A DNA stretch of 64,000 nucleotides from Parelaphostrongylus tenuis. Its lineage: Eukaryota > Nematoda > Chromadorea > Rhabditida > Metastrongylidae. Position 1 is the stretch's first letter. Each line of letters starts with the position of its first letter. A model generated the notes under the pieces. That model was not told where the DNA came from, did no database searches, and saw only the letters and a program-made list of their open reading frames with translations. The position numbers and the translations under genes are program-made. The DNA lies in contig JAHQIW010002266.1 in the NCBI GenBank assembly GCA_019055375.1, positions 558,001 through 622,000 on the forward strand, in the 5' to 3' direction. Shown here piece after piece: positions 1 to 64,000 of the stretch.

Positions 1-479
1 CCCAAAAGTTTTTCAATGCTTTTCCGTAATCCACTCCAGTTCACACTTTCGTGGAAAACGTATTTTGGGGTGGTTTTTAAAGTCTGAGTAGCCATTCGAT
101 AGTTTAAATCTCAAAAAGTTCAATAATCTACTTTATTTTCAAGACAACTTTTTCGTATCGTTGTAACAGCAAAAATTGAATTATGTTTTTCATTGAACCG
201 TTTCTCATTAGCAGGGCTTTTTCTGTAGACTTTCGGTAACCACTGAATAGCTTAGCTCTCACGAATCCAATGTGCATTCGGTTTTTGAAAGGGTTTTCTC
301 TGTAACAATCAAAATAATTGAGTTTCGCAAATTTGGCACCGAAATAAGAGCAGTGGTTTACGGCCATGTTGCGAAATCCCTATCCTCATACCAGTAAAGC
401 AAGGTGACTTGGTGTCAATGTTGCGCTACGTGGGACTTAAAATTATTTGGACTGCTACAGAGCACGAAAAAGTCTCTTC

Positions 480-832
480 CAAAACCCATATAAATTATGT
501 AGAGTGATCTGCAAGACTTCCGTGTCAGGCGGAACTAGAACTCGCGCCTCACTCTTTCCGGAAACGCGTGCTCTATCCGTTACACTACTGACGCCCCTTT
601 CGCAAATCGCTCTTTTTACGCTACAGCGCACCTATCTGTCAGCCGCCAGCCGTCAACGGCTTGGCCAGGGTAGTCGGTTTCGACATTGAACCCAGTCACG
701 CTGACGGATAATGGGTATTATAGATCAAATGATATTCTTTTTATTTAACAGTTTACAGCGATGGTATGATGACATCATACCACGGTTGTAAACGGTTGAT
801 TAAAAGGAATAACATTTGATCTTCAATACCCA
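480..832 (-). repeat. tRNA-derived SINE-like repeat, copy 1
   Basis: Read on the minus strand, the part near 535-600 has a tRNA-like order: a GCGTC acceptor-like start, an A-box-like stretch around GTGTAACGGATAGAGC, then a decayed B-box before CCGCCTGAC. Related copies lie at 25.46, 31.4, 38.73, 39.43 and 60.0-60.3 kb and share the phrase 'acactactgacgcc' or its complement. The distal part ends in a palindrome (711-832). I interpret it as a short interspersed element derived from a tRNA; the family name is unknown to me. Confidence 0.6.
711..832. repeat. 61-bp inverted repeat ending the SINE-like copy
   Basis: Left arm 711-771 and right arm 772-832 are imperfect reverse complements with essentially no loop. 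Both arms contain the ATGGGTATT end, GATCAAATG and GGTATGATG. The same GTGGTATGATG end recurs in the copies at 31.6, 38.85 and 59.96 kb, so this hairpin looks like a fixed end of the repeat family and not chance. Confidence 0.7.
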
Positions 833-1128
833 TATACATTATTGGAAACGACGAGATTTACACTATCGACTAATTGCTAAAAATCTAAAGGAAAACCTTT
901 GTTCAGCGAGAAATTTCTAATTGAGAAACGAAGTTTTATTACTGCTGTTACAGCATATGATTAGAGTCATTTTTGAAACTTACTATACCATTGAAATCTT
1001 TGAAATTTGAGCTATTAGATAGGTACTGATATATTTGAGAAAAAAAAACAAAAAGCTTTCTTTCAAAGGATGGATAAAAGTGCGCATGAAGGGAATGATT
1101 TGAGTCTGCAAACCGAATCTTTTTTGGT

Positions 1129-1183
<55 letters not shown>

Positions 1184-2180
1184 ATAGTCTGTATGCGAAT
1201 ATCACCTTTTGTGCACAAATACTTCAAACGGACGTTTTCTCCCACCATTTTCACTGAAAAAAACCCACTCATCGACTCCGTTGTCTAAGACTGTGATTTA
1301 TTACACAAAATCATTCTTGTCAAGAAGTTCTTTTTAAAAAAAAAAAAAGAAATTTGTGATGATTTTCAGTGACCCAGAGATTAACTGGCTGTTCAGTCCT
1401 CTCCTTTGTGCTACTTTTGTAGAGCTTTGCTCCGTAAAGCTTCTTTTTAAGTTGACTGCGTCAGCCATGAGTTCATTTTTCATACTGGCTTATCTAGCCT
1501 ATCGATATTCTTCTTTCATGCGCAGTACAGACCCACTAGAGAAATCCTGGAATTGAACTGAAGATTATTCCACATGTGAATATGCCAACGAAGTAATTTC
1601 AAACTCTTTCTAGCAATTTTTCAGCAAAAAATGACTTAAATGCTTAGAAGACCCAAATTTCACGTGAAAGTAACAAACATAACTCTCTTGCGCAACATAC
1701 TTTAAGTAGATATGTCAGAATATTCCCTTTCAAAAGTCTTAAATACAGCGCCTTAGATCTAGGCGATGCTTTTCTTCTTGGAAAATTAAGGGCATCTCGC
1801 TTACTGTGATAACTATTTTTAAGGTCTGCTGCATAAGAGAAAACTTTGAAAAAAAAAAAACCTTTTCTTTTTGTCCTTCCATTGCTGCTTTTGGACTGGC
1901 GTAACCCGGTCCACAACATGGTGATTTGCTGCAGCTCATTCTAGACAAGGACTTAAATTTTCCTTAATATTACCTTCTTGGTTTTTAACATGTTGGTTCT
2001 CTTCATGAACAAGGCGGATATTTTTTTAGATCGAAGCGGTAATTCCTGATTCATATAGATAATGTCTCAAAGCGTCTTTATAAAGAGAAGGCGATGATTG
2101 GTTTTGTACCAACACAAAAGACGAAGTGGTTTTCCAACATACAATTCGAGTAGTTTAATGATGATAGATTTGAAAGAAAA
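833..2180. other. no gene recognised; AT-rich DNA
   Basis: Only short open frames are present and none has recognisable domains or consistent splice signals. A long TA microsatellite and several A/T homopolymers lie here. Confidence 0.5.
1129..1182. repeat. (TA)n microsatellite
   Basis: An uninterrupted alternating TA tract of about 54 bases. Open frames reading through it on both strands (alternating Ile-Tyr) are artefacts of the repeat. Confidence 0.95.
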
Positions 2181-2182
2181 AA

Positions 2183-2247
2183 CATATCAGATTAAAAACA
2201 TATCAGATATCAGATTATCAGATTATTCATATCAGATTATCAGATTA
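2183..2247. repeat. ATCAGATT short tandem repeat
   Basis: Seven or so imperfect copies of an 8-base word ATCAGATT, some separated by a few bases, sit just upstream of the hammerhead at 2.44 kb. No function is evident. Confidence 0.75.
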
Positions 2248-2441
2248 AATCATTTTGAGCGGGTCTGTAAAAAAGCAGTCGATAGCAGAAGTATAGTTCA
2301 TTTTAAAAGCCGTAAGCTCGACTGCCGGTCACCACAAAGTCAGGTAAGACCATCATCCGACTTTGGGTGATTAGTTTTTACTCGGCGCCGATTCCTTTAG
2401 AGGATTATTTAACCTCAAGGGATCGACGGAACCGAGGGAGG

Positions 2442-2489
2442 GTGCTACTGATGAGTCCCAATAGGACGAAATAGGCGCCTATATAGCAC
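2442..2489 (+). ncRNA. type I hammerhead ribozyme, canonical
   Basis: All core parts are present in order. Stem I is GTGCTA (2442-2447) with TAGCAC (2484-2489), six perfect pairs. Core CTGATGA is at 2448-2454. Stem II is GTCC/GGAC with loop CAATA (2455-2467). GAAA is at 2468-2471. Stem III is ATAGG/CCTAT with a two-base loop (2471-2482), then A17 at 2483. Predicted cleavage is after 2483. Every invariant base of the hammerhead consensus is kept, so this copy should be able to self-cleave. It is isolated: no PLE protein fragment or second copy of this version was found nearby, so the parent element is unknown. Confidence 0.88.
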
Positions 2490-3225
2490 TAGACCTATGG
2501 CTCAAAATAAGTCATATCCTTATCAGAAAAAACATAAATGAAAGAAGTATTGTGATCTCCTCAATCTCCACAGCATGTGATGCCAAATGACATAAAAGAA
2601 ACAAAATCTACAAAAAGCTATGACGACCAACCTATGTCACTCAAATCGCAACAGAAATGCGAAAAGATTCAGCAGGTGCTGGAGCAATGAGCAGCATGAA
2701 ATTTGGGAGGTAGCTTATGTGCTAAACTTTAATGAACCATAACTGGGGCTTAGCGACGGTATAGGAAACAAGGGCTTCTCCAAAAGTGACTAAATTAGGA
2801 AATGTGAAGAAGAAATCTTTTGCTTCTACCCAATTAGTGGCAAACACTGCAGTAAAAGTTTTGACTTCGTTGTAGATGCGTTCAGTGTAATGAGAATCTC
2901 GCCTATTTATCTATTTAATATCCACTTGCCCTCGTGAGCGGAACCCTATCCAGTGCACTTTGGGACATGAATGACAGAATGTGTGGTACGTGCCACCCTT
3001 CAAAAATGAGCAAAAAAATTGTGCACAGCGTGGTAGGTACTCATCAAAGGCGTAAAAAACGATAGAAATCAGATGACTCTCCTCGAAGTCAGATAGAAGC
3101 AAATATAATTACTTTAGAATGAATAGAACAAGCAAGTTAAAATTGAAACTTATTTCAGGCTGTTTAAAAGCTTTGTTGATGACAATTTATGAGTTAAGTA
3201 TGTACACTTTGATTCGATATTAAGG
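2490..3225. other. no gene recognised
   Basis: AT-rich sequence without open frames above about 60 codons that look coding, and without a recognised repeat. Confidence 0.4.
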
Positions 3226-3226
3226 G

Positions 3227-3425
3227 TAGCGAAGTGATTAGAGGTGCCCTGCAATGCACACTGAATCAGTCGCAAGTTTGATTCCAATCCATAAACTCAT
3301 CTAATCTTCCATTTTTGGATTGGGATTGGCAACTTGATACCTAGCTGAATGCGAGTATGACAACACAAATTTGAAACATCGATAGGCCACCACAAGTCAT
3401 AGTGTAAATCTAATGAGCAATTAAC
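3227..3425 (+). repeat. diverged tRNA-derived SINE, same family as 19.15 kb
   Basis: The block keeps GAAGTGATTAGAGGTGCCCTGC, matching the A-box region of the SINE at 19154-19455, a weak B-box-like GTTTGATTCC, and the downstream phrase GGCCACCACAAGTCAT matching GGCCACCGCGAGTCAT there. No target duplication was found, consistent with an old copy. Confidence 0.55.
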
Positions 3426-3830
3426 CACCTCTGCAATGCCTGATAAGAGCGAGCTCATCGTGTAATATTCACAAATTGAGCACCGCTGTGCGCTTCATCC
3501 TTTTTGTTCTCGCCTTTCGAAGTTGTTCAAGTGTCAAAAGTAGGTAAAATCTATGATAGCACTCTTCATTAAGTTTAACGCACTTCTTGCGATAGTATTA
3601 TTGATGAGCGGTGGGTGAGATCGCTTATATATAATAAGCAGTGTAGTAAAATACGCTATTTCTATTATTCGTTTGCCTTTCCATAACGCTCTGTAGTGCA
3701 AGGGACCTTTTGGCATAAAGCACTTCTTCAGAGATATATGAGCAGCTGTAAGCTTGTGTGAAGGAGAAGAGAGCATTGTTTGGGGGTACCACTTCATTGT
3801 TTGGTTTCACCACATTGTTTTGTTTACCCC

Positions 3831-3838
3831 TATATAAA
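3831..3838 (+). promoter_or_regulatory. TATA box in the BEL 5' LTR
   Basis: TATATAAA about 270 bases before the end of the 5' LTR (4103) is well placed for the U3/R promoter. It follows a stretch with repeated CATTGTTT words. The 5' boundary of the LTR itself could not be located. Confidence 0.5.
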
Positions 3839-4033
3839 GGATTTGAACGTTGTGCTCTTGTCGGTTACAAGAGACAAGTTGGCAGAAGACACGGTCACAC
3901 AGACCAAAGTTCAGCCTGCAGCAACTTGGAAGTGCAACCAGCCACTTGAAGGGCAAAAGTCGCGCAACCCGGAAGTTTGACGCGAGCAGCACAAAGGTCA
4001 GTGCGCCGCTAAGGACAATCTAACCATATTCAG

Positions 4034-4103
4034 ATATCGATCGGGTCACTGCCTGAGACAAATCCAGGGACCACACAGCAAAAACCACTGAACCTCCACC
4101 ACA
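4034..4103 (+). repeat. 3' end of the BEL 5' LTR
   Basis: These 70 bases recur at 9397-9466 with two differences. The block ends in CA, as LTRs do, and is followed after one base by a primer-binding site, so 4103 is taken as the 5' LTR end. Confidence 0.8.
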
Positions 4104-4104
4104 T

Positions 4105-4119
4105 TGGTGCATTGGCCGG
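4105..4119 (+). other. primer-binding site for tRNA-Gly
   Basis: TGGTGCATTGGCCGG is the exact reverse complement of the last 15 bases (including CCA) of the widely conserved tRNA-Gly(GCC) 3' end. It starts one base after the LTR terminus, the normal position for minus-strand priming. The tRNA match is from my knowledge of that tRNA's sequence. Confidence 0.8.
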
Positions 4120-4231
4120 CTTTATTCGAATACGAGTCGCCAACGAAACTTTCAATCAAAGGAGTCAGGTGCCAAGTTACCTGCTCCGAATTTTAATTTC
4201 AAATATTCACTTCAAACATACTAGAGCAACT

Positions 4232-5510
4232 ATGGCACATAGTCTTGTTCTTTCTCACAAAAATGAGGCACTTATTAAAGCCTCTGAGCAACTTGAAAAA
4301 GCACTGGTAAAAGTTAAGCAAGACCAGATACAAATACAGAATTCCATAACATTGGAAGACCTCACTGCCGCAAGAGTCCAATGTCAAGCTGGATTATCTG
4401 TAGTTGAGAAGATGACGGATAACGTACAAAAAGGCCTAGATATTTCTCTTGACAAACTAAGAGAAATACATCCTGACCCAGATAATGCTGAACAGAATTA
4501 TAGGGACACCTTGACCTATTCTCAACAACTCTTAGACGACTCTTTTGAGTACACGACCATTTTGCTAACGCAAATTGATTCACTACGGCAGCAAGCGGAG
4601 CATTCACAGACTTCCCAACTGCCAACTAAAAAAGTGGAAACTACAGAAACACCCATTGTTCGAAAGATGGAGCTTCCCACGATACCCATTCCCACGTTCA
4701 ATGGCGACATCTGGGAATGGGACAATTTTTGGGAACTCTACAATGTAAACGTACATTCGCAAAATATATCAGACCTCCAAAAGTTTAACTATTTGATTAA
4801 CTCTTTGAAGGGGGAGCCCCTCCAGGCCATTGAAAGTTCCAAATCAGCAGTGATAACTATCAAAAGGCCATCCATGCTCTCACCTCCAAATACGCAAACC
4901 CAGAAGCGCTCATCGCCCAACTGCTTCAAAAGTAAGACAGAACTTCGCTTCGCTCAAACGCTATAAATGACCAAAGGGTACCATTCGAAAACGTGCAGGC
5001 CATACTATTCCAGTTAGCTCAAAAGGGTGAGATACCAACAGTCAATATATGTATACCAAAGTTTTGACCAAATTTCCACCCGAAACGCAAAGGAAAGTAT
5101 TGACTAGTAGAACAACAGCTGGTTCGTCATTTACCATGCAATCGCTTCTGCAATTCTTAGAGGAGACAATCTCCAATGAGGAATTCATAACGCGGTATAT
5201 AACCACCAGTAAACCCGATTCACGCCCTTCAACTTATACAACTTATAGACAAAACACCAACCAACAAGGGAGACCACAGTTTCCCACGTACACTTGCATG
5301 TATTGTAGTGGCAACCATTACCCTTTCCAATGCGACCGTTACAAAACGCCGCAGGACATATATCAGTACCTTCGAGATAGCAAGTGATGTCACATATGCG
5401 CATCTGCAACACATACTACAGCGCAGTGCAGAGGGACATTCTGCCGCAATTGCCAGAAATCCCATCACACGTCATGCTGCCTTTCTGCCGCCCCTAATCA
5501 AAACCCTACA
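4232..5510 (+). pseudogene. gag: BEL gag (capsid and zinc knuckles), broken
   Basis: The first ATG in frame is 4232; the open frame also extends upstream without ATG. The start region is helical and charged, with coiled-coil character (ASEQLEKALVKVKQDQ). It is followed by the DUF1759-like segment around LPTIPIPTFNGDIWEWDNFW, diagnostic of BEL gag. A frameshift near 4850 ends the frame at 4966, and gag resumes in another frame to 5387. Two CCHC-type knuckles are visible: CMYCSGNHYPFQC (in frame, about 5297-5335) and a second one, CRNCQKSHHTSCC, in a shifted frame near 5440-5480. The protein would form the particle and bind RNA; this copy cannot make a full product. Confidence 0.85.
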
Positions 5511-5596
5511 ACTAATATAAAGCCCAAAAGAGATAGCGGACATCAACAAAAAGGCCCCACCAACGCGACCAACGTAAACGTAGTCGGTTATCAACT

Positions 5597-6286
5597 TTGA
5601 ATGAAGACACAACACCAGCACAGACTATAGGACGCCCAGCATCGCTGCCCACAGGACAGCTTACTGTGCTAAATCCACAATCCAAGCGCCTACAAAAGAT
5701 ACATGTCTTATTCGATTCGGGCGCTGAACTCTCTTTCATCGACCAGAAACTTGCGCAAGAGTCAGATCCACAAGTTAAGGGACAAGTTAAGTTACGTCTT
5801 AACACATTCGGCGCCCAGACTGTACAAGAACATTGGTCAAAAATGATCTCTATAGACGCGTGGGACAAGGATGGCAATAGAATTTTCCTCAATTTGTACA
5901 CCCACAGCAATATTTCAAGATCAATTCAAATGCCAAATATGACTCTTGAAGATCTAAAGTTCATACGCGAAAATGACATCCAAATTGAAATCAATCAAGA
6001 TCAACCCATTCAGCCCTCCATCCTTCTCGGATGTGATCAACTCTGGACTTTGATGAAAACAGATAACCCTCTCATCCAATTACCATCAGGTCTTTATTTA
6101 CTTCCAACAACTCTTGGATACTTACCGACCGGTAAACCCCAGGAGACGTCACAGTCATACCATAAAGACCACAACCTACTGCTAGGACTACAACAGTCAG
6201 AAATAGAGCAACAAATGTTGGACAATAATGACAAGTATGACGACATTGCAATCTGGGAGCAAAGTTGGATATATAAGCTCAAGTAA
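5597..6286 (+). pseudogene. BEL aspartic protease region
   Basis: An open frame of 229 codons. The catalytic signature FDSGAELSFI lies about 37-46 residues in, matching the DSGA-type retropepsin motif of BEL elements, and is followed by the LGCDQLWTL segment typical of the A17 polyprotein. It would cleave the Gag-Pol precursor. The frame stops at 6286. The next stretch (6287-6675) still encodes recognisable linker sequence such as KWERFCTLEYAGTQEFG in another frame but is interrupted. Confidence 0.82.
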
Positions 6287-6675
6287 ATACTGCCTTCATA
6301 CACGATGACCAAGAAAAAATCAAATGGGAAAGATTTTGCACCTTAGAATATGCCGGAACACAAGAATTTGGAAATTTTGAAAATGAAGAGAAGAAACAGA
6401 TCGAACAAGAAATCTGGAATGACTTCAACAGAACTATCCAGAAAAGAAAAGAATCGATGGATATTATGTTCGACTCCCTTGGAAAGAATCATGTACCTCA
6501 TTACCAGATAACAAAATTATTGCATTCAACAGACTAGCAAAGCGTTCGGAAATCCTTAAAAAACAACGAAAATCATCTAGAGAGATACAATGATATATTT
6601 AATGAACAAATCGGATCAAATGTCTTGTAAGAAGTCTATGATAATGACACTCCACCCAATTCTCGGGTCCATTAC

Positions 6676-8100
6676 ATGCCACATCAAGCTGTTCTGACAC
6701 CTAACAAGCCAACTACCAAACTCAGAATAGTCTACGATGCATCCGCCCATTACAAGGGTCAACCATCATTAAATGACACATTGCATCGTGGACCCGTCAT
6801 TCTCCCAGAGGTATTCGGACTCCTCCTTCGTTTCAGATTTGGAAAAATAGCCCTCACTGCGGATGTTGAGAAAGCATTTTTGCAGATCCGTCTCCATGAA
6901 GATGACCGTGATTCTACACGTTGTTTATGGCTTCAAAATCATAGATTACCGCCCATCCCAAGTAACGTTAAGATTCTTCGCTTTACTAGAGTAACCTTTG
7001 GATTGATCGCATCACCGTTTCTATTAGCGGCAACAATTCATTACCATCTTGGCACGTACGAACAAGACTCCCGATTAGTAGAAGAAATAAAGAATAACTT
7101 ATACGTTGATAACGTCATCTTAACTGCTGACAATCTCGAAGAATCATTTCGCAATTATTTACGTTTGAAGCAAATATTCAATGAGTTAAGCATGAATCTT
7201 CGCGAGTTTAATTCAAATGATGCAACCTTGATGTCCAAAATAGCAACACCCGATAAATCAAACGAGAAACTGCCCAAAGTACTTGAAATCCCCTGGGACA
7301 TCCATTTAGATCAGATACAGCTATCATGCGGTACGAAAATTCACCAAAAAATTACTAAGAGAATAGTCACCAGCACACTCGCCTCTATATTCGATCCATT
7401 CGGATTCCTTGTGCCCCTCCTTCATAAATTAAAAGTCTTCTTGTGCTTCTTATGGTCACAGGGATACGAATGGGACCAAATGCTATCAGACGATGATACA
7501 CCAAAATGGGCTGGTATTTGGGTGGCAATAGAAGGATTCTCTATTTCCCTACCATGCTACATAAGCATGAAGACCCACAACTATATCCTAGTAATATTTG
7601 CAGATGCTAGCTCTGAAGCAATGACAACATGTATGTATATACGTTCAGAACAGCCTGTCAATCTTCTTATGGCAAAAAGCAAGTTGCCTTCACTAAAATC
7701 TCTCATGACTATACCGAAAATGGAACTAAGTGCACTTACTCTAGCACTTAGACTAACAAACGCAGTGTTAACACAGCTTCACAACACACTGAGAATTCAC
7801 GAGAATTTATTCTTTCCGATTCGGAAATAGCCTTAGTTGGATAAGACGTAAGCCACAAACAAGTGTTGGACGTCTGATACTCAACCGACTTACGGAAATA
7901 GAAAAAATCGTCGAACACATACATAGAATGACACCACGGATTGTCTTCGGTTATGTGACAACAAATGACAACGCGGCAGACTGTGCGACACGCGGCCTTA
8001 ATCGATCCGAACTCAATCAGCATTCTTGTTGGAAAGGTCCCTACTTCCTTAGCGAACCTCCAGAAAATTGGAAAACTGTTTCCAACACATTTGAATATAA
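6676..8100 (+). pseudogene. BEL reverse transcriptase and RNase H
   Basis: RT motifs in order: TKLRIVYDASAH, ALTADVEKAFLQIRLHEDD (motif A with its Asp), FGLIASPFLLAATI (motif B region) and LYVDNVILTA (motif C). Motif C reads YVDN, with Asn where most retroelements have the second Asp; I believe similar YVDN boxes occur in other nematode BEL copies, so this may be a family trait. RNase H starts near VIFADASSEA, with PKMELSAL further on. After a frameshift at about 7830 the end TTNDNAADCATRGL is in another frame (7928 onward). It would copy the RNA to DNA in the particle; this copy is not functional. Confidence 0.88.
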
Positions 8101-8475
8101 TTCAACCTCTTCAACAGAGATTCCAGCACCTCATATTCAGAGTGACGACGCAACATCGAAGGATTTCAACCTACAGGCTCACCACCATGTGCAATTTAGC
8201 GTTACGCAGAACCCCTTAAATAAAGATAATGTAGACGATATTTTCATATCATTGAGCAAATTCCCTCTGGCAAATATTAAAAGAATCATAGCATGGATTC
8301 TAAGATACATTCGCACCCTAGTCAAAAAGGTGAACGCTTCCAAACGTTGCCACATAGACATCTCTCTACTCTTACTGATTAGAACAAATGAGAACTTCCA
8401 CATTTCCGGCCAAGAGATAGCTATAGCTGCAAAAGTACTAGTAAAGCAGCATCAGTGCAACAGTAAAAAACTGTC

Positions 8476-9396
8476 ATGTTACCCCGTATGGCACATTTAA
8501 ACATTAAGTCTGACACGGAGGGATTACTCCGTTATGGTCGCTTAAGGCGAAGCGACTTAATGGAAGACACTAAAAACCCTTTACTAATAGTACAGAATTC
8601 ATCGTTAGCCCAAGCAATAATCCGAGACTGCCACAAAAGGGGCCATCCCGGTACAGGTCATACTATGTCAATGGTCCGTGAAAAATTTTGGATCCCCAAA
8701 CTACGATCACAAGTAACACGAATCCTCCGACACTGTATTCAGTGCCAGCGGTACAATAACCTTCCATATAAATATCCGCAACAAGATGACCTAACACATT
8801 GAAGGGTTTCAAGATCACGTCCCTTTCAGCATGTCCGACTGGATTACTTTGGACCATTAACGGTGAGCCAATCAGACTCGATGGAGATTAAATGTTACGG
8901 GATCATAATAACTTGTATGACCACCAGCCTTTTACACTTGGATATCGTATCCGATTTGACAACGACCGCATTCCTTATGTGTCTCCGCCGTTTCTTTGCG
9001 AGGCGGGGAATTCCCTCTTCCATTACTAGCGACAATGCCCCAACTTTCCTATTAGCAGAAACCCTTCTCAACGAATGCCTTCAGGCCATCCACAATGATT
9101 CAGAAGTACAACGCATGGTCGCTAATCACGAGATACACTGGAATTACATCACACCACATGCCCATGTCAAGGGGGCTTTTACGAAAGACTCATTAAATCT
9201 GTAAAGCACTCTCTTCAGAAGACTTTAGGATCATCAAAAATTTCAACGGAGCACATCATAACCGTGGTCATCGAAATCGAATCGCTTCTGAATACAAGAC
9301 CACTGGTATATGTTGACTCAGACTCCCCAATAGAAAAGATACTTAGAACAAAAGATTTCATTCAAAGCGACTTTGAAATACCCTACCCATGGAATA
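8476..9396 (+). pseudogene. BEL integrase, truncated
   Basis: The zinc-binding HHCC domain is present (CHKRGHPGTGH ... CIQCQR, about 8620-8750). A DDE core follows: LDYFGP (first Asp, about 8835), ITSDNAPTF (second Asp, about 9030), and a Glu within FYERLIKSVK around 9180 in a frame shifted by one base from the preceding block. A stop separates 8802 and 8863. The sequence then reads IEIESLLNTRPLVY and IPYPWNN, where homologs continue for over 100 more residues. Here it runs into the LTR fragment at 9397. The C-terminal DNA-binding part is missing. Confidence 0.85.
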
Positions 9397-9466
9397 ATAT
9401 CGATCGGGTCACTGCCTGAGACAAATCCAGGGACCACACAGCGAAAATCACTGAACCTCCACCACA
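9397..9466 (+). repeat. remnant of the BEL 3' LTR
   Basis: 68 of 70 bases match 4034-4103. Only the last 70 bases of the LTR are present, joined directly to integrase coding sequence, so the polypurine tract and the front of the 3' LTR were deleted. The ATAT at the joint is shared with the 5' copy. Confidence 0.8.
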
Positions 9467-12400
9467 GTAACAACTGCCCAGTCTGTATAAACTTTGCCAT
9501 CAATGAACTCTTCATTCAACAAAACAGAACATTAAATATAGGACATTAGACTAGCAAACGAGGATTCGAAAAGGTTTAGGCAAGGTGAATCATATGCAAG
9601 TCGTCAAAATACCCTAAAATTCTGAAGCACCGTCCTATCTCACTTTTATTGAGGTAAGTTTTCAATTCAGTTATAACGGAAGCAATTATGGAAGCCTTAC
9701 AGCTAAGACATAGATACTAAGTCAGTGAAGAGTATTAACAAACTGTATAAGATTTTTGTAATTATGGGTAAGATTCAAATCAAGTCGTTATAAAATTATT
9801 GATTATGGTAAGTAAGCTTTCGATAGCTTGAGTCGCTTTCCTACCTTCAATCCATCAACATGTAGCAGAAAAAAGAATGAGTTAAAAGGTGAGAGTTTAT
9901 CATTTTTTCCCCTTTCAAAAAGAAAAAATGATAGACTTTAACCATTTGATCCATTATGACCATATATATATTTTATATATATATATATAATACATATACA
10001 TTATATATATATATATATGCGGTACATCTCTTCCAAAGTTTTATCAATTGCTTTCAGAACTGCGCTTGCGCTGTGTTCTTGCCAGTAATCAAGATAATTT
10101 GACAAATGGAATCAGCAACCAAGAGAAATTCGTTATAGCTATCCTTTGACGTGAGACGGGCTGCGGGAAGGTTTCATCTGCCCTAGGCCTAAACAGTCTA
10201 TCATTCCACCCACGTCTACCATCAAACAGAATTCATATTTCAATTCGTCTGATTTTTTAACAAGAAAGCACTCCGATTTAGGTGCTACTCAAGCAAACCA
10301 AATAATGAGACATCTACTTGACCAGTTCTTTAGCTTTCTTGTGTTTCCCAAATAGTGTTAAATAGCGAAGTCGCTAAGTTGGTTTTTCTGTGGCTGCTTT
10401 AGTAGCTTTTGAAAGGTAATTTGAACTATCGCCACAGAAACTTGTGCCACCGCAGAAAAAAACTTCTTTTATTAATCGCTTGCTCAAAACCTCTTTTCTC
10501 GAGTGCATTGCGGCATGCTGTAGTATATTTATATTTGAATCTAAGCTCTTTGAGCAAAGCAATGCTTTTGATTTCCGAGCGCCGTTTATTATTTATAGCT
10601 TTCTAAGACCATTTTGTTGAATTTGTAAATCGAATAGCGGAGCCGAGATGACCTCAAGTCGCTTAGAAACTGATCACTAACTACTAAATCGATACTGTTT
10701 TTGAAGCGGCAGCCATCGTTGCTCTGATTGGTTGCTTGCTAATGTGCTTAGCTAGTGAGAAATTATTGCAAAGTAAGTTTCAAAAGAGTATCATGTAGAA
10801 GAGAGTTAAATAGCAAAGTTGGAATCAAGCTTTGGAGATAGTACACTTATTCACTGTGCAGCAGTATCTATGGCAAGATCTGTCTACAGTTTTTGTGATG
10901 GTATCGAACTACTTCCGGCTTTTATTAGTCATATACGTAACCTGTTACCGTTCAAGAGTAAATCAACTCTTTTCTAAGCGCAAAGGTGCTCAGTTGCATA
11001 TAAATCTGAGAAGGCATCAGTCGAGAAAACCGCAGCATTCTAGACTTATTGGCAGACCATCACGACTATGTTGATAATAGGTGAACAAATTGAGATGAGT
11101 TATCCATATCTTTGAACGATCCTAATTGCATTGTTAACATTTCCAATAATGAATTTTACGAATTTGTTCCTAAAATATATCCGATTGATAACATCATATT
11201 CATATTGCGATCCTCAAGAGCAGTCATCACTCAAGAACTTATGCGATACGTAGAAAATTGCTTGTCAGTTCTGCACTTCCAAACTATGAACAAAGGTTGG
11301 TAAAGAGAGAATATGCCGTGTCAGAAACAAGCATTATGGCTGTTTCCTTGTTGGATTCAAGCTGGAATTTCTCAACAGGAAAGGGCACTGAGGAACTCAC
11401 GATCAATGGCTTTGTGGCACTACTCCTGGTATAGACAGCTTCCGGAAACGTCTAAACTGCCATGACATCACCATAATGATGGTGTTCTACAGTCTTTTCG
11501 CAGTGATTTAACCTTTCCAGAGTGAAATGACTATGTTTTAAGCTCAAGCAATAGACCCAGCAGACGTGATACTGCTGCGTAGGTTACAAACTTACTAGGG
11601 TGGTAAAAATCCATCGGGGATGCCATCTACCCATTACATCAACAATCTGAGAACGACCACAAAGAGTCTTTCTTTGTACTTGTTTCAATCAATGTACCTT
11701 TCAAGCCCTTCGACTAGACACAATCATTTGTCATGCGTCTTTAGCTCAGATACGGTATGTGTGCTCAAAATATCCGTTTGTCATGCAAAATTTTTTTAAA
11801 AGAGTCTAATCGCTCTCGCTTTTATCTCAGTATCTTAACTCTGCAGAGCTATCACTTGTAATCACCACGTGCAGTGCAAATGGCGACCGGTGAGCTATTT
11901 TTGTTGTTTGACTGACTTTTTTCTCCGTTTTCTAGATGAATCTAAGGTTTTTTACGATACTTCGATATTTCATGATTTTCTCTACACACTCGTTTGCTTC
12001 TGGTGCAACAATAACGTTTATTTTCGAATATTTCGAATAAAAAATGCCCTCCTTTAGTACGCAATTTAGTGGTGCTGGCATTCTCTCAATTGTAATATCT
12101 TGTAATAAGAATGTAATGATATAAATACATCAGTTTTGGTATTTGCTCAAAACCTATAAAATAACTGGAAATTGGAAGACAATGAATAGTTTGTCAAAAA
12201 AAGGTGTTACACAGTGCATGCGTTGTCAAGTCATCGAAAACTCCTACCATAACTGAGTTTATAACAGGATTCGTTCATTTCTAATCATTTGTAGATGATC
12301 TATATAAGGAAGAATTGGAAACCGAGGGATTACAGAAGAGCTTTGTGCGAGGAAGGTTAAGCATCTTCAGGAGAACTAGTAATTAAAGCAGGCTTTGCGT

Positions 12401-13055
12401 TCCATCATTATTTAAGCACACTCTTGGTTTGTATTGTTTATAGTCTAAGTGTACAGATCTATTCTTTCCCGACGATCAAAGCCTGATACATCGATAATCT
12501 CTGTATTGCCTGCACTATCGAGTTTACAAAATATGATGATTTCACATGAGCTATAAAATATACTCCACTGCATATTCTAGGCAATATAATTGTAATGCGA
12601 TAGATTATGTACACTTTCTATCTATGTCACTGTGCAAAGTTAGAACCGCATGTAAAGAAGCCTTTCATGTGCTACTTAAAAGGCTACTGTAAAGCGTCTG
12701 TTTTTTGGTCTTGTGAGAGAAAATGCCTAAATAAATACTCCGAATAAAAGGTCTTCCAAGAGTGGTGAGTGCATTTCACTGCGATATTGCTTCGGAATAT
12801 CTAATTTCATAGTATAAGTGGAACCACCTGTTTTTCACTCTAGTAACGCATACGAGCTTGATGAACGCGTGGAAAATCCAAAAAAAATTGCGTGAAGAAA
12901 ATTTCTTTCACCGATTCCAAGATGGAAGTTTTTGCGATAATTGCAAGACCATAGAACTCCACAGCCGACATCCAAGCGTATTCTCACAGTCAATTTAGCG
13001 CGGCTAGGACGTTGTATTTGATGCAAATTTGGCATTATTTGTAAATACTGCATAT
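9467..13055. other. no gene recognised; AT-rich DNA
   Basis: Open frames are short and do not look coding. The stretch holds the TA microsatellite at 9962-10019 and otherwise unique-looking AT-rich sequence. Confidence 0.45.
9962..10019. repeat. AT microsatellite
   Basis: An imperfect alternating AT tract broken by ATTTTA, ATACATATACA and similar interruptions. Confidence 0.9.
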
Positions 13056-13165
13056 GCTCGAAGCGACTAAACGAGTAAGCACGAGGTGTAGTCGATGTGA
13101 GCAGTATCTTTGTTTACCTTGTTTCAATACTGCTCATCGAAAATGTGTTCTTAGGCTTTCTAGCA
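13054..13165 (+). pseudogene. Cys-rich fragment, possibly a piggyBac C-terminal zinc finger
   Basis: The frame encodes TRCSRCEQYLCLPCFNTAHR: three CxxC-like pairs and a His, spaced like the cysteine-rich C-terminal domain of piggyBac-type transposases. A further YCICSK sits just upstream in another frame, as if one base were lost. No transposase core was recognised upstream or downstream. An unrelated host zinc-finger exon is equally possible. Confidence 0.25.
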
Positions 13166-13739
13166 TTCAACAAAGAATTGTACAATTTAGGTTAAAAACA
13201 CTATGTTGTATTAAAACAAAAACTATGTTGTATGAACACTATTTTTGCTTGTCGATACTACAGAGCAGTATGCAGCGTTCTTCAGGAGCTTATCAACGAG
13301 TTAGATTTACAGTTAGAGTTGCCGTTCCTCAAGCCTTCAAGTGACCGCCGAAATTTCAGTGAAAAAGATTTGTCTGGTGAAAAGGCCAAGCAAAAAAGAA
13401 TGCAAAACGCAATAAAAGCTTCGAAGAATAAACGTAATTTTTTTTCGGTGATATACCTCACCAGAAGAACGTTTTTGAAAATCAAGCATACCATCAGAAC
13501 CGCAATTTTCCAGCTTTAATAAGACTGCTAATGTCTGTTGCAAAGTCTGTGTTCGACGAGGAAACCGCGAAAGGCGCATGTACTGTGAGTGGTACAAGTG
13601 ATCCCTTGAGGGTTAGTAAAATAAGGGTTATTCTGTTGTTTCTTTGAAGTTGCATTAATTTTCAATACTCAGAGGAGCAAATTTTTTCTGTCATAAGCAA
13701 AGTTAAGAGCTATATGGATGCCACACTGTTGAATCATAT

Positions 13740-13820
13740 TTTGATATATAAGGAGTGGACTCGAACCACGTCTAATCTTTTTGGAGTAACTCACGTTCAC
13801 GCCACACCCTCGTGGCCTTC
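13740..13820 (-). repeat. tRNA-like fragment, probably SINE-derived
   Basis: On the minus strand a good B-box GGTTCGAGTCC sits in a T-arm-like GTGG...CCAC, and a GTGGCGTGAACG stretch lies about 40 bases upstream as a possible A-box. The acceptor ends do not pair, so a working tRNA is unlikely. Confidence 0.35.
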
Positions 13821-14290
13821 GTTCTGTTTTATTTTTTTCATCAGTATATCAATCGCAATCGCTAGATAGTAATGAAATTTCTCAATTTTAAAGATTACAG
13901 AGTTGGAACAGCTCTTTAGTGGTAATATTCTTCCTCTTTACGCAATCGTTTGGGAGTATTTTTACACATCGCTCCCTCAGGCACATTTACAAGCGATAAT
14001 ACTCTGAGTTGAAAGGAACAGGACATTCTCTTACACCAAGATATCAAAACAGCAATTTTATAGCAATAATCTTCAACATTTGTGAAATTCATACTGGTCA
14101 TGGTTTATTCGTTTGATTCAGAGTAATTGCTGATCTTAAATCGAATATTGAGTCCATCTCAATTGAACAGTGCTTAGATAATCACATAGGCACTACATTG
14201 CTTTGTATAAGACATTTAGAGATGTATTCATTGAACGGAAACAGAAAATAGAAAACGGTCATACTGCATGAAGTGAAGAATGTACACAAT

Positions 14291-14788
14291 TCATTTTCCT
14301 CGTAGAAGACTTTGCACTACGTTGTCAGCTGTTCCCGTAAGAGGATTCTGACCAAACACGCTGGAGAAAAATCCGGGTGGCGAGCCGCTGCCACCAGAGT
14401 TTCCGTAAGGGTATGGGCCATAGTAGCTTCCATATCCGCCAGGATTGCGAGGATTGCCGGGATTACCAGGAATGCCAGGATTGCCGGGATTACCAGGATT
14501 GCCAGGATTAGTTCCATAAGGGTAGGCTCCAGCTCCAGGTCCGTAACCACCGTACTGTCCATAATATCCACCTCCGTATCCTCCATAAGGTGGGTATCCT
14601 CCATAAGGTCCATAGTATCCTCCCCCGTATTGAGGCTGATTGAATGTTGGCGGCGGTGGTCCTCTTGGGCTAGCTATAGCAGAATTTACATTGGAGGTAG
14701 CATTCACAGAACTTACACTGGGCCTACCTTGACTAACCACTAAGATGATATTACCACACAGCAACAGGAAACACAGAAGAACGTTCAT
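14291..14788 (-). CDS. secreted glycine/tyrosine/proline-rich protein
   Basis: Single-exon frame of 165 residues. The start MNVLLCFLLLCGNIILVVSQ is a clear signal peptide. A short Ser/Asn region and PPPP follow, then Gly-Tyr repeats (YGGGYYGPYGGYPPYGGYGG), a block of NPG repeats (about residues 95-118), and a non-repetitive tail containing FFSSVFGQNPLTG. A TTTCAG acceptor ends four bases before the ATG, which supports this start and suggests trans-splicing of a leader. Such proteins in nematodes are usually cuticle-associated, antimicrobial-like or otherwise extracellular; the role here is unknown. It resembles the gene at 42.5 kb in layout (signal peptide, low-complexity Gly repeats, short tail). 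Confidence 0.82.
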   Translation of the reverse strand: MNVLLCFLLLCGNIILVVSQGRPSVSSVNATSNVNSAIASPRGPPPPTFNQPQYGGGYYGPYGGYPPYGGYGGGYYGQYGGYGPGAGAYPYGTNPGNPGNPGNPGIPGNPGNPRNPGGYGSYYGPYPYGNSGGSGSPPGFFSSVFGQNPLTGTADNVVQSLLRGK

Positions 14789-14792
14789 TGAC

Positions 14793-14809
14793 CTGAAACT
14801 TTACTGAAA
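14793..14809 (-). promoter_or_regulatory. tandem TTTCAG acceptors before the glycine-rich gene
   Basis: On the minus strand two TTTCAG words lie 11 bases apart; the nearer ends four bases before the ATG. TTTCAG is the nematode consensus for cis 3' splice sites and spliced-leader addition. With the start codon so close, leader trans-splicing is the simpler reading. Confidence 0.6.
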
Positions 14810-15155
14810 CTTTAGTCACGTATGCTTGCAGCATGAGAAGCACATATTAAGAATGAAACGTCCAATAACATAAGTTCGTCGATCAGGAGAATTACTTTTA
14901 GCCCCAATTATGTGAAAAAGATCAAAACACATTGTGATGATTCTTCGTTGGCACGGAATATTTCTACAGATTACGGTATTGAGTGGAAATGGTACCACTA
15001 TGTTCATTCTAATCGAGAAATCTCTCTACTGTATTTCAAATGTGGGTTCTGAGAAAGAAATACTTAGAGTAGGAAGTGACAGCGATGGAGAAAGGCTGCT
15101 AGCTTCATAAGAGTAGTGAACCGTTTTCATTGGCAAGCAGAAGCTGTCGTTTGGA

Positions 15156-15461
15156 CTAGCAGTATGGAAGAATAGCTTTCAAGTAATTTATAGAAGAGAA
15201 ATGCGGTGATTGAGGCTGGATGATTCCATAGAAATAGGCAACACTTGCATTGATGGGCAAATATTGTTCGAATGCTGACGGCAGTGCCTTTTTAAGTGTT
15301 CCCAATACGGAATATGGTATAAAAACTGCTGACAAAATAATATCGAAAACCTGTTCGAGGTATTCTTTGGAAAAATAGAGAAAGTTGCAATGATTGACGA
15401 CTGCAGTAACAGCCATCACATCTTCTTGATTTTCTAAAATTTCACAGTTTGAGACGGTCAA
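15156..15461 (-). CDS. exon-like frame of unknown family, paralogue at 43.3 kb
   Basis: A 101-codon frame with ordinary amino-acid composition. The segment LYFSKEYLEQVFDI ... VFIPY ... LKKALPSAFE has a clear counterpart in the minus-strand translation at 43285-43450 (LYLSNNYLKQVFD ... VVFVPHY ... FKKPLSS). Conservation at protein level suggests a real coding origin. I do not recognise the family, and no complete gene could be assembled around it. It lies about 370 bases upstream of the glycine-rich gene on the same strand. Confidence 0.4.
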   Translation of the reverse strand: MTVSNCEILENQEDVMAVTAVVNHCNFLYFSKEYLEQVFDIILSAVFIPYSVLGTLKKALPSAFEQYLPINASVAYFYGIIQPQSPHFSSINYLKAILPYC

Positions 15462-15809
15462 TTGTAAGAAACAGGAAGGTTCGAAAACAAGCGTGTCCCA
15501 TTTTTCGGCTCAGTTCGAAAATGGAGCAAAGTGTAGTATACCATGTCATTCCATCGTATAAGACCTTCAAATTAGGTTATTCCATAGTTTCTTCCTCACT
15601 ATCATTTTAGTCAGTTTTCCCTATTTCCAATCGGGAAATGCCAAAATACGGACTTTTTAGAGAAGTTCTAGTGATTTATGGATACGGCGTTAGCACCGTC
15701 TCTCGCCATCTAATGAAATTCACGGCCGCAAAATGCTGTGTTGATAAACACCTCTTGCACTGACGTCCACGTTCGCACTGTGCGCAAGACCACCTGTGCT
15801 GCGGTGCAC

Positions 15810-16340
15810 AGTCAAGACTTTGTCGAGTTCGATCATCAGTGGAGATGAGTCCTGGGTCTAGTACGAAACACGCCTCGTTCCTACAACCTGGCCCCGGCAA
15901 AGACCAGCCAGCTTAACAAAAGCCCAAGTCCCACGCTTGAGAGGTTATACTTTTATTTATGTTCGCCTTCCTGATATTGACAAGGCATGCTATTTTGTGA
16001 ATCGCTCGCCAACAAGCAAAGAATCAGTGCGGACTTCTACGGAAGAAAAACGCCGGAAGTTGGTCGCAGGAGTGCGATCAAAGCGCCCGAAACGCTTCAT
16101 TGTTACTTTCGTTCAAGATGACCTTCGACTTCACATTGCAAATTTACCCCGCCATAATTCAGGCAACTGGCTTAGACTATGGTACCACGTTCACCATACA
16201 GCTGTGATATTGCTTGCTGCATGGGATTACATGGAACACAATACATTACGATACAATATCTATGGGATTACCAACTTTTCCTCGACCTCAATCACCATCT
16301 GGAAGAGAAAAATTTCGAAGACTGCATTTAGATCAGAAGT
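15810..16340 (+). pseudogene. mariner-type transposase remnant
   Basis: In the plus-strand frames a GDESWV motif (around 15840) matches the first catalytic Asp region of mariner transposases. About 300 bases on, FVQDDLRLH (around 16115) corresponds to the second Asp motif, and a decayed HHTAVILLAAWDYM (around 16195) to the third-Asp segment. Stops and frameshifts lie between. No terminal inverted repeats were found. The spacing of the three blocks, more than their exact sequence, supports the call. Confidence 0.5.
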
Positions 16341-17480
16341 GACCTCACCGACTCCTTTCATCGCTACTGTCGTTCTTTCTTGAAAAGCACATTCATTCTG
16401 TGCTCAGCATCACTTAGTTTTACATCACTGATCGTGGGCGTGATTATACTTGTTGATCAACAGAGTTCTTTAAATATGCCACAATTGAATCAACAAGAGT
16501 GTGGGTGGAATTGCATTGGGAATAATGGGAGAACCCAATATTTAGAACGCTGATTTCATCTCACTTTGATCTTACGAAGACACGAAATTTTCTCCAACGA
16601 AATTTAGCGGTGCTATTTGCTTGTTTGCAGGAACAGAATCGCCTACAAAATGGAAGCTATTTAGTACCGCAGATCTGCGTTTTACGCCGGCATTAGTACT
16701 TGGTAGCTTATATGCTTGCTTCCAAACGTAGTTTGGAACCAATCAATTCGTCCACTGATTTTACCGTCCTGGTTATGTTTGAGATCTATAAATTAGTCTC
16801 AGTGTGACTTGAGGATTTGTTCTTTTCTCTCCTCTTTAGTACGCTAAATATCTATTGAGTCTGTTTCCTCAGAGCTTTCGAATGACCGTGCATAATGCTT
16901 ACCCAGGTCTCTGTCAAAAGTGTGAATGACCGTGTCTAAGGCTCTTCCAGGTCACTAACTACTCCAGGAGAATTATGATTTAGATCTTCATATTCTCCAA
17001 TGGCAGCGCAGCAACTACTTGTGCAACCAGTCAGCTGAGCGCAGTTACTTTAGAACAAAGGTGCAAATCAATTCTTTAATTGCAATTAATCAACCCAACG
17101 TTAGTTGAATGATTATTGTTGACTGACTTAATAATTATCAATCATTTACACATTTTTGAATCAGTTACTGGATGAAAAAAATAAACCTTTAACAATAATA
17201 GTTCTAGCAAAGTACCAGGGAATGTGCAACTATGAATCGGAGATGGCAGCTCTGGCTTTGCTGGTGCTTCACGTGAAGCCAATCAGGTTATAGCTACCGC
17301 TAGTAAAAGTAGATATGTGAATTGCCTGACTAAATAAAACACGTTGAGCGGCAAATATTCTTCCAAGGAGCTGTGTGAAGAGTTTTGACCATCAAATCAT
17401 TGACAAAATTGCCCCACGTAAACAACAAACATATCCATTCTAGATGGTGTCTTGTGTCAAAACCACTCATTTTTCATACC
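16341..17480. other. no gene recognised
   Basis: No plausible coding frame. It contains a 44-bp-period direct duplication at 16880-16956, where GAATGACCGTG and CCAGGTC recur. Confidence 0.45.
16880..16956. repeat. two-copy direct repeat, 44-bp period
   Basis: Both copies share GAATGACCGTG, then GCT and CCAGGTC at the same spacing, with several differences. Confidence 0.55.
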
Positions 17481-17481
17481 A

Positions 17482-17482
<1 letters not shown>

Positions 17483-17512
<30 letters not shown>

Positions 17513-17523
17513 TATATATATAG
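17483..17523. repeat. (AAAT)n with a short (TA)n
   Basis: About eight ATAA/AAAT units followed by TATATATATA, directly upstream of the hammerhead repeat cluster. Confidence 0.9.
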
Positions 17524-17589
17524 TGAAATTTTTAGTTCTGAATTGAGCGACGAAATCCAGCATAGCTTCAAAACTATACTTTCTAGTTT

Positions 17590-17855
17590 TCGTTTCAGAT
17601 GTTTCTCAAAACCACGCTCAAATTTCAATATGTCTGATAGCAGTCGAGTGCATAAAATCGCCCGTTCTCATAATTATTATTTGAGTATATCATGTGATCT
17701 GTTATGGGCTCTTGTACAGCCCAATACACGTGTTTCGGCCTTCCAGCCCTCGTCAGACGGGCCCTTCGTTCTTCAGCCAATCCTCTCGGGAGATCCTACA
17801 TTCCCTTACAAAAAGGATGGCGGCGATGAACGATTCACAAAATCATCTTTATAAT
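17590..17855 (-). mobile_element. hammerhead repeat unit, family 2, inverted copy
   Basis: Read on the minus strand this block matches the units starting at 17941 and 18180. Shared parts are the CGAGAGGATTGG(C) lead, the hammerhead, an AACAGA(T/C)CA(C/T)ATGA stretch and AAATAATAATT before a GAAATTTGAGCGTG end. It faces the next unit head to head, making a large inverted repeat. Confidence 0.65.
17719..17762 (-). ncRNA. hammerhead ribozyme, family 2
   Basis: Minus strand: stem I GCCCGT (17757-17762) with TTGGGC (17719-17724), four or five pairs. CTGACGA is at 17750-17756. Stem II is GGGCT..GGCC-type with one mismatch, and GAAA is at 17733-17736. Stem III is the self-complementary ACACGTGT, then A17 at 17725. 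All invariant core bases are kept. The short palindromic stem III suggests it would work best as a dimer. Confidence 0.75.
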
Positions 17856-17940
17856 ATAATATCGGTATAGACGGTATAATATTTCAATGTTACTAGCCGA
17901 AAGCAATCAAGCGCCAAAAATTGCCGATGTTGTGATTTTT

Positions 17941-18179
17941 CACTTGACGGCGATTGTATAAATCGTTCGCCGTCGCCTACCTCCTTATAAGGGGTTATAA
18001 GTTGTAGGAGCCCCGAGAGGATTGGCCAAAGACGAAAGGACCTCGCAACTGACGAAGCTGGAAGGCCAAAACACGTGCATCGGGCTGTATTAGAGGCCAT
18101 AACAGACCATATGACATGTTGGCTTAAATAATAATTGTGAGATGTTTTGAAATTTGAGCGTGATCACAATTGAAATTAA
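17941..18179 (+). mobile_element. hammerhead repeat unit, family 2, tandem copy a
   Basis: It starts with CACTTGACGGCG and is followed head to tail by a second unit starting CACTTGATGGCG at 18180, a period of 239 bases. Its ribozyme region (18043-18085) has CTGACGA at 18049-18055 but AAAA instead of GAAA, so the invariant G12 is lost and activity is unlikely. Confidence 0.65.
18043..18085 (+). ncRNA. decayed hammerhead, G12 lost
   Basis: CTGACGA and the CACGTG stem III are present, but the second core strand reads AAAA. Stem I pairing is poor. Confidence 0.55.
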
Positions 18180-18390
18180 CACTTGATGGCGCGTGTAAGA
18201 ATTACGGCGTCGGTTCTTATAAATAAGGGATGTCTCCCCACAGAACTGAGTGAACCGAAAGGCAACTGACGAGGCTGCAAGGCCGAAACACGTGCATTGG
18301 ACCGTATAAATACCCAGCAGACCACATGCATGGTTCAGAAATAACTATCTGACACCTCAAAGTCTCAAATGATACGCATCCTCTTTGGAT
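18180..18390 (+). mobile_element. hammerhead repeat unit, family 2, tandem copy b
   Basis: Second head-to-tail unit after 17941-18179. It keeps CACTTGATGGCG, the ribozyme and the post-ribozyme CAGACCACATG, after which similarity to the first unit fades. Confidence 0.6.
18261..18305 (+). ncRNA. hammerhead ribozyme, family 2
   Basis: CTGACGA is at 18266-18272, stem II GGCT/GGCC with loop GCAA, GAAA at 18285-18288, stem III around CACGTG. Core bases are intact. Stem I is short and bulged, and the last stem III pair is changed, so activity is uncertain. Confidence 0.65.
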
Positions 18391-19042
18391 CACTGCTAGG
18401 TTTCTGACACTTACATTAAGGCAAGAGAAACCCTGAAGTTGGGCAGTTAAAGCTCTCTTCGCCATTAATTCTGCTCACTATCGAACCTGTACAAGTGCCG
18501 AAACTGACTTCTTGGCTCAAATGTTAAATCAATGAAAAAGTAATGATCGTTTCTGTTGTGACGAATTAAAAGATAAAATTATAGTGGTTGCTTTGTGTAC
18601 TTCTGTGCACGGCATTTTGAAGCATATTGCCCGCCTAATTACTTGCTATACGAGACCTCTCTTGAAAACGCTCTACAACGACATTCTACCAAATGAAATA
18701 ATGCTCCCACTAATTTCCATGACCGACTATCTAATAACCGCGGTATTCTTCGAAAACTCTTAGTTTTTTCTGTAAGTCAAACGCGAAGGTGTTACAATAC
18801 TTTTTAGAGGAACACAAATATATTGAATGTTCTAAGTCGACTTTCGTTCAACCTTAGCTTAACAAATCAATCATATATTTTCATCGTTGATTGAGGACGT
18901 GGCTATTGCCATACGATTCATTTTTTATGTAAGATAACTGTTGATTGAAGTTTTCCATTCAGTCGTAGCTGCGCTGGAGAATGTCCAACTATAAAAGACG
19001 AAGAAGAAGATCCACAACGAAGACGATTGACTTTATCCACAC

Positions 19043-19077
19043 GCTCTGAAGAAGACGAAACGCGTCGAAACGTTAGT
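19043..19077 (+). ncRNA. PLE-type hammerhead ribozyme
   Basis: GCT, CTGAAGA (19046-19052), one unpaired A, stem II GACG/CGTC with loop AAACG, GAAA (19067-19070), CGT minimal stem III, T17, AGT. This matches the PLE terminal hammerheads at 21243 and 35157 in architecture. No PLE coding sequence is attached here. Confidence 0.65.
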
Positions 19078-19138
19078 TAAAAAAATCGTAAACAACATCT
19101 CACGCAATAGATTCAGTCAACAAAAACAATATGTCTTG

Positions 19139-19470
19139 TTATAAAAGTTTCGTGAGCGCATGTGGCGCAGTGGTCAGAGGTGCCCTGCGTCGCACACGAG
19201 GTCACTGGTTCGATCTCGCGCTCATGGCTCACCAAGCCATCCATCCCTCCGGGGTCGGTAAATTGGTACCAGACAGGTCTCAGACTTGTCTGGGAGGATA
19301 AGCAGCATTGACTCGGTTCAGCGGAAGGCCACCGCGAGTCATTGTAAAGGCCAGATGTGCATTCAATCACCTCAAACGAAGTTAAAAATTGAAGTCGAAT
19401 GCATGGTGCATCCCTCAGGGATTGATTAACGCCGAGAGCTTTATCCTTTATCCTTTTATAAAAGTTTCGT
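19139..19470 (+). mobile_element. tRNA-derived SINE with 15-bp target duplication
   Basis: The body (19154-19455) begins with a tRNA-like head: A-box GTGGCGCAGTGGTCAGAGG, then B-box GGTTCGATCTC about 45 bases later. An unrelated middle follows, and the element ends in a TTTATCC-type short repeat. The 15 bases TTATAAAAGTTTCGT flank it on both sides (19139-19153 and 19456-19470), a perfect target-site duplication. That points to LINE-driven insertion and a fairly recent date. An older relative is at 3.23 kb. Confidence 0.85.
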
Positions 19471-20207
19471 ATCTGGCTTACAACAAAAAAGTTAAGAATG
19501 GCACAATATCTTTCTCATTATTATCTTCATGATTTAGATCTTGAACTCAAAATCATGGTTACAGCTCAAAATGTTTCGAGGTGTATTCCAAAAGAGGACA
19601 TTTAAATACACGGTAGACAAATGCATTGTTATGCCACTTACCGGAAACTTTTTTGTCGGATGCTTATATTTCAATTTTATTTTTATTTGGCAAAGAAAGA
19701 CAGTTTCTGTATTTGACTGAAAACTTTTTGAGGGCGCTAATTGAACTTGCCCGTCGAAAACTACTCCAAAGTCTAGAGAAAAAGCTCGCACTCGTGGTTG
19801 AATCGATGGTTATTTGGAGAGAGAATGATTGGGCTAGTCAGCTCAATAAATGAGTGCAGAGGGAATTTAAATGACTGATTACGACATGATATAGCATCGC
19901 GTGTTTTAAGTCTTTCTAGTAAGGCTAGCGTTTGAACCACTGAACATCCGACCATCGACAATCTCAAAGTGTGGATTAGTATACCGTATCAACCACACTC
20001 AAATCATTATAGATTTTGCGAAGACTAAGGAAAGACGGTGAAATCGTTCGAGATTTAACCACTGCAGACGCTGTTTTTCCATAAGCAAATGATAAGTTTT
20101 TTGACAATTGGTGTACTATTGGGGCTGAGAACACACCAGAGTCATAAAAAAGGGTTTATTTCATCCATCCAGAGTAATTCATTACCCAAGGTTGCATCTC
20201 ACTATGT

Positions 20208-21330
20208 ATGTTCTGTCAAACAAACAAATTAGTTCTTGAAACATTCTTGAACGTGCAAATAAGCTTAACTGAGAGCGGCTACATAACGAAGTGGTACCGA
20301 AAGCCAAGTAGTAAGAATATCTTGGTTCACTATCTCTCTTCTCATCCCTCACATACGAAGAAGGCGCTAGTAAAAAACATGTTTCAAACAGCAGCCAATG
20401 TATGTACCGGGGAGGAGCAGAGAGTAGAATCCGTGAAACTGGCGCGGGAAATAGCCACTTCTAATGGATACGAATTCGTAGCCCCTCGGCTTAGGTTTAG
20501 AGGAAATAATGCGCCTCCGAACGAAAACTTAGTTGAAAGGAATAAAACGATGTTTGAAAAGAGCGGGCTTAGAGCAATCGGTGGCCATTATTGAAATACC
20601 ACCGAATACTCTAAAACGCCAACTAGTTCGCAACCGCTTATATGACCGTCTCTGTATGATGAAAGATTGTAAAATATGTCCTAACGGCAGAGACGGTGAT
20701 TGCATGAGCGTAGGTACAGTCTACCTAATCTCTTGCAAAGCGTGTAGTGATAAATATGTTGGCGAAACGGGTAGGCCGCTCTATGCCGTATAGAGGAACA
20801 CCTAGCTGATAAGCGTCTTAAAAGACGGAACACCCCGCTAGGGACGCATAGAGCACAGAAGCACGACGGAGTTGATTTTGAAATCGAAGTCACCATCCTT
20901 GCGCAGGAGCAAAAAACATCACCGCGAAAGATCTTGGAAGCATTTTGGATTAATACGACCAATCCAACCATAAACCGCAGGGAGAAATGCCTTGTAAACA
21001 CTCGTGATATGAGCCAGTATATAAGACTGTTGTTTTGATGGGTAGGGTGCATTACGAGCCTATGTGTCTCTCTTGCCGGTGATCTCCACTTGGATCATCT
21101 AGTGGAACACATATAAAAAGCGGTGAGTATGTTGAGTGTTGATTTTTGCTTGATGCGATTGAAATCTAGGTCTGGTGATTTTCTTTAAAGAAGTAATGGA
21201 GGTGTTTGACTGATTGTATTGCAAACATTTTGACCTTTCCAGGCTCTGAAGAAGGCGAACTGCCGAAACGTCAGCTATCGAATAAAGTTTAATGTAACAC
21301 CTCGTGTTCTGCTCAAAGAAGAAAATCAAG
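20208..21330 (+). pseudogene. Penelope-like element: RT end, GIY-YIG endonuclease, 3' terminal repeat
   Basis: The first frame (20208-20594) begins inside the RT C-terminal part. FLNVQISL then TKWYRKPSSKNILVHYLSSHP is a hallmark of Penelope-like RTs. A second frame overlaps it and carries IIEIPPNTLKRQLVRNRLYD, a Cys pair (CKICPNGRDGDC) and GTVYLISCKACSDKYVGETG, the start of a GIY-YIG nuclease. The rest of the nuclease (TPLGTHRAQKHDGVDFE, then ILEAFWI) follows after a frameshift near 20790. The non-coding end holds a hammerhead at 21243-21275. The RT palm and the front of the element are absent, so it is 5' truncated and dead. Confidence 0.88.
21243..21275 (+). ncRNA. PLE terminal hammerhead ribozyme
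   Basis: GCT (21243-21245), CTGAAGA (21246-21252), A, stem II GGC/GCC with loop GAACT, GAAA (21265-21268), CGT, C17, AGC. Stem I is only three pairs (GCT/AGC) and stem III is minimal, as known for metazoan PLE hammerheads. Core bases are intact. Confidence 0.75.
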
Positions 21331-24030
21331 AATCATACTGAAGCATGCCGAGGTTAATAGACAGTCGGTCTTGGGAGTTGTTAAACAAATTAGTGTCAAA
21401 GTTTGGAAAGATTCTGCTACCCATGTGAAATGTATCTTAGTATTTCGTGTGAGCCATTCCATACAATAATGATTATCAATCATAGCAACTGGAAATGAGA
21501 CAGCAGTCAATTACTGAACAAAATCTGAACTTTGTATGTTCACACAGGGGACTACGTCAGTGTTACAATAGCTCTTTAAATTTTTCGGTATCTGGAAAAC
21601 GCTTGGTACTTTCCTCTCTCCGTAACCGTTTTCAGCCCCTTATGAAAAACGCACCTGTCGATTTTTCTGAGAGTTTCTTAGACCCATTCGATAGCTTCGA
21701 CTACGAGAATTCGAACGGTGTAGCTCATTTCTTATATGGTCTTATAATGCGCAGCAACAGTGGAGAGAAAAATTTTAATTGGCACTCAAGCATTTTTGCT
21801 AAGCAAGGCATTCCCTTCAAAAACCTAGCAATTACTCGGTAGCTCAGTTCTCCACAATTCTAATGGTGTATTTTAATGTCTAAAAAAACCTTACATTGCG
21901 TTGCGACACAGAAAAAAATTAAGATTGCGTTTCACACGCGGTCACATACGAATTGCTCTGCGCGATCGATGCGAAGCAACCTCCCACCCTAACCAACAAC
22001 AAATGCGGGCCGAGTGCAAAACTTAGTAATCTTTTGGCTATAATAATGTGATAAAAGGTTCTTTTCGAAAACTAAGCAGATCATTAAAATTGTAGATTTA
22101 TGCTGATGAATGGTCACTGAAAGTCTTAAAGAAAGACATTGTCTAGCTAAAATTGCTTGTGTAAAAATAAAAATACTTCAAAGAAAAACATTCTAATGAA
22201 CAGTCATTTACTTTGGCGTGAAGCTGTTTACTTCAAAAGTGCCCAAGCAAAGGTGATATTGGCCTCTTCAGTAATTACTCCTTTTATGCTGCATACCCTT
22301 CCTAGCAGCAGTAGTCTCATGCAGCAAAATGAACTCGTCCAAAAAAACTTTAGATCGTTTCCGTGAATGGGCAGGGATTTCTTAAAGGGACCTTTTTTGT
22401 TGAACAAGACTTTTCGTCACACTCTTAATAATCATTCAAAAGTGAAATTTAAAAATGTACTTTTTTCCTAAAAAAAGCCTTCTTGCAGCTATTTTGCACT
22501 CAAGATAAATTAATGAATCACACACGTTGTGTGGCATCTTGGATATATTAGTGTCTAATTAGAATTATTTCCTCTTCTTATGAACATTCTTAAGACTTTC
22601 AGAAGAAATTTTGCTCTATTGTTCTAGCTCTTGAGCCTTTAAATTTTCTTATATATTAACAAATAAACCTTGTATTGAGCTTTAAGCCTTAGCTCAAGCC
22701 TAAGTAGCCTTAATCCAAGCACGAAAAGCATTTGATGTGTAGAGGAATTCTTCGAGCCCGAATCATATAATTCACTTAGAACACTAGTCAAAGAGGAGAA
22801 TTATCATAAACCTAATAAAGTTTCGCACTCCACATGTGAATCACGTCTGGGTGTCTATTGATCGATGCTATCGATCCACACGGCGCATGTTAAAGTCAAT
22901 CTTATTTTCTCAGCTGCAGTGCTTCAAAACGGTCTTCTCTCGAAACAAATATAGTGAAGTTGTCGTAATTAAAGCTATTGATTAGATATTAAAGGTTAAG
23001 GAAGAGCTCTGTAGCGCGAGATAGAAGCGCAATAAATGCGATAACCGAAACACGTGTGAAACATGGTTTTATTTTGAATGCTTACAGTTTTGTATAAAGG
23101 CTTTTTGAAGAAAAAACTACGTTTATGAGTTTTCCGATTAAATATTACGCTTGCGAATGATTGCTGGAAATCTGGTGAAAAGTCTTTGCCCAGCAAAAAA
23201 TTCTTATTCAAAAATCACTGCTCGATAACGGAAACAATTCAAAACTTGTAATGATTTATTGAAAGATGAAAACATTTTTTATATGAAGAACGTTTGATAG
23301 ATGTAACATTAGATGATCTATCTGTAGAATATACAGCGTGCGATAAAAAGTTCTTGGGAATCACGGAAGTTGCGTGTATTCTCTTCGGTACACATCGCAC
23401 ACATGCTGAGGAAGGCATGGAAATTCGTAAACCGCGAGAAAACGATCTACTTTTGTTCAGGAATAAACATCTCTCAATAGGTGTTCAGGAATACATTAAC
23501 AAAGTTTAATATAGTATAATTGCCCCAAACGGAAGAGACGAAAAATAAAGATAAAGTTTTCCTTTGAAAAGTATGCCCATTGTTTAGAAGAAAAAAAAAA
23601 CATTTCCGACCAATATATTCTTCCTTGATTGATTAGTTGGAATTTATAATAACATATTGATAGCTAAGCCGCTGTGGAATCGCACAAAAGTGTAGAACTT
23701 ATTAATCTCACGCAGTAATCTTATAAGTCGTCTACTCTCCAAGCAAAATTCATTTACAAAGTCTACAAAGTCAACATCTTTCCTGGAAGGGAAATCTTTC
23801 AATTGATATAAACGAAACAATGCCATAAACTTAGTTAGCCATAAATGTGAAGATAAAATCGGTCTCTTGGTTCCCAAGTCCATGCTTGTAAGCGTTAGTT
23901 TTTCTCATACTAGATGTCATATAAAGTTGTGCATTTGACGTTTTGATAGAACTCCCATTTAATGACCCTCACTGTTATGCTTATTCTTTCTATTCTAAAG
24001 CGTTAACACTAGAAATCTATGACGAGATTT
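21331..24030. other. no gene recognised
   Basis: Several open frames of 60-115 codons occur, the longest at 21495-21842 (plus), but none shows a domain, signal peptide or paralogue in the window. A CCGAAACACGTGTG word at 23045 may be a scrap of a family 2 hammerhead. Confidence 0.4.
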
Positions 24031-24049
24031 ACCTAGCCTATATCTAGGG

Positions 24050-24190
24050 GTAGATGTGAATCTTACAGAAGTTATGGCCGCAGATATGAGTACTATGGCG
24101 GATATAGATCCGAAAATGGAAACTACTCCTATGGAAGCTATCTTGGCGGATATGGAGAGCAACCCAACGAAGGCTACGGTTACAGCTGAT
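24050..24190 (+). pseudogene. Gly/Tyr-rich exon-like frame a
   Basis: The frame reads SYGRRYEYYGGYRSENGNYS and ends at a TGA after GYGYS (24190). The Gly/Tyr composition resembles small secreted nematode peptides. TCTTACAG just upstream would be a fair 3' splice site, but no upstream exon with matching phase was found; a short hydrophobic start around 23980 (MLILSILK) does not join in frame. It is either a last exon or a decayed gene. Confidence 0.35.
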
Positions 24191-24739
24191 CCTCATTAAG
24201 AATTTTCTCCACTGTTCGGAGGGTGAGCATTCAGCAAGGCACTTTAGCAGAAGTCACAGAAAAAGTAGTGTAAGGTTGTCTGCGACAGTGATTCACAAGC
24301 AAATTCCAATTCACACATTATACGGGTTTGTCTTTTTTATTTTTATTTGATAAATACATCTTTAAATGCCCTATCAAGATACAAAGTTATGTTTATATCG
24401 TTTCACAATCACTATTTTACTAAACTGGATTGAGCTAATTTAGTAGCAATAACTATTTCGAATCAAAGGAGTGTACCGTAACATGTACTAGTATTTATAT
24501 ATCATAAATATTTTTGACCGGAATAAACGCAGTTTTACCTAACTCTGACACTCATTGTCGTGAATTTTGGAGATAATATGTACCAAAGAAGAATCATTTT
24601 ACTGAGATTTGACCAATTGGCATGACTGTGCTAAAAAAAATTCTCTGGTTTCCGACCTTGAGCTGAGCAGGTAAAATCTGCAATCTTGTCGCCGCGTTCA
24701 GCATTCGGTGAACGCGTTCACTTGAATATTAGTAAAAAT

Positions 24740-24995
24740 TCATACGAATTAATGCTTTAATAACTTGCCTATGCGCCTATCCCATCGTCATCTCGGTGGG
24801 TGCTCAACGTGGCAATTATGGAAGTGCTTGGCCTGTATATTATGGAAACAAATACGAACATGGATCTTGCGACAGATTTAAATCCTATGGCGGATTCGGG
24901 CACCTGGACGGATGTGGCTACAATGGCGAATTTGATGACCAAAGATATCATCCACCTCGAAGTGCTCTTTCAAATACCTTTGTTGGAGCTTTACT
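24740..24995 (+). pseudogene. Gly/Tyr-rich frame b, start codon lost
   Basis: The frame encodes a hydrophobic stretch INALITCLCAYPIVISVGAQ, like a signal peptide with its cleavage site, followed by RGNYGSAWPVYYGNKYEHGS and SYGGFGHLDGCGYNGEF. No ATG lies in frame before the hydrophobic part; AAATTCATA is preceded by TAA. It therefore looks like a secreted Gly/Tyr-rich gene that has lost its start, or a downstream exon. The frame runs on into the inverted repeat at 25091, which is not part of it. Confidence 0.4.
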
Positions 24996-25090
24996 TAGTG
25001 ATGTTGAGCAACGAATTGCGTATATCGTTTCACCTAGCAAAAACAGCCGCTTCTCTTCTCCTCTGCTTGACACTATTAATGAAAATATGC

Positions 25091-25334
25091 TACTAATACT
25101 CGAAATTGGTAGTATTTTTGATGCATTTCGCACTGTTATGATGTTTTTCTATATTCCTAAGAGAATTGAGTGGTGAGCGAAAACACGACCTCAGGCGGGA
25201 ATCGAACCCACATTTCATTCTATCCGGGGACGGAAGTCGTGTTTTTGTTCACCACTCAATTCTCTTAGGAATATAGAAAAACATCATAACAGTGCGAAAT
25301 GCATTAAAAATGCTATCAATTTCGAGTATTAGTA
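25091..25334. repeat. 86-bp inverted repeat around a tRNA-like core
   Basis: Arms 25091-25176 and 25249-25334 are reverse complements with about three differences. The 72-base centre holds GGCGGGAATCGAACCC, the complement of a tRNA T-arm, so the centre is half of the SINE-like repeat seen nearby at 25459. The arms carry ATATTCCTAAGAGAATTGAG, also seen at 39.43 kb. Confidence 0.85.
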
Positions 25335-25458
25335 ATTAGAATAGCTGTCAGCTCAACTGGGTTTATAAAGCGAAATCGCATACCCGACCAAACCTGTCAA
25401 AGGTTGGTGGCTGATAGCTAACATTGAGATGTTGAAGAATGAGTGGTCGGGCAAATGT

Positions 25459-25567
25459 GCCTCAGTGGTGCAGTGGTAGAGCACACGTCCCCAGATAGGA
25501 TGAAACGTTGGTGCGATTCCCGCCTGAGGTCGTGTTTTTTGCTCACCACTTAATTCTCTTAGGAAAA
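25459..25567 (+). repeat. tRNA-derived SINE-like repeat, best-preserved cloverleaf
   Basis: Bases 25459-25530 fold like a tRNA: acceptor GCCTCAG/CTGAGGT (seven pairs, one G-T), D arm GTGC...GCAC, anticodon arm CGTCC/GGATG with a 7-base loop lacking T33, weak T arm around GGTGCGATTCC. It is then followed by CACCACTTAATTCTCTTAGGAA, shared with 25.25 kb and 39.52 kb. The missing T33 and the dispersed copies argue for a repeat and not a working tRNA gene. Confidence 0.65.
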
Positions 25568-28500
25568 TATGTTATGTTCAAATGCTAGGAAATATCTATA
25601 ACGTTTTCTGCTCACTGGAAATGGATACAGATGTAGTTTCTTAGACATAGTAACTAGTCAGTTAGACAGATAATCGTTAAGACAACGAAGCTTACAAATT
25701 CTCACAAACATTTCCCATAATATTGCCGTTATCAATATTAAATAGAAAAGATCGTGTACCTCACTTCGTGCTTAGAAAAAAAGGCACGCATTTAGGTGGG
25801 TTCTATCAAACACTTTCAAAAACATCTTTTTCAAAATTATTATTAGTAAAAATTAATTACGGTAATGGAAAGAATGCCAGATCAAAATCTTAGTGGAGTT
25901 TTAGATAATCTATCAAACATGTTGGCATAAGCTTTTTGTCTTTGACAAAAAAAAGCGCATCTTCAGAAACCATAGAGTTAAAGGGTTAAAAAAATATTTT
26001 TATGGTATGTACGCTTACTTCGCCATTACATTCGTATAAAATTATCAGCACTGGAAATCATCTGAACTATTCGCTAACAGAAGTTGAAGATTTTCAGCAC
26101 ACATGACGAACACAGCGACGGACATGCTCATGCAACAATGAGTGGTACAAAAACTCTTACCTTGAACGATATCAGAGTGTCTTTCAAATACAAATCTGTA
26201 TGAATGGAGCGAAAGTCAAACTGATACACATAAAAGAGTTAGAAAGGTGGATTTACCTCTTTCGTAGGCACGTGTACCAATTTACTACTTTTGTCGATTA
26301 AGTGATTTACTAACCACCAACGTTGGGGCAGTTCATCCTGGATTGAAGTGTTGTTTGAAAAAATCTGCTTGTTTCGTTTGTATCAGTACACTCTGGAGTA
26401 GAGGGATGGCAATTTCTTCGACAGCGATTTGGATACAAGTCGCATATAAGACTTTTGCCGCGTAGGTAAGCGCAAAAGTGGAACAAATTCTTTGAACGGG
26501 CGATGGTTTGCACTGCAGTTTTGCTCTCTTGTGTCTAAGTTTCAAGCGACCTTTCCTTTGGTAATGATTTTGAGACAGTAGAGCGTTCTCCCACAGATCA
26601 TTTACACACTTTAGTTCCTAAGCGGTTAGAAGAGCACCTGCGACACTCATAATTCGATTTTTCGCCCACAGTCACCCGAACCTTCACTATCGCTTCGTTT
26701 ACAGTACATTAACAGCAGAGGGTCTGGACGGTTGAAAAAAGACTACATATATATAGCTGTACCCCCAAAAAAATCACTGCATGAGCCGTGTCTGCATTCA
26801 ATATTTCCTTTCACTGAGTATCAAGAGTTTTTTATTCATTAATTATTTGTCGTTCTTTCAGGAAAGTTCATTGTCCTTTAGTAGGAAGTAACCATAATTT
26901 TGATAAAGCAGTAAAAAAAGAATGACGAACTCAGATTTAAAATGATTGGCTTACGAATCCTCTAAACGACAACTTTCAAGTAGCGAAATTGCGTGAAAAA
27001 CGATTAGTGAAGATTTCAAAGAGGAAAGCCCAGCAACACCAGTTGTTGCCGCTTAGACTAAGAGGAAAAGCTTCTACGCTATTCACAAAGTTATTGGACA
27101 AAACTACCCACGGCTGTATTACGCTCTCATCGACACTTGTGTTTATCTACAACCATATCACGCTAGGGCGTGAAAATATGTCATATCAACGATTCTTGCT
27201 TGTGGAGGGCAATGTGTTATCTTGTCACTGGTTTGCAGCGTCATCGGTGTCGAAAGGATAAAAAATGGAATAGTGCTCCGTCACACATTGTTCATACGCT
27301 AATAAACAATCACCGATCCAGTGGTTGAACGGGAAATAACGGAAATGATAGCTCCATTGTCGTACAACGAAAGAAAAAAAAAATCGCTCGACAAATACAT
27401 AAATCTGCACTACAGAGCATCTGCTTTTCAATAACGACAATGATAGGCAATACAAATGAGACAAAACGAAGAATACCATTATATTGTGCTGGTTTGCAAA
27501 AAAGAAATTAATTGGGTGAATCTGGCAGAATGAGATTTTACATCGTGATGTCAATGTTTCAACAAAAAATGTTGCTTGTGAGCGACAAGAAGAAAAATAT
27601 GGATTCGAGCTTTACTTAGGACTACTTCAAAACTGTACGAGAGATCAATAGTTCGTGTTCGAAAATGTTCCTTCCATACGTAAGCAAATATGAAATAGAC
27701 AGTTAAGATGTAACCACTTGGAAATGTATGAAGGAAATCGAAAACGTCGAAAAATTCGAAAAAATAGAAGACCTACAAAGTTTGTTTATTTGAAACCTTG
27801 AGACTACTGTGACATCACTCTATAATTGTATCATCAATCACTGATAAATCTTCCAGAATATCTAAGCAAGGAGCTGATTTAGATGACTTTCTCTATCCTT
27901 CTTCTTCGAAAATTCTGGAGACATTTTGCTCAGCTCTACTTTTATACGACACTCAAATATCGATTCCGATGGCAAGAAGGTGATGTAGTCGACTAGGATA
28001 GGTTGACTGATCAATGCCAAATATTCTCTCGAGACGTCAGACACTCGCCACTTGCAGGGTGGAAAAAGAGATGAGGCAAGGATCTCCAGATGGCTGCTAA
28101 GAACTTTGCGTATTGCTGGCATCAATGTTTCCCTCATATACGCAGTCTGAACGACCCACGTGGTACGAAATCGATCGCCGCATTCTTTTCGAGTAAAGTT
28201 TTGTTATAATGTTTTATAATAAAATAGTTTTCCATGTGCCGTTTTCAAGAAGAAAAGCACCCATAACTCGCAGCAACTAGCTATTTATTCTTATATTGAG
28301 AAATTTAGAGAATGAAAACAAGGCAAGATATCATATTGCTATTCTATGTATACTTGACAAAAAGATTCCCATTTTACAAAACATGTAACCACTGTGAGGA
28401 TGATGAAATCGAATTCCTGGCAAAACTAAAATAAATGACCAAGAGCAACCACAAAGAATTTTTGCAGGCGATAGTAAAAACGCGTTAAGCTTTCACCAGG

Positions 28501-30550
28501 AGCGGACCTCAACGTTTTTATTCGAGAGGTATTTGCTGGTTTGATAAGAAGAACTAGATAATGGTGTTGGAGCTTTGTCAATTGATAAATATAGATGTTT
28601 GTCAACGCTTGTGTATACGAGTAAGTTTACCTTTTTGGATAACTTTATTGCAAAATGATGACGAATTGCGGACTTTTTTGTCTTCAATTAAATTTTCCGA
28701 TGAAAACATATAATTCTCTTTAGAGCTTGACCAAGTTGAGGACAAAAGTCCATTACACTACATTGCTTGTCATTTAGAAGCACTCCTAACCATGTGAGGA
28801 AGCTAGGGTTTAATCCGCTGAGAATTTGAAAACTCATAACACAGATAGACTGAAAACTCAAAAAAGTCAATTACATTAAAAAAATGTGGTTTGAAAATAT
28901 TAGCGGCAATTCCGGTCGACACGAGTAACGTCATGTTTAGAGATGCCGTGCAACACATATGTTTAAAAGAATTACTGTTTCACAGAGGCCGTAATTCTTC
29001 CTTTCGTGAAGACTTGGATCTTCCTAGCAAAGCTATGCCAGATCTCGAAGAGAATTAACTTAATTTTCAAAAATATTTTTGAAGAACTGATAATTTTCAA
29101 ATTGTAGTAGAGCACACCGCAATTAATAGAAAATGTTAAGGATCGCACAATATGTAAGAAACAATTAAGTACATAGATACGGAATGATAATAACAGGCCA
29201 GTTTTTTGTAGAACAGAAAGCAAAAAGAGCAAAAAATTGAAAGGAAGGATAAGCCAGCTGCATATGCCAAGGAAAATGTATTGTCTGTAAAAAATTTGCA
29301 TAAATAAGTTGGCTGTAGACGACTTGGTGGAACGGAAACAAATTGTCGATTCTTCCTGCCATCCAACTGGCATTATAAGAATTCGTGTCGATAGTTTCTT
29401 GTTTAGTTTTTGGCTTTCGTTTGTTTGCAGATTGATTGATAAATCATGAAACAGATCTTTCAACAAATGAACGTTTTCATTGACTAAGAAGAAAACGAAG
29501 AGTAGACGAACATTGACAACATTTCATAGCAAAGTGATAAGGAGCGCCCGACATCGTTTTGTCAGGTGCAATGCACCATTTGACCCACGTTATCTTGCGC
29601 TTCTGTTAGATCAGGTTGAAATGCTAATTAATATTGTATGGTGAAAATATTGTTGATTAGTGGTCCTACGTTCATTTAAGTTTTCCTCGTATACTCGTCT
29701 TATGTTTCCACTAACGATCTGCATTCTCTGGCATTTGGGATGAGACAACAAAGTACAATTTCCATAAATCAATTTCTGTTGACGTTGCCAGTAACCGGCA
29801 TTTTGTCAGATATCTCTAATATAGAGCATGTTGCTCTCCAAGCAAATTCATGCTTTGATTTCGCTAATTAATTGAAAAAAAATCAAGAATGGTGAGTGAT
29901 AATCATAAAGGCTCTTGATATCATTCAAATTCAATTCCAAAGTTATTTTTTATAGGATTATTTTTGCGCTAATGGAGTGAATCATGGATAAACAAATGAG
30001 AGAAAGAGGCACGAAAAGAAAATGCTGCTCTTCTGTATGAGAGTTTGAAGATGATTAACTCAGACGCCACTCCGAATCATTTTTAGAATACCGAAGCTGC
30101 GTTCTCTTTCTTAGGTACAATTTTTTTTGAAGAATTAAGAAGATAACAAGTATGTCAAAGATTTGAGATAACCGAGAGAGCATAAGATCGAACTACATTT
30201 GTAAGGATATTTATATACCATTGTTTATTTAGTAATGCTTCCACTCAAAATTGCTCTTTTACATTTTGTAAATGTTGAAATTTGTCGACGTTATAACGAG
30301 TTTACAAACCCGTGCTATATACGCTACTGCATCCCTATTAATGTATATTGGGGATGCCGCACCTAACCACCGGTGATGTATTATAGCTGACGAGACCTAT
30401 TGTGCATGATGGATACTTGTTCATGGCTGAGGTGGCCCTAAGAGTACTAGAATTACGCCTCATAGTTGGCAAGAAATTGGAGTTTTCACCGGTCAAATTC
30501 TTTAGGATCAGTAAGATCGAGCCAGTATGAGAAAGAAGGGCAGCGTTCTA
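25568..30550. other. no gene recognised; long AT-rich stretch
   Basis: Only short frames with biased hydrophobic or low-complexity translations are present. No repeat family from elsewhere in the window was recognised. Host exons shorter than about 60 codons could be missed here. Confidence 0.35.
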
Positions 30551-30552
30551 CT

Positions 30553-30755
30553 GAATCTGTCTTTAAAACCTTGCTTGCTCGCGTGGTTATCCCCAATCCA
30601 GTGTTTAACTCATTCAGGACAACTCGAGTAAAACGTTCATAGACACCACGCATTACGGAGATTGCAAGATATTTGCCGATATGGTGACGATCTCACTTTT
30701 ACAACAATGACGCTGTCTTTCTGGCCATCCATTGAAGCATCGACTGTGAAGCTGC
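30553..30755 (-). pseudogene. RTE reverse-transcriptase fragment
   Basis: The plus-strand sequence parallels 50820-51000 of the intact RTE. Shared blocks include GCTTG(C/T)TCGC(G/A)TGG, ATCCAGTGTT-like, TTCAGGA(C/T)(A/G)ACTCGAGTAAA and GG(C/T)..TTCCATTGAA. It covers only the RT segment around KKGDLRDIGNYRPI and is badly decayed. Confidence 0.6.
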
Positions 30756-30789
30756 GTTCAGAAAGACGATGTAATTCCCGATGATCAAA

Positions 30790-31195
30790 TTCGGTGTACA
30801 ACATTTGCGCAACCAGAAAGACGCCGTTGATTTTCATCAATAGAGACGTCAAAATTAACGCAGCGGGATATCCGCAGCAATTCTTACGGGACGCATTGGA
30901 CCCATGGAGTGCTCAACACTTTGGCGTCGACGGATTTACGTTTTAGAAAGACTGGGCTCCTGCAGCAATCGGCCAGCTTAACGAATGCCATCTGTCAAGA
31001 GCTAATTTCATGCTTTGGGCAAAGACATTTCGCCGTCAAACTCGCCATATCTCAACTATGGATTACTTTGTGTGAATCATACTGGAGGAACAGGTCTCGC
31101 TTACTCGCTACACTACAGTAGACGCGCTCAAAACGGCTTTGACACGCACTTGGAATGAGCTTATGGTGGAAACTTGAACGAGCATAGCTGGAAAA
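30790..31195 (+). pseudogene. Tc1/mariner-type transposase remnant
   Basis: Read on the plus strand: KTPLIFINRDVKINAAGYP, DPWSAQHFGVDGFTF, then after a stop KDWAPAAIGQLNE, and later MDYFV, a stop, and ILEEQVSLTRYTTVDALKTA. These match, in order, the core and C-terminal part of Tc1/mariner transposases of the type ending NPMDY-VW-ILE. Three or more stops make it dead. It abuts the RTE fragment on its left. Confidence 0.75.
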
Positions 31196-31384
31196 TTTTG
31201 CCTCAGGTAAAGAGGTCAAAAGAGGCAATTATGAGAATATGTGATAATCTTCTTTGTTTCTTATTACATTGCTGATCTAGTAAACTTGATTACTCCTTTC
31301 GTGTAATGTTTTCCGAAACTCCTTTCTTCTCAACCTCTTCTACCGATGGCAGAAAGTATTAAATATACCCATCGATGAAGAGAA

Positions 31385-31660
31385 ATGTGCAAAACTTTTG
31401 AGCCAGGATTCGAACCCACATTTCACCCTATCCGGGGGCGCGGCGTGAGCCGTTACACTACTGACGCCTGTTTTAACAACACTCTTCCCACACCACAAAG
31501 CATATATCTGTCAGCAATCAACCGTCAGCGGAATGACGTAGGTACCGCTGTCGACATTGAACGCAGTCACGCTGGCAGACTTTGAGTATTACATGCTCAA
31601 ACAGAATTCCTTTTTATGTGAGCGCTTCTAGCGGTGGTATGATCTTATAAGTAGACCCAC
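31385..31660 (-). repeat. tRNA-derived SINE-like repeat, minus copy
   Basis: It contains AGGATTCGAACCCACATTTCA (complement of a T arm), then GTTACACTACTGACGCC, GACATTGAACGCAGTCACGC and GGTGGTATGATC, in the same order as the copy at 0.5 kb. A partial second head follows near 31690. Confidence 0.65.
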
Positions 31661-34600
31661 TAATGTGGGGTATGTGCAAAACTTTTGCTTCAGCTGGGAC
31701 TGGATTCCACATTTCATTCTATGCTATTATGAATTCATTTGTTCAGGCAGCATTTTCTACTGTTGATTCATCTGAAAAAATTGACATATGCTTTTCTGCC
31801 CCATAATTTATATATATATGTGACGGAATCCGATTTCTTTTGCAGAAATTCCGTTTTATACATTTGGAAGGGGATATGTTCGTATGTAGGAAGTGATGCT
31901 ACGCAGACTTCTGCATTCGCCTTTTCATTGTGATTTACGCTTATTAGATCGGTTTTCCCGAAGTTTCTTGATTACTTTTGTCATTTAGGGAAGCTGAAAA
32001 TGTTCGAAGCTGCTTCTTGCTTTTATTCAGCGTTATCGTATCGATGGTTTTTTCAAGGTGAGGGGAATGAGGATCAATTATTTTACTTTTTAGAGCTTTG
32101 ATGTTCACCTATTGATTGCGGAGTTCTGGAGTGAGGATTAGATGTTCATTGCTATTGCCACTCCTTTTCAGAGCAACCATACAGTACGTTTGTTGCAGAA
32201 GACCACCTCATGTGTAATTTTGATTTACTGAAGTGCGGCCTTTTGAGCGAGCTGAGTCGTAGAGTACATTCTGCACAGACGAGAATATACCCACTTAAGC
32301 ACGCAAGCATGGTTATCAGCTTGTCTATGTAAACACATAGGGTATATTGACCATTAACCTTTTGGGGATGACACTTGAGCGATCTCGTAGAACTATGCAG
32401 CTCCACGTGATTTTTGATATTTGATTTATGTTTTTCTCTATTTTGAAAACTATGAAGCTCTTGTATTAACCTAATACTCTATGGCTTTTTCTAGCCGATA
32501 TATGCTGTTCATGGATATATGACTCTTATGTACCAAGAAAATTTCGAGTGTGAAACGTAATCTTCTTTTTGCTCTTACAGAGGTCTACGAAAATGTTTAG
32601 AGAATAATTACAGCTTCCTAATTGTCGACATTTGAAGTATCGAAAAAAACAAAAAAAATTTAGCAAAGAGCCGTTAACAGGCCTCAACCGAGCAAGGAAA
32701 GCAGATCAAGTGCAAAACGCAACTCTACTTTCTCCTTCACAACGCATTGAAAAAACTTTTCTGATAATAAACACCACCCTCCCTCCCTTTTTTTCAATCA
32801 CCGAGATTGAAGTTTTGGAAAGTTATCAAAAGTGTGAGAGGAAAATTTTTTTCAACGAGAAAAGCTTTCCGAAAACCGTGTGCTTGTCAAAAAGCCCTGG
32901 CGAAAGGGTTAAGGGACGACCGTTGGTGGCAGGCGGCGTTGCGTTGAGTTTTGATACAATGCGAAGTGCGATCGACGTGCGAGCAAACGAACCTCAACGT
33001 TACTTTTGTTTTCGTTAGTAGAACGTACTACGAAAATCTTCCCACAAGCCATCCCTAGTTTTGAAATCGGCTTCTCTCATTCTACTGAAGATCATAGAAA
33101 CATGGATAAAGTGGAAAAAATGTTTCATAGCATCTGGATATATGTTTCTTTTCGGAAGGAAATGTTTTACCGATAAAATATTTTCGGAAGGAACTTTTCG
33201 ACACTCAGACTTTTTCAATATTAAATCTTAGAGAAGTCTCTTCCGTGATTTCATTAAGTTATATGGTACCTCTCCTTGTAGATTTCCATTGCGACGCGCC
33301 AATAAAAATTAGCCCTGAGACGCGACGCCGCGCGACGTAAAAATGTACCATGCCAACTTCAAGGGACCTTGTGGAAAAGTGTTACGTGGGCTGTTTCTGT
33401 GTGAATGGAGTGCGAGGAGAGGCAATAAATATCATGTTTCTGTTGGCACCATTTAGTGATGTGACCGTTGTCAGATAATAAAACCTGGGGTTACTGGTCT
33501 ATTATAGCGGCGCCACTTGAGGCCTTTGGTAAAAACGTATTTTTTGTTTTTGCGAAACGTTTCTGGAGTTTATCGATAGCTCAAATCAAGTGAACTTCAA
33601 TGGCATGTTTAACTTCTCAAATAGCTTAATTTCGGGTCCGTATCAGTTAAAATAATATTTTGTTTCTCATTCGAAGATATATCACTGGCTAAAAGTTTTG
33701 TTGTAATGAGCTTTTGATCGTTAGATAGAGAAAATTTTTCCGATTATAGTGGTATATTTACTTTCGATGAAAACTTCTTCGAGCTTTGTAAAGACCGCAA
33801 AAATGTTGGGTTTCACAATCAGTGTGCACTTTTAGTCGACTAGGGTGTGTGTACAGAAGTTTTTTCTGAAGAGCAAATATATTTTCAGAAAGATCTGCTC
33901 TATTTATCGCTTGAAAGTTGTTGTAAAGAACTTTTATCAGTCGAGAGATCTTCAAATGTGAAACAACATCTCATTTTGATTGGTACGGTGTTAAAAGCAA
34001 GCAATATGAGAAGTAAAATATACCTTTGAAAATTCACTTGATCTAAGCTACATTTACTCTTCCCGTTCCCTATGATCATCTTCAAAGAATCCTCGTGCAA
34101 AAACGCCGACTCGCCCTGACCTCATTATTCGCTCCTTATTACAGTTAGGCCCAAGATGCTCACCAGATAAATTCACTTTTTAGATAACTTCGCGACTTGA
34201 AACTATCGGTCAGTTCTCAGTTCAGGATCGGTATACCAACATTTTTTTGTCTTATACTTACTTATCCAAACTCACATACCAGTATGAGCAAAATCCGTCG
34301 AAATTTTACCTTGATTGAATAGGGCGTGTAACAACAACCTTATGCGGGCATAACAACAAACCAGAAGCGATGAATATTTGGAGAAGGCCTTTTATGCAAT
34401 AGATTTCATGTATCTGTACTTTTTTGAGGTTATGAACTGTTTGAATGAATAGAATGCGTGCCGATTTGCTCTTTCGATTTTAAGGAAAGACATACAGCCG
34501 AAGAGGCAACAAGTGATGTACTGAATGAATCTTGTCGTTGGCAATCTTCGGTATGTCTGTCATTGAACAGTTAACTCCATTTTGCAGTTTACCAAGGTTG

Positions 34601-35040
34601 CAGCACTTCCTTCAAGCAGAAGCTGATTGCTGCTGTGATGATGTGAGAGAAAAAAAAATTGTGAAAAGAAAAAGGGGAAGAAATGGTAAGGTTCGGTCAC
34701 ATGGTAAGTTAAGACATGAGCGCGAATAACGGCCTTTTTAGTTCGATAGTAATTACTTTAAAAAGGCGGTCATTGGGTCCTTTAGGCATTTCTATTGTGC
34801 GCTACTTAAACTATAGATGCCATGTTGATTTTTCGCTTGGCATGCGTCGCGGCTAATCGACTGGTGGCGTAAGCCGACGACACTTTGTTGCTTTCTAGTA
34901 GAGTTTGAACCTTTATCGACATCAAAGAAAAGCTTTGCGATCAGTGATAAATAGAGTTTGACCGAAAGGACCTCAATATAGCTATAGGCAGTGGGAACAT
35001 CGTTACTGTTTCCTAATGCAAGGAAAACATTCATTTGTGT
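31661..35040. other. no gene recognised
   Basis: One 128-codon plus frame (32632-33018), Lys/Arg-rich at its start, sits here without recognisable domains and is not supported as a gene. A GC-rich patch with repeated GCGACG words lies near 33290-33340. Confidence 0.35.
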
Positions 35041-35156
35041 CAGTATCTTCTTCTGTTTAGCCGCTCCGAGGTGTTAATGATATTATTTATTGAATATCAG
35101 TGAAGCACATAACAATACAGTTAATAATGCAGCACGAATATTACAACAGTCGTGGT

Positions 35157-35193
35157 GGCTAACGTTTCGGCAAAGTTCGCCATCTTCAGAGCC
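35157..35193 (-). ncRNA. PLE terminal hammerhead ribozyme
   Basis: Minus strand: GGCT (35190-35193), CTGAAGA (35183-35189), T, stem II GGC/GCC, GAAA (35165-35168), CGT, T17 (35161), AGCC (35157-35160). Stem I has four perfect pairs and all core bases are present. Confidence 0.75.
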
Positions 35194-36135
35194 TGGAAAG
35201 GTCAATTGATTCGCGAATTATTAAATCAAAGGCCTTCATAACCCTAGCAGAAAATGTAAGAGATAAATTTTCGGTCGCATAGAAAGACTTCGTTTCAAAA
35301 ACACTCACCGCTTAGATGTTTTAGGTCGCTCAATTAATCATTGAAGACCTGCCACTTGGAGTCTATGATAATGTAAGACTGTGTCTGGCTCAGGTCGGGA
35401 ATATTAGCCTGAGATATGGTGCTAGGTCACGCGTTATTACGAGGCATTCCTCTTTGCGGTTCATTTTTGGGCCTTTGCTATGAATCCAGAAGGCTTCCAA
35501 AGTTTTACGCGTGGACGTTTTCGATTCCTGTGCAAGGACCGTGACTTTAACGTCAAAATCTGCTCCATTATGCTTCTGTTCCCTATGCGTGCCTAGTGGG
35601 GTTTTTGGGTCGTAGTTACGTTTCCCAGCTAGGTGCTCTTTTACGCGGATGCAGAGTGGTCTACCTTCGCCAATATATTCATCCCCGCATGTCTCGCAAG
35701 AGATCAGGTAAATTGTACCCGACTCATGCAGTCGCCGTCTCTGCCGTTGGGCAAACTTTGCATTCGTTGGTTTCGCAGAGACGATCATACAGTCGGCGGA
35801 CTAATTGACGTTTTAGTGTTTTTGGTGGTATCTCGACTACTGCTACCGAATTATCTAAACCTGCTCTTTTTTAAGCAGCGTTTAATGGCTGCACTCACTT
35901 CGTTAGAAATAAAAGGCAGGATGAATGGAACCTTATCCTCGCTAGACCTTCCGTATGGGGACGCCGAATTCATTTGTGTGGTGAAAATGACTGTAGATTT
36001 GTTTTCAAAAGTGTTTGTGGGTATTGATGCGAAGAAGTAGCTGTGAAATGTGTGCTGCTGATGAAAATGATTTTTTTGTAAAGTTCTTCTTCATAAACTA
36101 GAACACAAGGTTGATATCGTGTAATTTATTTTAAC

Positions 36136-36168
36136 AACTGACATTTTGGCAGTTTCTTTCCTCAGGCC
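36136..36168 (-). ncRNA. decayed PLE hammerhead in the upstream terminal repeat
   Basis: Minus strand CTGAGGA (36159-36165) fits CUGANGA, but the second strand reads AAAA where GAAA is needed and stem II is weak. The flanks still align with the PLE end at 21.24-21.33 kb (AACTGCC, GTCAG, CTTGTGTTCTAG). Confidence 0.5.
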
Positions 36169-36189
36169 TTGGAAATTCATGTTGTCCAC

Positions 36190-38730
36190 AACTCACTCAA
36201 CCAAACATCCCATCGCTCTAACAAAGAATAATCACCAAGTCCACATTTTATAATCAAAATTAAACCAAATTTACTCGCAGTCAAACGCTCTCTAGTAGTC
36301 ATCACCGCTGATCAGTTAACTTCGGCCGGCTGAGTTGCGATTGGTCTCCAATTGGACAACTCAGTGGAAAACTATTTCAAAAGTAGTGATTGTGTGTAAA
36401 AGTTGCCTTGTTCTTGGTAAGATAAAAATCTAGGTGTGGTTTTTTTTGTTGGAGTAATGGAGTTGTTTTTCTGACCTAGTTGTAGACATGAATAATGGAA
36501 CAGTGACGCAAATCACTTTTATTTATTATGCAAGAGAATCTTACTGACTTTCACTTTTACTAAACAAAATTTTTCTAACGATGTCGGTGATATTGTCTGA
36601 GAAGTGATGAAAAGTATTGCAGTTAATGATAATTTTTTCTAGAAAAATTGTCACGAATTTAACGAACAGATACTCTTCAACAAATGCAAATTGGAAATCT
36701 CCATAAATGGTGATAATAGCGCACACATGTCGGATGATGTTATGAAACTCATATGGTTCCTTCATTGATCAATAGTGGACCACACAGGCAGAGAGTGTGG
36801 CTCCACACACAGTTTAGCTTTCTGCATATTCGGAAACATTAGGCAAATGAGTTAGCGATGTGTCATTTGAGGCAGGGCTATGATGTAGACTGTACTTATA
36901 ATGTAAACACATGAGCGGCTGAAATCTCCACTAAACAGGTGACGATGTGACCTGAGTCCGATGTAATCGGCCTTACAGAGACGAGAAACCGGTGCTTATC
37001 AACCACCGATAATACATTCATGAAAAGAATGCTTATGAAAACAAGGGTTAACTAAGGAGGTGGAGGAGCTGGTACTTTATTAGCACGACTTCCTTCAAAA
37101 CTGATTTTTTTCCAAACTAACAAGCCGACTGGGGTGTTTCTTGCTTTAGAAAAAATAAAACTATCGAGAGCATGGATAAAGAGTATTATTGGCTTATATA
37201 ATACCTCATATTAATGCTAAGAAGGCAGGCAGTCCAAATGTTTCCAAAAACATCTACCTCTCGAATGACACGCCAACATAGAAATACATAAGCAGTAGGC
37301 AATCAACAGCTCACGTTGAAATTTGTGAAACTCAGTAGAAAGGCGATAAAAGGAGTTGTTAAGCACAGAAGAGTAGCTGTCAGAGTTGAAGATACGAGCG
37401 GAAGTAAACGCATCGCCAATTACAAGGCGAGGAAAGTCAGAGTTCGTGAAAACCTACGATTACCATATAGACGAAGCAGAAGCTCACCCACTATAAATAA
37501 TCTGATACATTAAACAACCTCTTCATCTTGCTCGCTTGGGAAATCAAGGAAAATGCATATTGTACTAGTCCCAATCAGAGCAGGGCCACCAAGTCGACAG
37601 CGTTCTTACACACAGAAAAAGACTTCCACGAAAGCAGCGACACGTTTGCTATCTGCGGCTTACAAATACTTCACTCCAGTAATCGTTCGTAGGATTGAAA
37701 AAATATATCAATAAGGTCACTGAAGTATGTAATCAAGCTTTTGAAATGAATTCTTTGCGAAAGACCAAATCATCACGATAACGCGATTCTCAATGTAGCG
37801 CAAGAGCACAAGATGCTTTTTTCACCACGGCTTTAGCAACTTTAGAAAAGCTAATAGAGTTGAGAATAGATAACTATAGAATCTTCAATAGGGCAGTCGG
37901 TGCCTACAAATTTATAGTCCTTCACTGGTTACGTAACAGCTTAACAGTCATAAAGGGCATTATACAACGGTTTCAACATTGTCCAAAAGGGGATAGATAA
38001 GGTTGTATCATCTCGGCAAAGCTTTTACAGCCATGTAATGCATGAAACTGAGGAAAAGGTGCTGTACGAATTGACGGCGATGGGTAACGGTTACACTAAT
38101 TTTCTATTCTGATAATGTACTTAATGATAATGTGACTTTAATTTTCTGATTTTTTCTGATGATGTAGTTTTTATAACATCAATCACTAGCTAGGTGGAAC
38201 CACTGATGACGACTTGAGCAGCATTTGTGAAAAGATCTTTATTTGAATGAATATTAAGAGGTGAAGTGTGGCCAAGTGTTTGGTGATGAAGACTGTAAGA
38301 AATTAAGGTCCTAGTTTGATCCTCTCCCTTAACTCTAGTCAACTCTGCAATTAGTCAGCGAATACTTTAGCTTGCGATCCTCCGAGATTACAAAGACATC
38401 TGTCCGAACGGTATTCTGAGTGAACCATTAAGAAGGTGAAATCTCAGGCAGCAGTCGACATAACGAAAAAGAAAGGAACGAAGACTTTTGTGGAGATGCA
38501 TACGAGGAGACGAGTTGAGTGCTAAAAGTGCTAGAATCCGCTCACCAATGTGAAGACGGGTTATGTAATTAAACAACAGTAATAAAACTCGAGACTGCAA
38601 GAAGACGAGTTGATTTTGGACATCTGAAGCAAATAATTTTGATTGCAACACCTATATGAAAGGATGATGCAAAAATATTAATCCGTTTTGAGCTATGGGT
38701 TTGAAATGCTATGACTCGGTCCAAAATTAA
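36190..38730. other. no gene recognised
   Basis: AT-rich. A 65-codon Arg/Lys-rich plus frame at 37316-37513 has an ATG-less start and no recognisable domain; I do not support it as a gene. Confidence 0.35.
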
Positions 38731-38733
38731 TGA

Positions 38734-38880
38734 GCGTCGGTGGTGCAACGGTTAGCATACGTCCCCAGAAAGAGTGAAATCTGGGTATGAATCCCGACTG
38801 ACGCAATGTTTTTGCGCACCATCCTACATTATTGGGTTTATTGCAACATCATACTACCGTAATACGTGGTCAAATAAAAT
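38734..38880 (+). repeat. tRNA-derived SINE-like repeat
   Basis: A 71-base tRNA-like head (38734-38804) has acceptor GCGTC/GACGC, A-box GGTGCAACGGTTAGC and B-box GGTATGAATCCCG. It is followed by a TACATTATTGGGT tail shared with copies at 0.5 and 59.97 kb. Confidence 0.7.
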
Positions 38881-39424
38881 GAATTCCAAAAACTATTCAG
38901 TTGGCCAAATTGAAAAGCACCTTTAAAAAATTGGGCATTGATGTTCATAAGACATAATCTCATTAAAAACCCCTTTTCAGTTTGCAAAAAATCGAGCAGG
39001 GCGAGCTTGGAGGATATAGCTACGTGTCGTTTGAATTTTCCAACGTTATTAATGCAACATGTATAAGAGTGATTCTACATTTCATAATTACGTGTGACGT
39101 AACTAATTTCAAAATCGAACTCGGTCGATACAGACTTCTTTTGTGAGTTTTGTAAAAGTTCAAGTGACATATGCCTCGCTTCCAGCTACCGAATACAAAG
39201 AATCATCGTGACCATCTTTTGGTGAAATTTGTTAGTAAGAAATATTCAAAAGGCTTATCTCACTGCAATCTATTTGGTGAAGATCTTCTGTTAGAGTATA
39301 CAATCTACATTATAGCATATATTGCAATATAAGAGCGACAGGTAGTTTTGTGGCTTAAATGAGGTACGTAGCACTTACCTTGACACCGATCTCCTTCCAT
39401 GTTGAAACTCACTCATCACATTCA

Positions 39425-39640
39425 TATATTCCTAAGAGAATTGGTAGAGCACGCGTCCCCTGATAGGATAAAACGCGGGTTCGATTCCCAACTAGGCCCG
39501 TGTTTTTGCTCACCACTCAATTCTCTGAGGAATTTATGAGTGATTATAACACAGCGAAAAATGCTGTAAAATACTTAAAATTTCGAATACTAGTTATCAT
39601 TTTCCACATTTTTCTACATTTCCAATGTTTTCAAAATGCG
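39425..39640 (+). repeat. tRNA-derived SINE-like repeat with IR-arm flanks
   Basis: ATATTCCTAAGAGAATTGG, then GTAGAGCACGCGTCCCC, GGGTTCGATTCCCAAC, GTGTTTTTGCTCACCACTC and a right flank that parallels the right arm at 25249-25334 (TTATAACACAGCGAAAAATG, TTTCGAATACTAGTTAT). It shows the order of the complete repeat. Confidence 0.7.
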
Positions 39641-40542
39641 ACTGATTACGAAATTGTCGATGTTATTACTCTGGCAACTGTTCGCTTATCGCTTCTTAAA
39701 ACTTTTTTGCAGGTTAACATGTGTTATCGCTTCCAGAGTGTCACTGTGAATTGCTAATCCGTCTAATGGGGCTGTCTTACTATGCCTCATATCTGCAGCA
39801 TGAGGCCGTGATGTACAATTTACACCTGCACTTTCGGAAGTATTTTTGTGTGAACTAGGACGTTGGAACGCTATAGACATCGACTGGCGGCGTCGCAAAA
39901 AGTTGAGTTCCTCTCGTGTTTCCTTGTTCAAATTGAAACTGATCGAGCAAAACGTTATGAATCATACGATTTGGAAATCTGGAAAAGTTTAACTAAAAAG
40001 TTGTACTTCTGATAAAAATGATTTGGATAAGAAGTATAACATAACAGAAGTGTTCAATATTCAAGCAGAAATCAATCTTGAATGCTACACATACGCATTC
40101 AGAGAGTAACAAGTATTTATAACGAAATCTAATATGATTTCGATATCCATCACACCAGTACCGATTTCCATCTCAGCAAATGTGTCACTGCTTCTGCTGC
40201 AGTGCGTACAGTTTTTCTCTGAGCGGCAAATTGCTCCCCTAGGTTTAAATATGACAAAGCTTTAGTTCAGGTAGATGGTGGCCTCGTAGCACATTCGTCG
40301 CTACTTTGTTGAATTTCTTGAAGTACGATCACGTATGTCTTTACAACTTGCTGTGATATTATCGCTGACTTTCCGAGTTGCAGTTTCCATAATTCGATTT
40401 TTAAAGCGTCGACGTGGTGAGTAGGATAATTTTCCTCTTGCAAATCGACAAATAAAGATTGAAACATATCAATTACTATTTTGTAAACCTTGTTATCAAC
40501 ATTCAATACAATCTATAAGAATATTACACCTTTATTTTGAGT

Positions 40543-40745
40543 GTTTTATTAAGACCACGCTCAAATTTCAATAGATCCTTTCATTATTATTTGAGCCGAC
40601 TTGTAATGTGGTCTGATAAGGACGAGTCAAGAACGAAACACGTGTATCGAGCTGTACAAGAGTCCTCACTAGATTAGATGACAAGTTGGCTCAAATAATA
40701 ATGAAAGGATCTATTGAATCTGAGCGTGGTCTTAACAAAGCACTC
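40543..40745 (+). mobile_element. fold-back family 2 hammerhead unit
   Basis: The ends (40543-40607 and about 40681-40745) are inverted copies of one another, sharing AAGACCACGCTCA, AATAGATCCTTTCATTATTA and TTTGAGCC. The centre holds a decayed hammerhead (40618-40652): GGACGAG in place of CTGACGA, GAAA at 40635-40638, stem III CACGTG, TATCGAGC. The right half continues as in the units at 17.7-18.2 kb, so it is the same family. Confidence 0.65.
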
Positions 40746-40754
40746 GAAATAAAG

Positions 40755-40885
40755 GCATATCAGACAGTCCTCTGCCTTACATAAACGGTCGTACAGGCAG
40801 TCCCGAACTATTAGGTGACTTAAAGTGTTAGGCGAAATTTCTATGATTCCCGCACTGTTAATTAGAGACCATTTATTAGCGCCGC
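40755..40885 (-). pseudogene. Penelope-like element scrap
   Basis: Minus-strand frame with AGIIEISPNTLSHLIVRD, CLYDRLCKAEDCLIC matches the region before the GIY-YIG domain in the PLE at 20.6 kb (AIIEIPPNTLKRQLVRN, LYDRLCMMKDCKIC). It directly adjoins the family 2 hammerhead unit, which links that ribozyme family to PLEs. Confidence 0.7.
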
Positions 40886-41160
40886 TTACACTATTTATTA
40901 CGAAGGAAACCGTCAAAGGCATCTCCCCATTTGTTTTCTTTCCCAGTCTTTATTCATTACTCTCCATGACGAAGAAGGTACGTACATCTGTCAAAACGTT
41001 CGCATGAACTGTGGTCTGGAAAATTGTGAAAATTGTAAAAATTGACATTAAATCTATTTTGGGACGAAGTTTTTCTTTACGTATTCGCCACTGGAGGAAA
41101 AAAAATTTAGCTCAAACCTAATTAACATGCAAAACCTTTTTGTAAAAGGTGAAAACAAAT

Positions 41161-41480
41161 GAGGGTGAAAGTGTTACTACGGCGACGAATTTGGCTGTGG
41201 GCAGATGATATTAAGCGATTCAACAAAGCAGTTTTGATTTCAAAGACATTCCTCGTTCTGGCCTGCCATCTGTTTTGAATGAAAGTGATTTGCAAGGCTC
41301 TTTGGATGCTGAGCCTTCATCGAGCACTGGTGATTTGGCTGAAGAACTTGGTATTCGCAGCGGATAGTTGTCAACAAGTTGCGAGCAGATTCGGAATCTT
41401 GCAGGACAACGGTAGAAAGTCGTGCATAATGGTGGCTCATACTTTGAAGAATGGATATTGTTGTTTATCTTGTTAATTTT
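41161..41480 (+). pseudogene. mariner remnant with internal deletion
   Basis: The N-terminal helix-turn-helix region is recognisable: FDFKDIPRSGLPSVLNESDL, SSSTGDLAEELGI. It is joined within about 60 bases to the C-terminal KVVHNGGSYFEEW. The catalytic middle is gone, as in non-autonomous deletion derivatives. In-frame stops are also present. Confidence 0.7.
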
Positions 41481-42520
41481 TGCATAAAACGAAGCTTTTA
41501 AAAATTTCTCAGAACTCACTCTTTAATTCTAGTAACAAGTACGCAAATGAGGATGGAAGATTAGCATAGGGGTCTCATTTGAATGCAGTCATTTCTCACT
41601 AATCAATGTTTTTGATATCATATTATGTCAGCAATCTTTAGTTCATATGGATGAATCTTCGAGTGACTTCCAGCACCTTTCAATTTGTATAAGTGCACAT
41701 GCAAAAATGACCTTTAATCTATCTCTAGTGTCTAGGTCTATATTCCAGAATTTTTGAGGAATTTTTCTTAATCTAAAGAGGAACAGACCTTTTCTAGTGT
41801 TCCGAGAACCGTAAGATTAAGCATGATGATCTGTCGAAACATATTAATTTCTGTTAGATGTGTCATGTATTTACCGCTAACATTTCGATGAAGGTGACTG
41901 AATGCACATTTGACCTATGCAATGCATTTGGAGACCTGCTAATGTACAATCGATCTATTCCTCGGACAGATTTGACAAGAAGTTGCTTTCCACTGAAGAA
42001 CTCTTTGAAGAGGTCTGGGCCTGCGCTCAAGCAACGAGCACGTGATACCCCTAACGACTGCGCTAGACGAGCTCCTAATGTACTATATAACAGCAAAACT
42101 TAGAGAGACGCTAATGGAGGATTACGCACTATTACCACAATTTTCATCAACGTTTAGCAAGAAGTCGCCATTTTAAAATATCTCATGCGAAGCACGTAGA
42201 TGATGATCATTCTGAGCTACAAGTAGACAGCAAAATCATCTTTGCAAACCATGATTTCTACCATATTTAACATTATTTGCTGGAATTTGTAAGCTTTACA
42301 CATTTCGTGGTTCATTCCATCAATTTTGAGTAGCTGTTTGTTCTACAAAATACAAAGTAAGTATTCCAGAAACAAAAAACCAGCATATGTATTGCAGAAA
42401 AACATGTTTACTAGATGCTATTGATTTATCAGAATTTCAGTGACGCTTCTATACAATAAATGTGAAAATATAAGAGACAAATGGCTATAGAGAATATCAA
42501 AACTCATTGGAAAAACTATC
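41481..42520. other. no gene recognised; 3' flank of the glycine-rich gene
   Basis: No domain-bearing frames. Overlapping frames on both strands at 41858-42103 are not supported. Confidence 0.35.
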
Positions 42521-42526
42521 CTAATT

Positions 42527-42943
42527 TTACCCGTTAGCGAGAGCAAGCAAAGCTCCCTGTGCGGCGCCTCTAAGAGCAGTGTCAAGAGTGCTACCGCCAT
42601 ATCCATTTCGGCCGCCAAACGGTCCATAGCCGCCGCCAAACGGTCCATATCTGCCACCAAACGGTCCAAATCCGCCACCAAACGGTCCAAATCCGCCGCC
42701 AAACGGTCCATAGCCGCCGCCAAACGGTCCATACCCGCCGCCAAACGGTCCGAAGCCGCCGGATCCAAATCCGGGTGGTTGTTGACCGAAACCGAAGCCG
42801 CCAAAAGGTCCGCCGTATCTGCCGAAGGGTTGAAATCCATAGGGTGAGAATCCTCCACCGTAGCCTCCGAAGCCGTAGTTATACTGAGCAGCCACTGATG
42901 AAATGATAGCAAAGAATATCAAGGAAGAAAGTTGCAGCTTCAT
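42527..42943 (-). CDS. secreted glycine/phenylalanine-rich repeat protein
   Basis: 138 residues. I place the start at 42943 (MKLQLSSLIFFAIISSVAA, an ideal signal peptide) and not at the ATG five codons upstream, because a TTCCAG acceptor lies between the two and ends four bases before this ATG. After cleavage comes YNYGFGGYGGGF, a region rich in FG, then seven or so repeats of the heptad GPFGGGY or variants (about residues 66-118), and a non-repetitive tail STLDTALRGAAQGALLALAN. The product should be exported; cuticle, eggshell or antimicrobial roles are possible but not shown. Layout parallels the gene at 14.3 kb. Confidence 0.83.
   Translation of the reverse strand: MKLQLSSLIFFAIISSVAAQYNYGFGGYGGGFSPYGFQPFGRYGGPFGGFGFGQQPPGFGSGGFGPFGGGYGPFGGGYGPFGGGFGPFGGGFGPFGGRYGPFGGGYGPFGGRNGYGGSTLDTALRGAAQGALLALANG
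42601..42760. repeat. 21-bp tandem repeats coding GPFGGGY
   Basis: About seven 21-base units of the form CCAAACGGTCCATAGCCGCCG with scattered substitutions, all inside the glycine-rich gene and all in frame. Confidence 0.85.
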
Positions 42944-42947
42944 TATT

Positions 42948-42953
42948 CTGGAA
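42948..42953 (-). promoter_or_regulatory. TTCCAG splice acceptor before the glycine-rich gene
   Basis: TTCCAG followed by AATA and the ATG. The four-base gap to the start codon equals that at the 14.3 kb gene, consistent with spliced-leader addition. Confidence 0.55.
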
Positions 42954-43284
42954 TTCATTCAATACGAAATCAGAACTTACACAATAAAATGTTAAATGAT
43001 AGCAGATCTAGAATATTTGATGGAAAAATCAGTAGAGAAGTTTGGAGAAAAAAGTCATTCTTCATAATAACCAAGTCAAATTTATCAAATCACGGAGGTA
43101 GGAAACAATTTTTGAAGAGTGATTTAAGCTAAGATCGCCCGCCAACAATATAAATAGAGGAATTCTTAACAGGTTGATCAATCTTATAGTAATAGTGATT
43201 ATGATTATATGATTAATGATTATTTGAGTGATGATTGCAGTGTTATAATGATGAAATAATCTCCAAGAAAGAGACATTTTCGTG

Positions 43285-43450
43285 ACGAGAAACTTCGTTT
43301 TGTGCTCGACGATAATGGCTTTTTAAAACATTTGTAATGCGGTACAAAAACTACTGGTGTCATGGTATCGAAAACCTGTTTAAGGTAGTTGTTCGATAAA
43401 TAAAGACAATTTCTTATGGGCGAAGATCACACTAACAGGGTCATTACAGT
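43285..43450 (-). pseudogene. paralogue of the exon-like frame at 15.2 kb
   Basis: Minus-strand translation NCLYLSNNYLKQVFD ... VVFVPHYKCFKKPLSS aligns with LYFSKEYLEQVFD ... FIPY ... LKKALPSA at 15.3 kb. A stop lies just upstream of the matching part, so it is an exon or a broken copy. It sits about 370 bases upstream of the glycine-rich gene, as its paralogue does at 15.2 kb. Family unknown. Confidence 0.4.
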
Positions 43451-46400
43451 AACTTCCTCATGATCTACCGTTCTGGAATTTATAAATATCGCATGTCAGA
43501 TGTCAGTAATTCGATTCCTCCTTTCCGCTTTGATGCGTGAATTTGGCAAAGCCCATGCAGCCCAAGAGACGGAACAGCTAACACTTTCTCGAATAAACCG
43601 TCCTTGATAATTTCTATTTGGATTCTAGGATTTCTCACATCCATCATTCATGAAGACCTTCTAGCTATTTTTTTAGTGTGAGTTTGGAAGCTACTTGAAA
43701 ATTTCTTTTTCCTCATAACTACCAGTAGAACTGGTTGCATCAATTCTTCCCGAACTCTTCACAGAAGCGGGGTGAAGCGTTTACAGTCAGATTGCAAGGG
43801 TTTCACTCCAGACTTAAATTTTTGTTTCGATGAGTGAGAGGTTTGATGAGCCCGGTGTGAGGTCGAACAAGCACCGTGTTTGTGATGATCGGTCTCACTA
43901 CCAGGCCGAGATCATATTCTATAGAATCTCCTTTGATACGTGCTGCCATTGATCGGCAGATGGCTCGTTTTTGCTTACCTCTAAGAAGGATTAGCTTTCT
44001 TTTGTAGTCCACTCCCTTTCAAGTGAGTTATAATTTAATCTCCAGGATAGAGCAGTTGTTCAGCCAAACAACTGCTTTTTCCTTTTGCGTCGCATATGTG
44101 TATACTATAGATAATACAACACTATGTAAAGGACGAAAATGTAAAACAATTTTATCAATTAAGTATAATATTGTATCCTGTGGATGCTGCTCCAAGTAGT
44201 CGGAAGGCGACGTAATTTGCGTGTTTAGCTGGCCGAAATCGCGACGTACTCGGGACGTTGCCGGTGACGGACACCTGTCGACGAGGTGGTTGCTCAGCGG
44301 TCAAGGAAGATGGGCGATGTTGGAGGATCACACTCACAATGGCACTTCATTCCCCTTTCAATCTCATTGCTTGCTCGTTTTCTTCATCTTCTCTAATCAT
44401 CTATCGATAATGTTAACAAGGTGTCAAGACATCAGCTATCAATTACTCCTTCCTATCATATATCTCGAATCAGTCACTCATTTTTCGACGTCGTCACTCA
44501 TTTGCCCTTGGCATCAAGTTTCTCGTTCTCCTATATGATTAAGTTCGCATCGTTAATGCTCATAATGGTTGTTGTACATATGTGTGTATATATTTTGATA
44601 TATTTAGGGCGTTCGTTATTAGAATAAATCTTATCCCAAATTCCGCGTGGCGCACCAAATCAAGAAGAGTCAAAGAGCAGTATTCTATCGCAGAATATAC
44701 AAGCAATGACTCAACTATCCCTGAAACTCAAACACAGGATACGCTTATTCCGTCACAATCCCGATGAAGCGATTTTGAGTGCTGGTTAAGGATTTTCGGT
44801 GTGGACTTCTTACACCATATATCAAAAACCTAGAGAATAACACTATCTTCAGTAGTTTTGTCTTTGAATTTCGTGAGTACACTTAACGCGGAATTGAGAG
44901 CGTTGAGCGCAGAAATGCTGAACCGTCTAAGCCTATCGGCTTGCAGCTCGTAGTGTGCTGAATTGCTCAAATAAAAAGAATGATCATAAGTTGAATTAGT
45001 TATAAATTAGCTGATTTGGTCTCACTTTTAACGTTACGCCATGCTGAAGCAGAATGATAAAAGTATGACCGAGTTTCTGAGTTACTTATATAATCAGAGT
45101 TGTCCACAAAATAGGAATGATCAGTAAATATTGAAGAAAATGGTGCAAATTCTTGCGTCTAACCAAACATTGTCATTTTGTTTTTACATGTCAATCAGCG
45201 CCAAACACATCATTCATCAACTCTGTTATTTTCCACCCTAGACGTGGTTTTAGATTGTGCATTTGAGCCTTACAACTTGAGGATTTGTCGTGTTTTCATC
45301 AATGATGTCCTAAATATTAATCAAATCTTCCACCTCGAAACTGATAAATATTTATTCCCATGCATTAAGATTACGCTCTATTCACTACAGATTGTTGAAA
45401 ATAATAGAGAAATACACTTGGACTTTATCTCACGTTTTCCCAAGATTTTCCTTCGATTGAGAGGCTTGAAAAAGAAGGAGAAAAGGTTGAAGTTCATTAG
45501 AAAGCCATTCTTTCCGTCATGCATCAGAATATTTGTTAACCAATTGGTCGAAGCGATATTTCTGGAGCTGCTAACTTTGTCTTCTCAGTTCACCATTAAC
45601 CAGTCAAATAAAGACTGATTTACAGCAATTCCCTTTATTGCAAAACAAAAAACTCCAAAATATCACGATGTGATACATTTACGCTTTCAACGGTGACTCT
45701 TGACACAATTGATAACTTACCATCAGATTGCATTCCGCTTCTTTGCAGTACTCAGCAGACAGAGAATTTCTACGTAAAAAATGATCTTATGCCCTGTCAG
45801 AACGATGTAAGTGAAATTGCAATAATTTTGATTCTTCTTCACACTCAATAGCTCAAATCTCTTCCGCATTCTCAATCAATCAAATTGAAAACTTCCAAAC
45901 ATATACTGTGTGTACGTCATGCCTACCCGTTCTTCGCCGAATGACTCAAAAGAACCAGTAAATTCTTTCATATGTCGCTGTTGCATTTAGAATTGGTAAG
46001 ACAACTTTCCTTGCTCAGTTGGCTTGATGGACACCACAGTTTCCTTCTTCAGTATGCATCAAGAGTTTTGTCCAAAGGATTTTCCATTTACTTTCTATGT
46101 GCATTCCATCACGAAGGGCACAGTCTCTACACAGATTCTGTGTACTAGGTGAAGTTAAAATTAAATCGCTGTTCCCAAATGCACTTTATGAGTGATCATT
46201 AAACTGGGAGTTGGATACGTTCGAAGTTTCTTTGACCTTTTTTTCGCATACTCAGCAGCGTTAAAAGTTTCATGTGTCAGTTATTTTCTCTTACACAACC
46301 TGGAACAAAACCGTTCATCAAATTAAAAATGCGGCACTAGGTTTTGAACAAATAGAAAACAGACGACATGTGCACTATTTTTTATGCGGCCGTACGAGAT

Positions 46401-47225
46401 GATGACACGGGTATCTTTCCGTTATTCGGGAACAAATGAATATTCGACTCATTCGCTGGCAAGACCTTCTCACAAGATTGTTAGTAATGCTTTGAAAGCT
46501 CAAATCTCTGACTAACGCGGTAGCTGCTATTCGAACACCTTTTTATAACGCTATCAAATTGAAGACAAAATTATGTTTTACAATGGCCGCGCAATTCAAA
46601 TATTAAGTCTTTTTGTATCAGAGTCACACCCTTTATCTAGAGTTTCCTCCAAATCGTAAAATCAATCAGAAATCAACAATAAAAATCGTACTTCCCATGA
46701 GAGCTCTCGATCGCTAATTGCGGCGATCTCCGCTACCTTCTCTGGACAGCAGGCTTAAAACACACGTGCCCGCGCATAAGGATCAATCTTATTTCCCCCG
46801 CTGTACTGCAGAGAAACGTCTTTCCAAAAAATAAGTACGGCGTTGGAACCTTTAAATTGCGCATCGAAAGACTGCTGGTATCCTTAAGAAGAAGTTAAGT
46901 CTAAAGAAAAAAACGCGTGTGAACACAAGTGTTTCTCTACCGTCGACGCGTTATAAAAGGGTCTTTTCAAAAATGGCTACCTGCGGGCTAGCCAGAGGTC
47001 TAGGCTTTCGAATGATTACTAACGCTCTTGTGAAAAGATCTTGTCCAGAAAATGGTATTTTGTTCCCGGTTAAGGGAAAGCAAGCCGGCATGCACGCCAT
47101 AATGTACATTTGAAGTTCATTTGCTTCCACATTTCTCAACCATACTGTTCATATTCACTCGATAAATAATTAAAAATCGCGTCAGTGTAGGAGTGCTGAA
47201 CCATTAAATATCATCGTGCTTCCAT
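43451..47225. other. no gene recognised
   Basis: A 146-codon plus frame at 45178-45618 is the longest here. It has mixed hydrophobic composition, begins without an ATG, and shows no domain, so it is left uncalled. A decayed hammerhead-like stretch may lie at 47233-47285 (GCATTATACGAAATGC, CCGAAACACATG). Confidence 0.35.
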
Positions 47226-47448
47226 AAGTTCAACTCCTTGTGAAGCATTATACGAAATGCCGAAACACATGTTTCTGCTAAACTATTGTAATGACTGATT
47301 TGAACAATGCTCAAAAAAGACGGCTGGAAACATTCTGAGCGACTAATCTACGATAATTCAAAAGATTGACTGTTTTTGGAACCCCCAAAATCATTCAATA
47401 TAATGCCAAAAAAGAATGATTTAAGCTCAAAAAGGAGTTGGTACGCCA

Positions 47449-47496
47449 GGGTCATACACCGGTGTTTCGGAGGTTCGTCCTCCTCATCAGTGACCC
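47449..47496 (-). ncRNA. hammerhead ribozyme, array copy 1
   Basis: Minus strand: stem I GGGTCA (47491-47496) with TGACCC (47449-47454), six pairs. CTGATGA is at 47484-47490. Stem II is GGAGG/CCTCC with loop ACGAA, and GAAA is at 47465-47468. Stem III is the palindrome ACACCGGTGT, and A17 is at 47455. Fully consistent with an active type I hammerhead; the loopless stem III suggests it acts as a dimer or co-transcriptionally. Confidence 0.9.
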
Positions 47497-47718
47497 CCGC
47501 CCCACATTCAGCCCTGCATTGAAGCAAGGAGGGAGGCGTATGTGGTGATGGCACAGTGTGCTATGACACTGTACCATCACCACCTCTCATTCGATGGATT
47601 TTTGCTGTTAGATCAAAACTAAATCAAAAGATCGACTGTTTTTAGAACCCCGAAAAAAAACATTCACAATAATTCCAAAAAAGAACGCTTTAAGCTCAAA
47701 AACGAGGTTGTTACGCCA

Positions 47719-47766
47719 GGGTCATACACCGGTGTTTCGGAGGTTCGTCTTCCTCGTCAGTGACCC
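47719..47766 (-). ncRNA. hammerhead ribozyme, array copy 2
   Basis: As copy 1, with CTGACGA as core (allowed, N7) and one substitution that mismatches stem II (GGAAG/CCTCC). Confidence 0.87.
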
Positions 47767-47989
47767 CCGCCCCACATTCAGCCCTGCATTGAAGCAAGGA
47801 GGGAGGCGTATGTGGTGATGGCACAGTGTGCTATGACACTGTACCATCACCACCTCTCATTCGATGGATTTTGCTGTTAGATCAAAACTAAATCAAAAGA
47901 TCGACTGTTTTTAGAACCCCGAAAAAAAAAACATTCACAATAATTCCAAAAAAGAACGCTTTAAGCTCAAAAACGAGGTTGTTACGCCA

Positions 47990-48037
47990 GGGTCATACAC
48001 CGGTGTTTCGGAGGTTCGTCCTCCTCGTCAGTGACCC
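47990..48037 (-). ncRNA. hammerhead ribozyme, array copy 3
   Basis: As copy 1 with the CTGACGA core and a perfect five-pair stem II. It lies 271 bases from copy 2. Confidence 0.89.
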
Positions 48038-48060
48038 CCGCCCCACATTCAGCCCTGCAT

Positions 48061-49595
48061 ATGCGCAATTAGTCACTACTGATACAGCATGGTGGACGGT
48101 CTCATCAAAAGTGGTGAGTATGTGAAAAAATTATTCTGCTGATGAAGAGGTTGCAGTCTAGGTTGGATGGCTTACTTCTCTAAGTAATGGAAATGCCTAG
48201 CTAAATGAATAAACAACTCCGCATTATCGCTTATCGGAAATGACTGAAAAAAGTTTATGCTAATTTGATAACGTTGAAAATAATGCGCATCAACCTACTT
48301 GTTAGCAATCGTTGTGGTTTTTCGTGATCGTTTAGCGAAAACTAAGCATCTAACAATCAACCAGAGATTGAAAGAAGTCTCGCGTCGCAGTGAATTCTAT
48401 ATCAGTCAGATCAACTTCCTATACAATTTAGTTTTACTGACTTGTCAAAAGTGACTGATTGATGCCGTTTCCCTCGAATCTCTGCAACGCTCTTACGTCG
48501 CTGACAAATACTCAAGTGAGAAGATGGCATTCACGTCAGATTTCTGCAACATCGGAAGTCGTTTCTCAGCCCGCGTAAAACAATGTTTTCTACTTGTTCA
48601 GTGAGTTGATATCTATGGAATGTCCTTTATGCAGACTAAATGTTAATCTCTGTGAAGAGCTATTAGAGTGAGTTTAACAAACAAATCTGAAAAAATCGTT
48701 TATACTTCTCAGTCAATATTCTCAAGAGTGATTACAATCCGTAATCTCTTCACTGGTCGGTGGTTTTTTGCTTCCACATAAAACGTGTCACTCGGGTTGC
48801 AAGAAGTGTGCTCCCAGCATGGAGCCTAAAGTGAACAGGGAGCCAGTTGCCTGTCATGTTGTGCTTGCTTTCCTACAGCTCTTATGATTCTTTTCCGAAT
48901 TGCACTGCGGATTGCAGATTTTGAATAGATTTTTTTACGTCAGACCATGGTATAGAAACCATGAAGAGAAGAATAGATTGAAAATTACTCTCAAAGTTCA
49001 TGCCTTATAAGCAACCCGGTCTTCATTAAGCTATAGAATTTACTTAATTCGGGGAACGTCCATCGCAAAGGTTTGTATAAGCGGTTTTTACGAAATTTGG
49101 AAGAGGTCTCTTTATTGGCAACTTGCTTTTCTGCATTGTTGAGCTTAGGTGTGCTTCAGTGAGTCCGTTCCATGTGTAGGTGCCACAAAATTGTGAAGAT
49201 GACGTCGATTCGTTCGAAGAGACATGACTCATAAAATATGTACTGAAATTTGGAATAATTATTAAATACACCTGTTTTCAGCAAAGAAGTATGGACTTAG
49301 AGAACGTGTTTTCGACACAGCTGAATAGCGTAAGAAGTTTCCGCGAAAATCGAAGCCGTTTTGGACTCTCATCTCAAAAATTTTCTATTTTTTATTTGCC
49401 TCAGACTGCAATCTTACCTCGTTGAAGTGGCTGGCGGATAAATGGTGATAGAAAGATTTCTGCGGCAATTATGTTCAATAGGAGATAAACAGAGCATTTT
49501 AATAGCTTTAATTCTTCAAGGTTTTTTCTCGCTTGAGTTCAGTTCATGTTCCACAGTCTAGACTTTTGAACTGATTTTGCATTAGATCTTTACTC
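48061..49595. other. no gene recognised
   Basis: No supported coding frame. A 75-codon minus frame at 49044-49271 has no recognisable features. Confidence 0.35.
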
Positions 49596-49612
49596 TGTAT
49601 ATATCACCTGTA

Positions 49613-49848
49613 TCACCTGTCGTCCCGTTGATCGTCGAGTGACTCGAGCGGGTACCAGCAACTCTTCCATTTTCCCCTATCGCGTGCAAGAGTAGCCCAG
49701 TGGGTCCTCCTTGCTCTAGGAATTCGCTGAGCATCATATCTTTCTTCCATCGCTTTCGTGAAGAAATCGGACCAACGGGTCAGTGGTCTTCCTTTAGAGC
49801 GCTTGACATCCCGAGGAATCCAGTCGGTAACGGCTCTCGTCAATCGTT
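49613..49848 (-). pseudogene. RTE C-terminal tail, frameshifted
   Basis: The shifted frame carries LTRAVTDWIPRDVKRSKGRP, RWSDFFTKAMEERYD, RTHWATLARDRGKWK and ends QRDDR. It continues the main frame's AGHVMRFNDN directly, so an extra base near 49845 separates them. Confidence 0.85.
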
Positions 49849-52608
49849 GTCGTTGAAGCGCATCACGTGTCCGGCCCACCTTATTTTCGATATCCTGGCG
49901 TGTAGAACGGCGTCTCTGATTTTCGATCGTTGACGTAGGTCGGAAGTTCGGATCCTTTGTCTCATTTGCGAAATACGAGATACTCCTAGCATCGACCTTT
50001 CGACTGCGCGTTCGATAACGGCAAGTGATCTTTCATCCTGCTTACGTAGCGACCAGGTTTCTGCTGCATACGTTAGGGCAGGGATAATTGTCGAGTCGAA
50101 AAGGTGGGCACGGAGTCGGATGTTCTTTGTCCTCTTCACTACATCTTCGATGCTCTTCAACGTTCCCCAAGCCGCTCGTTTCCTCCTGCTCAACTCTGGG
50201 GCTAGGTCGTTCATCATGTTGATTTCACGACCTAAATAGATGTAACTGGAGCATTCGGAAATTGTCGTTCCGTTGAGCGTGAATGGGGCATTAGAAACCC
50301 ATCCGTTCCTCATGAACATTGTTTTCGTTAGATTCAGTTGAAGACCGATCTTTCCACAGGCGTTATCGAAATCAGTCAACATTCGTTCCGCTTGGCTGAT
50401 GTTTGGTGTTATGAGAACGATATCGTGAGCAAAGCGAAGATGGTTTAATTGTCGACCGTCAATTTTCACTCCCATTTCGTCCCATTCTAATGTTCGCATG
50501 ACGTTTTGTAGGGTGGCAGTGAATAGTTTTGGCGATATTGTATCGCCTTGTCGAACCCCTCTTCTTACGTCAATGGTGATATTGTTGTAGAATGGAGATA
50601 TTCTGGTCGTGAAATCTTTATAAAGCTCACGAAGGATCATTATGTACCGAGTAGGGACGCCCTGGTTATCCAGAGCCTCTATAACCGCTTCTGTTTCCAC
50701 TGAATCAAAGGCTTTTTTCAGATCGATAAAAGTGAGACAGAGTGGTTGCTTGTACTCTCGCGAAACTTCAATGAGTCTCGTGATCGTGTGGATGTGGTCC
50801 ATGGTACTAAATCCTTTTCTGAACCCTGCTTGTTCGCATGGCTGTCCTTCGTCCAGTGTTCTGTCAATCCTGTTCAGGATGACTCGAGTAAAGAATTTAT
50901 AGACAACGGACAGCAAGCAGATTGGGCGATAATTGCCTATGTCGCGAAGGTCTCCCTTTTTGAACAACAATACGGTCTTGCTGGTTTTCCATTGAATAGG
51001 GACCTTGCATTTTGACAGGTAGCGAGTGAAGAGCCGAGCCAGGGTGTTGATGAGAACTGGCGGCAAATTCTTCAGGTGTTCTGGTCTAATCCTGTCTGGA
51101 CCGGGTGTTGTTCTGTTTTTCACCGACGATATAGCATGTCGGATTTCGGAAGGAAGGACCGGTGGAACGACATATTCGTCCTCTTTCAATTTATATGACG
51201 GTAAGAGAACATGGCTAGCGAAGAGATCCGAGTAGTACTGGTGGATGATTTTCTCTATAGCCCTTCTGGAAGCTGTAAGTGTCCCGTCAGGGTATCGGAG
51301 TGCAATCATCTTGGTCTTATAGTTGGCGAAGCCTCGCTGGGCTTTGCGAATGCTCTTCCCAGCTTCTGCAGCTTCTGCCATAACTGCTGCTCTTCTCTCT
51401 TTAAGGTCTTCTTTTATAGCTTCTCTGCATCGTTTCACAAGTTCGGACGTAAGGTTTCGATTGCCTGCAGCTCGTGCGATTCCACGTTGACGTATCAGCT
51501 CGAGTGTCTGCGGAGACAAGCGTCTCTTCGTGACCTTAGGACTTTCGGCTTTTTTAGCGCCAACGTGAAGATATTCAACGAGTCGATCGTATTCTTCGTC
51601 GATGTTGTCGACAACGGTATCTTCCCAAGAGCCGACTAATGATTTGAATACATCCCAGTTTATGGTAGTTCTGGGACTTCGTTGTTTGAATTTAGCGGCT
51701 TTCTCTCCTCTCCTCGAAAATCGGAACGTTGCGCGAAGGAGACGATGGTCTGATCCCGTGTAGAACTTGGAAACAACAGCGACGTCGGTCAGGCAAAACC
51801 TTCGATTTACTATGATGTGATCTATTTCGTTATGGTACTCTCCATTGGGAGACTCCCACGTCCATCGCTGAGAGAGAGGCTTTTGGAATTGCGAGTTACC
51901 ATGGATGGTTTGGGTCGTCATGATAAACTCGGATAGCCTCTCACCCTGTTCATTCCATTCTAGTCCGTGGGTCCCTATGTGACGTTCTTCAGACGTTCTT
52001 CTAGGTCCAATTTTTGCGTTAAAATCTCCGACAATGACCTTGAAGAATGTATGATCTTCTCTGAAGAATTTTTCGAGGTCCATATAGAACGCTTCGACTT
52101 CGTCTTCGTCATAGCTTGATGTTGGTGCGTAAGCAACGAAGATGGTCAAAGCCGGCATAGAACCACATCGTTTCAACCGTAATCGTCCGATGCGGGTTGT
52201 TAGTTGTTCGAACGAATCAATGTTCACGGTCAAATTCGATTTGACGAGGACGCCAACGCCACCGACACCTCTGCGATCGCATGTTCCAAGGAACAGTTCT
52301 TCTCCGGTGTCATAGACAGCGTGAAAAGGATGGTGCCTTCTCGTCTCAGCCAGGCCAATGACGTCGTACCTTATTCTTCTTGCTTGAATCAACAGATCTT
52401 CTACAGCGGATTGTTGAGCAAGGGTTCTTGCATTGTAGGTACAGATCGTCATTTTAGTCCGTTTCGATCTTGGCAGCCTAGTTCGGCCCTGAGATTTTAG
52501 CAGCCTCTCCGTACTCGTCCTACCTGGCGCTGCCGTACCAGGGGCTCTTTCGGGGTCAGGGGAATGAGGCCCATATTTGTTACTGTTTTTGGCATTTTTG
52601 ATACCCAA
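49840..52608 (-). pseudogene. RTE endonuclease/reverse transcriptase, catalytic Asp replaced
   Basis: The open frame covers 922 codons. It has no ATG before 52452, where MTICTYNARTL begins exactly at the endonuclease; upstream in-frame sequence is conserved-looking. Apurinic-type endonuclease motifs: TYNART (Asn), LAETRR (Glu), VGDFNAKIG (Asp, Asn), GSDHRLL (Asp, His). RT motifs: GPDRIRPEHL, NYRPICLLSV, FIDLKKAFDSV (motif A), GVRQGDTISPKLF (motif B), LRFAHDIVLI (motif C). Motif C should read FADD; codon 50425-50427 is CAC (His, residue 728), so catalysis should be lost. A one-base frameshift near 49845 cuts off the C-terminal 80 or so residues. It would nick DNA and prime reverse transcription if intact. 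Confidence 0.9.
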
Positions 52609-52959
52609 CGTGTAGCTTGCCAGGCTCTAAACGTGGGGGCTGGGTACCCACGAGTAGCTTGCCAGTCTCTCTCGGAGGAGCGGGAGGAGCTTATTTGTTG
52701 GAGGCGACTCCTAACCGCCTCCCATGTACTTCCCAGCCGCTTGATTGCAGGCTTTTGGCCGACTTGACTCGTAGAAATAGAGTCTTGTCAAGTCGGCACT
52801 GCAGAAGCAGGGAGCTCGTCCCCTGAATCCACCTGCGTCTCTGGGAAGCACACGGTCGCTTTTGGTTCGCGTTTTATTCCCCTATCCACCACCTGGGGAC
52901 GCGCCACGTGCCCTCGCGACTAACCGGGCGGGATCCCTCAAAGAGGGAGGTCCGTGGCT

Positions 52960-52971
52960 TTATATATATAT

Positions 52972-53021
<50 letters not shown>
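52960..53021. repeat. AT microsatellite between LINE and mariner
   Basis: Alternating TA with two short interruptions (ATTA, ATGTA), between the RTE 5' end and the mariner end. Confidence 0.92.
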
Positions 53022-53025
<4 letters not shown>

Positions 53026-53030
53026 GTTTA

Positions 53031-53560
53031 TTAGGTTGTGGAAAAACTTTTTTAACCTCTCTGATAATTCAAAGTTTGTACATAAATTGATTTAAAGACA
53101 ACAGCAATTATTCTTCAAAATAAAGGCCATCATTTTTCAAGATGTGCCAACGATCTGCAAACTTCCGGATCTGTTTGAAATACCATTACTTGAACTTTGA
53201 GCCAAAAAACTCCTGACTGCCTCTTTAACTTTATCAAATGTCTCGAATCGGCGCCCACTCAAGAAATGTTCCATTGAGCAGAAAAGACCGTATTCGGACG
53301 GCGCAGCATCTGGACTGTGGGCTGGGTGCGGCAAGACGACTCCTTCCAATTCATCAACTTTTCCTCCTCTTTCTTTGTGGTGTGAGGTTTGGAATTGTCT
53401 TGCTGAAACAACACGTGCTTTTGTTGAATCGATGCCGCGTACTTTTCCTCAGAAGCACCTTTGACTTGATCCAGCTGTTCTGTGTGGTAGTTTCTTATGG
53501 AATTATTCTTGAGATAAGTTCCAGGACCGACTATCTATTAACCTCGGCATAGTTTGAATA
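53031..53560 (-). pseudogene. mariner transposase, 3' half with one terminal repeat
   Basis: Minus-strand frames give FQQDNSKPHTTKK (second catalytic Asp motif), then after a frameshift VVLPHPAHSPDAAPSEYGLF (third Asp region) and ending WHILKNDGLYFEE then a natural stop at about 53100. At 53032 the sequence TTAGGTTGTGGAAAAACTTT is a good mariner-type terminal inverted repeat next to TA. The N-terminal half and the other end are missing; the copy is cut off where PLE end sequence starts near 53570. Confidence 0.82.
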
Positions 53561-53569
53561 AATCAGTAT

Positions 53570-53785
53570 CTTTCTCTGTTTGGCCGCTCCGAGGTGTTAT
53601 TAATATTATTTATTGAATATCAGCGAAGCATATAACAATACGGTTGATAATGCAGCACGAATATTACAATAGTCGTGGTGGCTTACGTTTCGGCAAGGTT
53701 CGCCATATTCAGAGCCTCTTACATGTTTTAGGTCTTTCAATCAATCATTGAAGACCTGCCACTTGGAGTCTGTGCTAATGTGAGC
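53570..53785 (-). mobile_element. PLE terminal repeat fragment
   Basis: It matches 35050-35380 with an internal deletion. Shared parts are GGCCGCTCCGAGGTGTTA, GCAGCACGAATATTACAA, the hammerhead, and CATTGAAGACCTGCCACTTG at the other side. No PLE coding sequence remains. Confidence 0.8.
53680..53716 (-). ncRNA. decayed PLE hammerhead
   Basis: Minus strand GGCT, CTGAATA, stem II GGC/GCC, GAAA, CGT, A17, AGCC. The core reads CTGAATA where CTGANGA is required, so G8, the proposed general acid or base, is lost and the copy should be inactive. Confidence 0.7.
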
Positions 53786-53794
53786 AAAAGAACA

Positions 53795-56700
53795 GTTTAT
53801 TAGATCTTTTGACAGTATTTTCTTCCACTCATTGGCCTACACACCAAGAAAAGGTTGATCAAAGTCGAATATCTACAGCCACTCATTCAATTCGATGTGG
53901 ACCCTTTCCATGTGATGTGGATGTGTTTCCCTTATTCGAAAAGGAAATGCTTATTCTAAACAATGGGCTCTATTCTCTGTACTGAAAAATCTATCACATC
54001 GATATCTCGTGACCTGATGATAAGAATTTGATATGATATGCAGCCTAAAAGAGCTTAAAAATTAGAGCGAAATTAGACTGTTTTGATATTGCGGACGCGG
54101 AGCAAGAGAAAAAAAAAGTTCCCACAATGTGCTATTGTGTTGTCCTAAAGTTAATAACGTCCTCTCCAACTTGTGATTTGATCACCTCTTTCCAGCTGTC
54201 TCGCCGTGCCATTTAGCGGTCACTGAGTTGCAGTATAGCTTATCGCGAGCATCTGAAGTTCGAGGATAGTTATGCGAATCTCTTTGAACAAGTCTTTATC
54301 AAAAGCATTCACGGGTCTTTTTCATCAAAGGGTGGTTTGTTAACTTGAATCTACGTTCTTTTCCGTGATGGAAGCAGTTTTTTCGAGTATCTATTGAAGC
54401 GTGAGCGAAAGTAAATGCAATCGATTTAACTATCACATTGTTCCAAAAAAGTCCCCATATTCTATTAGAATAGTGTAACAATAAGTTGTTACTGAGAAGT
54501 GTTTTTATGTCAATTTTTTATTATTACTGCCACATCACTGCGCAGTTGAAAAGCATAATTGCAGTTTTTAATATCTAAGATACTATTCATATTATTATAC
54601 TATTACCTATTCAGGAGAGGAGCGGTGATGATGCTTGTGAACATTGCCGACGAAGGCACAATGACGTTGGATGAACGCTTTCTAGTAGACTTCGGGTCTG
54701 TAGAAGGAGGCCCTTATCTTGCCCACGAAATGCGTTACCCTGGCGGCGACTGCACTTCAGACATTTGGATTTAGGTCAAACATTTTTTGTAATAACTTTG
54801 CTAATATTCCTTCAATACGAATCAATTTCGCTTTCTACATAATAAACTGTGCTGGAGTACATCTGATAATGATATATGCTGTAGTGGCGCGCCTAGCAAC
54901 AAGTACTCTGCAATAAACATGAAGTTATTGGTTTGATTCAACGACATGGACTCTGCCAACTCTTTATTCGTTCTGAGGTCAACAAATTGAAGCCGACCTC
55001 GTCTGGGGCGATAAAATACAGTGATGCGTCAATAGGTCAACGTAAGTTATTACATAATACAAACATGCATTCGATCTTTGTTACATAACCAACACATACA
55101 CGACCGAGTGAAGCTGGCGTCTCACGCCTTTGCCATAGTATATAGAAGTTTTATGCCAACAATTTCTTTATTCCCCGTATCAAGTGCCAATCATAAATCG
55201 AATAGCAAGATTGGGTCATGAAAAGCTGTTGTCCACAATCGGTAATCTATAGAAAACGTCTTCAAGCAGGATAAGTTGTGAGGGAAGCTTACTCTCGTTG
55301 AAGAGGGTGTGAAAGCACTTTTTTACAAGTGATGCATACTAGTATGGAGTCCTTTGGAACACTCTAGCAATATTTTTTCGCAACGGCTCCATTTAGTCCT
55401 CACACTTATAATATGCACTACAGCTTTCGCTCTGCTTCGTGTTCTCAGCTTTAATTGCCAAGAGGCGACGTGTATCACCTGAGGTACACAATTGTTTGAA
55501 GGCCTTTCTCGCTGAGCAAAACTTTCCTGTTAAACACTCATCATTATTCATTCATTTTTCCAATCTTTCGAGAGCTTAAATCATGCAATTTCAACAGTAT
55601 ATTTGGTTTTTGAAATAGCCTCTTTGCTGCGTTGTAGCAGCGAAAATGAGTTATAATTCACACTTAGTTTAATTTATTTGCTCAGCTGAGACTTATATAT
55701 GGATCTTTGCCAAACTCTTACTTATCATTTGATCGCTTCCAAATATCGTAAATTTCGATGCTACAGTTGATTTTATGAAAGGTAATCATAAAGCGCTGTA
55801 AGAGTGGAAAGAAGATTATGCTTCACACTCAAAGTTTTTTTGTACATAAAAGGCACGTTAAAGATGTGATCGTGCAAAGGAAACCATGAACTATCAGAGT
55901 AACACAAAAACCTAGGGTTTTACTTTTCAAATCGGAAAGAACCGTAATTGAATAACGAAAATCGCGCGCCTCTTGCCAGATACGCTATGCGATCGATCAA
56001 CTGCCGCCCCTAAAAAGTTAAGATTCCACAAATCGTCTCAATTCCTTTGAACCTCTGCGTTGCTTTTCGATTAGATGCGAAACCGACGATATTGGAGAAC
56101 TTGCCTCCTATTCATTGCATAAGTGGACCTACATCGTTAAATTCAGAAAATGAATCTGCTTTGTACATAAAAAAGAAGCGTCTAAACCAGAGGAACAGAG
56201 TTGCACGTATTACTTGCTAGGACTTTTTGCAGAATGTCGTAAGCTGTCATTTGATCATTTTATCTAAGAAAAGCTTTCATTGGATGTAGGTTGCAATCAC
56301 CTGCGGTTTGATGACATGGAGGATAGAACTGTGCCGTGAACTACATAGTAACGCCCTGCATAAAGATTTTAGTGGCATACCTCTTCTCCTTCCATTGTAA
56401 CATTATTACCTTATTCCGATTCCACTGGGCTGCCAATTGCGCACTACCGAGTATCGTTCATCATTAGTTCCATAAACAATTCACAACTATCTCTCGGCTC
56501 CGTGCACCAGTCTTCTACAATGTCAGTTTCCTTATTGTCATCCTCGATGAAACGTAAATCGAGGGCGAAGTTGAAATTTCTTGTCAGTTGATTTTAGCTC
56601 GAACGATTAATTTTGATTCTTTATCGTTAAATATTCCACTGGAAATAAGAAAATTCACTGTAAACAGAAAAGTGAAGGTATCAGAATAGAAGTGCTTTCA

Positions 56701-59700
56701 AGAATCCTTTTGTAAGTTTGAAGACAGTCGAGTTATCTGTTCTCTCATTACTGCACAATTATGGTCGAAAAAGGGGTCGAACTTTCCTCATTATTTCATA
56801 GAGTCTCTTCTACTAAACCTATCCATCACCACCCTACATAATTAATGGCTCGGCGCAAGAGTCCAACGAGAAATTTGATGGGCTTTTGAAAGTAATCACG
56901 TGTTTAATGCAAATTTGTATGCTAGCACTCACTAATCTACGATACTCGGAAAGATGGAGATAAAGAAATAAACCATCGAAGAAGACTTTTGTAGATTTTA
57001 CCAAATTAAGACATATAGTTGACGATACCAAAATTATAAATCGCATCTATTAATCTTGTTTACAAATAAGGTGTGCGCTCCTTTATGTGTTATATTGCAC
57101 TACATGTTTCCAAGGAGCGCTCAGTTCCCATCCCGATGATCCTTCGCTGAAGTTTTGAAAGCAGTTTTCATAAGGTTTTGTTTAGGACTGAAATCTTTAC
57201 CAATGTAATAAAAAGATTTTTTACAGTCGAAGGATTGGTCAAGCTGATTGGAGTTGAATCAAATACGATATATAAAACACCGTGTTTGAATTATGCTTCA
57301 TTCGAAAAATGGTATATTTTGATTTAGATATCACAGCATGCAAGTATTTCAAGCAATTGGCGCTATTACAGGGATTCGATTAGACAATGGTATAATATTA
57401 TAACACATGCTACATCACCAAACTATTGTAAAAAATTTGAACCTTCAAAAGTTCTTACCTGCCGGCGAAACAATTCATTGTCATGCTCGTCTTCACCTCG
57501 TCGTAGCCATTCTCGAGTTCTAATTATTCGGAAGCAACCCTCAAGAAATTTTAACCCCAGAAATAAAGGTGATTAACGAACAATACAGAAGTTAAGAAGA
57601 CATTTAATGTTACATAATATAGCACCAATTGCAAGCTCGGCAGTCTCTTTGCAGTCGCATTTCTTGTAGATGTAGTATATTCAGTACATTTCAGATATGT
57701 TTGGGTTCCATAGAACTAAGTCGTTGACCAATTAATAATGGTCACTCAGGATTCCACTGTCATAAAGCATGTAATCTACTATTACAACAGGACAGAACTT
57801 ATAGGCAACATGGACAGAAGCGTTTCAATGAAAGAGTACACATCACATAGAAAAGTCTCAGAGACGACATCTACTAATTTCTTTCTTCATATTAAACGAC
57901 AGTGTTATAACTGACATCTCTTTGAGGACCAGTGTTGATAGACAGGCGACGTCATCCCTTCGCTTGCGTGACAATCAGTCAAGCGGCTCTGCATATCTGT
58001 GCATGTGTGTTGGCTGTTTGCCTGCCCTCCCCCGAGATGCGACGCCGCCATACAGTAGCTGAGTGAGATTTGACGTCGAGTGATGAGTATCAAAATGACT
58101 CCTTTGGTTCTCAGAAGGATATAATAATCGCAGTCACCAACTACAGCTCCAAGTGCCACTAGCATCTAACCAATCAGTAGAGGGTTGATTGCTCATATAT
58201 TCATTCTCACAACTATCTCTATCTGAAGCTGAAACAGTTGACCACAGGCGTGCTGCTCAGTAGTTGTCATATCGACGCTTATAAACTGATGGATTACGTA
58301 ACAGATTCATAAGTTCGGGACAACGAGCACAATTCTCCATCCACGCATGTATCTCCGCTCTCAAGTACTACTTTTGGAATTCGCCCCAATGAAATTTGGT
58401 GCTTAGATAGTGGAAGCCGAATGCTAAGGAGACGATTTCGCGATGAAGAGCTGGAATATTATGGAGAGACTTCTCCTGAGGTATTTGTGATAAATTAAAT
58501 GCATATGTGTCATAAAAGTTCCCACCTTTCAATTCATGCAATAGATCTATGAGATATTACTTTTCATCATCGCTTACCATACATTTTTCGATGATGTTGT
58601 AAAAGTGTAGTTTTAAAACACATTTCCTTGAAGTTCTGGAGAACCATTTTCAGCAGGTAATCGAAATAAGCCCCTGTAAAGTTCACATTCATCGAATGAT
58701 AGAGTACTTTTTGGAATATCCATTTTTTTTCAGCCCATACTTTCTAAAACATCTTACTGATGTTGTAAAAAAAAATCTTATGCTGACAATACTTATTCGA
58801 CAATCAACATCTTCTACAGTCACTAGCTGTGAGCAACCCTATCTTCATTTACACATTAGCACCGGTTAACTCTTTAACCTTTTGTACCAAGTCTGTACCT
58901 CTTTCAAGCATTAAGCAGTTGCTACTTCTCAAAATAATCTGTAATTATTACAGCGACATAAAATATAAATTTCTCACTGGTACTATACATTACACAGATG
59001 AAATGCCCCAAAACGCTTACCAATGCAATTCAGATGCGAAGTGTTGCAACACTCCAATAAAACAAGCTTCCTACAATAGTTGACCTCGTAAGTACGCTCT
59101 TGTGAGGGCATAAAGCATTTTCCTCCCCTACCGCCTTCCTATAGCATTCTATACAACATTAAAATTTTGGTGTACTCGGCGAGGTCGTTTTATTGGGTCA
59201 ACAAGAAATTTCCCAGACCTTTTCGTTTTTGTTTATAATTTTCTATGCAACTTAATTTTTGCTTTAAATGTCGTTTAGAACAGTTTCTTTCGATTATTTT
59301 GATATATAACACTTATGCATTTGTTCTGAGATGGAAATGTCCCGAGAGCAAAAATGATTGTTGATGCCACACGAGTGTCGCTTGGCTTCAAGTGTCGTTG
59401 AGTTGCCGCCGGATTAACATGACCTGGAGTGACGAACAGTCGAGAGAACTGCAGTTTCTAATCGTTTCAATAGATCCAAGGCTGGAAATAGAGATTTGAC
59501 TTATAAGCAAGGAGATGCCTACCTACAAAAACTTGACCGGCAAGTTGTTTGACTGTAATTGAGACGCCTCCGTCGTTGATAACTCGTACGCTGGCCGACG
59601 ATTTTGAATTATGAAATTATCGCAAGAGGGAGAGGAAGTGGTTGAAGTTGAAGGGAGATATTCTGATTGATCATTTAATGTTATTATTAATTGAAGAAAA

Positions 59701-59930
59701 GGGACAAAGTTGTACAAAAGCGAAAAAGTCCGCAAAATTTCTTGCCAACTCATTAAGATCCTCGTGGATGAGATTCTGAACATTCTACGACACTAGTGAA
59801 AAAGTGCAGTCTAATTCAATTTCTAGACCCTTATTTTTAGTAATTCAGAGGTTCTTAGTCAAATTGTGCATTAAGGAGTTTTTCGCAACATGTACGTTTT
59901 ACGCTTTACAATAGTATGTAAGTACTTCAT
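53795..59930. other. no gene recognised; long AT-rich stretch
   Basis: All frames are under about 90 codons and show no domain, signal peptide or paralogue. It is possible that small exons of a host gene lie here, but nothing supports a particular model. Confidence 0.35.
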
Positions 59931-59934
59931 TTTA

Positions 59935-60338
59935 TTTGACCGCCACTTGCGGTGGTATGACATTACAATATACCCAATAATGTAGAGTGATCTGCAAAAA
60001 CGTTAACGTCAGGAGAGATTCGAACCCAGATTTCACTCTGTCCCGAAGCGCGTGCTGAAACGTTGCATTACCTACGCCCGTTTGACACCACTTTCTCTAC
60101 GCTACAACACGTTACCTGTCAGCAGCCAACAGTCAACGGACTGGTGTGGGTAGTCGTTATCGACATTGAACCCACTTATGCTGACAGATATCGGGTATTA
60201 ATAATCAGTCAGAATTCATTTTATTTGACTGCCACTTGCGGTCCGCTGACGGTTGGCTGTTAACAGATAACGTGACATAACATAGAAAGAGTGGTGTCAA
60301 AACGGGCGTCGGTAGTGCAACGGTTAGCACGCGCTCCC
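59935..60338. repeat. SINE-like fold-back: two tRNA-like copies in opposite orientation
   Basis: A minus-oriented head (60000-60090, ATTCGAACCCAGATTTCACTC) and a plus-oriented head (60303-60338, GGGCGTCGGTAGTGCAACGG) form arms 60042-60137 and 60245-60338 of an imperfect inverted repeat. The CCGCCACTTGCGG hairpin end occurs at about 59940 and again at 60228. Confidence 0.7.
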
Positions 60339-60484
60339 AATAAAGTTTGCAAAGAATTCACCCTTTTAGCATGTAATTCATTAGGCCGTTCCGTAAGTTT
60401 TGACTTATAGTATTAAGCCCCAAATTTATTAACCAGAACTAACCAAAACTACATGATTTTAAGATCGTTCATTGCAGACACTTC

Positions 60485-60640
60485 GGTATTCAACTTGTCT
60501 CTACCTGCTTTGAGGTGGACCTGTCGTGGAAACAAACTCTCTTGCTACTCATGCACAAATAGCGAGCAGAGGGGAATTCTAGTAAAGAGGCGTTCAAGAT
60601 TCATGGAGTTTGGGACCATGATACGGTTGCAGAAAAGACG
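60485..60640 (+). pseudogene. exon-like segment, inverted pair member 1
   Basis: The translation NLSLPALRWTCRGNKLSCYS, CTNSEQRGILVKRRSRFMEF aligns with the minus-strand translation at 60700-60870 (NLPILALRWSY ... YSCMNDAWEKILMKRRARLIEF). A TTCATTGCAG acceptor lies just before it. The SCYSC pair recalls three-finger (Ly6-like) proteins of nematodes, but the evidence is too thin to assign a family. Confidence 0.3.
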
Positions 60641-60699
60641 GCTAGGATGTGGTTGGTGAACTTCGAAGTGAGAGAGCAGTCTGGGGGATCAAATCGCGC

Positions 60700-60870
60700 T
60701 CGGGCCGTCCATAGAAAACTCTATTAATCTTGCGCGCCGCTTCATTAGTATTTTCTCCCAAGCGTCATTCATGCATGAGTAGCGAGAGAATTGAATTTGA
60801 GAGAGAAGAGAATAGCTCCATCTCAAAGCAAGTATAGGCAAATTGCATGCCAAAATGTTCGTAAGAAAAT
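60700..60870 (-). pseudogene. exon-like segment, inverted pair member 2
   Basis: Opposite-strand counterpart of 60485-60640, similar at both DNA level (GCTTTGAG(G/A)TGGA, GCTACTCATGCA) and protein level. The two form a loose hairpin with a spacer of about 60 bases. Confidence 0.3.
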
Positions 60871-61077
60871 GTGCAATTGCTAAATCTCGTTGACGTGGAA
60901 CAACAGCTAACATAACACACTGTCGGGGTGGTGCCGCATAAAGACATATGTGAACCTAAACTGTGGGCCCTTGGTATACCAAAATAGTAAGCAAATGAGC
61001 TCCCTGAAATGCGCTTATACATTCTCGCAATGAGTTCTTCCTGAATCCATGATTATCTGACTTTTCCTCGGGTACCA

Positions 61078-62120
61078 CTATCACCTGGCACCTGTGGGCC
61101 CGTTGATCGTCTAGTGACGCGGACACCAACCATTCCTTTGCAAACATTGAGGGGTCTTTCGGCCCCTCAAGGTGTCCGCCATTTCGGACGGCCACGAAGA
61201 TTGATGCGTCCTTAGTTGATTCCCGATTACTCAGAAGTTTCAAAGAAACACCGACTTCACTAAATAATGGAATGGCTTGAGGAAAGTTTTATGAGGACAA
61301 ATTAAGCAAAATCGTCGCCATGCTTTCGTCTAGTTTCAGTTTTTGCGTAAAGATCTCCATGATGGCCTCGAAGAATGTATGCTCTCCTCTGAAAATTTGC
61401 CTCAGTTTTATAAAACCCTTCGACTTTTCTTCGAAGTTCTGCCAAACTCACATTTTTAGAAACTCTAGCAAATCTCGTATACGTGTGTGTTTCAAAAACA
61501 CTTTTTATCTCGCTGTTATTGGCAGAGTGGAATAGGTGGCATCTTCTTGTCTCAGCGAGGCTTATGATGTCATACCTTATCCTTTTACCTGCGGTATTGG
61601 GGTTTTCTATGAAGAATTTGCATTGGGTACATGTGCGTTATACATACATATGTTGGCCTTAGTCCAATGTTAATTTGGCAGTTTAGAATGGCCCTAAGAG
61701 TCTAGCAGCTTCTCTACACTAGTCCTTTCTAACGCTACCGTATCGAAGACTCTTTGAGTGTCTCGAGAAGAGGGCCTGATTTATTTTTTGATTCATTTTG
61801 TTTATCCCCAACGTATAGTTTACTGAGCACTGAACGTGGGGTAGACAAGGTGAATACTTACAGGTAGCCTGCCTGTCTTTTTGGAAGTACAGGAAGGAGC
61901 TTAATTCTTGAAGGTGACTTCTAACCGTTTCCCACATACTTCCCATCAGCTTCAATGCGCTTGATTACAGGCTTTTGACCAGTCTGACCCTTGGGAAAAG
62001 TATGATGATTTGGCGTTGGAGAGTTACGGAGTCCTTATTCTAAAACAGCCGTTCCGAAACTGCACGTGCCCTCATGACAACCAGGACAATTATTCCTCAC
62101 TGAGAGAGATCCGTAATTTT
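61078..62120 (-). pseudogene. degenerate RTE LINE with internal deletion
   Basis: The right part (about 61660-62120) parallels the 5' region of the RTE at 52.5-52.95 kb: CCAACGT(G/A)TAG, GAAG.ACAGGAAGGAGCTTA, TTGATTACAGGCTTTTG(A/G)CC, CGTGCCCTC. The middle (61340-61440) matches its endonuclease DNA (AAGAATGTATG.TC.TCTCTGAA). The left end (61078-61115) matches the 3' tail (TATCACCTG, CCCGTTGATCGTC). The RT region is absent. Confidence 0.75.
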
Positions 62121-62714
62121 CATACCACTAACATAAACAATTCGAATTGAACCATACACTTGAACAAATTGTGCAGAAAGAATAACTCATTGTGAAAGAA
62201 GCGACTGGAGTCTCATCAGGGGCAGGTGGTGGGTCATATAGCTTTTATATACTGATGCTCTCCAAAACATCTGCATCTTATGAAAATAAAACTATCTAGA
62301 GCGGCGTGAAATGGATGAGGTGCACTAAATTGTCCTCAGATCAGTGAACTGAAGCACGATAAGCGCTGAAGGTGGTAGGCATGTCCATCGACTGAAGTCG
62401 CCAGGATCAATAATGTTTGAAGCACAGAAGTGGATGACAAAAAATTAGTAAGTATAAAACGTAAGAGAACGTCAGAGGTGTCTATTTTATAATCATTTAA
62501 GGTCCCACCCTTTGAAATATCATATCAATAGAAGCAGGTTGGAAGCTATTAACATCTGTCATCTGATAGTGTACAGTATCATTTTTGACAAACTATTCAT
62601 GGCTTTCTAATTCACAATTACTGTGATGACTTTTGAATTTTGTATTGGGAAGAAAGTTTTGGAGCAAATCGGAAATTTATGATGAATCCCAAACAAAACC
62701 AGTAATAACTATTC

Positions 62715-63250
62715 TTCAATAAAAAGGTTACCATCCTTTTCTACGACTTCCTGCCATTGGTGAGCCAAGTTTCGGATCCGGGTCCCCTTCCAAGATCAGT
62801 TGTTCAGTGGATTGTTAAGCAGATGGCGGCAACTTCGACTCTTTTGGCGGCTTGTGCTTCAGTGAGTTCGTGCGGATCTTGTCGTGGCTTCTTGTGGACA
62901 AAGTTAAACTAGTGGTGAAGAGTTAGCATAGTTGTATGATAAACAATAAGTTCAGTTGCCAATCGTGAACACTTGACGACGATTCATCTTCCAGAGCAGC
63001 AATCAAATCTTCGTTGTTCAACTTTGTTGGACCTCCTGAACGAGGCTTGTCTTCGAGGTCAAAATCTCCGGCACTGAGAAGCATGGAAACCAGCGTCCAG
63101 CAGCAGATTTGATTGTTTTGCATGCCCTTCAACGTCGTTGATATCACCGACTGCAGTTCGTTGTGAAAGACCCTTTCTCCAATAAGTACGTAATAAAACA
63201 CGAACTTCGAATGTATCGCTCGACATGACGGAAGCTTGTAACTAAGTGAA
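62715..63250 (-). pseudogene. mariner transposase remnant with internal deletion
   Basis: On the minus strand the N-terminal part shows FEVRVLLRTYWRKGL-like sequence and FDLEDKPRSGGPTKLNNEDL, the conserved linker and second DNA-binding helix of mariner transposases. The far end carries HQWQEVVEKDGNLFIEE, the C-terminus. The catalytic middle is mostly missing. Frames are broken. Confidence 0.72.
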
Positions 63251-63261
63251 AATAAAGACAA

Positions 63262-64000
63262 ATAATATGTCGATTAGTGGCAAAATCTCACACAAGAAAC
63301 TGTAATATTCCTATGATATGCATGGGATTATCTATCTCATTATACTACTTCCGAGCAACAGTCGCTTGAATAATTCTACTGATTATGTGTTAAGTGTGCC
63401 TGTGCCTATAAGTGAATTGTTCTCGATATAAAGTCTAGACAAAAATTAAGACAGAGATATCAATAGACATATGTAAGACGGGTGAGAATGTTCAACAAAT
63501 GTTGGAGTTATGCTTTTTTCCGCTAGTGTTGCTTTTGTAATGAAGAGTTAAGATTTTCGAAACACATAAGTGTTTTGTTCTACTTAAAAGTAGCTATATA
63601 GGCTACTACAGTGATATACTACTTTATAATGATATTATAAATTTCATATATTCTAGATTCTGCCACAGAAGTGTTACATTCTTGTTGAAGCGCATGAACG
63701 CCAACAGCCATTCGCACCGCCAAACCGTCCACAAGCAGAAAATGGCGGCCGTCTCGAAAGTGTTTGGATTTTTACGACAGCATGACTCACATACATGTGG
63801 CCCTTTATTTGGGCGTATTTTTCAGGCGCGATTCTTGTGTGAATCACAATCAGTTGATTGTTTACTGTTCAATAAAGAAGAGGTGAATCGGCTACTTGAG
63901 ATTATCGATCGACTGATCATTCGCTTCCTTTGTTTCGCTTTAGAAAAAACCAGGAAAAAGACAGGCTTTGTTTTCAATTCAATAAATTGGCGATTATACT
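63262..64000. other. no gene recognised at the right edge
   Basis: AT-rich, with no convincing frame. A short GC-richer patch (63700-63760) contains ATGGCGGCCGTC but does not form a usable frame. Confidence 0.35.

Follow-up and report, generated by a model that had tools for sequence, protein, structure and literature searches.

The window examined here, a stretch of 64,000 nucleotides from the nematode Parelaphostrongylus tenuis, carries on its minus strand a tandem array of hammerhead-bearing units, together with several other mobile elements (Table 1). The preliminary description of this DNA had presented the array as three near-identical units of about 270 bp without a coding frame. The array and its three hammerheads were recovered, and no frame of 90 or more amino acids in the ORF list overlaps it. 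Three units, however, proved a generous count, since there are two full units accompanied by pieces of 101 nt and 65 nt. TRF, run over the window, returned a single array in this region. A tRNA hit elsewhere in the window, at 25459-25531(+), is probably a tRNA-derived repeat, and a similar stretch adjoins the array of another locus (L039), as judged by eye.

Table 1. Features of the window. Families 1 and 2, Penelope-like elements (PLEs) and sites A and B are treated in the text.
Feature	Position	Strand	Remarks
Hammerhead of second retrozyme family	2442-2489	+	Hammerhead_1 29.5 bits, E 6.5e-6, below gathering score 34
Pao/BEL-type retrotransposon, several frames	4013-9419	+	Peptidase_A17, RVT_1, DUF1759, DUF1758
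Minimal hammerhead-like motif of window PLE	35160-35189	-	pattern scan, position by arithmetic
GIY-YIG end of PLE (fragment), presumed kind of mobilising enzyme	35390-35800	-	
Family-1 retrozyme array	47354-48060	-	tandem repeat, period 270, 2.6 copies (TRF)
3' tail, unit positions 1 to ~100	47354-47454	-	101 nt, end at site B
Equivalent of site A within tail; inferred start site in other arrays	47397-47402	-	position by arithmetic
Hammerhead 1	47449-47496	-	cleavage expected between 47455 and 47454
Full unit 1, cleavage to cleavage	47455-47724	-	
18-bp rod hairpin, unit 1	47542-47583		
Equivalent of stem CAGTCGAT...ATCGACTG around site B; inferred reverse-transcription start region	47588-47638	-	folds, arithmetic
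Hammerhead 2, stem II pair broken	47719-47766	-	descriptor scan
Full unit 2, cleavage to cleavage	47725-47995	-	98% identity to unit 1
18-bp rod hairpin, unit 2	47812-47853		
Hammerhead 3	47990-48037	-	descriptor scan
5'-truncated unit, unit positions 206-270	47996-48060	-	65 nt, array 5' end
Long open frame, endonuclease and reverse transcriptase (RVT_1) domains, RTE-like by eye	49840-52626	-	

A descriptor scan placed the last base before predicted cleavage (H17) at 47455, 47725 and 47996 of the minus strand, exactly where the three hammerheads had been located before. The motif parts listed at that time were found (stem I GGGTCA/TGACCC, CTGA(T/C)GA, GAA and stem III ACACCGGTGT), and the substitution said to break a stem II pair is seen in the middle copy. 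Of the four hits that the scan gave in the window, three represent one motif in repeated copies; 60 dinucleotide shuffles of the window averaged 0.22 hits and never exceeded 2. It was used because Rfam is blind to these hammerheads: Hammerhead_1 (RF00163) did not match those of the array, and the sole Rfam match, to the third of them, was RAGATH-1-hammerhead at 14.1 bits (E 1.9). The type I layout was thus assigned from stem order and not from Rfam. A stretch at 47240-47277(+) that looked by eye like a degenerate hammerhead was rejected, as it contains no CTGANGA core and was not picked up by either of two scans.

Stem III of the family-1 hammerhead is a 10-nt palindrome which, folded as a hairpin, provides 3 bp and a 4-base loop. 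With so short a hairpin, it is possible that the hammerhead acts as a dimer, by analogy with what is reported for axolotl hammerheads with a weak stem III. The 18-base hairpin noted earlier in the unit has arms that are 94% complementary and a loop of 6 nt. Folded as a circle, the whole unit is predicted to reach -87.6 kcal/mol (z = -3.8 against 200 shuffles).

The assembly (481.5 Mb in 5105 contigs) contains at least 207 matches to the family-1 unit, as judged from the best 40 of 1260 candidates, which were scored. Arrays were read in the window and in 38 other clusters from these best 40, which do not form a random sample; cluster C1940, whose match score is the same as that of C1941 and whose coordinates are nearly so, was left unread. 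Three of the 39 loci are duplicates (L017, L035 and L041), leaving 36 distinct arrays, and a second, incomplete array near the end of locus L042 was left out of the counts. Of the 106 full units read, 101 are 268-274 nt long and 101 have an intact hammerhead core; mean GC content of the 106 is 0.452. The stretch that holds the hammerhead is also the least variable of the unit: its mean minor-allele frequency of 0.012 is below that of every one of 171 circular shifts, whose median is 0.050 (36 loci). Free variation of the core across the genome, named in the preliminary description as evidence against its reading of the array as a retrozyme, is therefore not what these copies display. That reading is supported by the features now seen: tandem units with a hammerhead of type I layout, low GC content, a dispersed family of about 270 nt with a conserved core, and target duplications at 27 of the 36 distinct arrays. 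One of the loci, L020 (G000:C1583:141030-148446), is a large inverted array in which 16 full units are antisense and 10 are sense, with additional pieces; it runs into the contig end, and several of the units that come last in it have diverged strongly.

Most of the arrays read from these best 40 candidates share a characteristic arrangement. Head-to-head inversion is seen in 24 of the 36 distinct arrays, the other 12 being one-sided, and in all 24 the antisense units lie on the left and the sense units on the right, so that both RNA 3' ends point outward. A shared 12-mer (at most one mismatch) flanks the array at 30 of 39 loci, or 27 of 36 distinct arrays, in comparison with 1.8% of 380 swapped control pairs; by class, it is found at 20 of 24 two-sided and 7 of 12 one-sided arrays. 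The 12-mer of L037 sits inside the array and was left out of this count. Similarly, exact flanking words of 10 or more nucleotides occur at 23 of 39 loci and in none of 1482 control pairs. The exact 12-mer duplications (21 loci) are 70% A+T, compared with 60% for the window. Because one duplication pair bounds both halves, a two-sided array is best read as the product of a single insertion.

The outer 3' ends are not placed at random along the unit. Among 58 ends, 49 lie either 45-67 nt (site A) or 98-115 nt (site B) past the hammerhead cut, in clusters centred at about 55 and 104 nt; the two ranges, drawn after the data had been seen, together cover 41 of 270 unit positions. The 58 exclude the duplicates L017, L035 and L041 as well as L042 and L043, and two of them, both counted under A, are not true ends: on its right L020 stops where the contig does, and the L034 end at 62 is caused by a nested family-2 copy, beyond which the array continues to about 105. 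Exactly one B end is present in 20 of 23 two-ended arrays (L020 left out, and the left end of L018 set from its duplication), a result that was reached in 26 of 100,000 shuffles. The pairs comprise 14 A+B, 6 B+other, 2 A+other, 1 A+A and no B+B, the three arrays devoid of a B end included, and the second ends off A and B are scattered at 0, 9, 17, 27, 41, 42, 42 and 72. Apart from one exception, the left end of L009 at the cut, the outer 3' ends are not those of self-cleaved monomers.

The window array itself is one of the 12 one-sided members. Its left end is at B and its right end is cut off at unit position 206, and no target duplication was detectable around it by comparison of exact words and 12-mers in its flanks. 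The tail belongs to another subfamily than the units (85%) and bears markers unlike theirs, and the units themselves are mosaic. In the stem around site B, the 3' arm is mutated, and the fold of the window copy lacks the full stem. Rather than the best example of its family, the window array may be an old member, or one that was recombined or template-switched.

A fourth hammerhead in the window, at 2442-2489(+), is unrelated to the three in the array and was absent from the preliminary description. It belongs to a family of 283-nt units, so that the genome contains at least two retrozyme-type families. Family 2 has at least 116 matches (best 40 of 2414 candidates), many copies being 99-100% identical over 198 nt, and a family-2 query found no family-1 unit at E 1e-4. 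Five two-sided family-2 loci were read (L050, L072, L079, L080 and L081), three of them chosen because both strands were represented. Each has one end at 91-110 and its opposite end no farther out than 54, that of L072 being placed by eye. Duplications of 12-15 bp were seen by eye in L072, L079, L080 and L081. L034 contains a family-2 copy nested within the tail of a family-1 array; this copy covers one complete turn of the unit, and its ends overlap. Further, CAGTCGAT precedes the B end in both families (p 0.0015), and in predicted folds of both, CAGTCGA is able to pair with TCGACTG beyond site B.

The family-2 representative in the window is a single copy at 2177-2527, with repeated ATCAGATTA words on its 5' side that look like slippage filler by eye. 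Degenerate elements resembling a third hammerhead family were also observed at 17673-17763(-), 18049-18135(+) and 40570-40715. The pair at 17.7-18.1 kb is arranged head-to-head, and a fuller relative adjoins L036.

PLE-like sequences are present in the same window. A PLE-like fragment with its minimal hammerhead-like motif and tail spans 35160-35800(-), and another was recognized, by eye only, at 20178-20594(+). Pfam gave no match to the GIY-YIG fragment itself; across 81% of its length, the fragment shares 95% identity with a P. tenuis protein. Its other named hits come from the strongylid nematodes Angiostrongylus, Haemonchus, Ancylostoma, Necator and Heligmosomoides, and PF01541 is present in many of the relatives. 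The minimal motif was missed by the strict hammerhead scans and was spotted by eye, then by pattern; hammerheads of PLEs are said to have been described by Cervera in 2014 and by Lunse in 2017. Another locus, L067, has an 840-aa frame with RVT_1 (E 9.4e-11) and GIY-YIG (E 0.0047, below the Pfam cut-off), and Rfam gave no hammerhead match at its equivalent of the motif.

With the PLE fragment as protein query, 18,174 first-look candidates were obtained and the best 150 scored. Head-to-head order was found in 7 of 20 automatically cut PLE windows of about 3.4 kb, a size that clips copies short (L053 and L056 are one insertion). The ends were studied in 12 loci, ten of them fetched for both-strand hits or a long open frame (L067 and L072 excluded) and two, L055 and L059, taken from the 20 automatic windows. 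As L055 is a cut version of L073, these represent 11 insertions, most of them chosen for both strands. Exact flanking words of 12-15 bp are present at 6 of the 11, and a length of 12 is reached by 1 of 132 swapped pairs, probably L055/L073. In seven insertions, one end lies 158-171 nt past the minimal hammerhead-like motif and the other is shorter, at 111-114 by alignment in five and at 137 and 80 in two; the remaining four are incomplete, diverged or nested. The two ends of the five aligned insertions are 44-58 nt apart, and sites A and B of family 1 are separated by about 50 nt. In addition, AGTCG occurs 12-17 nt before the B end, as placed from duplications, in family 1, family 2 and PLEs, and a shared word of that length was obtained in 1 of 2000 shuffles. 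The likeness of the B ends of family 1 and PLEs alone is weak (p 0.04 at best; pairwise word p 0.23-0.28). Homology of the whole retrozyme tail with two PLE tails was considered and discarded, being not significant or marginal when no anchoring was applied.

Taken together, these results favour, with a probability of roughly 0.6, the view of the array as a metazoan-type retrozyme that is non-autonomous and was copied into DNA, via circular RNA, by a PLE reverse transcriptase/GIY-YIG endonuclease. The parts of this view are not equally firm. The sequences give good support to the existence of the family, to conservation of its ribozyme, to target duplication on insertion and to an anatomy of the insertions that matches PLEs, as well as to the PLE link. 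Self-cleavage, circularity, expression, priming on two strands and the action of a PLE protein on these RNAs are what we infer from them. The anatomy is a property of the family (24 of 36 arrays inverted, 20 of 24 of these flanked by a shared 12-mer, 20 of 23 with one B end) and not of the one-sided window copy, around which no duplication was found; nor does the repeat contain a reverse transcriptase ORF of its own, as an autonomous PLE does.

Under this proposal, minus-strand transcripts would self-cleave at every hammerhead, and the resulting 270-nt monomers would be closed to circles. A PLE complex would nick both target strands about 12 bp apart, and the target 3' ends would then prime cDNA inside the RNA, one at B (~104) and the other at A (~55) or nearer the cut. 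Each cDNA may make a variable number of turns round the circle before the two cDNAs are joined at their ends, through short overlaps in some arrays and filler in others, to give a head-to-head array with its 3' ends outward. Extension on one side only would yield a one-sided tandem such as that in the window. Rolling-circle copying of a circle is an economical reading of halves that have many units and preferred start sites. A more specific suggestion, to which we give slightly less than even odds, is that integration here follows a new mode, in which a dimeric PLE complex nicks the two target strands and both prime on one small circle (B distal, A proximal), followed by rolling-circle copying from both sides and a join in the middle. 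It would be common to two unrelated nematode families, with the CAGTCGAT stem at B as shared recognition element.

The form of the template is the part of this scheme that has the most serious competitor. Insertion might be PLE-driven with a long uncut multimeric transcript, or a partly linear cleaved RNA, as template, an alternative that we regard as unlikely but deserving of attention. Transcribable arrays exist, the longest half-array among those read holding 16 full units, and hammerhead cleavage is dispensable for PLE insertion in vitro (PMC11167929). The junction 5' ends in the middle of the inverted arrays occur all over the unit, with an excess near the hammerhead: of 48 ends, 18 lie within 27 nt of the cut, where 9.6 are expected (p 0.004); none falls at positions 268-270 or 1-2, which is chance level (0.9 expected). 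This enrichment suggests that some templates may be linear, or that copying may stall at the hammerhead. The homogeneity of units within arrays points in both directions. In one subfamily pool, units of the same array are more alike than those of different arrays (0.9975 versus 0.9927, permutation p 0.0005), as copying from one circle would predict, whereas in the other pool no such effect was found (0.9663 within, 0.9680 between, p 0.59). Since the effect is confined to one pool, circles are not proven against long uncut transcripts. Array-private variants, considered as a proof of circular templates, are few and not general. Against uncut multimers, no part of the unit is as well conserved as the hammerhead, and multimers should therefore be cut in vivo. 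The family-2 copy in L034, once round with overlapping ends, also argues for a circle, although a dimeric transcript could yield the same structure.

The two halves of an inverted array mostly match in their subfamily markers, with a concordance of 0.901, compared with 0.588 with shuffled partners (p 0.0002). The clear exception is L009, in which the halves are of different haplotype (9 of 20 sites equal), and which would imply that a single event drew on two RNA templates.

Mobilization by another reverse transcriptase, for example that of the RTE-like element at 49840-52626, whose RVT_1 and endonuclease domains make it a candidate within the window itself, is very improbable when set against the inverted two-start pattern of the PLEs in the same genome. 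Head-to-head halves, two preferred internal starts and a single B end in each insertion would not be expected of a LINE-type mechanism.

Inversion by fold-back self-priming of an antisense template was proposed for rotifer PLEs with the same head-to-head order (PMC3846280). Equal 5' ends of the two halves would then be expected, but in 22 of the 24 junctions they lie more than 10 nt apart. The two that agree within 10 nt are at chance level (1.9 expected), and one of them, L014, is a hairpin alignment artefact. The 24 junctions comprise overlaps of 1-5 nt in 8, longer overlaps in 3, blunt joins in 6 and filler of 4-21 nt in 7, the overlaps being counted without a control; the longer overlaps (L009, L014 and L028) look like alignment artefacts. 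As the 5' ends of the halves differ, and as fold-back leaves the presence of one A and one B end unexplained, little probability is assigned to it. Finally, an ordinary satellite that owes its spread to unequal crossing-over or to rearrangement at the DNA level, the hammerhead being incidental, would suit the long homogeneous arrays C1583 and C822, but is the least credible explanation in view of the target duplications, the preferred 3' ends combined with variable 5' ends, and the concentration of the strongest constraint on the hammerhead.

The PLE-mediated retrozyme favoured here may be compared with several known systems. According to Cervera and de la Pena (2020; PMC7229834), metazoan non-LTR retrozymes have units of 170-400 nt, a GC content below 50% and duplications longer than 4 bp. 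The P. tenuis family resembles them in its small tandem units, hammerhead of type I layout, lack of a coding frame, GC content below 50%, target duplications longer than 4 bp and well-paired predicted circle. It differs in the inversion of 24 of the 36 arrays read and in its two preferred 3' start sites; the main text of that paper mentions neither inverted or head-to-head arrays nor nematodes. In the literature searched, which lay mostly outside subscription papers, none of the titles listed concerned retrozymes in nematodes or inverted retrozyme arrays, and no paper there combined Penelope, head-to-head copies and hammerheads. Plant LTR retrozymes are likewise non-autonomous, with hammerheads at unit ends and a proposed circular RNA, but carry LTRs, type III hammerheads and 4-bp duplications according to the same paper (PMC7229834).

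PLEs of the same genome are similar to the retrozymes in having head-to-head copies, a longer end on one side and target duplications. They possess their own minimal hammerhead-like motif upstream of the ends, the retrozyme hammerhead being fuller, whereas the retrozyme unit is repeated many times without a frame of 90 or more amino acids, and beyond the short word near the B end, comparison with two PLE tails showed no significant likeness. Published PLEs also occur as head-to-head copies, with duplications of 8-10 bp and a tail of 31 bp on one end (PMC3846280); published tails are 30-40 bp in contrast to about 50 here, and the duplications here are about 12 bp.

The enzyme that moves animal retrozymes was left open, with PLEs as a strong candidate, in PMC7229834, and a 2024 review still places it between LINEs and PLEs. 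A PLE-like insertion signature in retrozyme arrays bears on this question, and since the arrays carry it, the question becomes directly testable in the genomes of other animals and in vitro. In experiments with a purified PLE protein from Anolis, both target strands were cut and extended, and synthesis began internally at two sites, with no start-site difference between strands and no effect of hammerhead mutants on insertion (PMC11167929). The P. tenuis arrays record, at many sites, insertions that fit this both-strand extension, shown in vitro for one PLE enzyme. In contrast to the Anolis system, in which the start site does not differ between strands, they appear to follow a rule absent from that report, one distal and one proximal start per insertion, and they provide many natural templates for counting start sites, turns and joins.
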